From NCBI RefSeq assembly GCF_001854245.1, contig NZ_CP015381.1, forward strand, positions 646,001 to 710,000: DNA of 64,000 bases, in the 5' to 3' direction. Position numbers and translations under genes: made by a program. The notes beneath the pieces are model-generated. The model saw only the letters and a program-made list of their open reading frames with translations, did not search any database and was not told the DNA's origin. The number at the start of each line of letters is the position of its first letter. Position 1 is the stretch's first letter. This DNA is from Desulfococcus multivorans. Its GTDB lineage: Bacteria; Desulfobacterota; Desulfobacteria; Desulfobacterales; Desulfococcaceae. This document shows positions 1 through 64,000 of the stretch, piece after piece.

Positions 1-824
1 CGCTCCCGATCCAGAAGTTGCCGGCTTTTTTCGATGAAGGGGTCGATCTCGTCCCGACGCGCCATCAGGTATGTCACGGCCAGGTGGGCCAGGCTGTTGA
101 CGCTCCAGGGCAGGTAATACCGCTTCATGCTTTCCGCGACATCGGGGGGAGCCGCCAGAAAACCGATTCTCAGGCCGGGGACGCGAAAGATTTTGGACAT
201 GGAGTGGAGCACCATGACATTGGGAAGATCGGAACGAATGAGGCTATGGGCTTCGCCCCCGGTCGCGAAGGGAAGGTAGGACTCGTCGATGACGAACCGG
301 ACGGCGGGATGCCGCCGGCACAGGTCGACGATCTCGTCTCCCGGTATCAGGCTACCGGTGGGGTTGTTGGGGTTGCAGATGAACATCGTGTCTGCCCGAC
401 GGGCGGCATCGGAAAGCGCCCCCATGTCGGGTGCGAACCGCCGTGAGGCATCGGCGACGACATGGCCGAAGGAGACCTCGTGCATCCTGCAGGCGTCGGC
501 ATAATCGGCATAGGTGGGGGCCGCGATCATGACCCGTCGGCTTTTGAGGGCCAGGGGGAGGGTGTGGATCAGCTGGGTGGTGCCGTTGCCGGGCACGACC
601 CGCGCGGATTGGATGCCGAACCGGGCGGCAAAAGCCCGGACGGCGGATTCCGCTGCCGCCTCCGGCAGGGCGGTGATGACCTGGAGGCGCTCCCGCAGGT
701 GGTCTGTCAGGCCCGGGGGCGGGCCGAAGGGATTGACGTTGCTGCTCATGTCGGCGATATCCGAGGGCCGGCAACCCAACTCCGTCGCCAGCTGGTAGAT
801 GTTTCCGCCGTGCCCGTTGATCAT
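1..824 (-). CDS. cobD: Threonine-phosphate decarboxylase-like aminotransferase (partial)
   Basis: A PLP-dependent class I/II aminotransferase of the CobD/HisC type. It probably makes (R)-1-amino-2-propanol phosphate for the nucleotide loop of cobalamin. About 274 residues are visible and the C-terminus runs off the left edge. The start ATG at 822-824 overlaps the cobS stop (ATGA). The N-terminal part has the GHGGNIY and SSNVNPFGPP signatures typical of CobD, then NPNNPTG, and the PLP-lysine region SMSKIFRVPGLRIGF. The position directly downstream of cobU and cobS supports CobD over HisC. The substrate choice is inferred from neighbours, because CobD and HisC are close paralogues. Confidence 0.85.
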   Translation of the reverse strand, partial: MINGHGGNIYQLATELGCRPSDIADMSSNVNPFGPPPGLTDHLRERLQVITALPEAAAESAVRAFAARFGIQSARVVPGNGTTQLIHTLPLALKSRRVMIAAPTYADYADACRMHEVSFGHVVADASRRFAPDMGALSDAARRADTMFICNPNNPTGSLIPGDEIVDLCRRHPAVRFVIDESYLPFATGGEAHSLIRSDLPNVMVLHSMSKIFRVPGLRIGFLAAPPDVAESMKRYYLPWSVNSLAHLAVTYLMARRDEIDPFIEKSRQLLDRE

Positions 825-1549
825 AACGCACCTCCCGCCGCGGCCGCTGCAAAGAGCGCCGCCTCCATAATTTCCGTCATGGCGCCCAGCATGTCTCCCG
901 TAATGCATCCCATGCGTCGCCGGTAGAATTGCAGGACGGCGACGACCACCGCGATGAAAACAACCGTCACCGCAAGCCCCTGGAAACCGGCAAGAGCCGA
1001 GAGTCCGATGGGGATGGACAGGCCCCAGAAATCTCCAAAGGTGAGCGGTTTCCGGAACAGGGCATGACCGGTACCCCCATCCGGCCTGCCATAGGACAGG
1101 AACCGAAAACCGAACAGCATACTGCCTCGGGCATAGGCAGGGATAATGAGAAGGAAGAGTGCCCTGTGGCGATCCAGGTCGGCAATGGCGCCCCATTTGA
1201 CCGCCAGGGCCGAGATCACGGTGACGAGGGCCATGGCGCCGATGCGGCTGTCTTTCATGATCCGGAGGGCTTTGTCCCGGGGGCGGTTGCCGTAGAGCCC
1301 GTCGGCCGTGTCGCCCAGGCCGTCGATGTGGAAGGCGCCGGTGATCCAGATCAGGAATACGCCGTCCAGGATCGCGGTCATGTTTCGGGACCAGAGCTGT
1401 GAGGCGGCGTGATCAAAGGCGGCCAGGAGTGCCCCGATGAGAAGGCCCACTATCGGAAAGAACGGGATCATGCCGACGGGTTCGAAGGTTCCTGGCCTCC
1501 CGACGGGGAGCCGTGTGATGAATTGGATGGCGGATATGAGGTTTTTCAT
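821..1549 (-). CDS. cobS: Adenosylcobinamide-GDP ribazoletransferase (cobalamin synthase)
   Basis: Integral membrane enzyme that joins adenosylcobinamide-GDP to alpha-ribazole(-phosphate), the last assembly step of cobalamin. The protein is about 242 residues with several hydrophobic helices. It has the family N-terminus (AIQFITRLPVG) and the acidic motif DGLGDTADGLYGNRPRDKAL. I chose the ATG at 1549 because the protein then starts a few residues before the conserved FITRLPV, as is usual. An in-frame ATG at 1579 would add ten residues but has no visible ribosome-binding site. It lies between cobU (upstream) and cobD (4-base overlap downstream), in a nucleotide-loop assembly operon. Confidence 0.93.
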   Translation of the reverse strand: MKNLISAIQFITRLPVGRPGTFEPVGMIPFFPIVGLLIGALLAAFDHAASQLWSRNMTAILDGVFLIWITGAFHIDGLGDTADGLYGNRPRDKALRIMKDSRIGAMALVTVISALAVKWGAIADLDRHRALFLLIIPAYARGSMLFGFRFLSYGRPDGGTGHALFRKPLTFGDFWGLSIPIGLSALAGFQGLAVTVVFIAVVVAVLQFYRRRMGCITGDMLGAMTEIMEAALFAAAAAGGAL

Positions 1550-1651
1550 CTTCCGTTCAGGGATTCCTTTTCCGATCATTGAAAGTCTTTGGTTCTGGGA
1601 TGCCGGGTATGGGTGTCGCTCCGATAGGGCGCAATCCGGGGTCGGGATTTC

Positions 1652-2194
1652 TCAAGGCATGGCGGATTCCGCTTTTTTGATGATCACGGGGATGCCCGCC
1701 ACCGTCCAGACAACCTCGTCCGCGCAGGCCGCGACGCGTTGGTTCACGATTCCCATGACGTCACGGAATCGCCGAGCCAGAGGATTTTCCGGGACGATGC
1801 CGGCGCCCACCTCGTTGGAGACCAGAATGAGAGGGCAGGACGCATCATCGAGAGCATCCGTCAGATCCCGGACATATCGGTCGATCCGATCGGATGTCTC
1901 CGGGGTCAGCAACAGATTTGTGGTCCACAAGGTCAGGCAGTCCACCAGAACGACGTTCGCCGTCTTTCCGGCGTCGGCAACGGCCTCTGGCAGCGCGACG
2001 GGGGCTTCGACCGTATGCCAGCTTCGATCCCGGTCGTTCTGGTGCCGTATGATCCGGTCTTTCATTTCATCGTCGTAAGGGATGCAGGTGGCAATGTAGA
2101 TCCTCCGGGTCTGCGCCGCCGCCTCGGCCAGATTCTGGGCATGGCGACTTTTGCCGCTTCGACATCCGCCCACAACGAAGGTGATTTTTTTCAA
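1652..2194 (-). CDS. cobU: Adenosylcobinamide kinase / adenosylcobinamide-phosphate guanylyltransferase
   Basis: Bifunctional cytosolic enzyme that phosphorylates adenosylcobinamide and then transfers GMP to it, giving the substrate of CobS. The 180-residue length is normal. The N-terminus carries the P-loop GGCRSGKS, followed by RRIYIATCIPYDDEM, and DCLTLW and SNEVGAG further on, all CobU hallmarks. The start codon is TTG, supported by a GAGGAG about eight bases upstream. It is the first recognisable gene of the cob operon. I looked upstream (2195-2400) for a cobalamin riboswitch and saw no B12-box-like sequence. Confidence 0.93.
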   Translation of the reverse strand: MKKITFVVGGCRSGKSRHAQNLAEAAAQTRRIYIATCIPYDDEMKDRIIRHQNDRDRSWHTVEAPVALPEAVADAGKTANVVLVDCLTLWTTNLLLTPETSDRIDRYVRDLTDALDDASCPLILVSNEVGAGIVPENPLARRFRDVMGIVNQRVAACADEVVWTVAGIPVIIKKAESAMP

Positions 2195-2419
2195 ATGCTA
2201 TCTCCTCGATTCCGGGTTGAACATTCGCTGGAAGGCCTCTTACCACTTTAGCGCTGGAAAATCAAAACGGTTGGGACGAAAATATCCGGGGAGAATGACG
2301 AGGGGGCAGGGGCGGCACGAAATCAGTAAGGTTTGAAGCGGAAAAGGTTTCCGGGAGCGGCTGAAAACGTTATGGACATAAGCGGGCCGGTTGTCACGGA
2401 GGCGCCCCTGAAGCCTCAA

Positions 2420-2463
2420 AACAAGAACCCGGCCAAATCACTGACCGGGTTCTTGTTCCTGAC
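2420..2463 (-). terminator. Terminator of the Fo ATP synthase operon
   Basis: A perfect 13-bp inverted repeat (2420-2432 with 2445-2457) around a 12-base loop. It lies about 30 bases past the atpF stop, and the minus-strand transcript continues with TTTTGAGG. The T-run is short but the stem is strong. It separates the Fo operon from cobU, so no F1 genes are transcribed as a direct continuation. Confidence 0.7.
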
Positions 2464-2488
2464 GCTGTTGCATCGCTCTGGAAAAACG

Positions 2489-3085
2489 CTATCCGATCTT
2501 TCGTTCGATCGAGGAAACGTAGCTCTCGAACATGTCTTGCCGATCCGCTTCGGTCATGTGATCCGGAAGGCGGGTCATGGCGAGGTTGATCGCTGCATCC
2601 ACCAGCCTGTCCTTAAATGTTTTTTTCGCCGCCAGGATATAACCGCCGACCTTCTGCTCGGCCAGAGACATCATGAATTCGCTTTCCCGCTCGGCGTCGG
2701 CGATCAAATCCTGCCGTCGCTTTTCGCCCATGCGGACGATCGTTTCCTTCAGCTCGGCAAAGCGGACATCGCTCGCCACCATGGCTTTGCGGGCCTCGTT
2801 GATTTTTTCGGTGACCAGGGCTTTTTCATTTTCCAGGTCCTTGATTTCCGCCGCGATTTCATCCCGGCGCATCCTCAGAAATCCCATCAGCGGCTTTTTG
2901 CCGAACTTCACCACGACAAAGGAGAGGATGCCGAAGTTGACCCAGAGCATCACCATATCATAGGTCTTGCGCCAATTCCCGTTTCCCTCCTCGGCGAATG
3001 CATCACCTCCGAACAGGTGAAGGCATGCCGCCGTACCGGCAAGGACAACAATCCACAGGCTCAGAAATTTCCACTTGTTTTTCAT
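2489..3085 (-). CDS. atpF: ATP synthase Fo subunit b
   Basis: Peripheral-stalk subunit linking the membrane Fo to F1. The 198-residue protein has an N-terminal hydrophobic stretch with possible signal-like character (ends near AFAEE). A second membrane segment (VMLWVNFGILSFVVVKFG) is followed by a long charged helix rich in Glu, Lys and Arg, as in b subunits. The start overlaps the end of the upstream b' gene by four bases. It is the last gene of the operon, with a hairpin terminator about 30 bases downstream. The delta, alpha, gamma, beta and epsilon genes that usually follow are absent. Confidence 0.88.
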   Translation of the reverse strand: MKNKWKFLSLWIVVLAGTAACLHLFGGDAFAEEGNGNWRKTYDMVMLWVNFGILSFVVVKFGKKPLMGFLRMRRDEIAAEIKDLENEKALVTEKINEARKAMVASDVRFAELKETIVRMGEKRRQDLIADAERESEFMMSLAEQKVGGYILAAKKTFKDRLVDAAINLAMTRLPDHMTEADRQDMFESYVSSIERKIG

Positions 3086-3537
3086 GAAGATAATCTCCGG
3101 TTCAGCACCTTTTCCATGATATGGACGGCCAGATGCTCCGATTCGGCCTCAAGGTGCTTTTGGGCTTCCTTGAGCTGCACGTCGACTTGCTTCTCCGTTT
3201 TATGCCTCAGTTCAGCAATGGCTGAAACAGCCTTTCGGTGAATGCTTTCGGCCGTTTCACTGCCTTCGTGCTCTAACTTCGCGCTGATGTTGTACGCCTC
3301 TATCTTGACGACTTTCTCCCGTTGTCTCAGATCCGTCAGGATGTTCTCCACCTCATTTTCCGTATCCTTGATCCCCTGGTCGAGGCCCTGGATGAAGTCG
3401 TCCCGCTCGGTCATGGTCGTTTTCAGCGGCCGGAACATGATGCGGTTGATAATGAACAGGAAGATCAGAAACGAGATCAACTGGGCGAACAGAGTTTCAT
3501 TGATGCTGATTAAAGCTATATTGCTGACGATTTGCAT
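3082..3537 (-). CDS. atpF': ATP synthase Fo subunit b' (second b-type)
   Basis: A second, shorter b-type stalk subunit of 151 residues. One N-terminal membrane helix (LFAQLISFLIFLFIINRIMF) is followed by a charged coiled-coil region and no other domain. Paired b and b' genes are known from photosynthetic bacteria and many deltaproteobacteria, where the two form a heterodimeric stalk. It lies 30 bases after atpE and overlaps atpF by four bases, so the three genes are probably cotranslated. Confidence 0.85.
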   Translation of the reverse strand: MQIVSNIALISINETLFAQLISFLIFLFIINRIMFRPLKTTMTERDDFIQGLDQGIKDTENEVENILTDLRQREKVVKIEAYNISAKLEHEGSETAESIHRKAVSAIAELRHKTEKQVDVQLKEAQKHLEAESEHLAVHIMEKVLNRRLSS

Positions 3538-3567
3538 TATTATCTTCCATGTCTGATGATGATAAAA

Positions 3568-3825
3568 CTAAACGACGAAAAGAAGCAACAGCGCAATGAC
3601 AAGAGAATAGATTCCCGTTGATTCCGTAACGGCCTGGCCGACGAGCATGGTTCGCGTCAGGAGTCCGGCTTCCTTCGGATTCTTTCCGATGGCCTCACAG
3701 GCCTTGGCGGCTGCCATTCCTTCACCGACACCAGGTCCGATTGCACCCAGTCCCATACAAAATCCCGCGCCGAGAAAAGCTGCCGATCTGATGATATCTA
3801 CGCCTTCGATTGCCATGTTAATCAA
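3568..3825 (-). CDS. atpE: ATP synthase Fo subunit c (single hairpin)
   Basis: Rotor-ring subunit, 85 residues, one hairpin of two glycine-rich membrane helices joined by the polar loop KNPKEAG. The ion-binding glutamate is E68 in TESTGIYSL. Helix 1 carries a second carboxylate, E35 in GPGVGEG, where Na+-type c subunits such as that of Ilyobacter have Gln. A two-carboxylate motif of this kind is known from the Na+-driven Fusobacterium nucleatum ring. E-S-T in helix 2 also fits the Na+ motif. Na+ coupling is inference. The gene follows a four-hairpin c paralogue whose last hairpin is nearly identical to this protein. Confidence 0.93.
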   Translation of the reverse strand: MINMAIEGVDIIRSAAFLGAGFCMGLGAIGPGVGEGMAAAKACEAIGKNPKEAGLLTRTMLVGQAVTESTGIYSLVIALLLLFVV

Positions 3826-3890
3826 ATCCTCCCATTTTAGGATTAAATGAAGTATAGTAATGAATTACCTATAATGACCATGGACGCTCT

Positions 3891-4862
3891 CTATACGACA
3901 AAGATCAAAATCAGTGCGATGACCAGGGAATAGATGCCGGTGGATTCGGAGACCGCCTGTCCCACGAGCATGGAGCGGGTCAATATCGCCACCTCGTTCG
4001 GACTTCGCGACATCCATCGAACCGCTCCCTCGCCGGTGAATCCCTCTCCGATTCCCGGTCCGACGGCCCCGAGTCCCATGCACAATCCGGCTGCGACCAA
4101 GGCCATGCAGGCTGCCATAGACGTGGCCGGTTCAAAGGTTTTGAAGAGCAGTATCACGGCGACAAGAAGCCCGTAAATCGCGGTGGTTTCGGCAACGGCC
4201 ATTCCCAGAAGCATGCCGTTGGTGACGGGCGCCCTGCTGAGCGGCTGTCTTGCCACCCCCTCGCATCCGGCTCTTGCGACGAATCCCTCTCCGATGCCGG
4301 AGCCTATGGCGCCAAGTCCCGCGGCAAAACCCGCGCCGATGACGGCCGCCCATGTCGGCGAAAAGGGACGGGTGAAAAAGTCCGCATACAGCAGAATCAG
4401 GGACGTGACCAGTGCGTAAATCGCCGATGTCTGCGTAACCGCCGATCCGATCAGCATGGTGGTGGTCAGTTGATCCGCTATAGCCGGCTGACGGGAAATA
4501 CCGAAACACGCTTCGCCCGCGGGATATCCGGCGCCGATGCCGGAGCCGATGGCGCCCAGCCCCATGCAAACGCCGGCCGAGACGAGGATGTACACCGATA
4601 GCGTTTCCGCCCGGTGCTGGGTGAACAGCAATATCATGGACACCACCAGCGCGAAGATGGCTGCTGATTCCGCCACTGCCTGCCCCACCAGCATGTTCTT
4701 GAAAATGTTTCCGGCGGAGTCGGGATTTCTGGAGATGCCGGCGTTTGCCTGTGCAGCCGTATACCCTTCTCCGATGGCGGCCCCGACGGCCCCGAAACCC
4801 ATCGACAGACCACTTCCAATAAAAGCCGAGACCTTTACCCAAGTTGCGATGTCATATGTCAT
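3891..4862 (-). CDS. Fused four-hairpin ATP synthase c subunit
   Basis: A 323-residue membrane protein made of four tandem c-subunit hairpins (about residues 8-82, 88-161, 168-241 and 250-323), eight helices in all. Hairpins 1, 3 and 4 keep paired carboxylates: E32/E65, E192/E225 and E273/E306. Hairpin 2 has lost both (A111 and Q144 at the matching positions), so it should not carry an ion. Hairpin 4 ends with SESTGIYSLVIALIL, almost the same as atpE next door. Fused c subunits are known from V/A-type rings and from the duplicated V-like c1 of the Acetobacterium F-type enzyme. A fourfold version inside a bacterial F-type operon is unusual. The gene starts two bases after the atpB stop. Confidence 0.9.
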   Translation of the reverse strand: MTYDIATWVKVSAFIGSGLSMGFGAVGAAIGEGYTAAQANAGISRNPDSAGNIFKNMLVGQAVAESAAIFALVVSMILLFTQHRAETLSVYILVSAGVCMGLGAIGSGIGAGYPAGEACFGISRQPAIADQLTTTMLIGSAVTQTSAIYALVTSLILLYADFFTRPFSPTWAAVIGAGFAAGLGAIGSGIGEGFVARAGCEGVARQPLSRAPVTNGMLLGMAVAETTAIYGLLVAVILLFKTFEPATSMAACMALVAAGLCMGLGAVGPGIGEGFTGEGAVRWMSRSPNEVAILTRSMLVGQAVSESTGIYSLVIALILIFVV

Positions 4863-4864
4863 GG

Positions 4865-5539
4865 TTATCTAACCTGTACTGAGATGTAAACAACGGTGAG
4901 CATTGTAAAAACGAACGCCTGAATGGTGCCCACGAAAAGGCCGAAAAAGGCATTGAGAAGCGGCGGAAAAATGATGCTGTATGTCAGATACGAGACGACC
5001 AGAATAATGATGGACCCGCCCATGATATTGCCGAACAAACGGAAGGATATCGATACCACCTTGGCGAGCTCGCCGATGACGTTCAGCGGCATCATGAAAA
5101 AAATCGGCTGGAAATATTCCTTGACGTACTCCTTGAACCCCTTTGCTTTGATCCCGGCGTAGTGGGCGATGACAAAACCCATCAACCCCAGACTCAAGGG
5201 GGTGTTCAGGTCTTTCGTCGGCTCCTCGAGGTTCGGGATGATGCCGAACCAGTTGGAGAGGACCAGAAACATGAAGAGCGCGCAGATCAGAGGCGCATAA
5301 GTCTTGGCTTTCTCCTTGCCCAGCGCATCCTCCGTCAGTCCATACAGATGTACGACAAACAACTCTCCCACGGACTGCAACGGCCCCGGCAGCCGGCTTC
5401 GCTTTCGAGACGCCAGAAAACCGAAGAGAAGCAGGCTGCCGATAACGAGCCACGTCATGACCATCACCTCGAGGTTGAACGTCATGTCGTGTCCGAAGAA
5501 CGGAACGATCAACTGGTGTACCCTACCTAATTCTTCCAT
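4865..5539 (-). CDS. atpB: ATP synthase Fo subunit a
   Basis: Stator subunit that forms the two ion half-channels beside the c ring. The 224-residue protein has five or six membrane helices. It carries the essential arginine in the conserved SFRLFGNIMGG segment and the NWFGIIPN loop. The C-terminal helix with Q in IQAFVFTMLTVVYI is also typical. It is followed after two bases by the four-hairpin c gene and preceded by the atpI-like gene, the normal order for an Fo operon. Confidence 0.95.
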   Translation of the reverse strand: MEELGRVHQLIVPFFGHDMTFNLEVMVMTWLVIGSLLLFGFLASRKRSRLPGPLQSVGELFVVHLYGLTEDALGKEKAKTYAPLICALFMFLVLSNWFGIIPNLEEPTKDLNTPLSLGLMGFVIAHYAGIKAKGFKEYVKEYFQPIFFMMPLNVIGELAKVVSISFRLFGNIMGGSIIILVVSYLTYSIIFPPLLNAFFGLFVGTIQAFVFTMLTVVYISVQVR

Positions 5540-5563
5540 AAATCACTTCCTCTAAGATGACCC

Positions 5564-5944
5564 CTATCCGGTTGAAGAAAAAATGAAGGACGAAAAATGA
5601 TCAATGAGAATCATCATCTGGACCATGAACAGTCCGATGACGACGGCAAACAGATTGAAGTCTTCGGATTTGATGGCGACGACCAGGGGGACGGCCATCA
5701 GTCCGAAGCGCAGGAGGATGGATCCCATGGATAAAACGAGTGATTTGATTCTGGAGGATTGAAGAACCCTGCGGGGCAGGGACTCGCCGATGAGGATGAA
5801 ATTGACGATGCTGGCGAGGGTGCCGATGATGAGGCCTTTTGCAAAAGGTTTCTGAGCGGCAAAGATGAAGACAAGAGAGATGAGGATGGCAGATATCAGT
5901 GCTCTGGAACAGTACGTCTTCTGGGTTTGTCGTACGGTATTCAT
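5564..5944 (-). CDS. atpI: ATP synthase subunit I-like membrane protein
   Basis: A 126-residue protein with four predicted membrane helices (AILISLVFIFAA, GLIIGTLASIVNFIL, SMGSILLRFGLMAVPLV, LFAVVIGLFMVQMMILI). This is the layout of the ATP synthase I family, which helps assemble the c ring or supplies Mg2+/Ca2+. The glycine and Asn pattern of the second helix fits that family. The start ATG at 5942-5944 overlaps the stop of the upstream atpZ-like gene. The family call rests on topology, size and position rather than on catalytic residues. Confidence 0.75.
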   Translation of the reverse strand: MNTVRQTQKTYCSRALISAILISLVFIFAAQKPFAKGLIIGTLASIVNFILIGESLPRRVLQSSRIKSLVLSMGSILLRFGLMAVPLVVAIKSEDFNLFAVVIGLFMVQMMILIDHFSSFIFSSTG

Positions 5945-6243
5945 TCCCGGTTTTTTGTCTCTCCGTCTTTTCCCTGCCCCATCATGTCCATGATTTGGCG
6001 ATAGGCCACATTTCCACCGCCGATGACGCCCAGCAGGATGAAAATGGTTACAAAGATGCCTCGGGTTCCCAGCCATTTGTCGATATACCAACCGACAAAA
6101 AAACAGAAGATGATACAACCTGCCATCGTGAGGCCGAGCTGCATGATGATTTGCAGATTTTCAGCCCAGTCCCGATTCTTTTTGTAGTTGAAATATTTCT
6201 TTGCCGTTGTCGACCTCCGGTGGATGAGTTTTGCCGCATGCAT
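5941..6243 (-). CDS. atpZ: AtpZ/AtpI-type small membrane protein
   Basis: A 100-residue protein with two membrane helices (LGLTMAGCIIFCFFVGWYIDKWLG and FVTIFILLGVIGGGNVAYR regions). This is the pattern of the AtpZ/AtpI family at the head of many bacterial ATP synthase operons, with a proposed role in ring assembly or divalent cation uptake. The conserved G-W-x-x-D-K-W-L-G signature is present. The only in-frame start is the ATG at 6243, which lacks a clear ribosome-binding site. A GGAGG lies about 30 bases inside the gene with no start codon at a useful distance, so the exact N-terminus is uncertain. Confidence 0.75.
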   Translation of the reverse strand: MHAAKLIHRRSTTAKKYFNYKKNRDWAENLQIIMQLGLTMAGCIIFCFFVGWYIDKWLGTRGIFVTIFILLGVIGGGNVAYRQIMDMMGQGKDGETKNRE

Positions 6244-6296
6244 TTCGCATAAGGGCCGAGATCCGCCCGTTCATATTAATTCCATTTTCGATATGG

Positions 6297-6326
6297 CCTA
6301 TAACAGATCCGGATCCATCGTGTCAA
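6297..6326 (-). promoter_or_regulatory. Predicted sigma-70 promoter of the Fo operon
   Basis: On the minus strand, TTGACA (6326-6321) and TATAGG (6302-6297) are separated by 18 bases. Transcription would begin near 6290, about 45 bases before the atpZ start. This is a motif match only. Confidence 0.5.
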
Positions 6327-6693
6327 GGTCTGAATTTATTCCCGGATCTCTTCCGCTGGGTTGCCTGGTGCAATGTCGAACCGAATGCGAAGGGCCGGGA
6401 GGGTGATGCTTCGTGAACCGTGGGCATGATGCCCTTTATCTGGTTTTTCTGGAAATTCGTTGCCGTTGTCGCGCTTCGTTGCCGGAAAAAGATTCTGGAC
6501 GGCGATGGGAAAAAATGTTTGTAATATGAGCCGGGGCATCATAGTATTTTCAGGGGCGGCCGTAATCTCTTGACATGACCGCAGACAGTGATGATGGTTA
6601 TCCGGATGGGGGCGGCGGTCGTTTCCGCCGTCGCCGGTTTCCGAAAAGAGGTGCGAACCGTCTCATCGATTGTGTGCCGTCGAATCATTGTTT
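6327..6693. other. Intergenic region without a supported gene
   Basis: About 370 bases between the divergent atp operon and the DHH phosphoesterase gene. Short open frames on both strands have no ribosome-binding sites and low-complexity products. A TTGACA-like hexamer occurs near 6570 on the plus strand, but no convincing -10 partner was seen. I see no RNA gene or hairpin of note here. Confidence 0.4.
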
Positions 6694-6747
6694 CAACTTT
6701 CGACTTTCATGATGGTGACCGGTATCGGCTTGTGAAAGTCGAACGTT
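6694..6747. repeat. Palindromic intergenic repeat, copy 1
   Basis: An inverted repeat with arms 6694-6709 and 6732-6747 (one mismatch) around a 22-base centre. A second copy with the same arms and a very similar centre is at 25111-25169. The two copies lie upstream of unrelated genes, so this looks like a dispersed REP-like element rather than a gene-specific site. Confidence 0.75.
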
Positions 6748-6788
6748 GCGTCATTATGTTTATATAGCGAGCAGGTGTTGTTGACCCC

Positions 6789-7826
6789 ATGAAACTTTCC
6801 GCCGTCGAAAGGCTTCGTCGTTTCTACAAACTGTTTTCGGGCGTCGATCAGGTGCTGATTCTGATCAACGCCGACCCGGATGCCATCGCCGGCGCCATGG
6901 CCGTCAAGCGGCTTCTGTGGCGGAAAGTGGCCGGCGTCACCATCTCGAGCATCAACGTGATCAAACGGCCCGACAATGTGGCTATGGTTCGGCTGCTCGA
7001 TGTGAGCCTGATCCATATCGAGGATATCAAGGACCCAAAACGCTTCACCCGCGTCGTTCTCGTGGATTCCCAACCCGCTCACAGCGATGCCTTCAAGCGA
7101 TTCAATGTCGACGTTGTCATCGATCACCACCCCAAAACGGAAATGGAGGTGAAGTATGCGGACGTGCGACCGGATTACGGCGCCAGCGCCACTATCGTGA
7201 CCGAGTACTTGCGTGCCGCGAGGATCAAACCCTCGGTCAGGTTGGCCACGGGGCTTTTCCACGCCATCAAGACCGACACCCGGAATTTCGAACGCCAGAC
7301 GGCAATGGAGGATATCCGGGCGTTTCAATTTCTTTTCCGATACGCCAATACGACGCTGGCCCGGAAGATCGAGCAGGCCGACCTTCGGATCGACTTTCTG
7401 AAATACTTCAGAATCGCCATCGAGACCATGCGAATCCACAGAGGACGGGTTTTCGTTCACCTGGGGGCCGTGGCAAACCCCGACGTCTGCGTGTTGATCG
7501 CCGATTTTTTCATGCGGGTGAACCCTGTCACCTGGAGCATCGTCTCAGGGGTCTGTGACGGCACCCTGATATTGATTTTCAGAAACGACGGCATCCGGAA
7601 GAATGCGGGGCGGGTGGCCAAAACGAGCTTTTGTCAACTGGGATCGGCGGGGGGGCATAAGAGCATGGCGCGGGCCGAAATACCGGTCGACGCGGTTGCC
7701 GACATGATCGACGTGAATAACGATCGTCAGGTGCTCCACTGGGTGATCGATCGGATCGAAAAAAAACATCCGGCGTCCCAGAGCTGCCGTAAGGACGCTG
7801 AAAACACTGGGGGATTTCCGCCATGA
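6789..7826 (+). CDS. DHH family phosphoesterase
   Basis: A 345-residue DHH/DHHA1 phosphoesterase, similar in build to nanoRNase/pAp phosphatase (NrnA) but without CBS domains. Visible motifs, in order, are NADPDAIAGA, LVDSQP, VIDHHP (the DHH motif) and, in the C-terminal DHHA1 domain, GSAGGHKSMARAEIP. These supply the Mn2+ and substrate ligands. Likely substrates are short oligonucleotides, pAp or a cyclic dinucleotide product; the sequence alone does not decide. The stop overlaps the start of the next gene (ATGA), so it is probably cotranscribed with the MBL hydrolase. Confidence 0.85.
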   Translation: MKLSAVERLRRFYKLFSGVDQVLILINADPDAIAGAMAVKRLLWRKVAGVTISSINVIKRPDNVAMVRLLDVSLIHIEDIKDPKRFTRVVLVDSQPAHSDAFKRFNVDVVIDHHPKTEMEVKYADVRPDYGASATIVTEYLRAARIKPSVRLATGLFHAIKTDTRNFERQTAMEDIRAFQFLFRYANTTLARKIEQADLRIDFLKYFRIAIETMRIHRGRVFVHLGAVANPDVCVLIADFFMRVNPVTWSIVSGVCDGTLILIFRNDGIRKNAGRVAKTSFCQLGSAGGHKSMARAEIPVDAVADMIDVNNDRQVLHWVIDRIEKKHPASQSCRKDAENTGGFPP

Positions 7827-8623
7827 AGGGCAGGTCCATGAAGCTTGCGACGGATGACCTGTCGGTGGTCGTTCTGGGGTCCGGAACCTGCGTGCCGTCC
7901 CTGCGGCGAAGCGCCTGTTCAGTTTTCATGGAAACCGGCGACGCGAAACTGCTTTTCGATATCGGGCCGGGAACCATGCGGCGGCTGCTGGAGATCGACG
8001 TCGAAATTTTCGACGTAACCCACATCTTCCTGAGCCATTTCCATCCCGACCACACCGGAGAGCTTGTTCCGTTTCTCTTCGCGAACAAATATCCTGACGG
8101 CTCCAGGCGAAGCACTCCGCTGGTCCTGGCGGGCGGCAGGGGAATTCAGGCCTTTTTCGATGGACTTTTGAACGTTTATGGGCATTGGATCGCGTTGCCG
8201 CCGGACGGCTTCAGGATCATTGAATTCGACACCGATGGCCCGGACGTTCGATCGTTCGAGGCTTTTCGGGTGGACACGGCGCCGACGGAGCACAACCCGG
8301 AGAGCGTCGCCTTCCGGATTACCGCCGCCGGAGGGCGCTCGGCCGTATACTCCGGCGATACCGATTACAGCGACGCCCTGATCCGGCTGGCCCACGAGGC
8401 GGACCTGTTGATCTGTGAGGCCGCCGTGCCGGATGCCATGAAGATCGTCAAACACCTGACGCCTGCCCTGGCCGGAGAAATCGCCAGGCGGGCGGAGGTG
8501 AAACGATTGATGCTGACCCATTTCTACCCCCCATGTGAGGGGGCGGACATCCGGGGGGAATGCCGTAAATCCTTTTCAGGACCGCTTCTGCTGGCGGAAG
8601 ACCTGATGCGGGTGGACTGGTAG
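7823..8623 (+). CDS. MBL-fold metallo-hydrolase (RNase Z-like)
   Basis: A 266-residue metallo-beta-lactamase fold protein of the RNase Z/ElaC-like branch. It has VVLGSGTCVPS at the start, the metal motif SHFHPDHTGE, the later ligands H (TEHNPES), D (YSGDTDYSD) and H (LMLTHFYP). It lacks the long exosite arm typical of true tRNase Z, so a general phosphodiesterase role is possible. Translation may begin at 7823 (overlapping the DHH gene) or at the second ATG, 7838. Pairing with a DHH phosphoesterase suggests a shared role in nucleic acid or nucleotide turnover; this is inference. Confidence 0.8.
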   Translation: MKGRSMKLATDDLSVVVLGSGTCVPSLRRSACSVFMETGDAKLLFDIGPGTMRRLLEIDVEIFDVTHIFLSHFHPDHTGELVPFLFANKYPDGSRRSTPLVLAGGRGIQAFFDGLLNVYGHWIALPPDGFRIIEFDTDGPDVRSFEAFRVDTAPTEHNPESVAFRITAAGGRSAVYSGDTDYSDALIRLAHEADLLICEAAVPDAMKIVKHLTPALAGEIARRAEVKRLMLTHFYPPCEGADIRGECRKSFSGPLLLAEDLMRVDW

Positions 8624-8636
8624 GCGGCTGCAATTG

Positions 8637-9365
8637 ATGCGAAGCTATCCGGTAAACCTCCATGTCCAGGATCGGCTCTGCGTGGTTGTGGGCGGGGGCG
8701 AAGTCGGCACCCGCAAGGCCCTCCGGCTGATGCGCTGCGGCGCCCGGGTCACGGTGATCAGCCCTGTGACGACGCCGGCCCTCAAATCCGTCATCGACAG
8801 CGGCGACGTTCGCTGGCTTCCGCGGGCGTTTCAAAGCGGCGATCTGATCGTTCAACCCGATACGGCGTCGAAGCCTTCGCCCGAAGGGGCTGATGGGGGA
8901 TTGCCCGTCCCCGGAGTGGTCTTTATGGTCATCGCCGCTACGGACCAGGCGCCCGTCAACGCAGCGGTCCTGGCGGCGGCACGGCGGATCGGTATACTGT
9001 GCAGTGTTGCGGACCAGCCCGAAACGGGCGATTTCACCCTCCCGGCGATGGTTTCCCGAGGTGATCTGATCGTCACGGTATCGACGTCGGGCAAAAGTCC
9101 TGCTCTGGCCCGACGGTTGCGTAAAGATCTGGAGGCACAGCTGGGGGAGGAATACGATATCGCCCTGAAGCTCCTGGGCGCCCTTCGGGAGAGACTTCTG
9201 GGCGAGGGGCACGACCCGGAGGCCCACAAGGTCCGGTTCAGGCGGGTGATCGACGGCGGGTTGATCCCGCTGATCCGGGAGGGGCGGTTTGGGGATATCG
9301 ACCGGTTGCTGACGGAAGCCCTGGGAGAGGGATATACCTTTGAATCCTTGATGAAGGCGATATGA
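8637..9365 (+). CDS. Precorrin-2 dehydrogenase / sirohydrochlorin ferrochelatase-like protein
   Basis: About 242 residues, matching the N-terminal half of CysG and yeast Met8p. These oxidise precorrin-2 to sirohydrochlorin with NAD+ and may chelate iron. An NAD-binding Rossmann motif (VVVGGGEVGTRKAL) is followed by the family signatures VFMVIAATD and STSGKSPALARRLRKDLE. There is an insertion around residues 75-95 relative to typical members. The ATG at 8637 is taken as start; a TTG lies one codon upstream. It is immediately followed, with a 4-base overlap, by a CcsA-like gene and then hemA, so tetrapyrrole synthesis is the theme. Confidence 0.87.
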   Translation: MRSYPVNLHVQDRLCVVVGGGEVGTRKALRLMRCGARVTVISPVTTPALKSVIDSGDVRWLPRAFQSGDLIVQPDTASKPSPEGADGGLPVPGVVFMVIAATDQAPVNAAVLAAARRIGILCSVADQPETGDFTLPAMVSRGDLIVTVSTSGKSPALARRLRKDLEAQLGEEYDIALKLLGALRERLLGEGHDPEAHKVRFRRVIDGGLIPLIREGRFGDIDRLLTEALGEGYTFESLMKAI

Positions 9366-10204
9366 CGGCCATGATGGATGCGATGAGTCTGCTCGTTACC
9401 GTGACGATGGTGTTTTACATCCTGAGCACGATGGGATATTTCGGCTATCTGTTTCTGCAGCGGGAGTTCTGGCAGAAACTCGGATACGGTCTGTTGGGGG
9501 CGGGGTTCTTCTGTCACAGCCTACTGCTCGGATACGCCTTTGTCCACTTCGGATCCCTGCCCGCCCACAATCTTCACCAGACGCTTCTGCTGGTCGGGTG
9601 GGCCGTCACGGGTTTTTTTCTGGTGTTTCAGTACCGGTTTCAGGTGAAAGTGATGGGGATCTATGCCGCTCCCCTGGCGGCGTTCGTGATGATCGTATCC
9701 TCACGGCTGCCCGTCGAACCGGCTCAGGTCCAGGCCCATTTCCGAAGTTTCTGGCTCATTTTTCACGTCGTCATCATTCTCCTGGGCGAGGCGGCTTTTG
9801 CCATGGCCTGCGGGGTGGGAATCCTCTACCTCGTTCAGGAATATGCCATCAAAAACAAAAAACGGGGTTTCTTCTACCGTCGCCTTCCTTCTCTCGAACT
9901 GCTTGACACCACCGGCTATGCGTGTATTGTTTTTGGGTTCACGCTGCTCACCGTGGGGTTGATCGGCGGGTTCCTTTACGCTAAAACCGTCTGGGGACGG
10001 TTCTGGAGCGGGGATCCCAAGGAGATCTGGTCCGGGATCATGTGGCTTTTTTACGCCGCATTGCTTCACGAACGGCTGACCGTGGGATGGCGGGGACGGA
10101 AATCGGCGATTATGTCCATCGTCGGATTTGTGGTGCTGCTGTTTACATTTTTGGGTGTTAACGTGTTTTTAAAGGGACATCATGGAGAATTTACGCAATG
10201 GTAA
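9362..10204 (+). CDS. ccsA: CcsA/CcmC-type cytochrome c assembly membrane protein
   Basis: A 280-residue multispanning protein (about eight helices) of the haem-handling CcsA/CcmC/HemX family. The tryptophan-rich periplasmic signature appears near residue 215 as WGRFWSGDPKEIWS, followed by MWLFYA. Candidate haem-ligand histidines occur in PAHNLHQ, FHVV and LLHERL. In many deltaproteobacteria a protein of this type precedes hemA. It may act with a ResB-like partner in cytochrome c maturation or influence HemA level. Overlaps both neighbours. Confidence 0.85.
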   Translation: MTAMMDAMSLLVTVTMVFYILSTMGYFGYLFLQREFWQKLGYGLLGAGFFCHSLLLGYAFVHFGSLPAHNLHQTLLLVGWAVTGFFLVFQYRFQVKVMGIYAAPLAAFVMIVSSRLPVEPAQVQAHFRSFWLIFHVVIILLGEAAFAMACGVGILYLVQEYAIKNKKRGFFYRRLPSLELLDTTGYACIVFGFTLLTVGLIGGFLYAKTVWGRFWSGDPKEIWSGIMWLFYAALLHERLTVGWRGRKSAIMSIVGFVVLLFTFLGVNVFLKGHHGEFTQW

Positions 10205-10248
10205 GCCGCGCCGTTCAACCGCAGGCCTTTGACAAAGGGAGGGCGGCC

Positions 10249-11628
10249 ATGGACGACAAGCAGACCGCGGATCTCAAAGCGATGCAGTCGAGGCATTCCG
10301 ATGCGGCATCGGCGCTTTGCTGTCTGGAGTGCGACAAGGAGAACCCCCGACTCGACATCGTGCTTCTGGGGCTCAATCACAAGACCGCCGAGGTAGCGCT
10401 CAGGGAATGCCTGGGATTTTCCGACGTCGAAGCCGATACGGCGCTTCGCCATTTTCAGGCGTTGCCGGTCATTCGGGAGGTTTTTCTGCTGTCGACGTGC
10501 AACCGCGTCGAGATCCTCATGGCCACCCCGGATGCGCCTGCCGCGGTGGCGGCGGCCAAAAACTACCTCAGTGAATCCAAGCAGCTCGCCGTGGCCGACT
10601 TCGAATCCGCCCTCTATGTTCATCAGGGTGACGCGGCGGTCCGTCACATTTTCAGGGTGGCCGCCAGCCTTGATTCGATGGTGATCGGAGAGCCGCAGAT
10701 CCTGGGCCAGATCAAGGCGGCCTACCGCGACGCCGTCCAGAAAAAGACCTCCGGGGTCATCTTGAACCGTTTGCTGCACAAGACCTTCTTCGTCGCCAAA
10801 CGGGTTCGAACCGAAACCGGCATCGGCGATCACGCGGTCTCCATCAGCTATGCGGCCATCGAGCTCGGTCGGAAGATCTTCGGCGATCTCGAAAACAGGA
10901 AGGTGTTGTTGGTGGGGGCCGGAGAGATGGCCGAACTGGCCGTGGAACATCTCATCCGGCACCGGGCCGGAAAAATTTTCGTCGCCAACCGGACCTTCGA
11001 AAGAGGCGTGGCCCTGGCCGAACGGTTTCACGGCAAGGCTATCCGGTTCGAGGAGATCACCGATGTCCTCCGCGACGTGGATATTATCATCAGCTCCACC
11101 GGATCCCCGGGTTTCATTCTGCGTCGGGATCAGATCAAACAGGTGCTTCGTCCGCGCCGGAATCGCCCGTTGTTTTTCATCGATATTGCCGTTCCGCGGG
11201 ATATCGACCCGGAGATCAACCGCCTTTCCAATGTCTACGTTTACGACATCGACGATCTCAAGGACGTCATCGAAGAAAATGTCGAAGACCGAAACCGGGA
11301 GGCCCGACGCGCCGAGGGGATCATCGAGGAGACGGTCATCAAATTCAGGCAATGGTATGAAGTATTGGATATCGTGCCGACCATCGTAGGGCTTCGGGAG
11401 AAATTTTACGGCATTGCCGAGGCCGAGATCCGAAAGACGTTGAATCAGTCCCTCGCGCATCTTTCTGCGGAGGAGGGCCAGGCGATTCGTCGCATGACCA
11501 ATGCGCTGGTCAACAAGATCCTTCATGATCCCACCCTTTTTTTGAAGCGCAACGGATGTCTGGGTGAAAACTCGATTTATCTGGACGCCACGCGCAAACT
11601 TTTCAGACTCGATGAGGAAGACCTATGA
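10249..11628 (+). CDS. hemA: Glutamyl-tRNA reductase
   Basis: First committed enzyme of the C5 route to 5-aminolevulinate: reduces glutamyl-tRNA to glutamate-1-semialdehyde with NADPH. It has GLNHKTAEVALRE, the catalytic cysteine C84 in LSTCNRVE, SLDSMVIGEPQILGQ, and the NADPH-binding VLLVGAGEMAELA. The start at 10249 has GGGAGG six bases upstream. An upstream ATG at 10198, overlapping ccsA, would add 17 residues and also has a GGAGA. Either way there is an N-terminal extension of about 35-50 residues, with three Cys, before the conserved core; most HemA start at the core. Confidence 0.95.
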   Translation: MDDKQTADLKAMQSRHSDAASALCCLECDKENPRLDIVLLGLNHKTAEVALRECLGFSDVEADTALRHFQALPVIREVFLLSTCNRVEILMATPDAPAAVAAAKNYLSESKQLAVADFESALYVHQGDAAVRHIFRVAASLDSMVIGEPQILGQIKAAYRDAVQKKTSGVILNRLLHKTFFVAKRVRTETGIGDHAVSISYAAIELGRKIFGDLENRKVLLVGAGEMAELAVEHLIRHRAGKIFVANRTFERGVALAERFHGKAIRFEEITDVLRDVDIIISSTGSPGFILRRDQIKQVLRPRRNRPLFFIDIAVPRDIDPEINRLSNVYVYDIDDLKDVIEENVEDRNREARRAEGIIEETVIKFRQWYEVLDIVPTIVGLREKFYGIAEAEIRKTLNQSLAHLSAEEGQAIRRMTNALVNKILHDPTLFLKRNGCLGENSIYLDATRKLFRLDEEDL

Positions 11629-12560
11629 AAGCGATCGCCTTTTTGTTTCCCGGCCAGGGGTCTCAAAGCGTAGGCATGGGAAAGGACGTGTTCGAGGAAT
11701 ATGATGTTGTAAAGGAGCGGTTTAAGGCCGCCGAGACGATCACGGGGTTGCCGATATCCACCCTCTGCTTCGAGGGACCCATGGCCGCCCTGACGGAGAC
11801 GGTCAATCTCCAGCCGGCGGTCACGACGGTGAACCTCGCGTTTCTCGAAATTCTCAGGCGGGAGGGGGTGAAGCCCCGCGTCTCTGCCGGGCACAGCCTC
11901 GGCGAGTTCAGCGCATTGTGTGCCGCGGGCGTTGTTTCCGAGGAAGACACCCTCCGAATGGTTTTCCGGCGAGGGGAACTGATGCACCGCGAGGCGACCT
12001 TGCACAAGGGGGCCATGTCCGCCGTTATCGGGCTGTCCATCGATGCGGTGCGGGACCTTGTGGCTCAGGTGACGGAAGGGGTCGTCACGGTCGCCAACCA
12101 CAACGCGGAAAAACAGATCGTCATCACCGGTTCGCCCGATGCGGTCAAAAAGGCGGGTGAGATGGCCGCCGCCCAGGGTGGAAAAGCGATCCCGCTCAAG
12201 GTCAGCGGCGCATGGCACAGCCGCCTGATTCAAGGGGCGGAGGCCGAGTTTCGTGATTTTCTCGGCACCGTCGTTTTTCATCCGCCGGAAAGCCCGGTGA
12301 TCCACAATGTCACGGCAGACCGAACCGCCGATCCCGACGAGATCCGGAATCTCATGGCGGCACAGCTGTGCAGTCCGGTCCGGTGGTACGAGTCCGTTCT
12401 CAGGCTGATGACGGAAAATGTGACGGTATTCGTGGAGGTCGGTCCGGGCAAGGTGCTGACCGGGCTGGTGAAAAAGATCCTGCCGAAGGCCTATCCGTGC
12501 GAGATCTATAATGTCAATGATATGAAAAGTCTCGAGGTTTTCCTGAAGGCCGCGGCCTGA
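11625..12560 (+). CDS. fabD: Malonyl-CoA:ACP transacylase
   Basis: Transfers malonyl from CoA to acyl carrier protein for fatty acid synthesis. The 311-residue length is typical. FPGQGSQ is at the N-terminus, the nucleophile is S91 in GHSLGE, and the catalytic histidine is in GAWHSRL. The start overlaps the hemA stop (ATGA). It stands apart from other fab genes in this window. It converges on a DUF1178 gene four bases downstream. Confidence 0.95.
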   Translation: MKAIAFLFPGQGSQSVGMGKDVFEEYDVVKERFKAAETITGLPISTLCFEGPMAALTETVNLQPAVTTVNLAFLEILRREGVKPRVSAGHSLGEFSALCAAGVVSEEDTLRMVFRRGELMHREATLHKGAMSAVIGLSIDAVRDLVAQVTEGVVTVANHNAEKQIVITGSPDAVKKAGEMAAAQGGKAIPLKVSGAWHSRLIQGAEAEFRDFLGTVVFHPPESPVIHNVTADRTADPDEIRNLMAAQLCSPVRWYESVLRLMTENVTVFVEVGPGKVLTGLVKKILPKAYPCEIYNVNDMKSLEVFLKAAA

Positions 12561-12564
12561 TGGG

Positions 12565-12996
12565 TCAGGAGTCCAGATCCGAAGAGGGGTCCCGGGACGA
12601 ATCCAGGGGAAATTTAAAGAACCGGACCCCCTCCTCCTTCAGGGTCCGCTCCTCATCCGAGGTGCTGCTTCCCCTGATGTTTCTGGGCTTCACGGCACCA
12701 TAATGGATTTTGAGGGCCTCTTTGGCGAAATCACACCCCACATCCTCGAAATTCCTGTCCACAAAGTCCATCAGCTGCCGGCCGAGTCTCTCCGTCTCCT
12801 CCCCGGAAGCCGCGGGTTTGTGTGTGGATCGGGAGGGTTTGACGGCAAAGGTGGAAGGGACCTTCGTGACGACTCTGTCCTTGCAGATGGGGCAGGAAAC
12901 CAGTGCCTCTTCCATCTGTTTTTCATACGACAGGCTGTCCTTGAACCATCCTTCGAAAAGATGCCCCCGGGAACATTGCAAATCATATACGATCAT
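12565..12996 (-). CDS. DUF1178 family protein
   Basis: A 143-residue protein opening with MIVYDLQCSRGHLFEGWF and containing C-P-I-C, the arrangement of DUF1178, a widespread proteobacterial family with a probable N-terminal zinc ribbon (C8 with H11, then CPIC). The C-terminal third is charged. The function is unknown. It stands alone on the minus strand, convergent with fabD. Confidence 0.85.
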   Translation of the reverse strand: MIVYDLQCSRGHLFEGWFKDSLSYEKQMEEALVSCPICKDRVVTKVPSTFAVKPSRSTHKPAASGEETERLGRQLMDFVDRNFEDVGCDFAKEALKIHYGAVKPRNIRGSSTSDEERTLKEEGVRFFKFPLDSSRDPSSDLDS

Positions 12997-13074
12997 CTGT
13001 GATTACCTCTTGTTACACGATTGTACCTGATAATGGTTCAATTACCATAACGGTTGATATTTTCAAAGAGTTTA

Positions 13075-13104
13075 TTGACGGCGTCTTTTTTTTTGGCGTA
13101 TGTA
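13075..13104 (+). promoter_or_regulatory. Predicted promoter of the SH3-domain gene
   Basis: TTGACG (13075-13080) and TATGTA (13099-13104) are 18 bases apart, about 65-70 bases before the SH3 gene. The spacer contains a run of nine T. This is a motif match only. Confidence 0.4.
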
Positions 13105-13176
13105 TAAGCCCTTTAAAACGCCTTCTCCGGCAGACGCCGGATTTTAACCGATAGACGTACTGGAGTTGGTTTGCGG

Positions 13177-13830
13177 ATGAAAAAAATTCTAACGATCGGA
13201 ATATGCCTTCTGGTGTTTTCAGCGGCCGCGCAAGCTGAGAAAATGTATGTCAACGACACGATCCGGATCACGATTCGAACCGGTCCGGGGATCAACTATA
13301 AGGTCATCGGCGAAGCGGAATCCGGGCAGGAGATGGACGTTCGGGGAAGCCGGGACGGCTGGAGTCGGGTCAGGCTTTCGGACGGCCGGGAAGGTTGGGT
13401 GATCTCCCGGTTTCTCATTCGGAACTCATCCAGGAATAAACAGCTCACAGCCCTTCAGGAGGCCCACGACACGCTTGCGGCCGAGGTGGATGCCTTGAAG
13501 CAGGAGAATGAGCGATTGAAGGAAGAGAACCAGCGGCTCGATCTTTTATCGGGGGAGAGCCGCCGGACTTTGGAGGAAATAACCCATTCCTACGATGTTC
13601 TGAAAACGGAATCCAGGGATTTCCTGAAGGTCAAGGCGGCGTATGAAGCCGCCGCCGAGGGTTTGGAGGAGCAGAAGAGGATGACGGACCAGTTGAAGGC
13701 CAGGACGGAAGACCAGGAGTGGCAAAAAAATGCCGCTTTTTTTGTCGGCGGCGGCGTTCTGGTGCTGCTGGGATTTTTTGTCGGGGCGCTGAGCCGGGGC
13801 GACAGCCGGCGGCGATCATCCCTCTTATAG
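13177..13830 (+). CDS. SH3-domain, coiled-coil membrane protein (TIGR04211-like)
   Basis: About 217 residues: signal peptide (ILTIGICLLVFSAAAQA), a bacterial SH3 domain (residues about 20-85, with RTGPGINYKVIG and GWSRVRL), a coiled coil rich in Glu and Leu (about 90-185), and a C-terminal membrane helix. The short basic tail SRRRSSLL follows. This is the layout of the TIGR04211/YgiM family, anchored in the inner membrane with the SH3 domain outside. A possible peptidoglycan or envelope role is inference. Start: ATG at 13177, or TTG at 13171 with a GGAG five bases upstream. Confidence 0.8.
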   Translation: MKKILTIGICLLVFSAAAQAEKMYVNDTIRITIRTGPGINYKVIGEAESGQEMDVRGSRDGWSRVRLSDGREGWVISRFLIRNSSRNKQLTALQEAHDTLAAEVDALKQENERLKEENQRLDLLSGESRRTLEEITHSYDVLKTESRDFLKVKAAYEAAAEGLEEQKRMTDQLKARTEDQEWQKNAAFFVGGGVLVLLGFFVGALSRGDSRRRSSLL

Positions 13831-14103
13831 GGGCCCGCTCGAGCTTCAGGAGTCAATGGCGTCGGGGTGATTTCATAAGCCCTCAAGCCGTTGTATCAGG
13901 ACTCCGGTCTTCAGCCGCGATCCTTCAGTCGACATCATGAAAGGCGGCGGTTGAAACAGGGAAACATTCCGTTTCGCGCGCGCCTGCCGGATGGACGCCG
14001 TGCGTTGACATCCGGGAATTTGGCATTAATTTAGATCAGTGTTCGGCAGGGGTTTTATTTTGCATTCAGACATCAATTACGAGGTCAGAAATCAGGATGT
14101 TCG

Positions 14104-15222
14104 ATGACGACAAAACGGGATTACTATGAGATCCTGGGCGTAAGCCGGGATGCGCGTGACAGTGAGATCAAGAGCAAATATCGCAAACTCGCGATGAAGT
14201 TCCATCCGGACCGGAATCCGGACGATAAAGCCGCGGAAGAACAGTTCAAGGAGGCGGCGGAAGCCTACGAGGTGCTTCGGGATCCCCAGAAACGGAGCAT
14301 ATACGATCAATACGGTCATCAGGGCCTGGAAGGGCAGGGTTTTTCCGGGTTCGGCGGTTTTGATGATATCTTCTCCAGTTTTGGGGATATTTTCGAGGAT
14401 TTTTTCGGGTTTGGATCGGGTCGGCGTTCGAGCGGCCGAGGCCGCCGGGGCAATGACCTTCGCTATGATATGAAGCTCTCCTTCATGGAGGCCGCTTTCG
14501 GCACGGAGACGCAGATCGATGTCGAAAAGCTGGCCAACTGCCCGAGTTGCGGGGGAAGCGGATGCGCATCGGGAACTCACCCCGAAGCCTGCCCCCACTG
14601 CGGCGGCTCCGGTCAGATCTCCCGCTCACAAGGTTTTTTTACGGTGCGGACGACGTGCCCTCATTGCCGGGGCAACGGCCGGATCATCACCCATCCCTGC
14701 GACAATTGCCAGGGCGGCGGCAAGGTTCGGGTCACCAAGAAGGTGTCCGTAAAGATACCCGCCGGGGTGGACAACGGTTCACGACTTCGGCTGAGCGGCG
14801 AGGGGGGGGCGGGGGAGAACGGCGGCCCGCCGGGTGACCTTTATGTCTTCATCCACGTCAGTCCCCACGAATTTTTCGAGCGGCACAACGCCGTCGACGT
14901 GGTCTGCCAGATCCCCATCTCCTTCATCCAGGCGGCTCTGGGCGACAAGGTCAGGGTGCCGACCCTCCAGGGAGAGAAGACATTGGTGATTCCCAAGGGA
15001 ACCCAGCCGGGGGAGATATTCCGGTTTCACGGCGAGGGCATTCCTTCCCTGAAAAACGGCCGGCGAGGAGATCAGATCATCCAGGTGGATGTCAAGACGC
15101 CGACGAACCTGAGCCGGAAGCAGGAGGCCCTTTTGCGGGATTTTGCCAAACTCGAAGAGGGGAAATTTACCAACAAACTGAAAAATATCCTGAAGGGCAG
15201 CCAGGCTGGAGCGGCGAGATAA
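14104..15222 (+). CDS. dnaJ: Chaperone DnaJ
   Basis: Hsp40 co-chaperone that stimulates DnaK ATPase. In order: J domain (residues 1-70, HPD motif in KFHPDRNP), Gly/Phe-rich linker (about 75-115), and the zinc domain with four repeats ([32 protein letters not shown]). The two C-terminal substrate-binding beta domains end in a short tail. All eight zinc cysteines are present. dnaK is not adjacent. A TTGACA at 14005 could be the -35 of a promoter, but its -10 partner is weak. No sigma-32 consensus was recognised. Followed ten to twenty bases later by queD. Confidence 0.97.
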
Positions 15223-15243
15223 CCGGGGGATATGGAGCAGCGC

Positions 15244-15618
15244 ATGTTTGAGTTGAAGATTCTGACCCGTTTTGCCGCCGCCCACCAGCTCAGGATGGTG
15301 GGGCAGAAATGTGAAAATCTCCACGGACACAACTGGAAGGTCGAGGTCTGTGTCGGCGGCGAGCATCTGAACGAAGCGGGCGTTCTAATGGACTTCGGGG
15401 ACGTCAAGCGCCATGTCGCCGACATCATCCGGGAAATCGATCATAAATTTCTCAATGAGCTGGAATTCTTTCAGCGCGTGGAACAACCCTCCTCCGAAAG
15501 AATCGCCGTCCACATCGCCCAGGAGCTGCAAAAGCGCCTCGATACGCCGGGCGTCAGGGTTACCCGGGTCAGCGCCTGGGAGTCCGATGACGCCTGCGCA
15601 ACCTACATTCTTCCCTGA
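15244..15618 (+). CDS. queD: 6-carboxytetrahydropterin synthase
   Basis: Converts dihydroneopterin triphosphate to 6-carboxytetrahydropterin in queuosine/7-deazaguanine synthesis. About 124 residues. Zinc histidines are in AAHQL and LHGHNW, the catalytic cysteine is in KCENLHGH, and HKFLNE and the late Glu of SAWESDD are present. I chose the ATG at 15244 (GGAG six bases upstream); an in-frame ATG at 15232 adds four residues. queC and queE are not in the window. Confidence 0.93.
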   Translation: MFELKILTRFAAAHQLRMVGQKCENLHGHNWKVEVCVGGEHLNEAGVLMDFGDVKRHVADIIREIDHKFLNELEFFQRVEQPSSERIAVHIAQELQKRLDTPGVRVTRVSAWESDDACATYILP

Positions 15619-15765
15619 ACGCCGTTCATCCGAACCCCCTGGTTCACCTGCAGGTTGAGCCGGGGGGCAGGTTTATTGGAGCCGCGTAATCAATCGCTTT
15701 GATTGGGGAAGCCAGTCCGGGCGAGCCGGAGGACGTATGTGGGGTCGGGCCTGGCAGGGCAGCGG

Positions 15766-16323
15766 TCAGGCGGTCCGCCATTGACGGACGAGTTCGTCCC
15801 GGGTGACGACGGCCGTAACCTCCGGAACGTGTTTCCGAATATTTTCCAGCCCGCCTTCCTGCCGGTCGACGAGAATGACGGCTTTCACGACGCATAGCCC
15901 TTCGCTTCGGGCCCGTTCGATGGCTTTGATGGTGGACCCCCCGGTGGTGGCGACGTCGTCAATGACGGCCACCCGCTCCCCTGGCGCCATATCTCCCTCG
16001 ATCCATCGGATGATGCCGTGATCCTTTTGTTCCTTTCGAATGGAAAAAGCCTTGATGGGCTGTCCGTTCAGGCCGGATGCGAACGCCGTTGCAACGGCGA
16101 TGGGGTCCGCCCCGAAGGTAAGCCCTCCGATGCCCGTCACGTTCGCGTCCTTGACGGCTTCGAAAACGAGGTGGCCGATCAGGAACATCCCACGAGGATC
16201 CATCGTTGTGGGCTTGCAGTTGACGTAGAAGCTGCTCATCCGCCCGGATACCAGTTTGAATATGGGTTCTTCACTGTATTTGAAGGATTTTCGACATAAG
16301 AGTTCAATCAGTTCGTGTTTCAT
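15766..16323 (-). CDS. pyrE: Orotate phosphoribosyltransferase
   Basis: Makes OMP from orotate and PRPP in pyrimidine synthesis. 185 residues. The PRPP-binding motif is [14 protein letters not shown], and the catalytic loop carries RKEQKDHG. The start at 16323 gives the normal N-terminus ([14 protein letters not shown]). About 95 bases upstream lies a hairpin with a T6 tract on the coding strand, a candidate attenuator listed separately. The gene is transcribed away from ftsE and converges on queD. Confidence 0.95.
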
Positions 16324-16416
16324 CGGAAAGCATACCTTGATCGGCAAAAGGGATCGAATCCGACGGCAAGTCGGATCGATCGGTGAATAACATCTTGATT
16401 TTAGCGTCTTCATCAG

Positions 16417-16473
16417 ATAAAAAAGCCTCCACTGTTGTGGAAGAAGCGTGATAATGGGATACAGTGGAGGCTT
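16417..16473 (-). promoter_or_regulatory. Candidate transcription attenuator in the pyrE leader
   Basis: A perfect 13-bp inverted repeat (16461-16473 with 16423-16435) is followed on the minus strand by six T. This is an intrinsic terminator located between a possible promoter and pyrE. The promoter would be TTGACC at 16545-16540 and TATGGG at 16522-16517, spaced 17. A 68-codon open frame (16510 down to 16304) runs through it and ends inside pyrE. There is no upstream minus-strand gene that it could terminate. This resembles the leader-translation, UTP-sensitive attenuation known for enteric pyrE, but the mechanism here is inferred. Confidence 0.55.
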
Positions 16474-16576
16474 GGCGCGAGGAAAACTGGAAACAGCACT
16501 CCCCGGACATGTCAACCCCATACCAGTTAACATCGCAGGGGTCAATTCAAAAGCACCGGATCGGAGAGGATCCGCC

Positions 16577-17281
16577 TTGACGGCTTACGAATCGAAGAGT
16601 GCCATCATACAGATGTACCGCGTTACCAAGCGATACGGCGCCAAGAGTGCGCTTGTCGATATCTCCCTGGATATCGCCGACAATGAGTTCCTCTTTCTCA
16701 GCGGACCCAGCGGCGCCGGGAAAACCACCCTTCTGAAGCTGCTTTATCTTGGTGAAACGGCGTCGGAAGGTCAAATCATCGTGGACGGCCTGAACCTGTC
16801 TCGAATCTCCAGAAGGCGCGTGCCGTTCCTCCGCCGGAAATTCGGCATCATTTTCCAGGATTACAAGCTGATTCCCACCAAGAACGTCTACGACAACGTT
16901 GCTTTGGTCGTCGAAGCGGTCGGCGTGGAGCGCCGTTCCATCAAAAAGATGGTCAACAGCCTCCTCAGGACGGTGAAAATGGCGGACCGCAGCCGGGCTT
17001 TCCCCCCCAGCCTCTCCGGTGGAGAACAACAGCGGGTGGCCGTAGCCCGCGCCATTGCCGGAAATCCAAAAATCATCGTCGCCGACGAGCCGACCGGAAG
17101 TCTCGATGCCGACTCGGCACGGGTGATTCTGAATCTTCTCAAGCTCTATCATCGGCGGGGGGGGACGGTTATCATCGCGACCCACGACACGGAACTGATC
17201 CGAAACACGGGCGGCCGGGTGATTCTTCTCAACGACGGCTATCTCGAAGTGTCAACCGTCATTCCGAAGCAACAACTATGA
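16577..17281 (+). CDS. ftsE: Cell division ATP-binding protein FtsE
   Basis: ABC ATPase that works with FtsX to control peptidoglycan amidase activation at the septum. Walker [11 protein letters not shown]-loop [10 protein letters not shown], signature [14 protein letters not shown], Walker [13 protein letters not shown] and switch His in IATHDTEL are all present. The TTG at 16577 is my preferred start (GGAGAGG about eight bases upstream, 234 residues); an ATG at 16613 would shorten it by 12 residues. Overlaps ftsX by four bases. Confidence 0.92.
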
Positions 17282-18156
17282 TCTATTTTGCGAAGAAAGT
17301 GATCAAGGATCTGAAGGGCAATCTCTTTCTCAATGCCGTTACCCTGACGAGCATTGCCTTGTCCGTTCTGATCTTCAGCGCCTTCAACCTCTTTTTTCTC
17401 AATGCCGGCGCTCTGGTGAACCGATGGGTCGAGGATACCCGGATTCTGGTCTACCTGAAGAAGGACTTGCCGGCGGAAGCCGTTGCGGGACTGGGAAAGA
17501 CCCTATCCGCCGTTCCCGACGTGAGGGAGGTCACGTTCGTGTCCCGAAAGCAAGCCCTCGAGCGCTTTCGAGTCCAGTTGGGAGAGCAGGCATCCCTGCT
17601 GGACGGCATTACGGAGAACCCGCTGCCGGACAGCTATGAGGTCCTGGTGGGGGTACGTTCCTGGAACTGGGATCACATCGATCCTATTGCGGAGAAAATC
17701 CGCGTGTTGGACGGTGTGGCGGAGGTCGAATACGGCCGGGAATGGCTGGGACGGTTTGTCAGCATCCTCGATCTGTTCCGATTGACCCTTTACGGCATGG
17801 GCGGCCTGTTTTTTACGGCGGTGGTATTTTTCGTGGCCAATACCATCCGGCTTGTTCTCTATTCCCGGCGGGAAGAGATCGAGATCATGCGGTTGGTCGG
17901 TGCATCGGAGCGGTTCATCAAATATCCTTTCTATGTCCAGAGTCTGCTGCTGGGGGCCGTGGGCGGCCTTGTGGGTATCGGGGTGTTGTTCGAACTCTAT
18001 CGGCTGTTGGTCGCCAATGTGGGAACGGTCGTGGTCTCGTCGTTATTCGAGATGCGCTTTCTGCCGGTCCAAACCCTTTTCATCATCCTTTTGGGAAGCG
18101 CACTTGTCGGGTGGTTGGGATGTTATATCTCCCTCAGAAAGTTCTTACGCTCCTGA
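17278..18156 (+). CDS. ftsX: Cell division protein FtsX
   Basis: Membrane partner of FtsE, 292 residues. One N-terminal helix (LTSIALSVLIFSAFNLFFL) precedes a large periplasmic loop (about residues 45-165), which should contact EnvC. Three C-terminal helices have the MacB/FtsX-type segment SRREEIEIMRLVGAS. ftsE, ftsX and the following envC-like gene overlap one another, so they are likely translated from one message. Confidence 0.93.
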   Translation: MIYFAKKVIKDLKGNLFLNAVTLTSIALSVLIFSAFNLFFLNAGALVNRWVEDTRILVYLKKDLPAEAVAGLGKTLSAVPDVREVTFVSRKQALERFRVQLGEQASLLDGITENPLPDSYEVLVGVRSWNWDHIDPIAEKIRVLDGVAEVEYGREWLGRFVSILDLFRLTLYGMGGLFFTAVVFFVANTIRLVLYSRREEIEIMRLVGASERFIKYPFYVQSLLLGAVGGLVGIGVLFELYRLLVANVGTVVVSSLFEMRFLPVQTLFIILLGSALVGWLGCYISLRKFLRS

Positions 18157-19343
18157 CCGCTGCGGGCATTCTGCCGATGGTCGCTCTTGCCGCCTGGGTT
18201 GTCCTCGCCGTAGGACATATGCCCGCGCACGGAGAGGAGGGGCCGCCGCGGAAACTGGAGCACCTCAAAGAGCGCCGCAGCGAAACGCAACAGCAGATGG
18301 AGGAGCGTCAAAGGGACATCCGAACCTTCAGCCGGGAGGAAAAGGACGTCATTGACAGCCTGAACGAAATCGATCTGTCCATTGACGCAGCACGCAAGCG
18401 TATTGCAGGAGCGCAAAAGGAGTTGCAGACGCTGGAGGATGAAATTTCAGGGGTTCTGGCAAAGTCCGAGAGCGTGAAAGCCGCGCTTCATGCCCGAAAA
18501 ACCCATGCGGACGAAAGAATGGTCAGCCTCTATAAGCTCAACCGCCTCGGTCGGATGCAGGTTCTGGCCGGAGCCGATTCCCTTACGGATTTTTTGAGGC
18601 GAAGAAACGCCCTGGCCCACATCCTGGAAGAGGATCGGGCGACCCTGGCGGATTACAAGGAACGCCGGACGGCCCTCTCTGAGTTGAGCGAACGCCTGGA
18701 CCGTCAAAGAGCCCGGCGGGCGACCGTGAAGGAAACGTACAGCCGGGAACTGGCGGATATGGAACACCGTCGAACTCAGAGGGCCGCTTTACTGCGGGAG
18801 ATTCGCGACCGGAAAGCCCTGAGAGAGGCAAGCCTGGCAGCCCTGCGGCGACAGGCTGCGGCGCTGGATGAAAAGATTGCGTCCTTTCGGATCGAAAAGC
18901 CGAAAAAAGCGCCTTCGACCGGTAATGCGCCGACGGGTTTCGCACGGTTAAAGGGCTTGCTTAAACTGCCGGTTGAAGGTAGAATTATAAGTTCTTTCGG
19001 GCCGTACCGAAATAAAGAATACGGTGTTATGAATTTCCAGAGCGGCATCGATATCCAGGCCGACAGAGGTGCGCCCATCCGTTCGGTCCATGGCGGGCGT
19101 GTCATTTTTTCGAACTGGTTCAAAGGGTACGGCAACATGATCATCATCGACCACGAGGACCATTACTACACACTTTATGCGCACGCCGAAGAGCTGTTCA
19201 AACGTAAGGGGGATCCCGTCCATGCGGACGAGGTGATCGGAACGGTCGGCGACAGCGGCGCCGTCGGCGATCCTGTCCTCCATTTTGAGGTGCGCCATCA
19301 TGGAAAACCGGTCGACCCTATGACGTGGTTGAACAAAGGATAA
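18120..19343 (+). CDS. envC: EnvC-like LytM-domain protein
   Basis: A 407-residue envelope protein: N-terminal membrane/signal helix (residues about 8-32), a long coiled coil (about 42-260) and a C-terminal LytM (M23) domain (about 285-405). D311 and H355 are present. However, the first zinc histidine of HxGxD is Q307, and the first histidine of the HxH motif is V386. The domain is therefore probably catalytically inactive, like E. coli EnvC, which activates amidases rather than cutting murein. The start overlaps ftsX by 37 bases. The partner amidase is not in this window. Confidence 0.87.
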   Translation: MLYLPQKVLTLLTAAGILPMVALAAWVVLAVGHMPAHGEEGPPRKLEHLKERRSETQQQMEERQRDIRTFSREEKDVIDSLNEIDLSIDAARKRIAGAQKELQTLEDEISGVLAKSESVKAALHARKTHADERMVSLYKLNRLGRMQVLAGADSLTDFLRRRNALAHILEEDRATLADYKERRTALSELSERLDRQRARRATVKETYSRELADMEHRRTQRAALLREIRDRKALREASLAALRRQAAALDEKIASFRIEKPKKAPSTGNAPTGFARLKGLLKLPVEGRIISSFGPYRNKEYGVMNFQSGIDIQADRGAPIRSVHGGRVIFSNWFKGYGNMIIIDHEDHYYTLYAHAEELFKRKGDPVHADEVIGTVGDSGAVGDPVLHFEVRHHGKPVDPMTWLNKG

Positions 19344-19360
19344 CACAAAGGAGTCAATCA

Positions 19361-20728
19361 ATGCCTCGATACACCAAACGGTTTGCCAAACCCTGTCTCA
19401 TCCTCTTCGTCATGATTTTTTCGTGGCTTGGATCGGTGGGATTCCCGGAACTGTCGGCCGGCGATGAGGAGACCTACAAGGGACTCAAAATATTTTCGGA
19501 CGTTATCGATCTTATCGAAAAGAACTATGTCGATCCCGTCGACAGCAAGGACTTGATCCAGAAGGCTATTCAAGGCATGGTCGGGAGCCTGGATCCGCAT
19601 TCCCAACTCCTTCCTCCTGAGGCCTTCGAGGAACTTCAGATCGATACCCGGGGGGAATTCGGCGGTATCGGTATCGTGATCACCATGCAGAAGGGGCTTC
19701 TGACCGTGATCTCCCCCATCGAGGGAACCCCTGCGTATAAGGCCGGAATCCGGGCAGGAGACGTCATTATCAAAGTCGACGGCGAGTCGACAAAGGATAT
19801 GATGCTCTGGGAGGCGGTCAAAAAGATGCGGGGCCCCAAGGGTGAATCGGTGGCCATCACCATCTTTCGGGAAGGGGAGGCGAACCCCATGGATTTTACG
19901 CTGGTCCGGGATATCATTCCCATCGAAAGCGTTCGCCACCTGGCCCTTCAGCCGGGATTCGGTTATATCCGCATCACCAATTTTCAGGAAAATACCACAG
20001 GCGATCTGACCGCCGCTCTTACGGATCTGGAAGGGGGGAAAACCCCTATGAAAGGGTTGGTGTTGGATTTGAGAGACAATCCCGGCGGGCTTCTCAACGA
20101 GGCCGTGGACGTATCGGATGTTTTCCTCGAAAAAGGTAATATCGTCTCCATCAAGGGGCGTCTCGAGAAGCACACCAAGAACTTCGACGCCAAACCCAAT
20201 CGAAACCGGCATGACTATCCCATCGTCGTCCTGATCAACGGCGGCAGCGCCAGCGCCTCCGAGATCGTGGCGGGCGCGCTGCAGGACCACCATCGAGCGG
20301 TGATTCTCGGGACCACCTCCTTTGGCAAGGGGTCCGTCCAGACGGTCGAATCCCTTCGGGACGGATACGGGCTCAAATTCACCATTGCCAGATACTACAC
20401 CCCCAGCGGGCGATCCATTCAAGCCCAGGGCATTGTGCCCGACATCGAGGTCAGGGAACGCCTGATCGCGGAAGACACCCTGGCGGAGAGCGAGCGGATG
20501 CTGAAGGAGAGAGACCTCAAAAATCATCTGGACGCCGAACCGTTCCCGGACATGTCGGTACCCGTCTCTCCTGAAAAGGACGCGAAAGAGAAAGAGTCCG
20601 GGAAAGAACAGAGTACAGAGAGCCGATACGGCCCTTTGGACCTCAAAGGCCTTCAAACCGACAACCAGGTGATGCGGGCTCTCGAAATCCTGAAGGGCTA
20701 CCAGATTCTGGCGGAAACCCGCGGATAG
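19361..20728 (+). CDS. ctpA: C-terminal processing protease (S41)
   Basis: Periplasmic or envelope serine protease of the CtpA/Prc family, 455 residues. N-terminal signal/anchor (CLILFVMIFSWLGSVGF), then a PDZ domain (about 95-175, GGIGIVI, GIRAGDVIIKVDG). The S41 catalytic core follows, with the Ser in GGSASASEIVAGAL and the Lys in TTSFGKGSVQT. A charged tail rich in Glu and Lys (about 385-425) follows. The start at 19361 has AAAGGAG seven bases upstream. It ends the ftsEX-envC-ctpA run. In many bacteria a Ctp protease lies beside envC-type genes and controls murein hydrolases. Confidence 0.94.
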   Translation: MPRYTKRFAKPCLILFVMIFSWLGSVGFPELSAGDEETYKGLKIFSDVIDLIEKNYVDPVDSKDLIQKAIQGMVGSLDPHSQLLPPEAFEELQIDTRGEFGGIGIVITMQKGLLTVISPIEGTPAYKAGIRAGDVIIKVDGESTKDMMLWEAVKKMRGPKGESVAITIFREGEANPMDFTLVRDIIPIESVRHLALQPGFGYIRITNFQENTTGDLTAALTDLEGGKTPMKGLVLDLRDNPGGLLNEAVDVSDVFLEKGNIVSIKGRLEKHTKNFDAKPNRNRHDYPIVVLINGGSASASEIVAGALQDHHRAVILGTTSFGKGSVQTVESLRDGYGLKFTIARYYTPSGRSIQAQGIVPDIEVRERLIAEDTLAESERMLKERDLKNHLDAEPFPDMSVPVSPEKDAKEKESGKEQSTESRYGPLDLKGLQTDNQVMRALEILKGYQILAETRG

Positions 20729-20773
20729 GATCCGGGAATCCGGGCGGTGTTTCCGCGCCCGGATCATCGCGTC

Positions 20774-20818
20774 GGGCCGGCAGGATCCCAAGAGGGGATC
20801 CTGCCGGCCCGTTTTTTT
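20774..20818 (+). terminator. Rho-independent terminator after ctpA
   Basis: A perfect 16-bp GC-rich stem (20774-20789 with 20795-20810), a five-base loop and seven T (20812-20818). It closes the ftsEX-envC-ctpA transcription unit. Confidence 0.93.
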
Positions 20819-20912
20819 CTTTACTACACTGTCAATCATGATTATGTTAAACAGTTATCTATAAAAAAGCATGGCAGCAACAGAGACCCAACCATATTCC
20901 GCGGAGCGAACT

Positions 20913-21275
20913 ATGAAAGATGAAACTATTGAGTATTTCAGGGAATTTCTAACCAGTCGGCTCCAGGAACTTCTGAATCGTGCAGACCATACCGTGACCG
21001 GGATGACGCATCAGAAAGAGAATTTTCCGGACCCGACGGATCGAGCGTCCCTCGAATCCGATCGCAATTTCATGCTTCGCATTCGTGACAGGGAAAACAA
21101 GCTTATCAAAAAGATCAAGAAGGCCCTGGATCGGATAGAGGACGGCACTTTCGGTATCTGTGAAAGCTGCGGGGAGGATATCTCCATCGAGCGTCTCAAG
21201 GCCCGGCCGGTGACCACCCTGTGTATCGAGTGCAAGACCCGCCAGGAGGCGATGGAGAAAGCACTTGGACTGTAA
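20913..21275 (+). CDS. dksA: DksA-type RNA polymerase-binding regulator
   Basis: A 120-residue TraR/DksA family protein that binds the RNA polymerase secondary channel and acts with ppGpp. The coiled-coil tip has the acidic D-x-x-D-x-A motif (D40, D43, A45). The C4 zinc finger is C83, C86, C104 and C107. The ATG at 20913 has a GCGGAG about seven bases upstream; an upstream ATG at 20871 lacks one. It begins a run with PHP phosphoesterase, rnc and a radical SAM gene, all overlapping or nearly so. Confidence 0.93.
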   Translation: MKDETIEYFREFLTSRLQELLNRADHTVTGMTHQKENFPDPTDRASLESDRNFMLRIRDRENKLIKKIKKALDRIEDGTFGICESCGEDISIERLKARPVTTLCIECKTRQEAMEKALGL

Positions 21276-21285
21276 GGGTGACGTC

Positions 21286-22173
21286 ATGGTGGATCTTCAT
21301 GTTCATTCCACGGCTTCGGACGGCACCCATACGCCTGCCGAGCTCATTTTACGGGCTGAAGCGATCGGATTGAAAGCCTTCGCCATCACGGACCACGATA
21401 CGGTAGCCGGTGCGAGAGCGGCGGCGGCGGCAGGCATCCCCGCATCGATGCACTTTTTCACGGGGGTCGAGATCAGTGCGGCGTTCCCCCGGTTCTACCC
21501 CGCCCGCGGCAGTTTCCACGTGTTGGGTTACGGTATGCGCCTTGACGACCCGGCAATGGAAAATGCCCTGGCCCTCCTTCGAACGGCGCGCAGGAACCGG
21601 AACCCCGACATGGTGGAGCGGCTGCGTAATCTGGGAATGGACATCTCCATGGACGAACTCCATGCCGATGCGGGAAATGTTCAGGTGGGAAGACCCCATA
21701 TCGCCAGGTTGATGATCCGCAAAGGATATGTCAAGACCTTTGACGAAGCTTTCGATCGGTACATCGGCGCCGGACGACCGGCCTATGTCGACAAATATCG
21801 CATCGAATGCGAAACGGCGATTGGTCTGATCCGTAATGCCGGCGGTATCGCGGTGCTGGCCCACCCGGGCCTTCTGCCCCCCGCGGACGGCCTTGACTTC
21901 GAGGAATTGGTGCGCGGATTGACCGACCTGGGCCTCGGGGGGATCGAGGTGTATTATCCGTCCCATTCTCCGGCGGAGACGGCCTTGTACCGGAAAACGG
22001 CGGAGCGTTTCGGCCTGGTCGCGACGGGAGGTACCGACTACCACGGGGCTATCTCGCCGGGCATCGATCTGGGCGTCGGTGACGGAACATTTTCGGTCCC
22101 CTGTGAAGTTCACGAAAAACTGTCCCGGGCGTTGGGGCGGATCTGCCGAGAGACGCTGCCGATCGAAAGATGA
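21286..22173 (+). CDS. PHP-domain phosphoesterase (RNase AM/TrpH-like)
   Basis: About 295 residues. The PHP metal motifs are visible in order: DLHVHSTASDG, ITDHDTV, the ligand Glu in TGVEISA, GRPHIA, LAHPGL and GGTDYHG. The best studied relatives (E. coli RNase AM/TrpH) are 5'-3' exonucleases that act on rRNA ends and pAp. This one is next to rnc, which suits an RNA-processing role, though that is inference. The start at 21286 sits just after the dksA stop; an in-frame ATG at 21265 would overlap it. Confidence 0.88.
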   Translation: MVDLHVHSTASDGTHTPAELILRAEAIGLKAFAITDHDTVAGARAAAAAGIPASMHFFTGVEISAAFPRFYPARGSFHVLGYGMRLDDPAMENALALLRTARRNRNPDMVERLRNLGMDISMDELHADAGNVQVGRPHIARLMIRKGYVKTFDEAFDRYIGAGRPAYVDKYRIECETAIGLIRNAGGIAVLAHPGLLPPADGLDFEELVRGLTDLGLGGIEVYYPSHSPAETALYRKTAERFGLVATGGTDYHGAISPGIDLGVGDGTFSVPCEVHEKLSRALGRICRETLPIER

Positions 22174-22886
22174 TGAAACTGTCAAAACTGGAATACAAGA
22201 TAGACTATCGGTTCAAGAATAAAGATCTGCTCGAGGAGGCCTGCCGGCACAGCTCTTTTGTCAATGAACAGCCGGAAACGCATACCCCGGGAATGTCCAT
22301 GAGAGACAACGAGCGCCTGGAGTTTCTGGGGGATGCCGTTCTCAACCTGGTGGTGGGGCATATGCTGATGGACCGGTATCCCGAGATGCCTGAAGGAGAT
22401 CTTTCCCGAATGCGTGCCCATCTCGTCAACGAGTCGGAGTTGGCGAGCGTGGCCAGGGAGATCGACCTGGGAGATTTTCTCTTGTTGGGCAAAGGCGAGA
22501 GCCAAAGCAACGGCCGGGAAAAGAAATCGATTCTGGCCGACGCCTTCGAGGCTGTCATCGCAGCCATTTATCTGGACGGCGGATTTGACGCGGCCTTCCA
22601 CTTTGTCCGGGGGCGGTTTTCCGCAAAGGTTCTGGGCACGACGGCGCCGGTGTCGAGGGCCGACTACAAAAGCCGTCTTCAGGAGATTGTTCAGACGACC
22701 CACAAGGTCATGCCGACCTATCAGGTGATTGGGGAAAGCGGTCCGGATCACGATAAAACCTTTGCCGTCAGGATCACGGTCTGCGACCTGGAGGCCGAGG
22801 GTGTCGGCAAGAGCAAAAAAACGGCTGAACAGGATGCGGCGCGGCGGATCTTGAAGCTGCTGGAAAATTGTTGTCCCCCGAGATGA
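22170..22886 (+). CDS. rnc: Ribonuclease III
   Basis: Double-strand RNA endonuclease for rRNA and mRNA processing, 238 residues. The catalytic signature NERLEFLGDAVL is present, with the second acidic site in LADAFEAVIAAIYLDGG. The C-terminal dsRNA-binding domain (about 160-230) has DYKSRLQE and the basic GKSKKTAEQDAA. Overlaps the PHP gene at its start and the radical SAM gene at its end. Confidence 0.96.
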   Translation: MMKLSKLEYKIDYRFKNKDLLEEACRHSSFVNEQPETHTPGMSMRDNERLEFLGDAVLNLVVGHMLMDRYPEMPEGDLSRMRAHLVNESELASVAREIDLGDFLLLGKGESQSNGREKKSILADAFEAVIAAIYLDGGFDAAFHFVRGRFSAKVLGTTAPVSRADYKSRLQEIVQTTHKVMPTYQVIGESGPDHDKTFAVRITVCDLEAEGVGKSKKTAEQDAARRILKLLENCCPPR

Positions 22887-23983
22887 TGTCAGAGAACACC
22901 GATCTTCCGTCCGCACCCCAAAAACCTTTCATCATCCCGGTTTTCCTTCCCCATGCCGGATGTCCTCACCGGTGCGCCTTCTGCAATCAATCGGAAATCA
23001 CCCAATCATCGGGCAGTGTCCCATCATCCGCGGCGGTGGGTTCGCGGATAGCGACTTTCCTGAACTACAAAGGCGGCGGTCGGGGAGAGGTTCAGGTCGC
23101 CTTTTACGGCGGAAATTTTCTCGGCCTTACCGTCTCGGAAATCCAGCGGCTGCTTGCGGCGACGGAACCGTTTTTCCGCGAGGGGTCCGTCCACGGGATT
23201 CGCTGTTCGACCCGACCGGATACGATAACCCCTGACCGCCTCGATCTCCTGTCGATGGTTCCCGTCAGTGCCGTCGAGCTCGGGGTTCAGTCCATGGATG
23301 ACCGCATATTGGCCCGGGTCCGCCGGGGCCACACGGCGGCGGATACCCGAGAGGCTGTTCGACAGCTGAAATCCCGCGGCCTGAAGGTCGGCCTTCAAAC
23401 GATGGTCGGTTTGCCCGGGGACACATCTGAAACCGCCATGGAAACCGCCCGGGCGATCGTCGATCTCGCACCGGACTTCGTTCGGATTTATCCCACGGTG
23501 GTGTTGAAAAACAGTCTTCTGGCCCATTGGTACCGCCAGGGTCGGTACGTTCCGCTTTCCATGGAAGAGGCCGTATCCCTCGTCGCTCACCTCCATGCCC
23601 TTTTTTCCCGGCACGGGATTCCGGTGATCCGCATGGGGCTTCAGGCATCCTCGACCCTGGACGACGCCGAGACGATCCTGGCAGGGCCCTATCATCCCGC
23701 CTTCGGACATCTGGTCCTGTCGAAGCTTTTTCTGTCCTGCGCCGTAAGGCTTCTGGACAAGGCGGTCCAACCTTCAGCCCCCGTGGCCATCCATGTGCAT
23801 CCCCGGAATATTTCGAAGATGCGGGGTCTTGGGAACAAGAATATTGAAATTTTAAAAGAACTGTTTCATATTGATACATTGGGGATCGTTCCCGACTCCG
23901 ACATGGCGATGACCGCCGTCAGGGCCGTGCAAGGCGGTTTCAGCGACGAGAGAGCCATCGACGATGAAGGGGTGGGGCAATGA
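22883..23983 (+). CDS. Radical SAM protein (Elp3-like domain)
   Basis: About 366 residues with a radical SAM core. The CxxxCxxC cluster ligands are C27, C31 and C34 (GCPHRCAFC), and YGGNFLG, SVELGVQS-like and MVGLPGDT motifs follow, as in the Elp3/MiaB-NifB region family. It lacks the acetyltransferase domain of true Elp3. A homologue next to rnc is common in deltaproteobacteria; its substrate is unknown to me. Two ATGs in tandem (22883, 22886) overlap the rnc stop. Confidence 0.85.
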   Translation: MMSENTDLPSAPQKPFIIPVFLPHAGCPHRCAFCNQSEITQSSGSVPSSAAVGSRIATFLNYKGGGRGEVQVAFYGGNFLGLTVSEIQRLLAATEPFFREGSVHGIRCSTRPDTITPDRLDLLSMVPVSAVELGVQSMDDRILARVRRGHTAADTREAVRQLKSRGLKVGLQTMVGLPGDTSETAMETARAIVDLAPDFVRIYPTVVLKNSLLAHWYRQGRYVPLSMEEAVSLVAHLHALFSRHGIPVIRMGLQASSTLDDAETILAGPYHPAFGHLVLSKLFLSCAVRLLDKAVQPSAPVAIHVHPRNISKMRGLGNKNIEILKELFHIDTLGIVPDSDMAMTAVRAVQGGFSDERAIDDEGVGQ

Positions 23984-24025
23984 CGATGCATTATATCCGG
24001 AATTTGGCGAACCTGGAGGGATGTC

Positions 24026-25000
24026 ATGTCAGAAAACAACAACTATGATCTGGTGATCGTCGGCGGAGGACCGGGGGGGTTGTCGGCCGGGATTTACGCC
24101 ATGCGTGCAGCCTTGAAAACAATCCTTGTGGAGAAGGGGCTTGCCGGCGGACAGGTGACCATGTCGGACGAGGTGGAAAACTACCCGGGATTTTCCCATA
24201 TCAGCGGTGCGGATCTCTCCATGAAATTTGCCGACCATGCCAGGGCTTGCGATCTGGAAACGGCCGCCGACGAGGTGACGGCCGTCGAGCCGGGTCTGGA
24301 ACACCACACGGTTCGGCTGGCATCGGGAACGGTGCTGAAGAGTCACGCGGTGATTCTCGCCACCGGGGGAACGCCCCGCAAACTGGCGATCCCCGGGGAG
24401 GATGATTATTACGGCAGGGGCGTTTCCTACTGTGCCGTCTGCGACGGTTTCTTTTTCAGAAACAAGACCGTCGTCGTCGTGGGCGGCGGGGATACGGCCA
24501 CGGAAGAGGCGCTTTATCTGGCCAAAATCGCCAAAAAGGTCTACATCGCCCACCGTCGGGATACATTCCGGGCCAGCATGATCCTCCAGCAGCGGGTCGA
24601 GGCCGACTGTAACATCGAGGTTCTCTGGAATACGGTTCTGACACGGATCAATGCCGACGACTCGGGGGTCCGCGGTGTCGGGCTGAAAGACTCCCGGACG
24701 GGAGAGACCCGTTCCATGGATGTGGACGGCGTGTTTATCTTCATCGGGTTCGACCCCAACAACGACCTCGTGCCGGCGGGCATAAAAAAGAATGCCGACG
24801 GCTACGTCGTTACCGACGAGAAATGTGAAACCCAGATTCCCGGTATTTTCGCCATCGGGGATCTCCGGGAAAAGTATGCCCGTCAGATCGTCGTGTCGGC
24901 CGCGGACGGTTGCATTGCAGCCCTGGCGGCGGCTCATTTCGTCGAGACGCGGCGCTCCGTTCCGGATACCTGTGAAATTCCCGCGGATCTGCTCGAGTGA
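24026..25000 (+). CDS. trxB: Thioredoxin reductase
   Basis: NADPH-dependent flavoprotein, 324 residues. FAD-binding GGGPGGLSAG, redox-active C136/C139 in SYCAVCDG, NADPH-binding VVVGGGDTATEEAL and the C-terminal FAIGDLREKYARQIV are all present. GGAGGG lies six bases before the start. No thioredoxin gene is adjacent; a Tpx peroxidase that would use thioredoxin lies 0.7 kb downstream. Confidence 0.95.
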   Translation: MSENNNYDLVIVGGGPGGLSAGIYAMRAALKTILVEKGLAGGQVTMSDEVENYPGFSHISGADLSMKFADHARACDLETAADEVTAVEPGLEHHTVRLASGTVLKSHAVILATGGTPRKLAIPGEDDYYGRGVSYCAVCDGFFFRNKTVVVVGGGDTATEEALYLAKIAKKVYIAHRRDTFRASMILQQRVEADCNIEVLWNTVLTRINADDSGVRGVGLKDSRTGETRSMDVDGVFIFIGFDPNNDLVPAGIKKNADGYVVTDEKCETQIPGIFAIGDLREKYARQIVVSAADGCIAALAAAHFVETRRSVPDTCEIPADLLE

Positions 25001-25110
25001 CGTGACACGCTTTCCCGGGTGAGCGGTTGTACCCGAACGTCGGGATACCCGCGATCGGATGATTTGGGTTTGACATCCCATTGACGGCTCATTATGATTC
25101 TTTTTATCAT

Positions 25111-25169
25111 CTCAACTTTCGACTTTCATGATGGTAACCGGCACCGGCCTATGAAAGTCGAAAGTTGAG
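25111..25169. repeat. Palindromic intergenic repeat, copy 2
   Basis: A perfect 19-bp inverted repeat (25111-25129 with 25151-25169) around 21 bases. It matches the copy at 6694-6747 in both arms and most of the centre. Confidence 0.8.
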
Positions 25170-25275
25170 TTATCATGTCGACGAATGCCGGAAATCCCGA
25201 TCACAGCGCGTCGCAAAGCATCGGGGCTCCGTATTCGATCCTTACGACAACACTCTTGCAACACGGGGACGCGGG

Positions 25276-25737
25276 ATGCTGATATACGATGATATTTATT
25301 CCTGGGAGGGATGGGGCGGACGATTGAAGCTCGGCAGCGGCCAATGTCGACTGAGAATATTCGATCTCGACAAGGACGGCGGGCGTCGGATTGCCCACTT
25401 GAAGCCCATCATCGTTGTTGTTTCGGATATTCCCCGTGAACCCTCGTGGACTCCGAACCAGATGTCGGTCAAGAGCTGCGCCAGCCATATCGCTACCAAG
25501 GTGGTTCGGGAATTCGGTATCGACCCCGAGCGGATGGTCTGGGTCGAATACTACGAAGCACCCTCCAAAGACGAGAATCTTCGCTATCCCGGCAGCGATC
25601 GTTTCGACGAAGCCGTGTTTGTCTGGCGGGAGGAAGGCGCCCTCCAGGGCGGATGGAAACCCTTGTCTCCCGCGTTGACGGACCTGGTCAGGAAACTGTT
25701 GGCGGATGCCGCCGACCTAACGGAAAGAGAGGCCTGA
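25276..25737 (+). CDS. Conserved-looking hypothetical protein
   Basis: A 153-residue soluble protein beginning LIYDDIYSWEGWGGRLKLGSG, with no membrane segment, signal or cysteine cluster. It contains many Trp, Asp and Arg and a region (VVSDIPREPSWTPNQMSVKSC) that may be structured. I do not recognise a family. The ATG at 25276 was chosen over an upstream in-frame ATG (25165) that would start inside the palindromic repeat. The gene stops one base before tpx, so the two may be cotranscribed. Confidence 0.65.
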   Translation: MLIYDDIYSWEGWGGRLKLGSGQCRLRIFDLDKDGGRRIAHLKPIIVVVSDIPREPSWTPNQMSVKSCASHIATKVVREFGIDPERMVWVEYYEAPSKDENLRYPGSDRFDEAVFVWREEGALQGGWKPLSPALTDLVRKLLADAADLTEREA

Positions 25738-25738
25738 T

Positions 25739-26254
25739 ATGGAAGAACGTAGCGGTATCGTGACCATGAAGGGAAATCCCGTAACCCTCCTGGGAAGGGA
25801 GATCAAGGCAGGCGACCCTGCACCGGATGTCGAACTGACGGCCACGGATCTTTCGTCCGTCAAGCTTTCCGCATACAGAGGGAAAGTGTGTGTCATCTCT
25901 TCGGTGCCTTCCCTCGACACGCCCGTATGCGACATGGAGACGCGCCGTTTCAACACGGAAGCCGCAGCCCTGGGGGAAGACGTGGCGATGCTCACCGTCA
26001 GCATGGACCTTCCCTTTGCCCAGAGCCGCTGGTGCGGCGCCGCCGGCGTCGATCGGGTGGTGACCCTCTCCGACCACCGGACGGCGGAGTTCGGTCTGGC
26101 CTACGGTGTCCTGATCAAGGGCATCCGGCTTCTGGCCAGGGCTGTTTTCGTCGTGGACCGGGAAGGGGTGGTCCGCTATGTCGAGACCGTGGGTGAGATC
26201 GCCGATGAACCCGATTATGCGGCGGCCGTCGCCGCCGTCAGGAAACTGGTATAG
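25739..26254 (+). CDS. tpx: Thiol peroxidase
   Basis: Atypical 2-Cys peroxiredoxin that reduces lipid and hydrogen peroxides using thioredoxin, 171 residues. The peroxidatic cysteine is C64 in SLDTPVCDMETRRF and the resolving cysteine is C99 in RWCGAAG. Both match the Tpx pattern. Nearby trxB gives a consistent electron source. Confidence 0.94.
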   Translation: MEERSGIVTMKGNPVTLLGREIKAGDPAPDVELTATDLSSVKLSAYRGKVCVISSVPSLDTPVCDMETRRFNTEAAALGEDVAMLTVSMDLPFAQSRWCGAAGVDRVVTLSDHRTAEFGLAYGVLIKGIRLLARAVFVVDREGVVRYVETVGEIADEPDYAAAVAAVRKLV

Positions 26255-26294
26255 GCGCATTGTGCGGATCGACCCGGCAGAGGAGAGGAAAATC

Positions 26295-27272
26295 ATGAAG
26301 CGATGGGGAGGATGGTTTGCGATGATCGCCGTGGTGTTCCTGGCCGTTCCGGCCATGGCCGCCATGACCGTGAAGCTGGGGGTGGTGACCAAACCCGGCT
26401 CTGCCCAGAACATTGCCGCCGAAAAATTCAAGGCTCTGGTGGACGAGCGCACCAACGGCGAGGTGACGGTGAAAGTCTTCCATAGCGCGTCCCTGGGAAA
26501 CGAGACGGAGATTCTGCAGCAGATTCAGATGGGTACGGTGGAGATGGGGGTGATCACCAGCGGTGTCTTCGATACCTTCGACCCTATCGTCCGGGTCATC
26601 GATTATCCGTTTCTGTTCAGGGACGATGCCCAGGCCGACGCCGTTCTGGACGGTCCTCTGGGAGCGGAGATATTGACGGGACTCGAGGCATCCGGTTTCA
26701 AGGGACTCTGTTTCTCGGAGAACGGCTTCAGGAACCTCACCAACAGCAAGCGACCGGTCAGGACCGCCGCCGATGTTTCCGGACTCAAGATCCGGGTCAT
26801 GGACTCCGCCCTCCACAACGCTATCTGGCAGTCCATGGGCGCCAATCCCACCCCCATGCCCTGGCCCATCTACACCGAACTGGAGCAGGGGGTCATCGAC
26901 GGACAGGAGAACCCTCTCTGGGTTCTGGAGGTCTACCGGTTTCATGAGATCCAGAAATACCTGACGCTGACCCGCCATGTCTACTCGCCCCATATCGCCG
27001 TGGCGTCCCTCTCCTGGTGGAACCGCCTGGCCCCCGAGATGCAGAGCCTGCTGCAGACCGCCATGAAGGCGGCGGCCGTTTTCCAGCGGGCGGACAACCG
27101 GGCCAGGGACGCCGATCGTCTCCGGATGCTCGAGGAGGAGGGGATGCAGATCGAGAAGCGTCCGGACATCGCCTCTTTTCGGGAAAAGACGGACGTGATG
27201 CGGGAGATGAATCTCTATCAGGATCCCCGGGTGAAATCCCTGTTGGCCCGGATGCTGGCGGCCACCCGATGA
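26295..27272 (+). CDS. dctP: TRAP transporter substrate-binding protein (DctP family)
   Basis: Periplasmic solute receptor of about 325 residues with an N-terminal signal peptide (MIAVVFLAVPAMAAM). DctP hallmarks are GNETEILQQIQMGTVEMG, the conserved arginine region GLKIRVMDS, and PWPIYTELEQGVIDGQENP. The substrate is probably an organic acid; not determinable here. AGGAGAGG precedes the ATG at 26295. First gene of a complete TRAP set with dctQ and dctM. Confidence 0.92.
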   Translation: MKRWGGWFAMIAVVFLAVPAMAAMTVKLGVVTKPGSAQNIAAEKFKALVDERTNGEVTVKVFHSASLGNETEILQQIQMGTVEMGVITSGVFDTFDPIVRVIDYPFLFRDDAQADAVLDGPLGAEILTGLEASGFKGLCFSENGFRNLTNSKRPVRTAADVSGLKIRVMDSALHNAIWQSMGANPTPMPWPIYTELEQGVIDGQENPLWVLEVYRFHEIQKYLTLTRHVYSPHIAVASLSWWNRLAPEMQSLLQTAMKAAAVFQRADNRARDADRLRMLEEEGMQIEKRPDIASFREKTDVMREMNLYQDPRVKSLLARMLAATR

Positions 27273-27308
27273 CGCGGTTCGGGATCGCCCGTTTGCGGTG
27301 ATGCCGTG

Positions 27309-27791
27309 ATGAACGTGCTGGAAACCGCAAGCCGACGCCTGAACCGAGGCGTCGAGGGGTGTCTGGCCGTCATGGGGCTGACGATGACCAGCGTCGTGGC
27401 GGCTCAGGTATTTTCCCGATACGTGTTGAATCAGTCTCTTTTCTGGTCGGAGGAACTGGCGCGGTACCTCCTGGTGTGGCTCACTTTTCTGGGCGCCTCC
27501 TCGGCCTATCGCCGAGGAATGCACCCCGGCGTGGATGTTCTGTATGTCCGGATGTCGCCGGGTTTGCGGAAGGCAGCCCTCATTGTGGTCCACGGGGCTT
27601 CCATGGCCCTTTTCGGCGTCATGATCGTGTTCGGCTGCCGGTTCGCCTATTTTGTCCGCCTTCAGATTTCTCCGGCCCTCTTTCTGCCCAAATGGATCCT
27701 TTTCGCCGTCATTCCCCTGAGCGGCGCCATTCTCATGGTCCATGCCCTGGCGCGTCTTGCCGGAGACGTTAAGCCCCGGGCGTCCGAATGA
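27309..27791 (+). CDS. dctQ: TRAP transporter small permease (DctQ family)
   Basis: A 160-residue four-helix membrane protein. VFSRYVLNQSLFWSEELARYLLVWLTF is cut short here but visibly follows the DctQ pattern around residues 36-62. It forms the permease with DctM and uses an ion gradient. A GTG one codon upstream is an alternative start. It overlaps dctM by four bases. Confidence 0.92.
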   Translation: MNVLETASRRLNRGVEGCLAVMGLTMTSVVAAQVFSRYVLNQSLFWSEELARYLLVWLTFLGASSAYRRGMHPGVDVLYVRMSPGLRKAALIVVHGASMALFGVMIVFGCRFAYFVRLQISPALFLPKWILFAVIPLSGAILMVHALARLAGDVKPRASE

Positions 27792-29068
27792 CCGCTCAAC
27801 TCCTCATCCTGTCCCTCTTGTTTCTCTTTGTCATCAATGCGCCGATTGCCGTGGCCATCGGTGTGTCGTCCATCATCGCCATCCTCGTGCAGGGGGATGT
27901 TTCTCTCATGATGGTGGTCCAGCGGATGTTCGGCGGGACGGATTCCTTCCATCTCATGGCGGTGCCGCTCTTCATGTATGCAGGGGTCATCATGGAGGCG
28001 GGGGGCATCAGCAGACGGATCATCGATTTCGCCAACGCCCTCGTGGGATGGCTTCCCGGCGGGCTTGCGGCGGTGGCCGTGGTGTCGGCCATGTTTTTTG
28101 CGGGGATATCGGGATCGGCGGCGGCCGACGCGGCCGCCGTGGGTGCGGTCATGATACCGGCCATGAAGAAATCGGGCTACGATTCGGATTTCGCGGCGGC
28201 GGTTCAGGCCTCGGGCGGCGCCATTGGTGTCGTGATTCCGCCGTCGATTCCCATGATCGTCTTCGGGTTCCTGACCGGTGCGTCCATCAGCCGGCTTTTT
28301 GCGGCGGGTATCCTGCCCGGGGTGCTGATCGGCGTTTCCCTGATCGTCGTTGCTACGCTGATCTCGCGCCGACGGGGATACGGCGCCGTCTCAAGGTTTT
28401 CCTTGACCGAGGTCCTGCGAACCTTTCGGCGGGCCTTTCTGGCGCTGGGGACGCCCCTGATCATTCTGGGGGGAATCCTCTTCGGTATTTTCACCGCGAC
28501 GGAATCCGCCGCTGTCGCCGTCGTCTATGCCCTGTTCGTGGGGATGGTTGTTTACCGGAATATCCGGCCCCGGGATCTCTTCACCCTTTTCCGGGACGGT
28601 TCGCTCACCGCATCCATCGTGATGTTCATCATCGCCGCGGCATCCGTTTTCAGCTGGATCGCCGCCATCGAAGAGGTACCCGCGCGCCTTTCCTCGGGCC
28701 TTCTCTCCCTGACGGACGACCCGGTGCTCCTGCTCCTGCTGATCAATCTCGTGCTGCTCACGGCCGGGACGTTCGTCGAGACCACGGCGGCCCTGATCCT
28801 GCTGGTGCCCATGATCACGGCCATGCTGCCAGACCTCGGCGTCGACCTTGTCCATCTGGGGGCCATTGTGGTCACCAACCTGGCCATCGGCATGCTGACG
28901 CCTCCCATGGGGATCTGCCTCATCGTCTCGGGATCCATATCGGGGGACGCCATAACGGCCGTCAGTCGCCGGGTGCTGCCGTTTCTGGCGATTCTGATCG
29001 CCGATCTGATGGTCATCACCTTTTTCCCGCCGCTCACCATGTGGCTGTCCGGGCTCGTCACGAAATAG
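27788..29068 (+). CDS. dctM: TRAP transporter large permease (DctM family)
   Basis: A 426-residue protein with about 12 membrane helices, the ion-coupled transport subunit. DctM features include AVPLFMYAGVIMEAGGIS, MFFAGISGSAAADAAAVG, VIPPSIPMIVFG and GMLTPPMGICL. The last gene of the dctPQM operon. No clear terminator was seen before the convergent hldD. Confidence 0.94.
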   Translation: MTAQLLILSLLFLFVINAPIAVAIGVSSIIAILVQGDVSLMMVVQRMFGGTDSFHLMAVPLFMYAGVIMEAGGISRRIIDFANALVGWLPGGLAAVAVVSAMFFAGISGSAAADAAAVGAVMIPAMKKSGYDSDFAAAVQASGGAIGVVIPPSIPMIVFGFLTGASISRLFAAGILPGVLIGVSLIVVATLISRRRGYGAVSRFSLTEVLRTFRRAFLALGTPLIILGGILFGIFTATESAAVAVVYALFVGMVVYRNIRPRDLFTLFRDGSLTASIVMFIIAAASVFSWIAAIEEVPARLSSGLLSLTDDPVLLLLLINLVLLTAGTFVETTAALILLVPMITAMLPDLGVDLVHLGAIVVTNLAIGMLTPPMGICLIVSGSISGDAITAVSRRVLPFLAILIADLMVITFFPPLTMWLSGLVTK

Positions 29069-29156
29069 CCATCCGGCCCCGATGCCGCTCCGGGGTCAGG
29101 CCGAAGGCGCGCCGCCGTGACCCTCGGCGCTTCTTATCCCCTAAAGCTTGCGGCCT

Positions 29157-30143
29157 TCAGCCTTTTTCGGGGTCCAGGCGGCTGTCGAGGGCAAGATAGT
29201 CCCGGACATACTCCCGGACGGCCTCCTCCAGGGGCGTGCAGGCATGGGTACAGCCGGCCTCGCGGAGCCGTGACAGGTCCGCGCAGGTGTGGTACTGGTA
29301 TTTTCCCCTGAGGGATTCGGGCATGGGAACGTATTCGATGTTCACCGGTTTTCCGGCTGCGGAAAAGAGGGCACGGGCCACGTCGTTCCAGGATCGGGCC
29401 GTCCCCGTGCCGATATTGAAGATGCCGTTGACCTCGGGATGATCGAGAAAAAAGAGAGTCATGGCCGCGGCGTCGGCCACATAGATGAAGTCCCGGACCT
29501 GCTCGCCGTCCCCGTAATCCCTTCGATAAGACTTGAAAAGCCGGATCCTGCCGTTGTCCCGGACATCGGGATAGGCCTTGTTGACGACGCTCCGCATGTC
29601 CCCCTTGTGGTATTCGTTGGGGCCGTATACGTTGAAGTATTTGAGGCCGACCATGTGGTCCAGCCAGCCCTTGCGCCGCGCCAGGAGGTCGAAGAGGTGC
29701 TTCGAATACCCGTACATGTTGAGGGGGCGGAGCCGGTGGAGGGTCGCCGCGTCGTCTTTGTAGCCCTGTTCTCCCGCACCGTAGGTTGCCGCGCTGGAGG
29801 CATAGATGAAGCGGCAGTCCCGATGGATGGTCTGCCATTGGGCGATGCGGGCCGTGTAGCGATAGTTGTTCTCCATGAGAAAATCGGCGTTGCGCTCGGT
29901 GGTGGACGAGCAGGCGCCCAGGTGGAAAATTGTCCGGATATCGTTTCCAAAGGCGTTTGTTTCGAGTTTTTCGATGAAGTCGCTCCGGTCGAGGTAGTCG
30001 AGATACCTCAAGGGCACCAGGTTCTTCCATTTTTCCGATTCGCCCAGGTGGTCGACGATGAGAAGGTCGTCGATGCCCCGGCGGTTGAGCCGGCAGGCAA
30101 TGGCGCTTCCGATGAATCCAGCGCCGCCGGTGATAACGATCAT
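29157..30143 (-). CDS. hldD: ADP-L-glycero-D-manno-heptose-6-epimerase
   Basis: SDR-type epimerase that makes ADP-L-glycero-D-manno-heptose for the LPS inner core, 328 residues. NADP-binding VITGGAGFIGSAI, FHLGACSSTTE, the catalytic YGYSK and the substrate region YNVYGPNEYHKGDM-like are present. The ATG at 30143 has AAGGACG about eight bases upstream; longer in-frame starts run into the palindromic repeat. Presence of HldD indicates a heptose-containing outer membrane. Other heptose genes are not in the window. Confidence 0.93.
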   Translation of the reverse strand: MIVITGGAGFIGSAIACRLNRRGIDDLLIVDHLGESEKWKNLVPLRYLDYLDRSDFIEKLETNAFGNDIRTIFHLGACSSTTERNADFLMENNYRYTARIAQWQTIHRDCRFIYASSAATYGAGEQGYKDDAATLHRLRPLNMYGYSKHLFDLLARRKGWLDHMVGLKYFNVYGPNEYHKGDMRSVVNKAYPDVRDNGRIRLFKSYRRDYGDGEQVRDFIYVADAAAMTLFFLDHPEVNGIFNIGTGTARSWNDVARALFSAAGKPVNIEYVPMPESLRGKYQYHTCADLSRLREAGCTHACTPLEEAVREYVRDYLALDSRLDPEKG

Positions 30144-30175
30144 GATGTCGTCCTTTTGCTGAGGGGTTCGTATTG

Positions 30176-30260
30176 ATAGGCTGAAGACTGAAGGCTGAAG
30201 GGGTGCGCCCGCCGCAAGCGGGGCTGTGTCCACCCCTTCAGCCTTCAGTCTTCAGCCTAT
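30176..30260. repeat. 30-bp perfect inverted repeat (family ATAGGCTGAAG)
   Basis: Arms 30176-30205 and 30231-30260 are perfectly complementary over 30 bp, with a 25-base centre that holds an AAGCGGGGCT core. The arms are made of GGCTGAAG/GACTGAAG units. Related copies occur at 43191-43248 (palindrome with the same core) and 49051-49145 (tandem units). It lies between hldD and the VWA gene and could form a very stable cruciform or transcript hairpin. Confidence 0.85.
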
Positions 30261-30264
30261 AGCC

Positions 30265-31455
30265 TCATTTTGCGGAGAGATGGGCCACGGCCTTTTCCAG
30301 GCCGTCTATGGAGAGTTCGAACATAGGAAAGATCCGGGCGATCATGGTGATGGTGCGGGTGTAGCCCCACATCCTTTCCGGTACGGGATTGAGCCACACC
30401 GATCGGGGAAAGATCTCGGTCAGGAACCGGAGCTGCTCGATGCTCGGCTTCCCGCTCCGCTCCTCCAGATGGATCGATCCGTCGGCGGTCATGAGTTCAT
30501 AAGGGGCCATGCTTGCATCCCCGACGACGATAAAACGGGTTTCCGGATCGAACCGGGCAAAATCCGCCACGCGCCGGGGCTTCCGGTATCGCGCCGGGTC
30601 CGACCAGACGTTGTCGTATATGGTGTTGTGAAAAAAATAGGTCGAGAGCTCCTTGAACTGGGCCCGGGCATAGTTGAAGAGGGTCTGGACCACCGAAATG
30701 TAGGAATCCATGGACCAGCCGCCGTTGTCGATGGCCAGGATGACCTTGAGACGGTCCCTGAGGCTCTGCTCGAACACGATCTCGATCTCGCCCGCGTTTT
30801 TCATGGTCTGGTAGAGGGTCTCGTCCACATTGACCTGGTCCCTGGGCCCCGCCGGCACCAGGTTCCGGAGCCGCTTCAGGGCTTCACCCATCATGGCCTG
30901 GGTCAGGGGGCCTTCCAGGGAGTAATCCTTGTACCGGCGGTCCATGGCCACCTTTACGGCGGAACGGTTTCGGGAAACCCCGCCCACCCGCATGCCGCCG
31001 GGATGGTATCCCGAATGGCCGACAGGAGACCTGCCGCCGGTGCCGATCCACTTGCTGCCGCCGTGATGCGCCCCTGTCTGCTCCTTGAGTCGCTCCTTGA
31101 AGTATTCGATCAGTTCGTCGGGGGAGAGCCGGCTCAGTGTCGACTCATCCTCGCCAAAGGCTCCGGCCAGCTCCCTCGGGTTCTTCAGCCACTGTTCGAG
31201 GAGAAGCCGGGCGACTTCGTCGAGGTCGAAGCCTTCTGTATCGGGCAGGTCGGCGCCCTGGAAGTGGTGAGCGAAGACCTGGTCGAAGATGTCGAAATAC
31301 CGTTCGCTCTTGACCAGAATCGCCCGGGAGGCCGTATAGAAGTCGTTAAGGGAAAGGATCAGCCCCCCGGCGAGCGCCTTGTGCAGGGTCAGAAATGCCG
31401 TTGGACTGACGGGAATCCCGGAACGTCTCAGCAGATAAAAGAAATCGATGAACAT
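30265..31455 (-). CDS. CoxE-like VWA-domain protein
   Basis: A 396-residue cytosolic protein of the CoxE/VWA type that accompanies MoxR AAA+ ATPases. The N-terminal 200 residues are helical and charged. The VWA domain starts near residue 235 with VILAIDNGGWSM, where the usual MIDAS metal motif DxSxS reads D243-N-G245-G-W247. The later RFIVVGDASMAPYEL and PVPERMWGYT segments fit the family. The start is eight bases after the MoxR stop. Together they may form a chaperone that remodels or metallates an enzyme; the client is unknown. Confidence 0.82.
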   Translation of the reverse strand: MFIDFFYLLRRSGIPVSPTAFLTLHKALAGGLILSLNDFYTASRAILVKSERYFDIFDQVFAHHFQGADLPDTEGFDLDEVARLLLEQWLKNPRELAGAFGEDESTLSRLSPDELIEYFKERLKEQTGAHHGGSKWIGTGGRSPVGHSGYHPGGMRVGGVSRNRSAVKVAMDRRYKDYSLEGPLTQAMMGEALKRLRNLVPAGPRDQVNVDETLYQTMKNAGEIEIVFEQSLRDRLKVILAIDNGGWSMDSYISVVQTLFNYARAQFKELSTYFFHNTIYDNVWSDPARYRKPRRVADFARFDPETRFIVVGDASMAPYELMTADGSIHLEERSGKPSIEQLRFLTEIFPRSVWLNPVPERMWGYTRTITMIARIFPMFELSIDGLEKAVAHLSAK

Positions 31456-31462
31456 GGGCGTC

Positions 31463-32311
31463 CTAAAAGAGTTTCCGACGGCTGGTGAAGTTGAGGGCCC
31501 GCTGGTAGTCTCCGCTTTTCTTGAACAGAACCCCCAGGTAGGGAATCTCGCCTTTCTGCAGCTTTTTCGGCGTGAAGTCCGGATCGGCCTTGAGGGCCCG
31601 TATCCAGTTGATGAGTTCCCGGGTCGCCGGCTTTTTCTCGACGGCATCCAACTCCCGCAGGCCATAGAAGGCGGTGATGGCCCCCTCCAGGAGGTTCTCC
31701 TCGAGCCCGGGAAAATGCACCGAGATGATCTTGCGCATCATCTTCGGGTCCGGAAAGGCGATGTGATGGAAATTGCATCGGCCCAGAAACGGATCGGACA
31801 GATCCTTCTTGGCGTTGGACGTGATGATGATGACCGGCCTGTGGCGGGTCTGGACGGTCTTGTCGATCTCCATGATGTCGAAGGCCATCTGGTCGAGGAC
31901 GTCGAGCATGTCGTCCTGGAAGTCGGTGTCGGCCTTGTCGATCTCGTCGATGAGCAGAACCGTCCGCCGGTCGGCCGTGAAGGCCTGACCGATCCTGCCC
32001 ATGGTGATGTACTCCTCGATGTTGCTGACGTCCCGCCGGGAGTCCCCGAAACGGCTGTCGTTGAGCCGGGTGAGGGTGTCGTACTGGTAGAGGGCGTTCA
32101 CCAGCTTCATGCTCGATTTGACGTTCAGGACGATGAGCGGCATGTGGAGGCTCTCGGCGATGGCGTGGGCGAGCATGGTCTTGCCCGTTCCGGGTTCCCC
32201 CTTCAGCAGCAGGGGCATCTCGAGTGCCATGGAAATGTTGACGATGCTCGCCAGTTCATCATCCAGTACGTAGCGGTTGGCACCGCTGAATTTAAGTCCG
32301 TTGTGTGTCAT
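31463..32311 (-). CDS. MoxR-family AAA+ ATPase
   Basis: A 282-residue AAA+ ATPase: Walker A LKGEPGTGKTMLA, Walker B VLLIDEIDKAD, sensor 1 ITSNAKKDLSDPFLGRC with an arginine finger nearby, and a helical C-terminal lid. MoxR proteins act with VWA proteins as remodelling chaperones, and one is directly downstream. It overlaps the core-MetE gene by four bases upstream, so the three genes are translated from one message. Confidence 0.9.
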   Translation of the reverse strand: MTHNGLKFSGANRYVLDDELASIVNISMALEMPLLLKGEPGTGKTMLAHAIAESLHMPLIVLNVKSSMKLVNALYQYDTLTRLNDSRFGDSRRDVSNIEEYITMGRIGQAFTADRRTVLLIDEIDKADTDFQDDMLDVLDQMAFDIMEIDKTVQTRHRPVIIITSNAKKDLSDPFLGRCNFHHIAFPDPKMMRKIISVHFPGLEENLLEGAITAFYGLRELDAVEKKPATRELINWIRALKADPDFTPKKLQKGEIPYLGVLFKKSGDYQRALNFTSRRKLF

Positions 32312-33381
32312 CGATCCACCTCGATTCCTCTTATTCGTCTGGAAACCGCCCGTGTCAAATCGAGGACGCGGACGGCATGTTCACGGCTCAGGGAGCCGGT
32401 GCCGCAGCTTGGCGTAATGAGGGTCTGGGACAGGATGCGCTCCCGGTCGAAGCCCAGCTTCCGGACCTGGGCGGCCTGGTCTTCCCACCGGGCCGCGAGG
32501 GCGTCACCGGTTTCGTTCGCCACGGCCTCGCTGGTGGGGACGATTCCCCAGGCGATGATCCGTCCCGCCTCCAGAAACCGTCGGACGGCCTCCCCGTAAA
32601 GGATGAACCGATCGAAATAGGTATAGGCGTCGAAATTGACGATGTCGATCGGCGTGTCGATAATCAGGTCCCACTCGGTATTGGCGCAGACGTGAATACC
32701 GGCAAGGCCGCCTTCGGCGTGGACGGCGTCGATGACCTCGCCCAGAGCCGCGGCCACGTCCGCCTTGGAGATGCTGATGAATTCCGATGATCCGAACCCG
32801 GCCAGAGCCGGTTCGTCGATGAACAGGATGACGGGTCGGCCGAAACGGGAGAGCTGCCGGATCTGCCATCGGGCGTTTTCTGCCAGGAGCTTGACGGCGG
32901 CGTCCCGGACGGATTCATCGTAAAACACGGCCCGTCCGGCTTGATCCTTGACGGCGGTGGTGAAGGTGATGGGGCCGGTAACCTGGCCCTTCAGGGCGAC
33001 GGGCGGAGTTTTGAGGGCCGCGACATGGTCCATGAAGACGTAGAAGCCCCGGGCCATATCCGGCGTAAGCGCGAACCGTGATCCGTCGAGGGTTGCGCCC
33101 CCGTCGGTGACGGCCAGATAGTCTTCGTAGAAAGCGGCAAGGTCGGCGGCAAAATTCCCGGCGGACGTGTCGATGCACGTCCGGCCTTCCACCGTCGCGA
33201 GTCCCGGAAGCCCCGGCATGAACTGGGCGATCATTCCTTCCTTGGGAAAGACCGGCAACTGCACCCAGAGGGGGATTTCGGGCGTGTGGCGAAACACCAG
33301 GCGGGCCGCCGCTTCGTGGTCGTCCAGAGGAAGGCTGCCGATGAGCACCGGAAGCCCCCCCGGCCGAAATGTTTCTTCCAT
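32308..33381 (-). CDS. Core-type methionine synthase (MetE C-terminal domain)
   Basis: A 357-residue protein corresponding to the catalytic barrel of cobalamin-independent methionine synthase without its N-terminal half. The zinc ligands H230 and C232 (GIHVCANTEW) and C326 (TPSCGTGS) are visible. DEPALAGFG is the family's substrate-site motif. Short core-MetE proteins in anaerobes are thought to take methyl groups from a corrinoid protein rather than methyl-tetrahydrofolate. That would fit here but is inference. ATG at 33381 has AAAGGTGA nine bases upstream. Confidence 0.8.
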   Translation of the reverse strand: MEETFRPGGLPVLIGSLPLDDHEAAARLVFRHTPEIPLWVQLPVFPKEGMIAQFMPGLPGLATVEGRTCIDTSAGNFAADLAAFYEDYLAVTDGGATLDGSRFALTPDMARGFYVFMDHVAALKTPPVALKGQVTGPITFTTAVKDQAGRAVFYDESVRDAAVKLLAENARWQIRQLSRFGRPVILFIDEPALAGFGSSEFISISKADVAAALGEVIDAVHAEGGLAGIHVCANTEWDLIIDTPIDIVNFDAYTYFDRFILYGEAVRRFLEAGRIIAWGIVPTSEAVANETGDALAARWEDQAAQVRKLGFDRERILSQTLITPSCGTGSLSREHAVRVLDLTRAVSRRIRGIEVDR

Positions 33382-33488
33382 GGTTTCTGTCACCTTTCTG
33401 TCGTTTTCGCTCGTAAAGCGGCTGTGTCGCTCTTTTATCAAATCCATTAAGATTACCATTCGATCGGGGATTTGACAATATAGAATAA

Positions 33489-33517
33489 TTGACACCCGAC
33501 AAGGGCGGTGGTATGTT
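33489..33517 (+). promoter_or_regulatory. Predicted sigma-70 promoter of the zinc-ribbon/tatA pair
   Basis: TTGACA (33489-33494) and TATGTT (33512-33517) are spaced exactly 17 bases, about 60 bases before the gene at 33577. This is a good motif match without experimental support. Confidence 0.6.
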
Positions 33518-33576
33518 TTGAATGTGTAGCGGATACATGGCCGGTTTGCCGTGAATAATTTTTGCCGGGTGAGGTT

Positions 33577-33984
33577 ATGATGGCCGATATCATCTCTCTG
33601 GAAAACAAGTTCCAGGAGGCGCGGGAAAAGAAGGTGGCCGCTGACCGAAAGCGTAAGCTTCAGGCCGTCCGGGCGGTCCTGCAGGAGGCCAAGGGGATTC
33701 TCACCTGCGAAAAATGTCATCAGGAACTCGATGACGAGGCGGCGCATCGGGAGCGTGATCTCAGGGTGCCGTACGTTTTCTGCGACAGTTGCGCGGAGGA
33801 GTATGTCGACTATATCGAACGGCTCCAGGGAAGAGGAGACCAGACCTGCTACTGGCGCAACCGTCAATGGTTCGATGTCTGGCGGCGGTGGATCGATTAC
33901 CGGGGCACCATTGACACCTATCTGCAGTCGAAGGAATTCAGACAGCTTCTGGAAGAGCTGAAACAGGTCGGGCCTTTTGAATAG
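33577..33984 (+). CDS. Small hypothetical protein with two Cys pairs
   Basis: About 135 residues. A basic helical N-terminus (residues 1-40) precedes CEKC (LTCEKCHQEL) and CDSC (VFCDSCAEEY), likely a zinc ribbon. The C-terminal half is rich in Trp, Tyr and Arg (QTCYWRNRQWFDVWRRWID). No membrane segment. I do not recognise the family. Two adjacent ATGs (33577, 33580) follow a GAGG. It is 13 bases before tatA and shares its promoter, so a link to Tat export or to folding of cofactor proteins is possible but unproven. Confidence 0.72.
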   Translation: MMADIISLENKFQEAREKKVAADRKRKLQAVRAVLQEAKGILTCEKCHQELDDEAAHRERDLRVPYVFCDSCAEEYVDYIERLQGRGDQTCYWRNRQWFDVWRRWIDYRGTIDTYLQSKEFRQLLEELKQVGPFE

Positions 33985-33997
33985 GAGGAGTTAATCT

Positions 33998-34189
33998 ATG
34001 TTTGGAATTGGCATGCCGGAACTTATTATTATCCTGGTGATTATCCTGATCATCTTCGGCGCCGGCAAATTGCCGGAAATCGGCGCCGGGATGGGGAAGG
34101 CCATTCGCAATTTTAAATCCGCCACATCCGAATCCGGCAAAAAAGAGGACGAACCGGAAAAACTCGAGGACAAGAACGACCCGTCCTGA
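33998..34189 (+). CDS. tatA: Sec-independent protein translocase TatA/TatE
   Basis: A 63-residue protein with the TatA pattern: short periplasmic N-terminus (FGIGMPE), one membrane helix ([21 protein letters not shown]), an amphipathic helix ([12 protein letters not shown]) and an acidic/basic tail. The FGxxKLPE signature is complete. TAGGAGGAG lies about eight bases upstream. tatB and tatC are not nearby, as is often the case in this group. Confidence 0.95.
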
Positions 34190-34331
34190 TCCCTTCTCTG
34201 AAACATCTTTTTCGTTCAATACAGTGTAATGAGATCCGGTTGAAGCCGGAAGGCTGCAAAGGCGCGCTCGCGGCAAACGGCGTTCTGATCCCTTGTGGGG
34301 CCGGATCGACGAAAGTGGGTAGTGGGTATCG

Positions 34332-34355
34332 GCGACCGATCTTCGGATCGGTCGC
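34332..34355. terminator. Hairpin between convergent tatA and acuI
   Basis: A perfect 10-bp stem (34332-34341 with 34346-34355) closed by a TTCG tetraloop, a very stable fold. It lies in the gap between convergent genes. There is no T-run on either strand, so a terminator role is plausible but not certain. Confidence 0.5.
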
Positions 34356-34388
34356 ACTTTCCCGCCGGTTTATGGGGGCGACGGCTGT

Positions 34389-35387
34389 TCAGGCGTCGAG
34401 GTTGACGATGACGCGGCCTTTCTGACCGCCTTTGAGGATGATGTCGATGTTTTCATCCAGATCGGCAAGGGGGATCTCCCGGACCATCCGGTCGAGGTTT
34501 GCCGGCCGCCATTCCGCCGCCAGTTTGTTCCACACCCGGACCCGGGTGTCCATGGGGCAGTTCTGGGAATCGATGCCGATGAGCCTGACGCCCCTCAGGA
34601 TGAAGGGGAACACGGTGATGGAGAGCTTTGGCGAGGCGACATTGCCGCAGCAGGTCACGGTGCCGTGGAGGTCCGTCGATTTGATGGCCGTGGCCAGAAT
34701 TTCCCCGCCGACCGTGTCGACCACACCGGCCCACCGTCCCTTGAGCAGCGGTTTTTCGCTGGTGTCGAGGGCTGCTGATCTGGAGATGATCTCCCGGGCC
34801 CCGATAGCTTTCAGGAAGTCCGCCGCATCGGTTTTTCCCGTGGCGGCGGTCACCGAATAGCCCAGCTTGGCCAGCATCGCCACCGAAAGGCTCCCGACGC
34901 CGCCCGTCGCGCCGGTGACCAGAATCTCTCCCCGGTCCGGCGAAACGCCATGGGTGAGGTAATGGATAGAGAGGCCCGCCGTAAATCCGGCGGTTCCGAA
35001 GGCCATGCTTTCCCGGAGGCTCAGCCCGTCGGGCCGAGGGACCACCCATGCGGCCGGCACCCGGATATACTGGCCGAATCCGCCCGGCGTATTCATGCCG
35101 AGATCATAGCTGGTGACGATGACCTCGTCCCCCGCCTTTACGGCGTCCACTCGGCTCTCCTCGACGGTTCCCGCCGCGTCGATGCCCGGCGTGTGGGGGT
35201 ATTTGCGGGTGACGCCCCGGTTCCCGACGGCCGAGAGGGCGTCCTTGTAGTTGAGGGATGAATACCTGACTCTGATCAGGACATCTCCGTCGGGCAGATC
35301 ATCCGTGGTTCGCTCGATGATGGTCCGTTTGAACCGGTTTCGTTCGATCTCTTCCACCCACATCGCCTTGAATCGTTTCTGTGTCAT
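34389..35387 (-). CDS. acuI: Acrylyl-CoA reductase AcuI/YhdH family
   Basis: A 332-residue zinc-free medium-chain dehydrogenase. The N-terminal GroES-like domain contains YSSLNYKDALSAVG and GIDAAGTV. The Rossmann domain has VTGATGGVGSLSVAML. AcuI enzymes reduce acrylyl-CoA to propionyl-CoA with NADPH. It is the last gene of the livGKHMF run, 16 bases after livF, so it may act on a CoA ester from the imported compound; that link is inference. Confidence 0.87.
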   Translation of the reverse strand: MTQKRFKAMWVEEIERNRFKRTIIERTTDDLPDGDVLIRVRYSSLNYKDALSAVGNRGVTRKYPHTPGIDAAGTVEESRVDAVKAGDEVIVTSYDLGMNTPGGFGQYIRVPAAWVVPRPDGLSLRESMAFGTAGFTAGLSIHYLTHGVSPDRGEILVTGATGGVGSLSVAMLAKLGYSVTAATGKTDAADFLKAIGAREIISRSAALDTSEKPLLKGRWAGVVDTVGGEILATAIKSTDLHGTVTCCGNVASPKLSITVFPFILRGVRLIGIDSQNCPMDTRVRVWNKLAAEWRPANLDRMVREIPLADLDENIDIILKGGQKGRVIVNLDA

Positions 35388-35403
35388 GCCGTCCGCCTTT
35401 CGT

Positions 35404-36120
35404 CTATTCCCCTAGGTAGGCTTTCCGAATTTCCGGGTTGTGTATCAGGGTTTCAGCCCGGTCCTCCATGATGATGCGGCCGGTTTCCAGCACATAACCT
35501 CGCTGGGCCGTCTGAAGGGCCAGGTTGGCGTTCTGTTCCACCAGAAGGATTGTGGTGCCCTGGGTCTTGTTGATGTCATCGATGATATCGAAGATCTTTT
35601 GAACGATCAGGGGCGCCAGCCCCAGCGAGGGCTCGTCAAGGAGCAGCACCTGGGGGCGGCTCATCAGCGCCCGTCCAATGGCGAGCATCTGTTGCTCCCC
35701 ACCCGAAAGGGTTCCGCCGTGTTGGCGCCGCCGGTCCTTGAGAATCGGAAACAGGCCGTAAACCGTATCGAGGTCTTTTTCGATCTCCTCGGTGTCGTGC
35801 CGGTAAAAAGCGCCCAGAGCGAGATTCTCGTCAACAGTGAGGCGCGGGAAGATGCGTCGGCCTTCCGGCACCTGGCAGAGTCCCATGGGCGGCAGCTTTT
35901 CAGGGGGCATGCCCTGGATGGAGCGGCCCTTGAACCGGATCTCCCCCCGGTCGATGGGCAGGATGCCGCAGATGGCCATGAGAGTGGTCGATTTTCCGGC
36001 GCCGTTGGCACCGATCATGGCGACGATCTCTCCTGGAAACACCTTGATGGAAATCCCCTTGAGGGCCTGAATCCGGCCGTAGCTCGTCACGATGTCGTTG
36101 AGTTGCAGTATCGGTTCCAC
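35404..36120 (-). CDS. livF: Branched-chain amino acid-type ABC transporter ATPase LivF
   Basis: A 238-residue ABC ATPase. Walker A GANGAGKST, signature LSGGEQQMLAIGRAL and Walker B LLLDEPSLGLAP are visible, with the LivF-specific GRRIFPRLTVDENL and C-terminal LEQNANLAL-like motif. It pairs with LivG on the LivH/LivM permease. It ends the transporter genes before acuI. Confidence 0.94.
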   Translation of the reverse strand: MEPILQLNDIVTSYGRIQALKGISIKVFPGEIVAMIGANGAGKSTTLMAICGILPIDRGEIRFKGRSIQGMPPEKLPPMGLCQVPEGRRIFPRLTVDENLALGAFYRHDTEEIEKDLDTVYGLFPILKDRRRQHGGTLSGGEQQMLAIGRALMSRPQVLLLDEPSLGLAPLIVQKIFDIIDDINKTQGTTILLVEQNANLALQTAQRGYVLETGRIIMEDRAETLIHNPEIRKAYLGE

Positions 36121-36126
36121 GGCGTT

Positions 36127-37353
36127 TTATCCCTCCCTGTCCTCGGATCGCGTGCCCATCCTCTTGGCGGGAATCAGGCCGGCGGGCCGGAAGAGCATCA
36201 TCACCACCATTGCCAGACCGAAGGCCAGCATGCGGTAGGTTTCAAACTCCCGGAAGACTTCCGGCAGGACGATCAGGGCGGCGGCCCCCAGCATGATGCC
36301 GGGAATGGAGGCCATCCCCCCCAGGACGACCATGCTCAGCACCATGGCCGACTCGATGAACGTGAAGCTTTCCGGGCTGACGAAGCGCATTCGGGCGCAG
36401 AAAAACGCGCCGGCCAGCCCTGCGAAAAGCGCTCCCATGGCGTAGGCCAGCAGCTTGAGAATGAAGGTGTTGACGCCCATCAGCTCCGCGGCGGTCTCGT
36501 CCTCCCGGATCGACTCCCAGGCCCTTCCGATCCGGGAATGGTTGAGTCGCCGGACTGCCGTAATCGTCAGGATCGCCAGGCCCAGAGCGATGTAATAGAG
36601 ATATTGCAGTTTTTTGATGTAAAGGAGTTCAAAACTGAAACCGGCCTCGAAACTCGGGACATAGATGGACGGCGGCTTGATGCCGAGGAGTCCGTTGGGA
36701 CCGTTGGTCAGGGTCATCCAGTTGTTGAGGATGATACGAACGATTTCACCAAAACCCAGGGTTACGATGGCCAGGTAGTCGCCCCGCATCCTGAGGGTCG
36801 GGTAGCCGATGATGCAACCGGCGATGCAGGCGAGGGCCGCCGCGATGGGCAGACAGATCCAGAAGGAGAGGCCGTAATGGAGGTTGAGCAGGGCGTAGGT
36901 GTAGGCCCCAACCCCGTAAAAGGCGATGTAGCCGAGATCGAGCATGCCGGCGAGCCCCACGACGATGTTGAGCCCCAGCCCCAGGCAGATGTAGATCAGC
37001 ACGTTTGTGGCCACGTCCTGGGCGTACCGGCCGGTGAAAAGGGGATAGAGGCAGGCCGCCGCCAACAATGCCCCGATCCATACCCATACGGGAACGGCGC
37101 CGATGAGTCGGGACGCCTTTTCCCGAGGTGCCGACAGGGCATTGCCCACGGGCCGGAGAAGGCCGCTTTTGTTCAGGATGTAAATCAGGAGGCAGAGGAA
37201 GGAGCCGGCGGCGATGTAAAGCCAGGTGGTGAACGTCCTGTCGAAGGAGAGGGTTCCGTCCGGGTGGATGCCGAGAAGCGGCCACAGGAGCCCCAGGAGC
37301 CACAAGAGGCCGATGGCGTAATTTTTCAGGGTTTTCCTATACTCGTGTATCAT
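36127..37353 (-). CDS. livM: Branched-chain amino acid-type ABC transporter permease LivM
   Basis: A 408-residue permease with about ten membrane helices and an N-terminal extension of roughly 80 residues before the conserved core. The core has IYICLGLGLNIVVGLAGMLDLG, and the cytosolic EAA-like segment SRIGRAWESIREDETAAELMG that contacts the ATPases. It overlaps livH by 17 bases. Confidence 0.93.
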   Translation of the reverse strand: MIHEYRKTLKNYAIGLLWLLGLLWPLLGIHPDGTLSFDRTFTTWLYIAAGSFLCLLIYILNKSGLLRPVGNALSAPREKASRLIGAVPVWVWIGALLAAACLYPLFTGRYAQDVATNVLIYICLGLGLNIVVGLAGMLDLGYIAFYGVGAYTYALLNLHYGLSFWICLPIAAALACIAGCIIGYPTLRMRGDYLAIVTLGFGEIVRIILNNWMTLTNGPNGLLGIKPPSIYVPSFEAGFSFELLYIKKLQYLYYIALGLAILTITAVRRLNHSRIGRAWESIREDETAAELMGVNTFILKLLAYAMGALFAGLAGAFFCARMRFVSPESFTFIESAMVLSMVVLGGMASIPGIMLGAAALIVLPEVFREFETYRMLAFGLAMVVMMLFRPAGLIPAKRMGTRSEDREG

Positions 37354-38248
37354 CGATATTCTCGCCCATGATTCCCGTTGGCTTGAAGTAAAGCACGGCG
37401 ATCAGAATGATAAAGGCAAACACGTCCTTGTACTGACCGGAGATGTAACCCGCACCGAAAATTTCCACCATCCCGATGATGAGCCCGCCCAGCATGGCGC
37501 CCGTGATGTTGCCGATCCCGCCCAGCACGGCGGCGGCAAAGGCTTTGATACCGGGCAGAAACCCCATGTCGTAGCGCACGGACCCGTAATAGAGGCCCAC
37601 CATGACCCCGGCTGCGGCCGCGAGCCCCGCGCCGATGGCAAATGTCAGGGATATGATCCGGTTGCTGCTGATGGAGACGAGAGAGGACATGATCTTGTCC
37701 TGGGCCGTGGCCCGCATGGCGATGCCGATCTTGGTCCTGAAGACCAACAGGTTGAGCCCGATCAGCAGCACCACCGTCATGGCCAGGATCATGATGCGCA
37801 GGTAGCTGATGGTGACCCCTCCCAGGTCGAATCCGCCCTGGAAGAGTTCGCTGGGGTAGGCCTTGTCGTAGACGCCTTGCGTCAGCATCAGGGCGTTGCT
37901 GAGGAAAATGGACATACCCAGGGCCGAGAGGAGCACCGCCAGCCTCGGTTGACGGCGAAGGGGTTTGTAGGCCACCTTCTCGACGCCGACGGCGAGAAAG
38001 GCGCAATATCCCATGGTCAGGGCGAAGGCGCCGATAAGACAGAGGATGGGATGGGTTTCCAGATATCCCCTCCCCGTGAAATAGCCGAGGAGAATAACGC
38101 CCACATAGCCCCCTGCGGCAAAGAGCTCGCCGTGGGCGAAATTGATCAGCTGGATCACGCCGTATACCATGGTGTATCCGAGAGCGATCAGGGCATACAG
38201 CCCCCCCAGGGTGAGGCCGTTAATCAGCTGCTGAAAAAAATAGTCCAT
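37337..38248 (-). CDS. livH: Branched-chain amino acid-type ABC transporter permease LivH
   Basis: About 303 residues, eight membrane helices. It starts with FFQQLINGLTLGGLYALIALG, typical for LivH, then YGVIQLINFAHGE and the coupling segment TKIGIAMRATAQDKIMSSLVSI. An ATG at 38284 would add 12 residues. Neither start has a strong ribosome-binding site; I chose the one that matches the family N-terminus. Confidence 0.92.
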   Translation of the reverse strand: MDYFFQQLINGLTLGGLYALIALGYTMVYGVIQLINFAHGELFAAGGYVGVILLGYFTGRGYLETHPILCLIGAFALTMGYCAFLAVGVEKVAYKPLRRQPRLAVLLSALGMSIFLSNALMLTQGVYDKAYPSELFQGGFDLGGVTISYLRIMILAMTVVLLIGLNLLVFRTKIGIAMRATAQDKIMSSLVSISSNRIISLTFAIGAGLAAAAGVMVGLYYGSVRYDMGFLPGIKAFAAAVLGGIGNITGAMLGGLIIGMVEIFGAGYISGQYKDVFAFIILIAVLYFKPTGIMGENIDDTRV

Positions 38249-38338
38249 AGATTCGCTTTTCAAACTCGGTTCAGGGTGAAGCATGAACGGGCGGCCGCTC
38301 CGCCGAAGGACGGCGGCGCGGCCCCGTTGATGCGCTTT

Positions 38339-39475
38339 TTACTTGAGCAGCCCTTTCTGGGGATCCCAATAAGGGACGAATTTGCCGTTTTCGATCTTGA
38401 AGGCGATGTAGGTGGATCCGGAATCGCCGTTTTCCCTGAACTTGATGCGTTTGGAGGCGCCGTTGAAATCCATCTTCATGATCTCGGCCTTGAGCTTGGC
38501 GGGATCGGTGGAGCCGGCCGCCTTGATGGCCTTGAGGAGAACCGTCGCGGCGTCATAGGCATAGGTGGCATAGGCGGCGATGGGTCCGTACTTGGGAACA
38601 TAGATGTTTTCAAAGGCTTTGTACTCCGGGGTGTTGGGGTCGGTGTACCCATAGGTGAGGTAGATGCCTTCGGCGGCTTCCTTGGCCACCTCCATGAACT
38701 TCGGCTGGAACATGGCGTCCTGGGTCACGAGTGTGGAGGAAACCCCCATGCGCTTGGCCTGAATCGCCATGAGCGCGCCCGGAGAGTAGCCCTGCAGGGA
38801 CATGTATACGATGTCGGCGTTGATGTCCTTGGCCTTGGTCAGCACCGCCGAAAAATCCTTGTCGCCCTGGTTTACGTGGTCGTGACCCAGCACCTCGATG
38901 CCGACGTCCGTGCAGGCCTTCTCGATGCCGTCGGCCAACCCCTGACTGTATGTGGTTTTGTCGTCGATGATAAAGATGGTCTTGGCGCCCAGGGACTCTT
39001 TCATGAATTTTGCCGATGCGGGGGCCTGGTCGTCATCCCGTCCGCAGAGCCGGAACATATAAGGAAGGCCGCGATCGGTCACCATCTCGTTGGTGGAGGC
39101 AGGAGTCAGCATGGGAATGTCTTCCTCGGCCAATGTCTCCGATGCGGGGATGGTGGAGGAGGAGCAGTAGGCGCCGATGACGCCGACGACCTCCAGGTTG
39201 ATCAGCTTGTTGGCGGCGGCGACCGCCTGCTTCGGGTCACAGGCCGTATCCTGGGCGAAGAGCTCGATCTTGTCGTATCCGGGGATGCCCCCTTCCTTTT
39301 CGAAAACTTCGATGGCAGTGAGAACACCGTTCTTGATGTCCGTGCCGTCCGAGGCATAGGGCCCGGTCAGGGGACTCATGGAGCCGATTTTCAGGGTTTT
39401 TGCAGCAGCGCCGCTCAGAATGAACGGTACTAAAACGCATCCCCATACCAGTGCCTTCAATAGTTTTTTCTTCAT
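38339..39475 (-). CDS. livK: ABC transporter periplasmic binding protein (LivK-like)
   Basis: A 378-residue periplasmic receptor with a clear signal peptide (LLKALVWGCVLVPFILSGAAA). The mature part has IGSMSPLTGPYASDG, GVIGAYCSSSTIPAS and YTDPNTPEY, as in type I periplasmic binding proteins of the Leu/Ile/Val family. The ligand could be a branched-chain amino acid or another acid or amide; the family is broad. It lies between livG and livH. Confidence 0.92.
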   Translation of the reverse strand: MKKKLLKALVWGCVLVPFILSGAAAKTLKIGSMSPLTGPYASDGTDIKNGVLTAIEVFEKEGGIPGYDKIELFAQDTACDPKQAVAAANKLINLEVVGVIGAYCSSSTIPASETLAEEDIPMLTPASTNEMVTDRGLPYMFRLCGRDDDQAPASAKFMKESLGAKTIFIIDDKTTYSQGLADGIEKACTDVGIEVLGHDHVNQGDKDFSAVLTKAKDINADIVYMSLQGYSPGALMAIQAKRMGVSSTLVTQDAMFQPKFMEVAKEAAEGIYLTYGYTDPNTPEYKAFENIYVPKYGPIAAYATYAYDAATVLLKAIKAAGSTDPAKLKAEIMKMDFNGASKRIKFRENGDSGSTYIAFKIENGKFVPYWDPQKGLLK

Positions 39476-39507
39476 TCTCGATACCCTCCTTGGTGATTGT
39501 TGAGCGT

Positions 39508-40275
39508 TCAGGGTGTTGCCGGTTGACCCAGGTAGGCTTCGATCACCCTGGGGTTCTTCTGTATCTCTTCAGGTTCCCCCTCGGCGATCTTCACACCGCG
39601 GTCAACGCAGACGATGCGGGTGCAGACCCCCATCACAACCTTCATATCGTGTTCGACCAGAAGCACGTCGATGCCCAGGCCGGATATGCGCGCGATGTCC
39701 TTCATCAACTCGGAGCTTTCGGATGGATTCATTCCGGCGGCGGGCTCGTCCAGGAGCAACACCTTGGGATCCGAGGCCAGGGCCCGGGCGATCTCGAGAC
39801 GGCGCTGCAAACCGTAGGGCAGGTTTTCAGCCGCTGTGTCGGCGAATTTGTCCACCCCCATGAAGGCCAGGGCGGTCTTGGCGCGCGCCATGATGGCCGC
39901 TTCCTCCGCCCGTTGGGAGGGTGTTTTGAATATGGCGCCGACGACCCCTTTCCGGGATCGGCAGTGTCGCGCGACCATGGCGTTTTCAGCCGCCGTCATT
40001 TTGGAAAAGAGTCGGATGTTCTGGAAGGTCCTGGCGATGCCCATGGAAAAGATTTCGTGGGGCCTGCGGCCGAGAATGCTTTCACCGTTGAATCGGACGT
40101 CGCCGTGGACCGGCCGGCAGACGCCGGTCAGGACGTTGAAGACCGTGGTTTTTCCAGCACCGTTGGGACCGATGAGGCCGACGATTTCTCCGGCGTTGAT
40201 GTCGAAGCTCAGCTCCGAGAGCGCCTTGAGTCCGCCGAACCTGACGGTGATGTTCTGCATTTCTAAGTGTGCCAT
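39508..40275 (-). CDS. livG: Branched-chain amino acid-type ABC transporter ATPase LivG
   Basis: A 255-residue ABC ATPase. Walker A GPNGAGKTTVFN, LivG-specific GIARTFQNIRLFSKMTA, signature LPYGLQRRLEIARAL and Walker B LLLDEPAAGMNP, then VEHDMKVVMG. First structural gene after the FadR-type regulator, 84 bases downstream of it, and it may share its promoter. Confidence 0.94.
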   Translation of the reverse strand: MAHLEMQNITVRFGGLKALSELSFDINAGEIVGLIGPNGAGKTTVFNVLTGVCRPVHGDVRFNGESILGRRPHEIFSMGIARTFQNIRLFSKMTAAENAMVARHCRSRKGVVGAIFKTPSQRAEEAAIMARAKTALAFMGVDKFADTAAENLPYGLQRRLEIARALASDPKVLLLDEPAAGMNPSESSELMKDIARISGLGIDVLLVEHDMKVVMGVCTRIVCVDRGVKIAEGEPEEIQKNPRVIEAYLGQPATP

Positions 40276-40359
40276 GGTATCCGCTGTTTTCCTGATTTGA
40301 ACGGGTTGTACGGTTTCATGGGGTCGGAGCGCTCCCGGAACCTGTATGCGGTTGCTGCG

Positions 40360-41115
40360 TTATGTCGAGTTCCCGTTCGTCCCGGGCCGGCCTGCTTTCG
40401 GGTGTCGCTCCATGTAACTGTTGAAGCGGCGAACATGCGCCTGCAACAGCTCTCGGGCCTTTCCGCCGTCTTTCTGCTCGATGGCCGCCGCGACATCGTA
40501 GAGGTCCGACAGGTTTTCCTCCATCTCCCGGGTTGCCATGATCAGATAGCGCTTGAAAAAGAGATTGATGTTGTCGTGAACGGTCCTCAGGATACTGATG
40601 TAGATGGGATTTCGGGTCATGTGGGCGAAGAGAAGATGAATCTTCTTGTCCACTTCGAGAAAGTCCTCGAGATTTTCATCCCCGCCGGCCGCGTATCGGG
40701 CCGCCTGCCGGAGATAATCTCGGAGCGTGTCAAGGTCGGTTTTCCCGGCCCGGCTTGCGGCCAGTTCGACCACATCCCCTTCGAACCGTTCCCGGAATTC
40801 GGCCAGCTGACCGAGGGAGACCTGTTGGGATCGAATCAGCAGGCCCAGGCTCTGGGAGATCTGGTCGGAGGAGACGGCTTTGACCACGGCACCTCCGCCG
40901 GTGCCGAGCCGGATCTCGATGAGCCCTTTCTGCTCCAGAACCCGCAGTGCCTCCCGGAGGGTGCTGCGACTGGTCTTGAGCATATCCTTGAGATCGCGCT
41001 CGGCCGGCAGCCGATCCCCGGCCTTGAGACGACCCTGGAGGATGGCCTCCTCGATCTGCTCCACCACATCCTCGAAAATCCTGCTTTGTCTGGCTTCTCT
41101 GAAAAGCGGTTCCAT
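40360..41115 (-). CDS. FadR/GntR family transcriptional regulator
   Basis: A 251-residue repressor-type protein. The N-terminal GntR winged helix (residues about 10-80) contains GDRLPAERDLKDMLKTSRSTLREALRVLE. The C-terminal all-helical FCD domain has the metal/ligand residues D in FLEVDKKIHLLFAH and a later H. The FadR subfamily usually senses an organic acid or CoA ester. It heads the livGKHMF-acuI run and has a palindromic operator upstream, so it probably controls itself and that operon. Confidence 0.88.
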   Translation of the reverse strand: MEPLFREARQSRIFEDVVEQIEEAILQGRLKAGDRLPAERDLKDMLKTSRSTLREALRVLEQKGLIEIRLGTGGGAVVKAVSSDQISQSLGLLIRSQQVSLGQLAEFRERFEGDVVELAASRAGKTDLDTLRDYLRQAARYAAGGDENLEDFLEVDKKIHLLFAHMTRNPIYISILRTVHDNINLFFKRYLIMATREMEENLSDLYDVAAAIEQKDGGKARELLQAHVRRFNSYMERHPKAGRPGTNGNST

Positions 41116-41183
41116 CTGTTTCTCGCGGCGTAGGGTTAACTGTCCATACCGTTTTGCTGATGGATGTGTTTTGCATTTTTGTC

Positions 41184-41198
41184 AATGGTCAGACCATT
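41184..41198. promoter_or_regulatory. FadR-type operator upstream of the regulator gene
   Basis: A perfect 15-base palindrome, AATGGTC-A-GACCATT, matching the FadR-subfamily pattern TGGTnnnACCA. It is 69-83 bases before the regulator start. It abuts a TTGACA on the minus strand (41185-41180), so bound protein would cover a -35 element. The -10 partner is weak. Confidence 0.65.
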
Positions 41199-41304
41199 TA
41201 CTATGATCAGGGAGAAGCTGTCAAGCATTTTTTTTTACTCGGAAACCGGCTCAATCCGTCGTATTGTGAAACCGTCTTCCGACGTTATGGAACGGGAGCG
41301 GGGA

Positions 41305-42972
41305 TCAGGGAATCAGACCCAGGTCCGCACCCCGGCGTCGGCAGGCGGCGGCGAAATCCTCGGGATAGTGGCCGTTGATCCACCGGAGCTGGGCCTCGGT
41401 GAAGGATCCTGGAGAGTAGGGGAGTTTGGGCAGAAAGCAGTAAATGAGTCGCTGCCCGGCGTCGCCTTCGTCAAAGCGCCTGGCGGCCTCGATGATGGTG
41501 ATCATGCGGGCGCCGAGCCGTTCGAGAACGGTGACGGCGATCCACACGGCCCGGTCGAGTGAGGCCCGCACGGCGGTGTCGGCCTCGAGGATATGCCCCA
41601 CCGGCGCCGCGGTCATCAGCTGAAGTTCCCATTGGGAGGTCTGGGCCTTGGGAACGAAGAGCATCACCCGGGGGTCCTCGTAGACGACGAGGCGCGCGTC
41701 CCGGTCTTTTCGACCGTCCATCCGTTGGTTGTTTCGGATCGCCCGGAGATAAGCCGAAAAAAAATCGATGCGGTGGCGTCGCCTGAACCGATCGGCAAAA
41801 TCGGCGACGAGATCCCCGAAGGCGAAGGTTTCCGGGTTTTCATCCCCGACGGCCCCGGCATCGGCGGTTTCAGGCGGCTCAACCCTGGAAAAGGTTCCCG
41901 GAATCAGGGCGTACTGCTGGTGGATCTGCTGGTGAGAGGCGTGGAGGCGGTAGCCGCTGGGGGAGAAATCGAACCCGAAATTCCATCCCCACAAAGTGGC
42001 TGAAAAATCGAGTTTTTTTCCGCTTCCGTCGGCGGAAACGGCCTTCATGACCGCTGTCCTCACCTGCTCCAGTTCCGGAACCGACAGGGTTCTGCGACGG
42101 ACCGGAAGGGGGATGTCGAGGGTGTCGGCCATGCGGGCATAGGTCCGCTGATAGTAGAGGTGGCGCATGCCCCGGATGTCCGTCTCCGAAAGATCCCTGA
42201 TCCGGTAACGCACGGCGTCGTCGGCCATGTTGGCGGCGTAGTGGCCCCAGGGGATGTAGCTGTTCCGGCGGAGATATTCGAAGACGTGACTTTTTCCGCC
42301 GTCGGCCCGGAATTCCCCCATGATCTCGCTTTGGCCCTGAACGCCGGGGCGAAGGACCATCACCCCCCGGTAGTCCTCCGGGAGACGGGCATTGTTGGCC
42401 AGCACCTCACACAGGGTGTGGTCCTTGATCCGGGCCTTGAAGCTTCCGCGCGGATCCCTTTCATACCGAAGACCGATGGGGCGCCGGGTGTCGGGGTTCC
42501 GCTCGAAGTCACAGCAGTGATCGGCGATCCGCTCCAGGTCGCGGGGGTCCGTGGCGTTGGCCGCCAGCGCGAGGAGCAGGGGCCTGGGAAGCAGGCGAAA
42601 CAAAGCGTCGATCCGGGAAGGGTCGGGACATTCGTCGAGCCAATTTTCGAGGGTGCCGGTGAGGGAAACCTCCGGACGTTTCGGGAGAGATATGGTCGAG
42701 GGGTTTTCGGCGATACGGTCGGCGCTGGACTTGATGATGAAGGTGGCGCCCCGGAACGGGAACGGATTGGCGATTTCATAGATGACGTCCGCCCTGGGTT
42801 CGACCACGTCTTCGGGCGGAATATTGGCGGTGTTTTTCACCTCGGTGCCGTCTTCGCAGGCGCCCAGGGTTCGGAGGGGATCGGTCTCGCGAAAATTTCC
42901 GACATGGAAGCCCGGTTCGTGAATACCGACGACAAAGCGACCGTCGGGGGTGACGCAGGATCTCAGGTTCAT
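41305..42972 (-). CDS. Large hypothetical protein with a GalT/HIT-like signature
   Basis: A 555-residue cytosolic protein that I do not recognise as a named family. The region H344-A-S-H347-Q-Q-I-H351-Q-Q followed by ALIPG resembles the histidine-triad active site of GalT and Ap4A phosphorylases. A later block near residues 430-465 (VVYEDPRVMLFVPKAQ) resembles their second half. The N-terminal third has ANPFPFRGATFI. It may be a nucleotidyl transferase or phosphorylase, but this is motif-level inference. AAGGAA precedes the ATG. It stands alone, transcribed with the liv cluster direction but 190 bases upstream of the regulator. Confidence 0.55.
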   Translation of the reverse strand: MNLRSCVTPDGRFVVGIHEPGFHVGNFRETDPLRTLGACEDGTEVKNTANIPPEDVVEPRADVIYEIANPFPFRGATFIIKSSADRIAENPSTISLPKRPEVSLTGTLENWLDECPDPSRIDALFRLLPRPLLLALAANATDPRDLERIADHCCDFERNPDTRRPIGLRYERDPRGSFKARIKDHTLCEVLANNARLPEDYRGVMVLRPGVQGQSEIMGEFRADGGKSHVFEYLRRNSYIPWGHYAANMADDAVRYRIRDLSETDIRGMRHLYYQRTYARMADTLDIPLPVRRRTLSVPELEQVRTAVMKAVSADGSGKKLDFSATLWGWNFGFDFSPSGYRLHASHQQIHQQYALIPGTFSRVEPPETADAGAVGDENPETFAFGDLVADFADRFRRRHRIDFFSAYLRAIRNNQRMDGRKDRDARLVVYEDPRVMLFVPKAQTSQWELQLMTAAPVGHILEADTAVRASLDRAVWIAVTVLERLGARMITIIEAARRFDEGDAGQRLIYCFLPKLPYSPGSFTEAQLRWINGHYPEDFAAACRRRGADLGLIP

Positions 42973-43190
42973 GGTGCCGTTCCTTTGTTGATGATGAGTT
43001 TCCGTGAGCGACGGATAAAAGGGGAAAAAACTGGTTTCCCATTAGCATATTTCCGTATTCAGTCAAGAGGGATGGGTTCATCGGCGGGAATCTGATTTTC
43101 CATATGTGAATTTTTATCGAAATTTGTTATGTTCGTTCTCAAATCAGGGCTTTCGTTGGAATAACCGGATGAAAACCCAAGACCGGAGAG

Positions 43191-43248
43191 CGAAGGCTGA
43201 AGGGGTACGAAAGCCCCGCTTGCCGGGGATGCACTCCTTCAGCCTTCG
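43191..43248. repeat. Inverted repeat related to the 30176 element
   Basis: Arms 43191-43206 and 43233-43248 pair with one mismatch, and the centre has AGCCCCGCTTGCCGGGG, the reverse complement of the core in the 30176-30260 element with small changes. It lies in the leader of the CBS gene. Confidence 0.75.
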
Positions 43249-43339
43249 GTCTTTCATGAGGGACAGCTGTTTTGACCGTAAAACGGGCGATGGACACAGG
43301 AAGCGGAACATTACGTATATCGGCGAGGGAGGAGACCTT

Positions 43340-44035
43340 ATGCTGGTGAAAAACTGGATGAGCCGGCGACTGATCACCGTCGACATCGACGCCGCCATGG
43401 CGGATGCCGTCAAGTTGATGAAAACGAACGACATTCATTTACTCCCGGTTCTCGATGGGGAGAAGCTTTCCGGCATTATTACCGACAGGGACCTCAAAAG
43501 GGCCTCCGCATCCGATGCCACGGCTCTGGAGATGTATGAACTCATCTACCTCCTGTCCAAGATCAGGGTGAGTGATATCATGACCCGGAAGATCATTACA
43601 CTGGCGCCGGATACGACGGTGGAGGAGGCTGCGGAGGTCCTTCTGAAACAGAAGATATCCGGTGCGCCGGTGGTGGATGATGCCGGCAGGCTCCTGGGGG
43701 TCATCACCAAAAGCGATCTTTTCAGGATGTTGATTGCCCTCACCGGGTTGCCGAATCGGGGCATTCAATTCGCTCTCAAGGTCAAAAATCGACCTGATGT
43801 GATTCCGGAACTGATGGCGATCTTCGGAGAATACGAGGGCCAGCTCGTCAACGTTCTCATTTCCCACAAACCCACGACCGATCAGAAATTCGTCAAGGTC
43901 TACTTCCGGATTCTCGGCCTCGATCGCTCCAGACTGGATGCCTTGAAGGAGGATCTCAGGGAAAAGGCGACCTTGCTCTATCTTGTGGATTATTTCGAAA
44001 ACAGGCGGGAAATTTACGACGCCGAAGGCAATTGA
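43340..44035 (+). CDS. CBS-domain pair protein (AcuB-like)
   Basis: About 231 residues: two CBS domains (residues about 1-60 and 75-135; MLVKNWMS, GIITDRDLKRA, VSDIMTRKI, GVITKSDLFRML), then an ACT-like C-terminal region (about 140-215). CBS pairs bind adenine nucleotides and regulate partners; the partner is unknown here. The ATG at 43340 follows GAGGGAGGAG. The upstream 250 bases contain the inverted repeat and no clear promoter. Confidence 0.85.
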   Translation: MLVKNWMSRRLITVDIDAAMADAVKLMKTNDIHLLPVLDGEKLSGIITDRDLKRASASDATALEMYELIYLLSKIRVSDIMTRKIITLAPDTTVEEAAEVLLKQKISGAPVVDDAGRLLGVITKSDLFRMLIALTGLPNRGIQFALKVKNRPDVIPELMAIFGEYEGQLVNVLISHKPTTDQKFVKVYFRILGLDRSRLDALKEDLREKATLLYLVDYFENRREIYDAEGN

Positions 44036-44086
44036 ACGGCATCGGCCATTGTCCTTCACTCAAAACCGATACATAGGAGTCGTACA

Positions 44087-44893
44087 ATGAAAACGGCCTT
44101 GAGCATCGCCGGCTCGGATTCCTCCGGCGGGGCCGGCATCCAGGCGGATCTCAAAACCTTTCAGGCGCTTGGCGTTTTCGGCATGAGCGCCGTCACGGCG
44201 GTTACCGTTCAAAATACGCGGAAAGTCTATGATGTTCAGGAAATGACGCCCGAGATCGTCCGGGGCCAGATTCGATGTCTGTTCGACGACATCGACATTC
44301 ATGCCGTCAAGATCGGGATGGTGTCGAGCATTCCCCTTATTCGCGCCGTGGCCGAGGCGCTTGGGACGGTATCGCCACCGCCCGTCGTCCTGGACCCGGT
44401 GATGATTTCCAAAAGCGGCTACCGTCTGTTGAAGGCGGACGCCCAGGCGGCCCTTGTCACCCTATTGTTTCCCCTGGCGGAAGTGGTCACGCCCAATATC
44501 TACGAGGCCGAAGCTTTGGTGGGGACGTCAATCCGAACCGTCGGCGAGATGGAGACGGCGGCGGCGGGAATCCTGGATCTGGGCGCGAAAAAGGTGGTGG
44601 TAAAAGGGGGACATCTCGGGGAGGCCGGGGCCACGGACGTTGTCTATGACGGCCGGGAATTCCGCAGGCTGGAGAGCCGTTGGATCGAGACGAAAAACAC
44701 GCATGGGACCGGGTGTACGTTTTCGTCGGCGGTGGCCGCTCACCTGGCGTTGGGCTTTGGGTTCTTCGAGGCCGTGACCCGGGCCAAAACCTACGTCACG
44801 GGCGCCATCGCGCACGCCCTTGCCATCGGGAAGGGCCACGGCCCCACCCATCATTTTCACGATCTTTACGCCCGGGCGGGGATGGCGGTATAG
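44087..44893 (+). CDS. thiD: Hydroxymethylpyrimidine/phosphomethylpyrimidine kinase
   Basis: Thiamine pathway kinase that phosphorylates HMP and HMP-P, 268 residues. [17 protein letters not shown] at the N-terminus, [19 protein letters not shown], and the C-terminal anion hole [12 protein letters not shown] with catalytic D in the KGGHLGE region-family arrangement. No other thi genes or TPP riboswitch were seen; the gap to the CBS gene is only 51 bases. Confidence 0.95.
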
Positions 44894-44926
44894 CGGTCTC
44901 TCCCCGCGGGAACGGGGAGAGACCGC
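44893..44926. terminator. Hairpin between convergent thiD and nfnB
   Basis: A perfect 14-bp stem (44893-44906 with 44913-44926) and six-base loop, immediately after the thiD stop and 20 bases past the nfnB stop. No T-run follows on either strand. Likely a shared terminator. Confidence 0.55.
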
Positions 44927-44946
44927 CGGCATCGGTTGACCGAAGG

Positions 44947-46359
44947 CTACCAGCCCCAGGTCAGGTACTCGTGGATGGAATCCGCCGCCTTCCGGCCGGC
45001 TCCCATGGCCAGGATCACCGTTGCGGCGCCGGTGACGATGTCGCCGCCGGCCCAGACCCCTCGTTTGGTGGTCTTGCCGGTCTCGGGATCGGCCGCGATG
45101 TAGCCCCATCGGTTCAACGTCATATCCTCGGTGGACTGGGTGAGCAGGGGATTGGCTCCCGATCCCACCGCCACGATCACCAGGTCGCAGGCCATTTCGA
45201 AATTGGAGCCCGATATGGGAACGGGCCGGCGCCGGCCGGAGTCATCGGGTTCTCCCAGTTCCATTTTGAGGCATTCCATGCCGGTCAGCCGGCCCTGGTC
45301 GTTGCCTAAATATTGGACGGGGTTGGTGAGCAGAAAAAACTCGATGCCCTCCTCCTCGGCGTGGTGAATCTCGGCGGTTCTGGCGGGCATCTCGTCCCGC
45401 GATCTTCTGTAGACGATCTTCACGCTGTCTGCCCCCAGCCGCATGGCGGTCCGGGCCGCGTCCATGGCGACGTTGCCGGCGCCCAGGACGACCACGTTTT
45501 TCCCCATGGGGATGGGGGTGTCGACCTCGGGAAACTTGTAGGCCTTCATGAGGTTGGCCCGGGTCAGGTACTCATTGGCGGAAAGAATGCCGATGAGGTT
45601 CTCGCCCGGAATGTTCATGAAGCGGGGCAGGCCGGCGCCTACGCCGACATATACGGCATCGTAGCCTTCCTGGAAGAGTTCGTCCACGGTGACGGTCCTG
45701 CCCACCACCATGTTGCAGGCGACGTGAACCCCCAGCCGCTCGAGGAAATCGACCTCGTGGGCCACGATGGCCTTGGGCAGGCGGAATTCCGGGATCCCGT
45801 AGACCAGGACGCCGCCGGGCTTGTGAAAGGCCTCCATGACGGTCACCTCATGACCCTTGACGATGAGGTCGCCGGCCACCGTGAGGCCCGAGGGGCCCGA
45901 ACCGACCACCGCGATCTTTTTGCCGGTGGAAGCTTTGCGCGGCGGCAACTCTCCGGTGTTGTTTTCCCGTGCCCAGTCCGCGGCGAATCGCTCCAGGTTG
46001 CCGATGGCCACGGGAGCGCCTTTCTTGTTCAGGACGCATTGTCCCTCGCACTGGATCTCCTGGGGGCAGACCCTGCCGCAGACCGCGGGAAGGCTGTTCC
46101 TGGTCCAGAGATTCCGGATGGCGCCCTTGAAATCGCCTTCGGCGATCCGCGCGATAAATCCGGGAATATCCACGTTGACGGGACATCCTTCCACGCAGCT
46201 TGGTTTCTTGCACTGCAAACAGCGACCCGCTTCGATAACTGCGGTTTCGGCGGTGTAGCCCGTGGGCACCTCCGCGAAGTTTCTTCTCCGGATTTCAGGG
46301 GCCTGCTCCGGCATGGCCTGCCTGGAGACCGTCTCTTTTCTGGCTTTCTTTTCCGACAT
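44947..46359 (-). CDS. nfnB: NADH-dependent ferredoxin:NADP+ oxidoreductase large subunit (GltD-like)
   Basis: A 470-residue iron-sulfur flavoprotein, homologous to the small subunit of glutamate synthase. The N-terminal cluster domain has CLQCKKPSCVEGCPVN and CGRVCPQEIQCEGQC, giving two [4Fe-4S] sites. The FAD (VVGSGPSGLTVAG) and NADP (VVVLGAGNVAMDAARTA) Rossmann motifs follow. With the next gene it forms NfnAB, which couples NADH and reduced ferredoxin oxidation to NADP+ reduction by electron bifurcation. No GltB is present, which supports NfnB over GltD. Confidence 0.92.
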   Translation of the reverse strand: MSEKKARKETVSRQAMPEQAPEIRRRNFAEVPTGYTAETAVIEAGRCLQCKKPSCVEGCPVNVDIPGFIARIAEGDFKGAIRNLWTRNSLPAVCGRVCPQEIQCEGQCVLNKKGAPVAIGNLERFAADWARENNTGELPPRKASTGKKIAVVGSGPSGLTVAGDLIVKGHEVTVMEAFHKPGGVLVYGIPEFRLPKAIVAHEVDFLERLGVHVACNMVVGRTVTVDELFQEGYDAVYVGVGAGLPRFMNIPGENLIGILSANEYLTRANLMKAYKFPEVDTPIPMGKNVVVLGAGNVAMDAARTAMRLGADSVKIVYRRSRDEMPARTAEIHHAEEEGIEFFLLTNPVQYLGNDQGRLTGMECLKMELGEPDDSGRRRPVPISGSNFEMACDLVIVAVGSGANPLLTQSTEDMTLNRWGYIAADPETGKTTKRGVWAGGDIVTGAATVILAMGAGRKAADSIHEYLTWGW

Positions 46360-46368
46360 GTGTTGCTC

Positions 46369-47199
46369 CTATTGCTCCATTCTGCAGAAATCGTTATAGC
46401 AGCGCCGTTCGTCCTCGCTGTAGGCCTGAAGGCGCTTCATGAGTTCGTCATAATCAACCTTGTGGCCGTCGAATTCCGGCCCGTCGACGCAGGCGAACCG
46501 TGTTTCGCCCCCGACGGTGACGCGACAGCCGCCGCACATGCCCGTGCCGTCGACCATGATGGGATTGAGGCTGACCAGCGTCGGGACATTGTATTCCGCC
46601 GTGATCCCGGAGACGAATTTCATCATGGGCACCGGGCCGATGGCCACCACCTGCCTGACGTCCTCCTTTTCCAGGATTTCCTTCAGGGCTTCGGTGACGA
46701 ATCCCGGACGCCCGTAGGAGCCGTCGTCGGTGCAGACGTGGAGTTCATTGGACGCCGACCGCATCTTGTCCTCGAGGATCAGAAGGTCCCGGTTCCGGGC
46801 GCCGATGATGCCGATGACGCGGTTGCCGATCTCCTTGAGTGCCCGGGTGATGGGGTGCAGTACGGCGATGCCGGTCCCGCCCCCGACACAGACCACCGTA
46901 CCCTGTTTTTCCAGATGGGTGGCTTTCCCCAGAGGGCCGATGACGTCCTGATAACCGTCCCCCACGTTGAGGGTCTTGAACAAGGCCGTACTTTTGCCGA
47001 CGACCATGTAGATGATCGTGATGGTGCCTTTATCCGGGTCGGTGTCGGCCATGGTGAGGGGGATCCGTTCGCCCTCTTCGTTGGCCTTGATAATGACGAA
47101 TTGTCCCGGTTTGGCCTTCCGGGCGATGAGGGGCGCGGCGATTTCATTCAGAATCACCGTACCGCCGGCCATTTCTTCTCGCTTTACGATTTCAAACAT
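46369..47199 (-). CDS. nfnA: NADH-dependent ferredoxin:NADP+ oxidoreductase small subunit
   Basis: A 276-residue FAD/NAD(H) protein related to dihydroorotate dehydrogenase electron transfer subunit. It has the FAD motif RIPLTMAD, NAD-binding CVGGGTGIAVLHPI and a C-terminal [2Fe-2S] site. Its ligands, D217, C222, C225 and C237, have the spacing of the Asp/Cys3 cluster described for Thermotoga NfnA. The start at 47199 has GGAGG 11 bases upstream; a longer in-frame start at 47304 would add 35 residues. It is transcribed with nfnB, nine bases apart. Confidence 0.92.
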   Translation of the reverse strand: MFEIVKREEMAGGTVILNEIAAPLIARKAKPGQFVIIKANEEGERIPLTMADTDPDKGTITIIYMVVGKSTALFKTLNVGDGYQDVIGPLGKATHLEKQGTVVCVGGGTGIAVLHPITRALKEIGNRVIGIIGARNRDLLILEDKMRSASNELHVCTDDGSYGRPGFVTEALKEILEKEDVRQVVAIGPVPMMKFVSGITAEYNVPTLVSLNPIMVDGTGMCGGCRVTVGGETRFACVDGPEFDGHKVDYDELMKRLQAYSEDERRCYNDFCRMEQ

Positions 47200-47380
47200 C
47201 TTGAAAAATACCTCCAGATCGGGGTTTCCCGTTTCGTCCTCAGCCGGTGGTGCCGCGATCCGGTTGAGCGCTTGGGCGGGAAAAACATGGGTGTTGGTGC
47301 CCAATGCGAGTGAAAAATTATGAGAATGCCCAAAAAAATATCGAAATACTCATCCTGATCAGCGTATTATATGGCCGCTG

Positions 47381-47416
47381 CAAGCGCATGGTATCATCCA
47401 AGCGCATGATATCGTC
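47381..47416. repeat. Tandem 18-bp direct repeat
   Basis: Two adjacent 18-base units (47381-47398, 47399-47416), each CAAGCGCATGRTATCRTC, with two differences. They sit in the divergent gap between nfnA and tatD, where a regulator could bind. Confidence 0.6.
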
Positions 47417-47523
47417 ATAGATGAGGATTTCGCGTTGAAAAAAAGTATCGCCAAAAAATTTAACGACTGCAAGCAAAAAAATAAAAATCAATGGAGATCC
47501 ATTTCGGGAAAGAGAGTGTCTTG

Positions 47524-48312
47524 ATGAAACTGTTCGACAGCCATTGTCATCTGAACGATAAAAGCTATGCCAAGGACATTGACCAGGTGCTCGGCCGGAT
47601 GGCGGACGCCGGCGTCGGTGCCGCCATGCTGGTGGGCGTCAACCGGGAGGATTCGGAAAAGGCGGTCCGGCTTGCCGCGTCCAGCCCTGTCCTCTATGCG
47701 TCGGTGGGCGTCCATCCCCATGACGCCGCAACCTGTTCCGAGGAGACGCTCGCGGCACTGAGTGCCCTTGCCGCGCATCCCAAGGTTCGGGCCTGGGGTG
47801 AGATCGGGCTCGATTTCAACCGGATGTTCTCGCCGAGGGACGTTCAGGAGCGCTGGTTCCTTCGGCAGCTCGAGACGGCGGATGATCTGGATCTGCCGCT
47901 GATTTTTCACGAAAGGGATTCCGGAGGACGGTTTCTGGAGATCCTGAAGGCCACCCATGGAGAGCGACGACGGGGCGTGGTCCACTGCTTCAGCGGTAAC
48001 CGGAGGGAGCTCTCGGCTTACCTGGATATGGGATATCATATCGGGATTACCGGCATCCTCACCATCCAACAACGCGGGGCCGAACTTCGGGCGTTGGTCC
48101 CAGCCATCCCGATGGATCGGCTTCTGATCGAAACCGACGCGCCTTACCTGACGCCCGCGCCTCAAAAGAACCGGACCCGCCGAAACGAACCCGCATTTGT
48201 AGTCTCGACCCTCCTGAAACTGGCCGAGATTCGGGGCGAGGACCCGGAGGTTCTTGCGGCGGCCACATGGAACAACGCCTGTCGCCTTTTCGGCATCCCC
48301 CTGGAATCGTAA
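47524..48312 (+). CDS. tatD: TatD-family metal-dependent DNase
   Basis: A 262-residue metal-dependent hydrolase with the TIM-barrel pattern: FDSHCHLND, the bridging Glu in GEIGLDFNRMF, the His in LIFHERDSG, HCFSG and the Asp in IETDAPYL. TatD proteins are 3'-5' exonucleases active in DNA repair and apoptosis-like processes. An in-frame ATG at 47491 would add 11 residues; the start at 47524 follows AAAGAGAG. Divergent from nfnA. Confidence 0.93.
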   Translation: MKLFDSHCHLNDKSYAKDIDQVLGRMADAGVGAAMLVGVNREDSEKAVRLAASSPVLYASVGVHPHDAATCSEETLAALSALAAHPKVRAWGEIGLDFNRMFSPRDVQERWFLRQLETADDLDLPLIFHERDSGGRFLEILKATHGERRRGVVHCFSGNRRELSAYLDMGYHIGITGILTIQQRGAELRALVPAIPMDRLLIETDAPYLTPAPQKNRTRRNEPAFVVSTLLKLAEIRGEDPEVLAAATWNNACRLFGIPLES

Positions 48313-48337
48313 GGAAAGACCGCGGCAACGCCGCGGT

Positions 48338-48595
48338 TTATTCCTCGTCTCCCTGACTCATTTCGGTGATCCGGCATTCCGGATCACTCATGCAGGGCGC
48401 ACCCTCGATCCGCATGACCGTGATGCCGTTTCGAACGCGTTCGACAATGAAGCGCTTGCCGCAGACGTCGCAACGGTTGTAAACCGGAGCATAATCCACT
48501 GCGGGTTCAAGGGTGACGAATCCCCCGCAATAGGGGCATCGATCCATGCTCTCGGTTTCCGAGGCGTTGAGATACGTGGTTGAATAGGTTTTCAT
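48338..48595 (-). CDS. Small two-CxxC zinc-ribbon protein
   Basis: An 85-residue protein with CPYCGG and CDVCGK pairs about 20 residues apart, a typical zinc ribbon, then FIVERVRNGITVMRIEGAP. GGAGG lies six bases before the ATG. Function is unknown. It is convergent with tatD and stands alone or with the next, uncertain frame. Confidence 0.75.
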   Translation of the reverse strand: MKTYSTTYLNASETESMDRCPYCGGFVTLEPAVDYAPVYNRCDVCGKRFIVERVRNGITVMRIEGAPCMSDPECRITEMSQGDEE

Positions 48596-48608
48596 GGCGT
48601 TCCTCCGT

Positions 48609-48956
48609 TCAGGGGCTAGGGTTTTGTTGAGCGCGACCGAACTTGCCGGATGCCATCCGTAACACAGGGGCAGCAGGGTTGATACTGATGAGGATCAGAC
48701 GATGGGCCCGGGAGGGGTGAGTTCCCGGGCCATCGTTGTAGGAGGTAAGGCAAATCTGTATTCGCCCCGTATCCGAATATCCAAGCAATTTATATGCCTG
48801 ATGAATGGTTTGGCCGTCGCCGTGACCTGAAATAAAGACGAAACCATCCGTGAACGGCTTGTCCGCGTGGCGGGGAGGCTTTGCCGGGGAAGCCTGACGG
48901 ACGACTTCACCCCTGAAAGGGTGTGATATCAATTTCGTCTTGAAATGGATTGCCAT
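48609..48956 (-). CDS. Uncertain small open frame
   Basis: A 115-codon frame with a fair ribosome-binding site (GGAGAGCCG before the ATG). The product has no recognisable domain, is rich in Pro, His and Arg, and a strong hairpin (arms near 48702-48711 and 48722-48731) lies inside it. The reading frame is in line with zinc-ribbon gene 13 bases away on the same strand. It may be a real small gene or chance. Confidence 0.3.
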   Translation of the reverse strand: MAIHFKTKLISHPFRGEVVRQASPAKPPRHADKPFTDGFVFISGHGDGQTIHQAYKLLGYSDTGRIQICLTSYNDGPGTHPSRAHRLILISINPAAPVLRMASGKFGRAQQNPSP

Positions 48957-49050
48957 CGGCTCTCCGCGGTCCCGAAGTGTTCAATTATCGAATTTACAAG
49001 TGTTAAACAGTTAAGTATTTTAACGGTCGCTAAGGATGCAATCTCTTTCC

Positions 49051-49145
49051 TATAGGCTGAAGGCTGAAGACTGAAGGCTGAAGACTGAAGGCTGGAGACT
49101 GAAGGCTGGAGACTGAAGGCTGGAGGGTGAAGGCTGGAGACTGGG
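49051..49145. repeat. Tandem GACTGAAGGCTGA repeats
   Basis: About seven head-to-tail copies of a 13-14 base unit, GGCTG(A/G)AGACTGAA, with small changes. The units match the arms of the 30176-30260 and 43191-43248 elements, so this is probably an expanded or decayed member of the same family. Confidence 0.8.
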
Positions 49146-49478
49146 GGGCGGCGGGTGGCAGTTTAAAACTGGAGGGGATGAACGCTTCGTTCTTTACAGG
49201 TACATCCCCTCAGCCGATGAACACCGATTGTTCTATTGCCTTTCATGACCTGCCCGTGGAGGCCCATATCAACCCCGCTGCGTATTCACCTGAAGAGATG
49301 CGACGATTCTGTAGACAATCATGGGAATATCTGATAAGGAAAGCCGAGTTTTTATCTGCCGTTCGCACCCGCGAAAAGAGGGCTTACCCTTTTGGAGAAT
49401 CCACTGCGCATTAGAATATCTTCCTGATTTTATTTTGAATTTATCTCAATCAAGCGTATTTGATCTCTTTAATTACAA
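49146..49478. other. Intergenic region with no supported gene
   Basis: A 95-codon frame (49127-49414, plus) starts inside the tandem repeats and has no credible ribosome-binding site; it may be a relic. The last 70 bases are AT-rich, as expected before the ptsH promoter. Nothing else seen. Confidence 0.4.
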
Positions 49479-49507
49479 TTGACATACCGGTTAGGTGTTG
49501 TTAAAAT
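49479..49507 (+). promoter_or_regulatory. Predicted sigma-70 promoter of ptsH-ptsI
   Basis: TTGACA (49479-49484) and TAAAAT (49502-49507) with 17 bases between them, in an AT-rich region about 60 bases before the ptsH start. One of the best promoter matches in the window. Confidence 0.7.
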
Positions 49508-49573
49508 GTCGAACTTTTTTGAGTGTCATAACTTTTTCTTTTTATAAGAAATCTCGAGCCAGATATGCGGAAT

Positions 49574-49861
49574 ATGAACATTAGCAAGATGCAGGATCCA
49601 CTGTCGCGGGAGGTCATCATCGTCAATGAGCTGGGCCTCCATGCCAGATCCGCCGCGAAAATTGCGGCGATCGCCAGCCATGCCGAATCACAGGTGACCA
49701 TTTCGAAGGGGGATGAGATCGTAGATGCCAAAAGCATCATCGACATGCTGACCCTGGCGTGCGGAAAAGGCATGCGAATCACCATTAACGTCGATTCGGA
49801 TGCGGATGTCGAGATTCTGAGCAAAATTGCGGAACTCGTTGAAAACGGTTTCGGAGAATAG
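49574..49861 (+). CDS. ptsH: Phosphocarrier protein HPr
   Basis: A 95-98 residue HPr with the active histidine in ELGLHARSAAKIA (H23 counting from 49574). The usual proline after Arg is replaced by Ser. The regulatory-serine region reads DAKSIIDMLTLA, so Ser-46-like phosphorylation is possible. An ATG at 49565 is an alternative start. It is six bases before ptsI. No sugar-specific EII genes are nearby. Confidence 0.93.
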   Translation: MNISKMQDPLSREVIIVNELGLHARSAAKIAAIASHAESQVTISKGDEIVDAKSIIDMLTLACGKGMRITINVDSDADVEILSKIAELVENGFGE

Positions 49862-49866
49862 CGGGT

Positions 49867-51651
49867 ATGACCGAAAACGAATCACAGGAGATTGTGCTGA
49901 AAGGCCTGGGCGTCGCCCCGGGCATATGCATCGGCAAGGCGTATCTGGTCGATAAGGAAGGGGTCAATGTCGTCAAGAAGTACTATATCGCCGAGGCGGA
50001 TCTCCACAAGGAGGAGATTCGGTTCAAGTCGGCGGTGAGTCGGGCCAGACAGGAGCTTGCCGCCATCATCCAGGAAACCCCGAAAGAGCTTCGCCAGCAC
50101 ACCGCCATTCTGGAAACCCACATGGTCCTGCTGCAGGACAAGCTGCTGTACGGTCAGACCCTCGACACCATCCAGCGGTTTCGATACAATGCCGAATGGG
50201 CCCTCAAAAACGTCGTCGACGAACTCAAGGCCATGTTTCAGAACATGAGCGAGCCCTATTTCAGGGAGCGGGGTGCCGACATCGTCCACGTCTCGGACCG
50301 GATCATGCGGAACCTGGTGGGGGGAGATGCCGTCAACATCAGGGATATCGACAAGCGGGTCATTCTGGTGGCCAAAGACCTCTCTCCCGCTGAAACCAGC
50401 CAGATCCAACTCGAACGGATCAAGGGACTCGTGACCGACGGCGGGGGCATCGCCTCCCACACGGGCATCATCGCCCGGACCCTCGAAATTCCCGCGGTGC
50501 TGGGCCTCAACAACGCCACCCAGATCATCCGGAACGATGATTTCATCGTAGTGGACGGCTCCGCCGGCCTTTTGATCATCCATCCCACGGAACAGACCCT
50601 GATGGAGTATGAGGAGCGGGCCGCCCGATACGAACGCCACCGCGCCCTCATCGCCCGGGAGAGCCGCATGCCGGCCAAGACCTTGGACGGCATCTCCATC
50701 CAGGTCATGGGGAACATCGAGCTCCCCGAGGAGGTGGTCGCCGTAAGGGATTACGGCGGCAACGGCATCGGCCTGTATCGAACCGAATTTCAGTACCTGG
50801 GCCGGCGCGGATTCCCCACGGAGAACGATCTTTTCGACAAGTATCGGGACGTGGTCGAGGTGATGACGCCCCGGCCCGTCACCATCCGAACCCTCGACAT
50901 CAACGGCGACAAAGCCCTGCCCGGCCAGTCCGGCAACGGCGAGGCAAATCCGGTCCTGGGGCTTCGGGCCATCCGCTATTGCCTCAAGAAGCCCGAGATC
51001 TTCAAGACCCAGCTTCGGGCCATCCTCCGGGCGGCGCTCTACGGCAACGTGCGCATCATGTTTCCCATGATCTCCTGCTGCGAGGAGGTCCGGCAGGCCA
51101 AGACGCTTCTGAAGGAGGCCGCCGAGTCCCTGGCCGCCGAGGGCATTGAATTCGAATACAATGTCGACGTCGGCATCATGGTGGAGGTGCCGTCGGCCGT
51201 GGCCATCGCCGACATGCTGGCCGACGAGGTCGATTTTTTCAGCATCGGCACCAACGACCTGATCCAGTATGCCCTGGCCATCGACCGGGGAAACCGGTAT
51301 GTCTCCCACATGTACCGGCCGCTTCACCCCGCCATCATCCGCATGATCAAGACGGTGGTGGACGTGGGCCACCAGAAGGGCATCAAGGTCTACATGTGCG
51401 GGGAGATGGCCGGCGACCCCATTCATCTGCCGGTGCTCCTGGGCCTGGGACTGGACGAACTCAGCATGAACCCCCAGTCGATTCCCCTGGTGAAAAACGC
51501 TATCCGGAAGCTGAGCATCAAGGAGAGCCGGGCGTTCATGTATCGGATTTTCAAAGACAAAAAAGAGGGCCAGATCGAATCGTTCCTCAAAAAGGCCTAC
51601 GCCGGCGTCCTGTTCGATCTGGATATCGATGAGGACGAAATCGCCGTCTGA
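49867..51651 (+). CDS. ptsI: Phosphoenolpyruvate-protein phosphotransferase (Enzyme I)
   Basis: PTS Enzyme I, 594 residues, passing phosphate from PEP to HPr. The phosphohistidine motif is GGGIASHTGIIARTLEIPA. The PEP-binding barrel has YRTEFQYL, DFFSIGTNDLIQYAL and the catalytic cysteine in VYMCGEMAG. With only HPr beside it, this may serve a regulatory or fosfo-relay PTS rather than sugar uptake, but EII genes elsewhere cannot be excluded. Confidence 0.96.
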   Translation: MTENESQEIVLKGLGVAPGICIGKAYLVDKEGVNVVKKYYIAEADLHKEEIRFKSAVSRARQELAAIIQETPKELRQHTAILETHMVLLQDKLLYGQTLDTIQRFRYNAEWALKNVVDELKAMFQNMSEPYFRERGADIVHVSDRIMRNLVGGDAVNIRDIDKRVILVAKDLSPAETSQIQLERIKGLVTDGGGIASHTGIIARTLEIPAVLGLNNATQIIRNDDFIVVDGSAGLLIIHPTEQTLMEYEERAARYERHRALIARESRMPAKTLDGISIQVMGNIELPEEVVAVRDYGGNGIGLYRTEFQYLGRRGFPTENDLFDKYRDVVEVMTPRPVTIRTLDINGDKALPGQSGNGEANPVLGLRAIRYCLKKPEIFKTQLRAILRAALYGNVRIMFPMISCCEEVRQAKTLLKEAAESLAAEGIEFEYNVDVGIMVEVPSAVAIADMLADEVDFFSIGTNDLIQYALAIDRGNRYVSHMYRPLHPAIIRMIKTVVDVGHQKGIKVYMCGEMAGDPIHLPVLLGLGLDELSMNPQSIPLVKNAIRKLSIKESRAFMYRIFKDKKEGQIESFLKKAYAGVLFDLDIDEDEIAV

Positions 51652-51680
51652 ACGGACACGGCGTCCAAGGGAGAAAAGGA

Positions 51681-52142
51681 TTGAAAAAAGAAGGGCGAAA
51701 ACTGATCGCCAACAACAAGAAGGCCCGGTTCAACTATTTCATCATCGACAAGTTCGAGGCGGGCATGGTGCTTCTGGGCACCGAGGTGAAGTCGCTCCGC
51801 ATGGGCAAGACCCATCTCAAGGACGCCTACGCCAAAATCGTGAACGGCGAGGTCTTCGTCTACCAGATGCACATCGGCCCCTATCCCTTTGCCTACTACG
51901 ACAACCACGACCCCATGAGGCCCCGGAAGCTTCTGCTGCACAACTACGAGATCAAGCGGCTCTACGGCAAGGTGAACGAGCAGGGGCTTTCCCTGATCCC
52001 CATGGACCTCTATTTCAAGGACGGCAAGGTCAAGATGACCCTCGCGCTCTGCAAGGGCAAGCGGCTCCACGACAAGCGCGATGCCATCCGGGAGCGGGAC
52101 ACCCGGCGGGACATGGACCGGAGTCGGAAAGACGGCTACTGA
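51681..52142 (+). CDS. smpB: SsrA-binding protein SmpB
   Basis: A 153-residue tmRNA partner in trans-translation. It has the family core KARFNYFIIDKFEAGMVLLGTEVKSLR and the C-terminal basic tail (RKDGY end after ERDTRRDMDR). The start is a TTG with GGGAG about eight bases upstream. The tmRNA gene itself is 74 bases downstream, a common arrangement. Confidence 0.96.
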   Translation: MKKEGRKLIANNKKARFNYFIIDKFEAGMVLLGTEVKSLRMGKTHLKDAYAKIVNGEVFVYQMHIGPYPFAYYDNHDPMRPRKLLLHNYEIKRLYGKVNEQGLSLIPMDLYFKDGKVKMTLALCKGKRLHDKRDAIRERDTRRDMDRSRKDGY

Positions 52143-52147
52143 TTCCC

Positions 52148-52176
52148 TTGACAAACGACCGAAAAACCATTAAATT
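52148..52176 (+). promoter_or_regulatory. Predicted promoter of ssrA
   Basis: TTGACA (52148-52153) and TAAATT (52171-52176) with 17 bases between them. Transcription would start near 52183, giving a short 5' leader that RNase P would remove. Confidence 0.55.
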
Positions 52177-52216
52177 TATATTGTAAAAAAGGTTCTTTTC
52201 CAAATTATATCCTTAT

Positions 52217-52570
52217 GGGGGCGAAACGGCTTCGACGGGGATAAAGAAGCATTGATTGCATGTCGAGGTTTCCTGCTGCTCGTTAAACGCGGGAAATAAA
52301 TATAATCGCAGACGATTATAACTACGCCGTAGCCGCTTAGGCGGCTTCCGTTCTGCCAGGTTCCTCCCGCGGACCTGAACAGAGCGTCGACTTAGCGGGA
52401 TAGTTGGTCCGGATTGCCTGGCTCCGGTCCGGCGAACGTTACAGGCTGGCCTTATACGGAATCCCGTCCGGAGGAGACCGTAAAAGGCGAGAATAAAACT
52501 CCGGAATAAGCATGTAGATATCAATGTGGAATGTTTTCGGACGCGGGTTCAACTCCCGCCGCCTCCACCA
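52217..52570 (+). ncRNA. ssrA: Transfer-messenger RNA
   Basis: tmRNA of about 354 bases. The 5' end (GGGGGCG at 52217-52223) pairs with the 3' acceptor strand CGCCTCC (52560-52566), which is followed by the encoded ACCA. A T-loop-like GGTTCAACTCC is near the 3' end. The tag reading frame is 52308-52340 and encodes ADDYNYAVAA then TAG; with the alanine carried in by the tRNA part, the tag would be A-ADDYNYAVAA. It rescues stalled ribosomes with SmpB, encoded just upstream. Confidence 0.96.
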
Positions 52571-52582
52571 TTTAGAAAAGAC

Positions 52583-52630
52583 AAACCCGTCTCTCTGGGG
52601 TCATTCTCCGGGGTGACGGGTTTTCTTTTT
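52583..52630 (+). terminator. Terminator of ssrA
   Basis: A 9-bp stem (52583-52591 with 52615-52623) with a partly paired loop, followed by TCTTTTT. It starts about a dozen bases after the tmRNA 3' end. Confidence 0.75.
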
Positions 52631-52933
52631 CCCCTTGTTTCTAAAGGGTTTGCGCCCGTTTCACATCTTTCCAAAGCACCTCTCCGCACCATCGATTCTC
52701 CCCATCTTCCAGCCTTTCTTTCTCTGTTTGGCCCCTGATTCTCTGTTTTCTCCGGACCAAGTCCGAAGCTCGTCCGGAAAGCTACATCCTTGATTGATAT
52801 GGGTTTGCGGCTGATTGTCATTTTGGGCGGTTGTCTTAGGTCATCGCTCGATGCCGCAACCGGACGTTTTTTTCGAAATCGCCCGCCTCGGCGATGAAAA
52901 GAAGTGTGGTCAACTCCGGTTTCCTGCCCCCTA
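52631..52933. other. Gap between ssrA and the recombinase module
   Basis: About 300 bases with no supported gene. It probably holds the left junction of an integrated element, since ssrA 3' ends are frequent integration sites. I could not find a second copy of the ssrA 3' end within the window, so no att site is called. Confidence 0.35.
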
Positions 52934-52963
52934 AAGAAGAAAAGCCGACGCAGATGGTCGGCT
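52934..52963 (-). terminator. Terminator of the recombinase operon
   Basis: On the minus strand a 7-bp stem (52963-52957 with 52949-52943) and seven-base loop are followed by TTTTCTTCTTT. It lies about 30 bases past the stop of the 140-residue HTH gene. Confidence 0.7.
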
Positions 52964-52989
52964 CTCTGTGGTGGTCTCCGGTCCGGTCG

Positions 52990-53412
52990 TCAGTCGATGG
53001 CAAAGCCGAACTGACGGCGCTGCTCGGCCCAGTCCTCCGGGAAGGTCTGGGTCAGTTTGGCCAGCGAGAGCCCGTTGGGTTCCTCGCCGTTGATCAGGGC
53101 TTCGACGATGTCGGGGGCCAGGGTCGTCAGCTTGAGAATGCGGGCCACATACGAGCCATCGACGTCGAGGGTACGGGCAAGCTCGCTGATGGACTTGATC
53201 TGCCCGGATTCGAGGATGTCGGCCCAGGAAAAGGCCCTTGCCAGCGCCTGGAGGATGGCGGACTGCACCGGTTCCTGCGCCCCGGGGATATCTCCATCCA
53301 GGGCCTGGGGAGCGATGACCGTCTTGCGGCCACGCATGCGCCGGATCAGCATCGGGATGTGGATCTGCAGGTTGCCGTTGTCGGCTACGGTAATGGTCGG
53401 CTTCATTTTCAT
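52990..53412 (-). CDS. Small HTH protein of the recombinase module
   Basis: A 140-residue protein. The N-terminal strand region (ITVADNGNLQIHIPMLIRRM) is followed by a helix-turn-helix of the ParB/KorB type (about 75-115, SISELARTLDVDGSYVARILKLTTLAP). It probably binds DNA. Genes of this type follow the large serine recombinase in many proteobacterial elements. It overlaps the recombinase stop by four bases. A role in excision control or att binding is inference. Confidence 0.7.
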   Translation of the reverse strand: MKMKPTITVADNGNLQIHIPMLIRRMRGRKTVIAPQALDGDIPGAQEPVQSAILQALARAFSWADILESGQIKSISELARTLDVDGSYVARILKLTTLAPDIVEALINGEEPNGLSLAKLTQTFPEDWAEQRRQFGFAID

Positions 53413-54995
53413 CGGCTTGCCCTCCGTTCAGTGACTTCGCAGGCCAGACCGGCCAGCTCGGCGATGAGCGTTGTCAGCCCGTTGGTGCGCAGCTCCATGT
53501 CGATTCCGGTCTCGCGGATCTCGACCTTATCCACCAGAAGGCGGATGAGCCGGTTTCGCTCCACAGGGAAAAGGTCTTCCCAGAAGCCCTCGACATTCTG
53601 GAAGGCCTCCGACACATCCTGTTCCGTAATGCTGCTCCCTTGGTAAGCTCTGCAGCGCTCGCTCACATGGGTCAGTTGTTTCGAGAGCTCGACCGCCTGG
53701 CGGTTGACGGTCGTCAGCATCTCGGCCTTGCCCGGCTGATCGTTGCCAGGTTTCATCAATTCGAGTGCCTGCTCCCGCGCCTGCGACAGCTCCATCTCGA
53801 GTTGGGCTTTCTGTTTGAACAGCCGCTCCCGCTCCGCCTGCTCGATGTCCCGGGCCGCGAAGTAGGTTTTGGCCACCAGCGTCGGTGTTCGGAACACCGC
53901 GCTCAACTGCTCGATCACCGCCTGCTCGATGTCCCCGGCGGGAATCCGTTTGAGCGGGCACCGGCTTACGGTCCGCTTGCTGTCTTTCTGGCAGATGTAA
54001 TAGGTGTAGTGGCGGCCGTTCTTGCGGGCGTAGGTCGGTCCCATCGCGCATCCGCAGTGGCCGCAGCGGATGACGCCTTTCAGCGGGGCGACCATTTTGG
54101 TTCTGGCCATGGAAACCTTGACCGGTTTGTTGTCCTCCAGGATGGCCTGAACCTTGTCCCAGGTCGCCCGGTCGATGATCCCTTCGTGCTCACCGGGGTA
54201 GCTGCGGTCCTTGTGGGCGATCTCGCCGATATAGATCCGGTTGTTTAGCAGCCGGTAGATGTGGGCTGTGTTCCATTCGGAGCCCTCGCGCACTCTGCCT
54301 TTCTTGGTAGTCCAGGCCTTGGTGCGGTACCCCTGTTCGTTCAATTCCTGGCCCAGCTTCTTGGCCGAGCCGATCTGGATGAAGCGGCGGAAGATGTACT
54401 GCACCGTCCTGGCTTCATCCGGGTTGACCAGCAGCTTCTTGTTATCCCGGTCGACGTCGTATCCGAGGATGGGCACGCCACCGCAGTATTTCCCCCGGCG
54501 CTTGGCGGCCGCTACCTTGTCCCGGATACGCTCGGCGATGACCTCCCGCTCGTACTGGGCGAAGGTGATCAGGATGCCGAGAAACATCCGGCCAGTGGGA
54601 TCGGTGGTGCTGAAGTGCTGGGTGACCGAGACGAAGCTGACGCCCTTTTCATTGAAGAGATCGATCATCTTCATGAAATCCAGCAGCGAGCGGGACAGCC
54701 GGTCGACCTTGTAGACGACGATCACATCGATCTTCCCGGCGTCGATGTCCGCCAGCAGGCGGCGTAGCCCCGGACGCTCCATGTTCCCGCCCGAGAAACC
54801 ACCATCGTCATAGCGATCCGGCAGAGCCGTCCAGCCACGCATCCTCTGGGCTTCGATATAGTGTTCCGCCGATTCCCGTTGCGCATCCAACGAGTTGAAT
54901 TCCTGTTCGAGCCCTTCCTCGTGGCTCTTGCGGGTGTAGATGGCACAGCGCAGGGTCTTGTTCTTGCCCGGCGCGACATTGCTGTTATCAAGCAT
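53409..54995 (-). CDS. Large serine recombinase
   Basis: A 528-residue site-specific recombinase. The N-terminal resolvase domain (about 15-160) has catalytic S24 in YTRKSHEEG, the DRLSRS motif and the RDxVAAAK E-helix. A recombinase domain (about 185-290) and a zinc ribbon (CGHCGCAMGP and a later Cys pair) follow, then a coiled coil (about 385-450) that controls directionality in such integrases. It should integrate or excise the surrounding element. Its neighbours DUF2924 and the small HTH protein form a recurring trio. Confidence 0.92.
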   Translation of the reverse strand: MLDNSNVAPGKNKTLRCAIYTRKSHEEGLEQEFNSLDAQRESAEHYIEAQRMRGWTALPDRYDDGGFSGGNMERPGLRRLLADIDAGKIDVIVVYKVDRLSRSLLDFMKMIDLFNEKGVSFVSVTQHFSTTDPTGRMFLGILITFAQYEREVIAERIRDKVAAAKRRGKYCGGVPILGYDVDRDNKKLLVNPDEARTVQYIFRRFIQIGSAKKLGQELNEQGYRTKAWTTKKGRVREGSEWNTAHIYRLLNNRIYIGEIAHKDRSYPGEHEGIIDRATWDKVQAILEDNKPVKVSMARTKMVAPLKGVIRCGHCGCAMGPTYARKNGRHYTYYICQKDSKRTVSRCPLKRIPAGDIEQAVIEQLSAVFRTPTLVAKTYFAARDIEQAERERLFKQKAQLEMELSQAREQALELMKPGNDQPGKAEMLTTVNRQAVELSKQLTHVSERCRAYQGSSITEQDVSEAFQNVEGFWEDLFPVERNRLIRLLVDKVEIRETGIDMELRTNGLTTLIAELAGLACEVTERRASR

Positions 54996-55512
54996 CCGAA
55001 CCTCCCTCGGCTTTTCTGCCGTAAACCTTCTTCAGCCCGAAAAAGACTTTGCCGTTCCAGCGCGTCCCGGTGATCTCCCTGGCCACCGCGCTGAGCGACC
55101 GGAATGTGCGACCTTCGAACTCGTAGCCATCGGCAAGGACGATCACCTCATAGCGCCGGTCGTTCCAGATCCGCACTAGTCTGGTCCCGGGCAGGATCGC
55201 CTCGTTCGATTTCCGCTCCTCTGGGATGCGTCGATTGACAGTGGCGACCGGGTCCTCCTTGGCGGCCTGCTGAAGATGGACCTTGGCCTGCTCGGACAGC
55301 CCGCCGTAGAAAAGCTCCTGGATGCGATAAGCCAGCCGCTTGATGAGGAATTGCTTTTTGTACTGGGGCGGCTCTTCGCCGTAGAGGTCGAGCCATTTTT
55401 CCCGGAGCTGCTCCAGGGACATGGATTGCAGCAGGGCCATCTGCCGAAGGACTGAGTTTCGGGTTCGGTCCTGGATCTTGCCGCCGGTGGCGGCGTTCTG
55501 TAACTCATTCAT
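54988..55512 (-). CDS. DUF2924 family protein
   Basis: A 174-residue basic protein of the DUF2924 type, almost always found next to a large serine recombinase. The pattern includes SLEQLREKWLDLYGEEPP, FLIKRLAYRIQEL and the C-terminal SLSAVAREITGTRWNGKVFFGL. It may bind DNA or assist recombination; no function is established. AAGGAG precedes the ATG. Its stop overlaps the recombinase start. Confidence 0.87.
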   Translation of the reverse strand: MNELQNAATGGKIQDRTRNSVLRQMALLQSMSLEQLREKWLDLYGEEPPQYKKQFLIKRLAYRIQELFYGGLSEQAKVHLQQAAKEDPVATVNRRIPEERKSNEAILPGTRLVRIWNDRRYEVIVLADGYEFEGRTFRSLSAVAREITGTRWNGKVFFGLKKVYGRKAEGGSDA

Positions 55513-55546
55513 TTTCAACTCCTTATTTTGGTTTCCGGACGAGTTG

Positions 55547-55789
55547 TCATGAATGAATGCTCTGTTCCGGCAATGAATCAAGTCCTTCTCCGAGCACAGG
55601 GGAAGAATCTTCGAAAACCTCTAACTCATTGCCCACACATGCGTTTTTTGCCAATCGGCGCAGGATCGCCGTGGCCAGAATGGAGGCGGCTGACTGGAGC
55701 CTCGCCTCACCCGACAGGCGGCCGGGTTTGCCGTTTTTGCCAAGGTCATCCGTCCCTGGCCCATCATTCATTTCCTGTACATCCAACAT
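55547..55789 (-). CDS. Small hypothetical protein of the recombinase module
   Basis: An 80-residue frame with GGAGG seven bases before its ATG. The product has an acidic N-terminus, a helix (ARLQSAASILATAILRRLAKNA) and an acidic tail. No family recognised. It lies 34 bases upstream of the DUF2924 gene, so probably the first gene of that operon. Its last bases are in one arm of a long inverted repeat (55548-55583 with 56021-56056). Confidence 0.55.
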   Translation of the reverse strand: MLDVQEMNDGPGTDDLGKNGKPGRLSGEARLQSAASILATAILRRLAKNACVGNELEVFEDSSPVLGEGLDSLPEQSIHS

Positions 55790-56056
55790 CGAACACCTCC
55801 GGTTGGACCGGGGGGCTGGATGGCGTGGATGCCAGAAAACGGCGGCGGTCGGGATGCGCGTTCGATGGCACCGTTGTTCGGCCAGGCCGAAACACCGAAT
55901 CCTCATTTCCAGTCCGTCGCCCTGTCCGGGGTTTCTGCCGTCTGTGCGCCGCCCAATCCGGCCAAGCTCTCAAGTTATTGAAAATAAACGTGCTAAATGT
56001 CGTCTTCGGCTGTTCTTCTACTTGATTTGTGTCCGGAAAGAAGCATTCATTCATGG
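55548..56056. repeat. Imperfect 36-bp inverted repeat flanking the small recombinase-module gene
   Basis: Arm 55548-55583 and arm 56021-56056 (reverse-complementary) match at about 27 of 36 positions, beginning with 14 identical bases CATGAATGAATGCT. Both arms would encode an N-terminus like MNEC..P..NQV if read outward. The interval 55790-56123 has no supported gene and presumably holds the divergent promoters of the recombinase operon and the amidoligase cassette. Confidence 0.55.
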
Positions 56057-56123
56057 TGTAATCGGAGGCTGAAAAGCCTTGCCAGACAACGACTTATAAG
56101 CGCCACGAACGACGGAGGCACGC

Positions 56124-57080
56124 ATGAACCTGAAAGAGATCCACTACGGGATCGAGATCGAGACCGTAAAACGCACCCGGGAGCAGATCGCCTGGGCCAT
56201 TCACTCGGTGGTGGGCGGCACGGTCCGCCATGTCGGTATCCCCAGCAGCTATGACCCCTGGGAGGTCGAGGACCTGCGCGGCCGCGTCTGGAAGGTGGTG
56301 GGGGACGCCTCCCTGACCAGCGTCCCGGCCCATCTGCGGGCCGAGGTGGTCAGCCCGGTGCTCGGTTACGAAGACATCCCACAACTGCAGGAGGTGGTCC
56401 GGGCCATCCGCCGCGCCGGAGGCAAGATCAACAGCCAGTGCGGCATCCACATCCATATAGACGCCGCGCCCTTCGACGGCAGGCACCTGGGAAACCTGGC
56501 GAAGATCATCTACAAGCAGGAGCCGCTGATCCTCCACGCCCTCGGCATCAGCCGCGACCGCCTCAACCGCTACACCCGGCCGGTCAGCGACGAGCTGATC
56601 CAGCGCATCGAACAGCATCGCCCCCGCACCAAGGACCAGCTCAACCGCATCTGGTACGGCTATCACAACCGCCAGCCCCAGCACTACGACAACAGCCGCT
56701 ACCACGGGGTCAACCTGCACAACGTCTGGTACCGGGGCACGGTGGAGTTCCGCTGGTTCGAAGCGACCCTCCACGCGGGGCGGATCAAGGCCTACCTGCA
56801 GTTCTGCCTCGCGGTCGCCGCCAAGGCGCTCAATGGCCGGGCCGCCTCCAGCCGCAAACGGGACTTCGATCCCCAGAGCGCCAAGTACGACTTCCGGGTC
56901 TTCCTGCTCCACCTCGGCCTGATCGGCGACGAGTTCAAGACCGCCCGCAAGCATCTGATGGCCAACATGCCCGGTGATGCCGCCTTCAAGAACGGACGGC
57001 CCAAACCGGAGGATGTCCTACCGGATGAAACCACCAATCTCACCAACGAGGCCGGGCAAGTTCCCGGCCTCACTGTTTAA
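56124..57080 (+). CDS. Glutamine synthetase-like amidoligase (Amidoligase_2)
   Basis: A 318-residue ATP-dependent ligase of the GS/GCS-like amidoligase group, which forms amide bonds between a carboxylate and an amine. Conserved features are YGIEIET (E11, E13), RAEVVSPVL (72-80), the GIHIHID metal block (about 107-113) and [13 protein letters not shown] (208-220). The C-terminal 60 residues are basic then acidic. First gene of a four-gene cassette with DUF5049, GATase and GGCT genes. GGAGG lies seven bases before the start. The substrate is unknown. Confidence 0.88.
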
Positions 57081-57091
57081 AGAGGTGCCCC

Positions 57092-57616
57092 ATGAAGATT
57101 CTGATCCGCTCCACCACGCTGGACGGCGAACCGATCCCCGGCAGCGGAGAAACCCTGCAGGCCGCCGACTGCCTCGAAGTTGTCGAGCTGATGCGCGGCC
57201 AGACGCCGTTCACCGCCAGCCGAGCGCCCCGGGACTACATGACCGAGGTGCTCTCCGGCATCGAAGGCGGGCCGACCCGGCCATTGCCGGAGGATGCCGC
57301 CGCTGCGGCCGCCGAGTTTCTCACCCGTCTGGCCCGGCACGGCCTGATTGAGTTTCTGCCCGACGACAAGGCCAGCGATCCCTGGCCGGAACGCTTCCTC
57401 GGAGCCCTGGAGACAGTGAGGCTCTCCGGGCGCACCAACATGCTCGACCACCCGGAGGTGACCCGGCTGACCGCCGAGATGGGCTACCCGGAGGTGGCCG
57501 CGTGGCTGGCGGACCACCGGCGCGAATACGCGGCCTTCGTCCTCGAAGGGACGAGACCGCTGCTCGGCAAGAACTTCGGCGACAAGGAGGACCCGGCTCC
57601 ATGTGCGGACAAGTAG
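57092..57616 (+). CDS. DUF5049-containing protein of the amidoligase cassette
   Basis: A 174-residue protein. Residues about 105-160 (FLGALETVRLSGRTNMLD, EMGYPEVAAWLADHRREYAAFVLEG) match the DUF5049 pattern, a small domain commonly seen beside amidoligases. The N-terminal 100 residues (ILIRSTTLDGEPIPG, RGQTPFTASRAPRDYM) are a separate region with no family I can name. No catalytic motif. It may be a scaffold or the substrate carrier of the cassette. It overlaps the GATase start by 16 bases. Confidence 0.72.
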   Translation: MKILIRSTTLDGEPIPGSGETLQAADCLEVVELMRGQTPFTASRAPRDYMTEVLSGIEGGPTRPLPEDAAAAAAEFLTRLARHGLIEFLPDDKASDPWPERFLGALETVRLSGRTNMLDHPEVTRLTAEMGYPEVAAWLADHRREYAAFVLEGTRPLLGKNFGDKEDPAPCADK

Positions 57617-58398
57617 GCATCATCTTCGGCCGCAAGCGCAGACGGCCCGACGAGCGGGATTACCTGCGCGAGGTCTTCATCCGCATGCTGCTGCACAGCG
57701 AGGAGCGCGGCCCGCACGCCTCCGGTCTCGCCTGGCTCAAGACCGACGGTAGTCACCGGATTTTCAAGCGGCCGATGCGGGCGCACGAGCTGGTCTACGA
57801 GAAGACGTTCCAGGAACTGCTCGGGCAGGTCGACAACGAGACCACCATCCTCATGGGGCACACCCGCTGGCGCACCCGGGGCAACGAGTTCAACAACCGC
57901 AACAACCATCCCATCCGGGCCGGGATCGTCATCGGCACTCACAACGGCACCATCTACAACGCCGATTATCTGTTCCGCCGTCTCGGTCTGCCGCGCTACG
58001 CAGAGGTGGACAGCGAGCTGATCTTCCGCCTGGCCGACCGTTTCTCGCCCGAAGGCCCCATCGACCAGGAGGGGCTAAAGAAGGCGCTTGCCCTCTGTCG
58101 CGGCCAAATGAGCGCCGTGCTGACCTCACGCCTCGACCCCGGCACCATCACCGTGCTCAAGGGCAACAAGCCACTCTGCCTGCGCATCCACCGCCAGCAC
58201 CGGGTGGTGCTCTACGCCTCGGACGACGCCTTTATTGACTTTGCCGTGGTCAACGAGAAGGGCTGGCGCGAGCTGGAGGTGCCGCCCATGACCATGCTCA
58301 CCATCCGCCACGCGGATGTGCGGGCCGTCGAAAACAGCGAATTCCGCTTCATACCCCAGGAGCGCAAAGGGACACTGCCCGAAGGAGTGAATGCATGA
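57601..58398 (+). CDS. Class II glutamine amidotransferase
   Basis: A 265-residue stand-alone Ntn-type glutaminase domain. The nucleophile is C2, exposed after Met removal (MCGQVGIIFG). The glutamine-binding motifs HTRWRTRG (87-94), NHP (102-104) and HNGTIYN (114-120) are present. It is not fused to a synthase, so it may supply ammonia to, or cleave amides for, the amidoligase upstream. AAGGAGG precedes the ATG at 57601. Overlaps the next gene by four bases. Confidence 0.88.
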   Translation: MCGQVGIIFGRKRRRPDERDYLREVFIRMLLHSEERGPHASGLAWLKTDGSHRIFKRPMRAHELVYEKTFQELLGQVDNETTILMGHTRWRTRGNEFNNRNNHPIRAGIVIGTHNGTIYNADYLFRRLGLPRYAEVDSELIFRLADRFSPEGPIDQEGLKKALALCRGQMSAVLTSRLDPGTITVLKGNKPLCLRIHRQHRVVLYASDDAFIDFAVVNEKGWRELEVPPMTMLTIRHADVRAVENSEFRFIPQERKGTLPEGVNA

Positions 58399-58934
58399 AC
58401 ATTGGAGACACCGCGAAGCTGAACACAAACCCGGAAGACAGTCCCGAGACCATCCTCCGACTCTTCGTCTACGGCACCCTGAAACGGGGCTACTGGAACC
58501 ATCAACGCTTCTGCGCCCAGGCCCGCAGCATCGAACCGGCCATGGTCTGGGGCAGGCTTTACCATCTCCACGCCGGGTTCCCGGCCCTCGAGGTGCCGGA
58601 AGGGCTGATCCTGGCCCGGGGCACCGCCGACCCATTAGCCGACGCCCGCAGGCAACAGGAGATCGGCACGCCGCGCTTCGGCCGCCCGACCGACGACTGG
58701 GATCTGATCAGTGGGGAACTGGTGACCTTCACCGACCCGCAGCGCGACCTGCCGCCCATCGACCGGCTGGAAGGCTTCCGGCCTGGCGGGCACAGCATGT
58801 ACCAGCGGGTGATGGTGGTTGCAGCCAGGGGCTCAATCGCCTGTGCGGTATGGACTTACACCATGTATGCGCCTCAGAACGGTCACCGGGTCACCAACGA
58901 CAATCAGGCCGTTTTTTGGAAAAGTCGGCACTAA
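58395..58934 (+). CDS. Gamma-glutamylcyclotransferase (AIG2)-like protein
   Basis: A 179-residue protein with the GGCT fold signature YGTLKRG (26-32) and the putative catalytic acid E126 in DRLEGF. GGCT enzymes release 5-oxoproline from gamma-glutamyl amides. It closes the cassette and could reverse or trim the bond formed by the amidoligase. About 135 bases separate it from the next gene, so the cassette probably ends here. Confidence 0.87.
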   Translation: MNIGDTAKLNTNPEDSPETILRLFVYGTLKRGYWNHQRFCAQARSIEPAMVWGRLYHLHAGFPALEVPEGLILARGTADPLADARRQQEIGTPRFGRPTDDWDLISGELVTFTDPQRDLPPIDRLEGFRPGGHSMYQRVMVVAARGSIACAVWTYTMYAPQNGHRVTNDNQAVFWKSRH

Positions 58935-59071
58935 TCGGCACAAAACGCTTGATTTTGGCAATCCGCCAATGTAATTTGTGGGGGTTAATTTGCGGCACTG
59001 TGTCCGGATTTCGGGTTTCCCGGAGACCTTCGGGCTTTTACCGAAAACATGATGAACGAAGGACGAAGGCT

Positions 59072-59275
59072 ATGGATGAGAGATGGCTGACGGTCGATGA
59101 CATTTGCAAATATCTGAATGTAAGCAACGAGACGGTCTACAAGTGGATCGAACAACGGGCTATGCCGGGCCACCGGGTGGGACGTCGATGGATGTTCAAA
59201 CAAGACGAAGTGGACGAATGGGTCCGCTCCGGCGGTGCGGCTGACAAATCCGATAAGCCGGACACCGAGCAATAA
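59072..59275 (+). CDS. Excisionase-type helix-turn-helix protein
   Basis: A 67-residue winged-HTH of the excisionase/MerR-like group: WLTVDDICKYLNVSNETVYKWIEQRAMPGHRVG is cut here but spans residues 4-36, followed by FKQDEVDEWVRSGG. It probably binds DNA as a dimer. It is nine bases before brxF, so likely the first gene of the BREX operon and perhaps its regulator; alternatively it serves excision of the island. AAGG precedes the ATG at 59072. Confidence 0.82.
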   Translation: MDERWLTVDDICKYLNVSNETVYKWIEQRAMPGHRVGRRWMFKQDEVDEWVRSGGAADKSDKPDTEQ

Positions 59276-59284
59276 GGAGCGACC

Positions 59285-63528
<4,244 letters not shown>

Positions 63529-63529
63529 G

Positions 63530-63584
63530 AGTGACTAAGCGAGTGACCAACTTCGCCGAGTTTGGTCACCCGCAAAGTGACCAA
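63530..63584. repeat. GTGACCAA iterons between brxC and pglX
   Basis: Three direct units, GTGACTAAG (63531), GTGACCAAC (63543) and GTGACCAAG (63577), plus one inverted unit TTGGTCAC (63562-63569) that pairs with the second to form an 8-bp hairpin around 11 bases. They lie in the 85-base gap before pglX. Confidence 0.6.
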
Positions 63585-63613
63585 GCTGAGACACAAGACG
63601 AAAGCCAAGGATT

Positions 63614-64000
63614 ATGAAGATGAAAGAAACCAGTTTGTTCGACTCGCTGCTTGAAGAGCCGCAGAAGCCCTCCGGCCCGGTGACTTGCCTCGGCATGACC
63701 TTCGAGAACGATGAGGCCCGCCGCGCCCACTTTACCGAGGAGCTGCGCAAAAAACTGCAGGACCCGGAGTTTCGCAAGATCGAAGGCTTTCCCATCGGCA
63801 GCGACGAAGACATCCTGAACCTGAGTGATCCGCCGTATTACACCGCCTGTCCGAACCCGTGGATCGCCGACTTCATCGCCGAATGGGAGGCGCAGAAGCC
63901 GAAACAGCCCGAAGATTATCATTATCACCGTGAGCCATTTGCGGCCGACGTGAGCGAGGGGAAAAACGACCCCATTTACAACGCGCACTCCTATCACACC
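63614..64000 (+). CDS. pglX: BREX-3 adenine-specific DNA methyltransferase PglX (partial)
   Basis: The first 129 codons of a larger gene cut by the right edge. SDPPYYTACPNPW (from residue 71) contains the DPPY catalytic motif IV of N6-adenine methyltransferases, here near the N-terminus as in the permuted class. REPFAADVSEGKNDPIYNAHS continues in the BREX-3 PglX manner. The start may be 63614 or the ATG at 63620, which is better spaced from AAGG. The expected helicase, pglZ and brxA genes would lie beyond the window. Confidence 0.85.
   Translation, partial: MKMKETSLFDSLLEEPQKPSGPVTCLGMTFENDEARRAHFTEELRKKLQDPEFRKIEGFPIGSDEDILNLSDPPYYTACPNPWIADFIAEWEAQKPKQPEDYHYHREPFAADVSEGKNDPIYNAHSYHT

Follow-up and report, generated by a model that had tools for sequence, protein, structure and literature searches.

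An F-type c subunit built of four fused hairpins, one of them stripped of its ion-binding site, is encoded in the window (the whole stretch of 64,000 nucleotides of Desulfococcus multivorans DNA that was analysed), and it probably takes part in a hybrid Na+ rotor that moves fewer ions per turn and belongs to a second F0, which shares one F1 with a proton-type F0. This reading is drawn from gene content and sequence comparison. The protein belongs to a family that is spread through the phylum and that carries a graded series of silent sites, of which the window form is the least reduced four-hairpin stage.

The four tandem c hairpins proposed in the preliminary description are borne out by a Pfam search, in which ATP-synt_C (PF00137) matched the open reading frame of 323 residues in four stretches (4.1e-61), and the eight residues named there (E32, E65, A111, Q144, E192, E225, E273 and E306) are all correct. 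Its location, 3891-4862, holds as well, and the gene is read from the minus strand (Table 1). These four stretches, lying beside a gene with PF00119 for the a subunit and genes with PF00430 for b and b', identify the protein as an F-type c subunit. Pairwise identity among its four hairpins is only 44-46%, and the single-hairpin AtpE encoded next to it is 61% identical to hairpin 4. The AlphaFold2 model of the chain consists of long helices (mean pLDDT 95.2, pTM 0.91); that of a five-hairpin relative reached a pLDDT of 88.4 and a pTM of 0.89, and the size of the ring is not informed by it.

Table 1. Features of the F0 operon, and one RNA gene, in window coordinates
Feature	Position	Strand	Remarks
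AtpZ-like, putative F0F1-ATPase Ca2+/Mg2+ transporter family	5941..6243	minus	PF09527
ATP synthase I chain	5564..5944	minus	PF03899
AtpB, a subunit	4865..5539	minus	PF00119; stator Arg167 in SFRLFGN
Four-hairpin F-type c subunit	3891..4862	minus	ORF of 323 aa, ATG at 4862, stop at 3891; site pattern E-Q-E-E
Hairpin 1 (about residues 9-81)	4620..4838	minus	E32, E65-S66-A67, F70
Hairpin 2 (about residues 91-162), silent	4377..4592	minus	A111, Q144-T145
Hairpin 3 (about residues 171-242), active in window	4137..4352	minus	E192, E225-T226-T227
Hairpin 4 (about residues 252-323), active in window	3894..4109	minus	E273, E306-S307-T308, Y311
Single-hairpin AtpE, 82 aa	3568..3816	minus	ATG at 3816, GGAGG upstream
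b' subunit of window F0	3082..3537	minus	PF00430
b subunit of window F0	2489..3085	minus	PF00430; followed by cobU, cobS
tmRNA gene	52217-52570		sole Rfam match in the window

The occurrence of the family was surveyed with its model A1 and a threshold of E ≤ 1e-32, set to drop single c genes, which had reached about 1e-23 in an earlier family search. In the class, 125 of 291 genomes match, in 75 of 123 genera, and in a phylum-wide draw 34 of 297 genomes match, in 27 of 199 genera, with 28 of the 34 outside the class; some of these matches are fragments at contig ends (e.g., G292), and the gene positions in the class survey are those among the matches listed. Carriers include Desulfatibacillum alkenivorans DSM 16219, Desulfosarcina alkanivorans PL12, Desulfatitalea alkaliphila, Dethiosulfatarculus sandiegensis and Desulfocarbo indianensis. 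Three genomes (G007, G040 and G228, among the matches listed) hold two multi-hairpin genes, which in G007 are one four- and one five-hairpin form, and the gene order varies, with the multi-hairpin gene placed before a in L206 (G077) and behind b in L021 (G017). The search of other genomes suggested in the preliminary description thus finds the form widely, and the possibility considered there, that the fusion occurs in this assembly only, is excluded by the recurrence of the family in many genomes. That the gene is an assembly artefact or a pseudogene can be dismissed as virtually without chance, given that the genome is a single contig of 4,455,399 bases, that the family recurs across the class and beyond it, in 28 genomes, and that the hairpins have diverged so far from one another, which makes a misassembly of repeats implausible when, in the main DNA repeat family, identity to the reference copy is 66-70%.

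In the operon, the genes follow the order AtpZ-like, ATP synthase I chain, a, four-hairpin c, single c, b' and b, and then CobU and CobS, with the ATG of the four-hairpin gene starting two bases past the stop of the a gene. The F1 genes (delta, alpha, gamma, beta and epsilon) are absent from it. The description of the locus as a bacterial F-type operon therefore stands for the type of its a, b, b' and c subunits and fails for its completeness, since what is present is an F0 without F1 genes.

The residues of the single AtpE (E32, V63, T64, E65, S66, T67 and Y70) make up a two-carboxylate motif of the Na+ type. The Na+ ligand set used for this assignment was Q/E32, V63, E65, S/T66, T67 and Y70, with Tyr70 as part of the two-carboxylate Na+ site. 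This set is complete in the single AtpE and in hairpins 3 and 4 of the window chain, and incomplete in hairpin 1, which has A67 and F70, and in hairpin 2, which has neither E32 nor E65. In the two-carboxylate site of Fusobacterium nucleatum, E32, V63, E65, S66 and T67 are ligands of Na+ or water (PMC3692424). The motif is no proof of Na+ coupling, given that the Sporomusa ovata enzyme is described as having the Na+ motif and an ATPase without stimulation by Na+ (PMC9430772). Desulfococcus multivorans is a marine sulfate reducer that forms two Rnf complexes under the conditions tested, and a prominent role of Na+ in its bioenergetics has been proposed in its genome and proteome paper, the main text of which contains neither 'ATP synthase' nor 'ATPase' (PMC5109826).

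The states of the sites were compared in 155 distinct chains from fetched loci, a part of all survey matches, of which at least four (L134, L148, L162 and L196) are cut or damaged. Two-hairpin chains are E-Q (4) or E-E (1), a class inflated by one through L196, and three-hairpin chains are E-Q-E (8) or E-Q-Q (6), inflated by two through L148 and L162. The four-hairpin chains have the patterns E-Q-E-E of the window type (16), E-Q-Q-E (49), E-Q-Q-Q (45), E-Q-E-Q (2) and E-Q-Q-S (1), with one chain cut at its start; five-hairpin chains are E-Q-Q-Q-Q (8) or E-Q-Q-Q-E (5), and six-hairpin chains E-Q-Q-Q-Q-Q (8) or E-Q-Q-Q-Q-E (1). Working sites per chain number one in 73 chains, two in 66 and three in 16. 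E65 is present in hairpin 1 of all 154 chains in which this hairpin is complete. Hairpin 2 has Gln in 154 chains and Glu in one, so that its silence, the conservation of which the preliminary description had proposed to check, holds in 154 of 155. Hairpin 3 has Q in most four-hairpin relatives and hairpin 4 in many. The fourfold form, which had been called unusual, is consequently not a curiosity of one gene, and it takes its place in a series that runs through the phylum.

The residue at the silent site is Gln in 372 of 373 silent hairpins and Ser in the remaining one. In all 373, position 66 is Ser or Thr and the partner Glu32 is gone, being replaced mostly by S, G, N or A. Active hairpins keep E32 in 242 of 253 cases, with I, D, Q or L in the rest. 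Values of pN/pS were 0.151-0.185 for silent and 0.145-0.210 for active hairpins, and given that the 449 pairs are non-independent and that synonymous sites are near saturation, it is only the comparison of hairpin with hairpin that counts. With Gln almost uniform and constraint no less than in active hairpins, the silence is specific and apparently maintained, and it looks selected. The loss of sites extends to hairpins 3 and 4 in several lineages, as it would if the silent hairpins were decaying, non-functional duplicates that the ring tolerates, but this is a highly improbable reading: a decaying site would not be expected to show Q in place of assorted residues, the silent hairpins have pN/pS within the range of the active ones, and the hairpin tree suggests that extra hairpins came from hairpins already silent. 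Pseudogene formation and decay were rejected on the first two of these grounds.

This tree comprised 117 hairpins from 23 chosen chains (short search, with too few columns for firm detail). In it, the first hairpins form one group (support 89), while the second and penultimate hairpins, joined by six of the eight middle ones in longer chains, fall largely into one group (support 97); the two remaining middle hairpins and the penultimate hairpin of the six-hairpin chain L185, and the penultimate hairpin of L184, are placed beside the silent last hairpins. On either placement, the additional hairpins seem to stem from the duplication of hairpins in which the site had already fallen silent. In L186 (G426, 5165-5653), a two-hairpin chain of the E-E type attaches at the base of the first hairpins and might preserve the condition that preceded the loss of sites. 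In the six-hairpin chain of L160 (G150, 3994-5469), the last hairpin has E65 with Ile at position 32 and groups among silent last hairpins; a return of the site in this hairpin is possible. For 113 four-hairpin chains, a tree built with the site masked (short search, unrooted) requires at least 10 changes to account for the patterns, with minima of six in hairpin 3 and four in hairpin 4; the well-supported branches alone force fewer.

In nearly all loci the chain is adjoined by a single c (149 of 155), with one copy in 148 and two copies in one; of the six loci lacking it, five are broken off by the end of a contig, and in one the flank is just 1.5 kb long. All 150 of these single c sequences have E65, S66, T67 and Y70; at position 32, 145 of them have E and five have Q. 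The a subunits differ as well from those of the proton-type. In a tree of 67 of the 149 a subunits of multi-hairpin operons (the four-hairpin ones thinned) and 21 proton-type a subunits (short search), the former make up one group (SH-aLRT 99) and the latter stand apart (SH-aLRT 97). The stator Arg is kept in more than 97% of both sets (149 and 21 rows), and flanking positions differ, with N153/E157 in multi-hairpin operons versus E156/H160 in the proton-type.

One or a few multi-hairpin chains would join the neighbouring single-hairpin AtpE in a hybrid c-ring. The mixed ring with fewer ions than hairpins, as put forward in the preliminary description, fits the single c beside the chain and the silent hairpin 2; the change in the ion-to-ATP ratio that was derived from it is a prediction, since the composition of the ring is itself predicted. 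The ring of Acetobacterium woodii is mixed as deposited (4bem), holding nine c2 chains plus a single c1 chain of two hairpins, which gives 11 hairpins. A promoter inside the operon, before the single c, would have been a hint that singles are made in excess; such promoters were not clearly enriched, being found in 19 of 133 segments versus 12.6 expected from mononucleotide shuffles.

A ring could instead be formed from multi-hairpin chains only, for example from three four-hairpin chains with 12 hairpins, the single c being used in another ring or in another role, in which case far fewer ions would move per turn, with a minimum of 3 for E-Q-Q-Q, or one per ATP. Chains of two, three, four and six hairpins divide 12, but those of five do not, and an intact-site single c accompanies the chain in 149 of 155 loci. 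One protein of 13 hairpins, with all sites kept, is proposed as the whole rotor of the A-type enzyme of Methanopyrus (PMC2359735); the structure from A. woodii is, on the other hand, that of a mixed ring. The genome G053 also speaks against a ring of long chains alone. Its orphan F0 operon (L236, G053:C1:2556500-2567000) is of the window kind and has the single c without a multi-hairpin gene, indicating that the long chain is dispensable for keeping this F0, whether it was lost there (a natural deletion) or was never present (ancestral absence), either of which may be the case. Taken together, the evidence makes a rotor of fused chains only unlikely.

The operon of the window has to be seen against the other ATP synthase genes of the genome, which holds three a subunits, two F1 gamma genes and two F1 alpha/beta pairs, as well as, at 1411 kb, a weaker fifth match to PF00006. 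The N-ATPase of this genome, at 17-24 kb, has its own F1 and its own Na+-type single-hairpin c; with it counted, the genome encodes three F0 motors. The canonical F1 lies at 1346 kb (b', b, delta, alpha, gamma, beta and epsilon), and a second F0 at 1224 kb comprises AtpI, a and c only. The c of the latter has Q32, E65, S66 and Leu at 67, and from the missing T67 we infer that this F0 is of the proton type. With three a subunits against two F1, and with each F1 placed at another locus, the window F0 is left without an F1 of its own.

The same imbalance was found in other carriers by counting a (PF00119) and gamma (PF00231) subunits, most of the genomes being drafts. In a set of 58 genomes of relatives, a exceeded gamma by one in 25 of the 36 carriers and by more in 10, with no surplus in one, and among the 22 non-carriers the difference was 0 in 20, +1 in G053, owing to an F0 of the window kind that lacks the long chain, and -1 in G056. 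It was +1 in 35 of 36 further carriers. For the last count, which took in 80 of the 84 remaining carriers (G257, G275, G289 and G292 being omitted, and G531 too) with positions among the matches listed, it was +1 in 57, 0 in 18 and +2 in five. Pooled, 117 of 152 carriers have a surplus of one, 16 a larger one and 19 none, the last including eight drafts with a single a; gaps in the drafts are likely behind the deviating counts. Of the single-contig carriers, 10 of 11 have +1, and the eleventh has +2 owing to an extra match that is short and below the family cut-off. In 20 other genomes chosen for reading, the second F0 has a and c with Leu at position 67 of c (proton-type), accompanied by AtpI in 18 and by an AtpZ-like gene in six, with no b within the 4.5-7.5 kb read. 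In 11 of the 155 loci, each belonging to one of three other families within the phylum (f86, f97 and f109), the multi-hairpin operon extends to b', b and delta, with alpha, gamma and beta added in nine; the a subunits of these loci and of the orphan operons fall into one group (67 rows, support 99).

The most economical explanation of these gene counts and linkages is that the canonical F1 serves the two F0 motors in common. No description of two F0 on one F1 was found in the open-access literature, among the matches listed and in the portions of text available. The window F0 would bring a, b' and b and dock on the canonical F1 at 1346 kb, which would also serve the proton-type F0 at 1224 kb. 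A single F1 in the cell would then be fitted with two gears, one for protons and one for sodium, the sodium gear working with fewer ions per ATP. Within the ring, a Gln hairpin would be permanently neutral, like an occupied site, and would pass the lipid and the stator Arg with no ion moved. Given that such hairpins would carry no ion past the a subunit, the ions per turn would fall: assuming a ring of 11 hairpins, as in A. woodii, and one chain per ring, the window form would move 10 ions per turn (3.3 per ATP) and the E-Q-Q-Q-Q-Q form 6 (2.0 per ATP). At a lower ratio, synthesis would demand a steeper gradient and hydrolysis would build a steeper one, which would suit the raising or use of a steep Na+ gradient.

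The direction of operation is the least certain part of the proposed hybrid rotor. Long silent runs would favour ATP-driven pumping, and the E-Q-E-E form might work in both directions. A more restricted version of the same proposal, which leaves ATP synthesis to the proton F0 and has the enzyme act solely as a Na+ pump driven by ATP, is a possibility to be taken seriously, though it is not the one preferred here. Silent runs reach five hairpins, with at least two in a row in 124 of 155 chains, and most carriers keep another F0, which is proton-type in the window genome and in the 20 others read. A single E56Q in the fused c10 ring of Bacillus PS3 left no ATP synthesis, according to PMC8809890, citing Mitome 2004. 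Silent hairpins, therefore, need not merely change the ratio, and long runs of them may confine the enzyme to pumping. Against a pump-only role stand the E-Q-E-E and E-Q-E forms, in which the silent sites are isolated.

A broader proposal, in which one F1 is common to an exchangeable proton F0 with a full ring and to a sodium F0 whose sites (one to three per two to six hairpins) are tunable by evolution, giving the cell two gears and two ions and making the phylum a natural series of gears, is on balance somewhat favoured by the sequence data. The number of ions per ATP is usually fixed by the size of the ring, and here it is sites within a fused chain that are silenced. The gear ratio of this engine seems to have been varied many times in nature, in a phylum whose sulfate reducers are environmentally important, and the silencing is nearly always the change of Glu to Gln that was reported to stop ATP synthesis with an engineered proton ring. 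How a rotor passes silent sites, and whether only pumping remains, becomes directly testable in this series. If it is true that two F0 share an F1, modular switching of gear and ion would be added to the repertoire of ATP synthases.

Among known systems, the closest is the c1 of A. woodii, chain J of 4bem, which is the best match both by fold (Z 16.1, rmsd 1.3 over 156 residues) and by sequence (E 3e-25, with 33-36% identity over the aligned part). The c1 of A. woodii and Clostridium aceticum resembles the window protein in being F-type, in having an active (E) and then a silent (Q...QT) hairpin, in the adjacent single c and in the Na+ motif. The A. woodii c1, whose operon carries its own F1, differs in having two hairpins, one of them silent, and Gln at 32, whereas the window family has two to six hairpins. 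That fused c subunits with lost sites are known for V-type rings and for the Acetobacterium c1, as stated in the preliminary description, agrees with PMC2359735 and PMC7911925, the latter describing the acetogen c1 as two hairpins with the second silent (Q....QT) and a lower Na+/ATP ratio.

Other systems share single traits. The c-ring of F. nucleatum (3zk1) has the residues of the window AtpE, with Glu32, Val63, Glu65, Ser66 and Thr67 as named in PMC3692424, but it consists of 11 identical single hairpins, none fused or silent. Fused hairpins, often with lost sites, are found in the c/K subunits of V- and A-type enzymes (eukaryotic V-ATPase, NtpK of Enterococcus hirae, K of methanogens; PMC2359735), which differ in having V/A stator and catalytic parts; the F-type neighbours a, b' and b rule out membership of the window operon in this group. 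The N-ATPase, or alternate F1F0, which occurs in the same genome, shares with the window operon a Na+-type F0 with AtpQ- and AtpR-like proteins, but it has its own alpha, beta and gamma and a single-hairpin c. Membership of the window operon was rejected, given that it has no F1 genes, that its a subunit scores 132.5 against the alternate-F1F0 a model, for which the cut-off is 302.1, and that the N-ATPase lies at a separate locus. The four-hairpin chain passes the cut-off of NCBIfam TIGR03322 (alternate F1F0 c), in our view because its four stretches add up, and the single c falls below it.

The abstract of the 2015 review of hybrid rotors by Brandt and Mueller reportedly gives a total of twelve anaerobic species in which an operon holds one c gene of the F type and one of the V type; some of these could be sulfate reducers, so the form may already have been described in part. 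In the open-access literature, among the matches listed and in the available portions of text, no mention was found of F-type c subunits longer than two hairpins. The order of E in the first hairpin and Q in the second, typical of c1, is present in the window chain and in 153 of the 155 chains (the other two being the one cut at its start and the E-E chain), but the number of hairpins is four in the window and two to six in the relatives, in place of exactly two. The window protein, which would work like c1 and keeps its order of active and then silent hairpin without being limited to two hairpins, is thus best regarded as a variant of the hybrid rotor.
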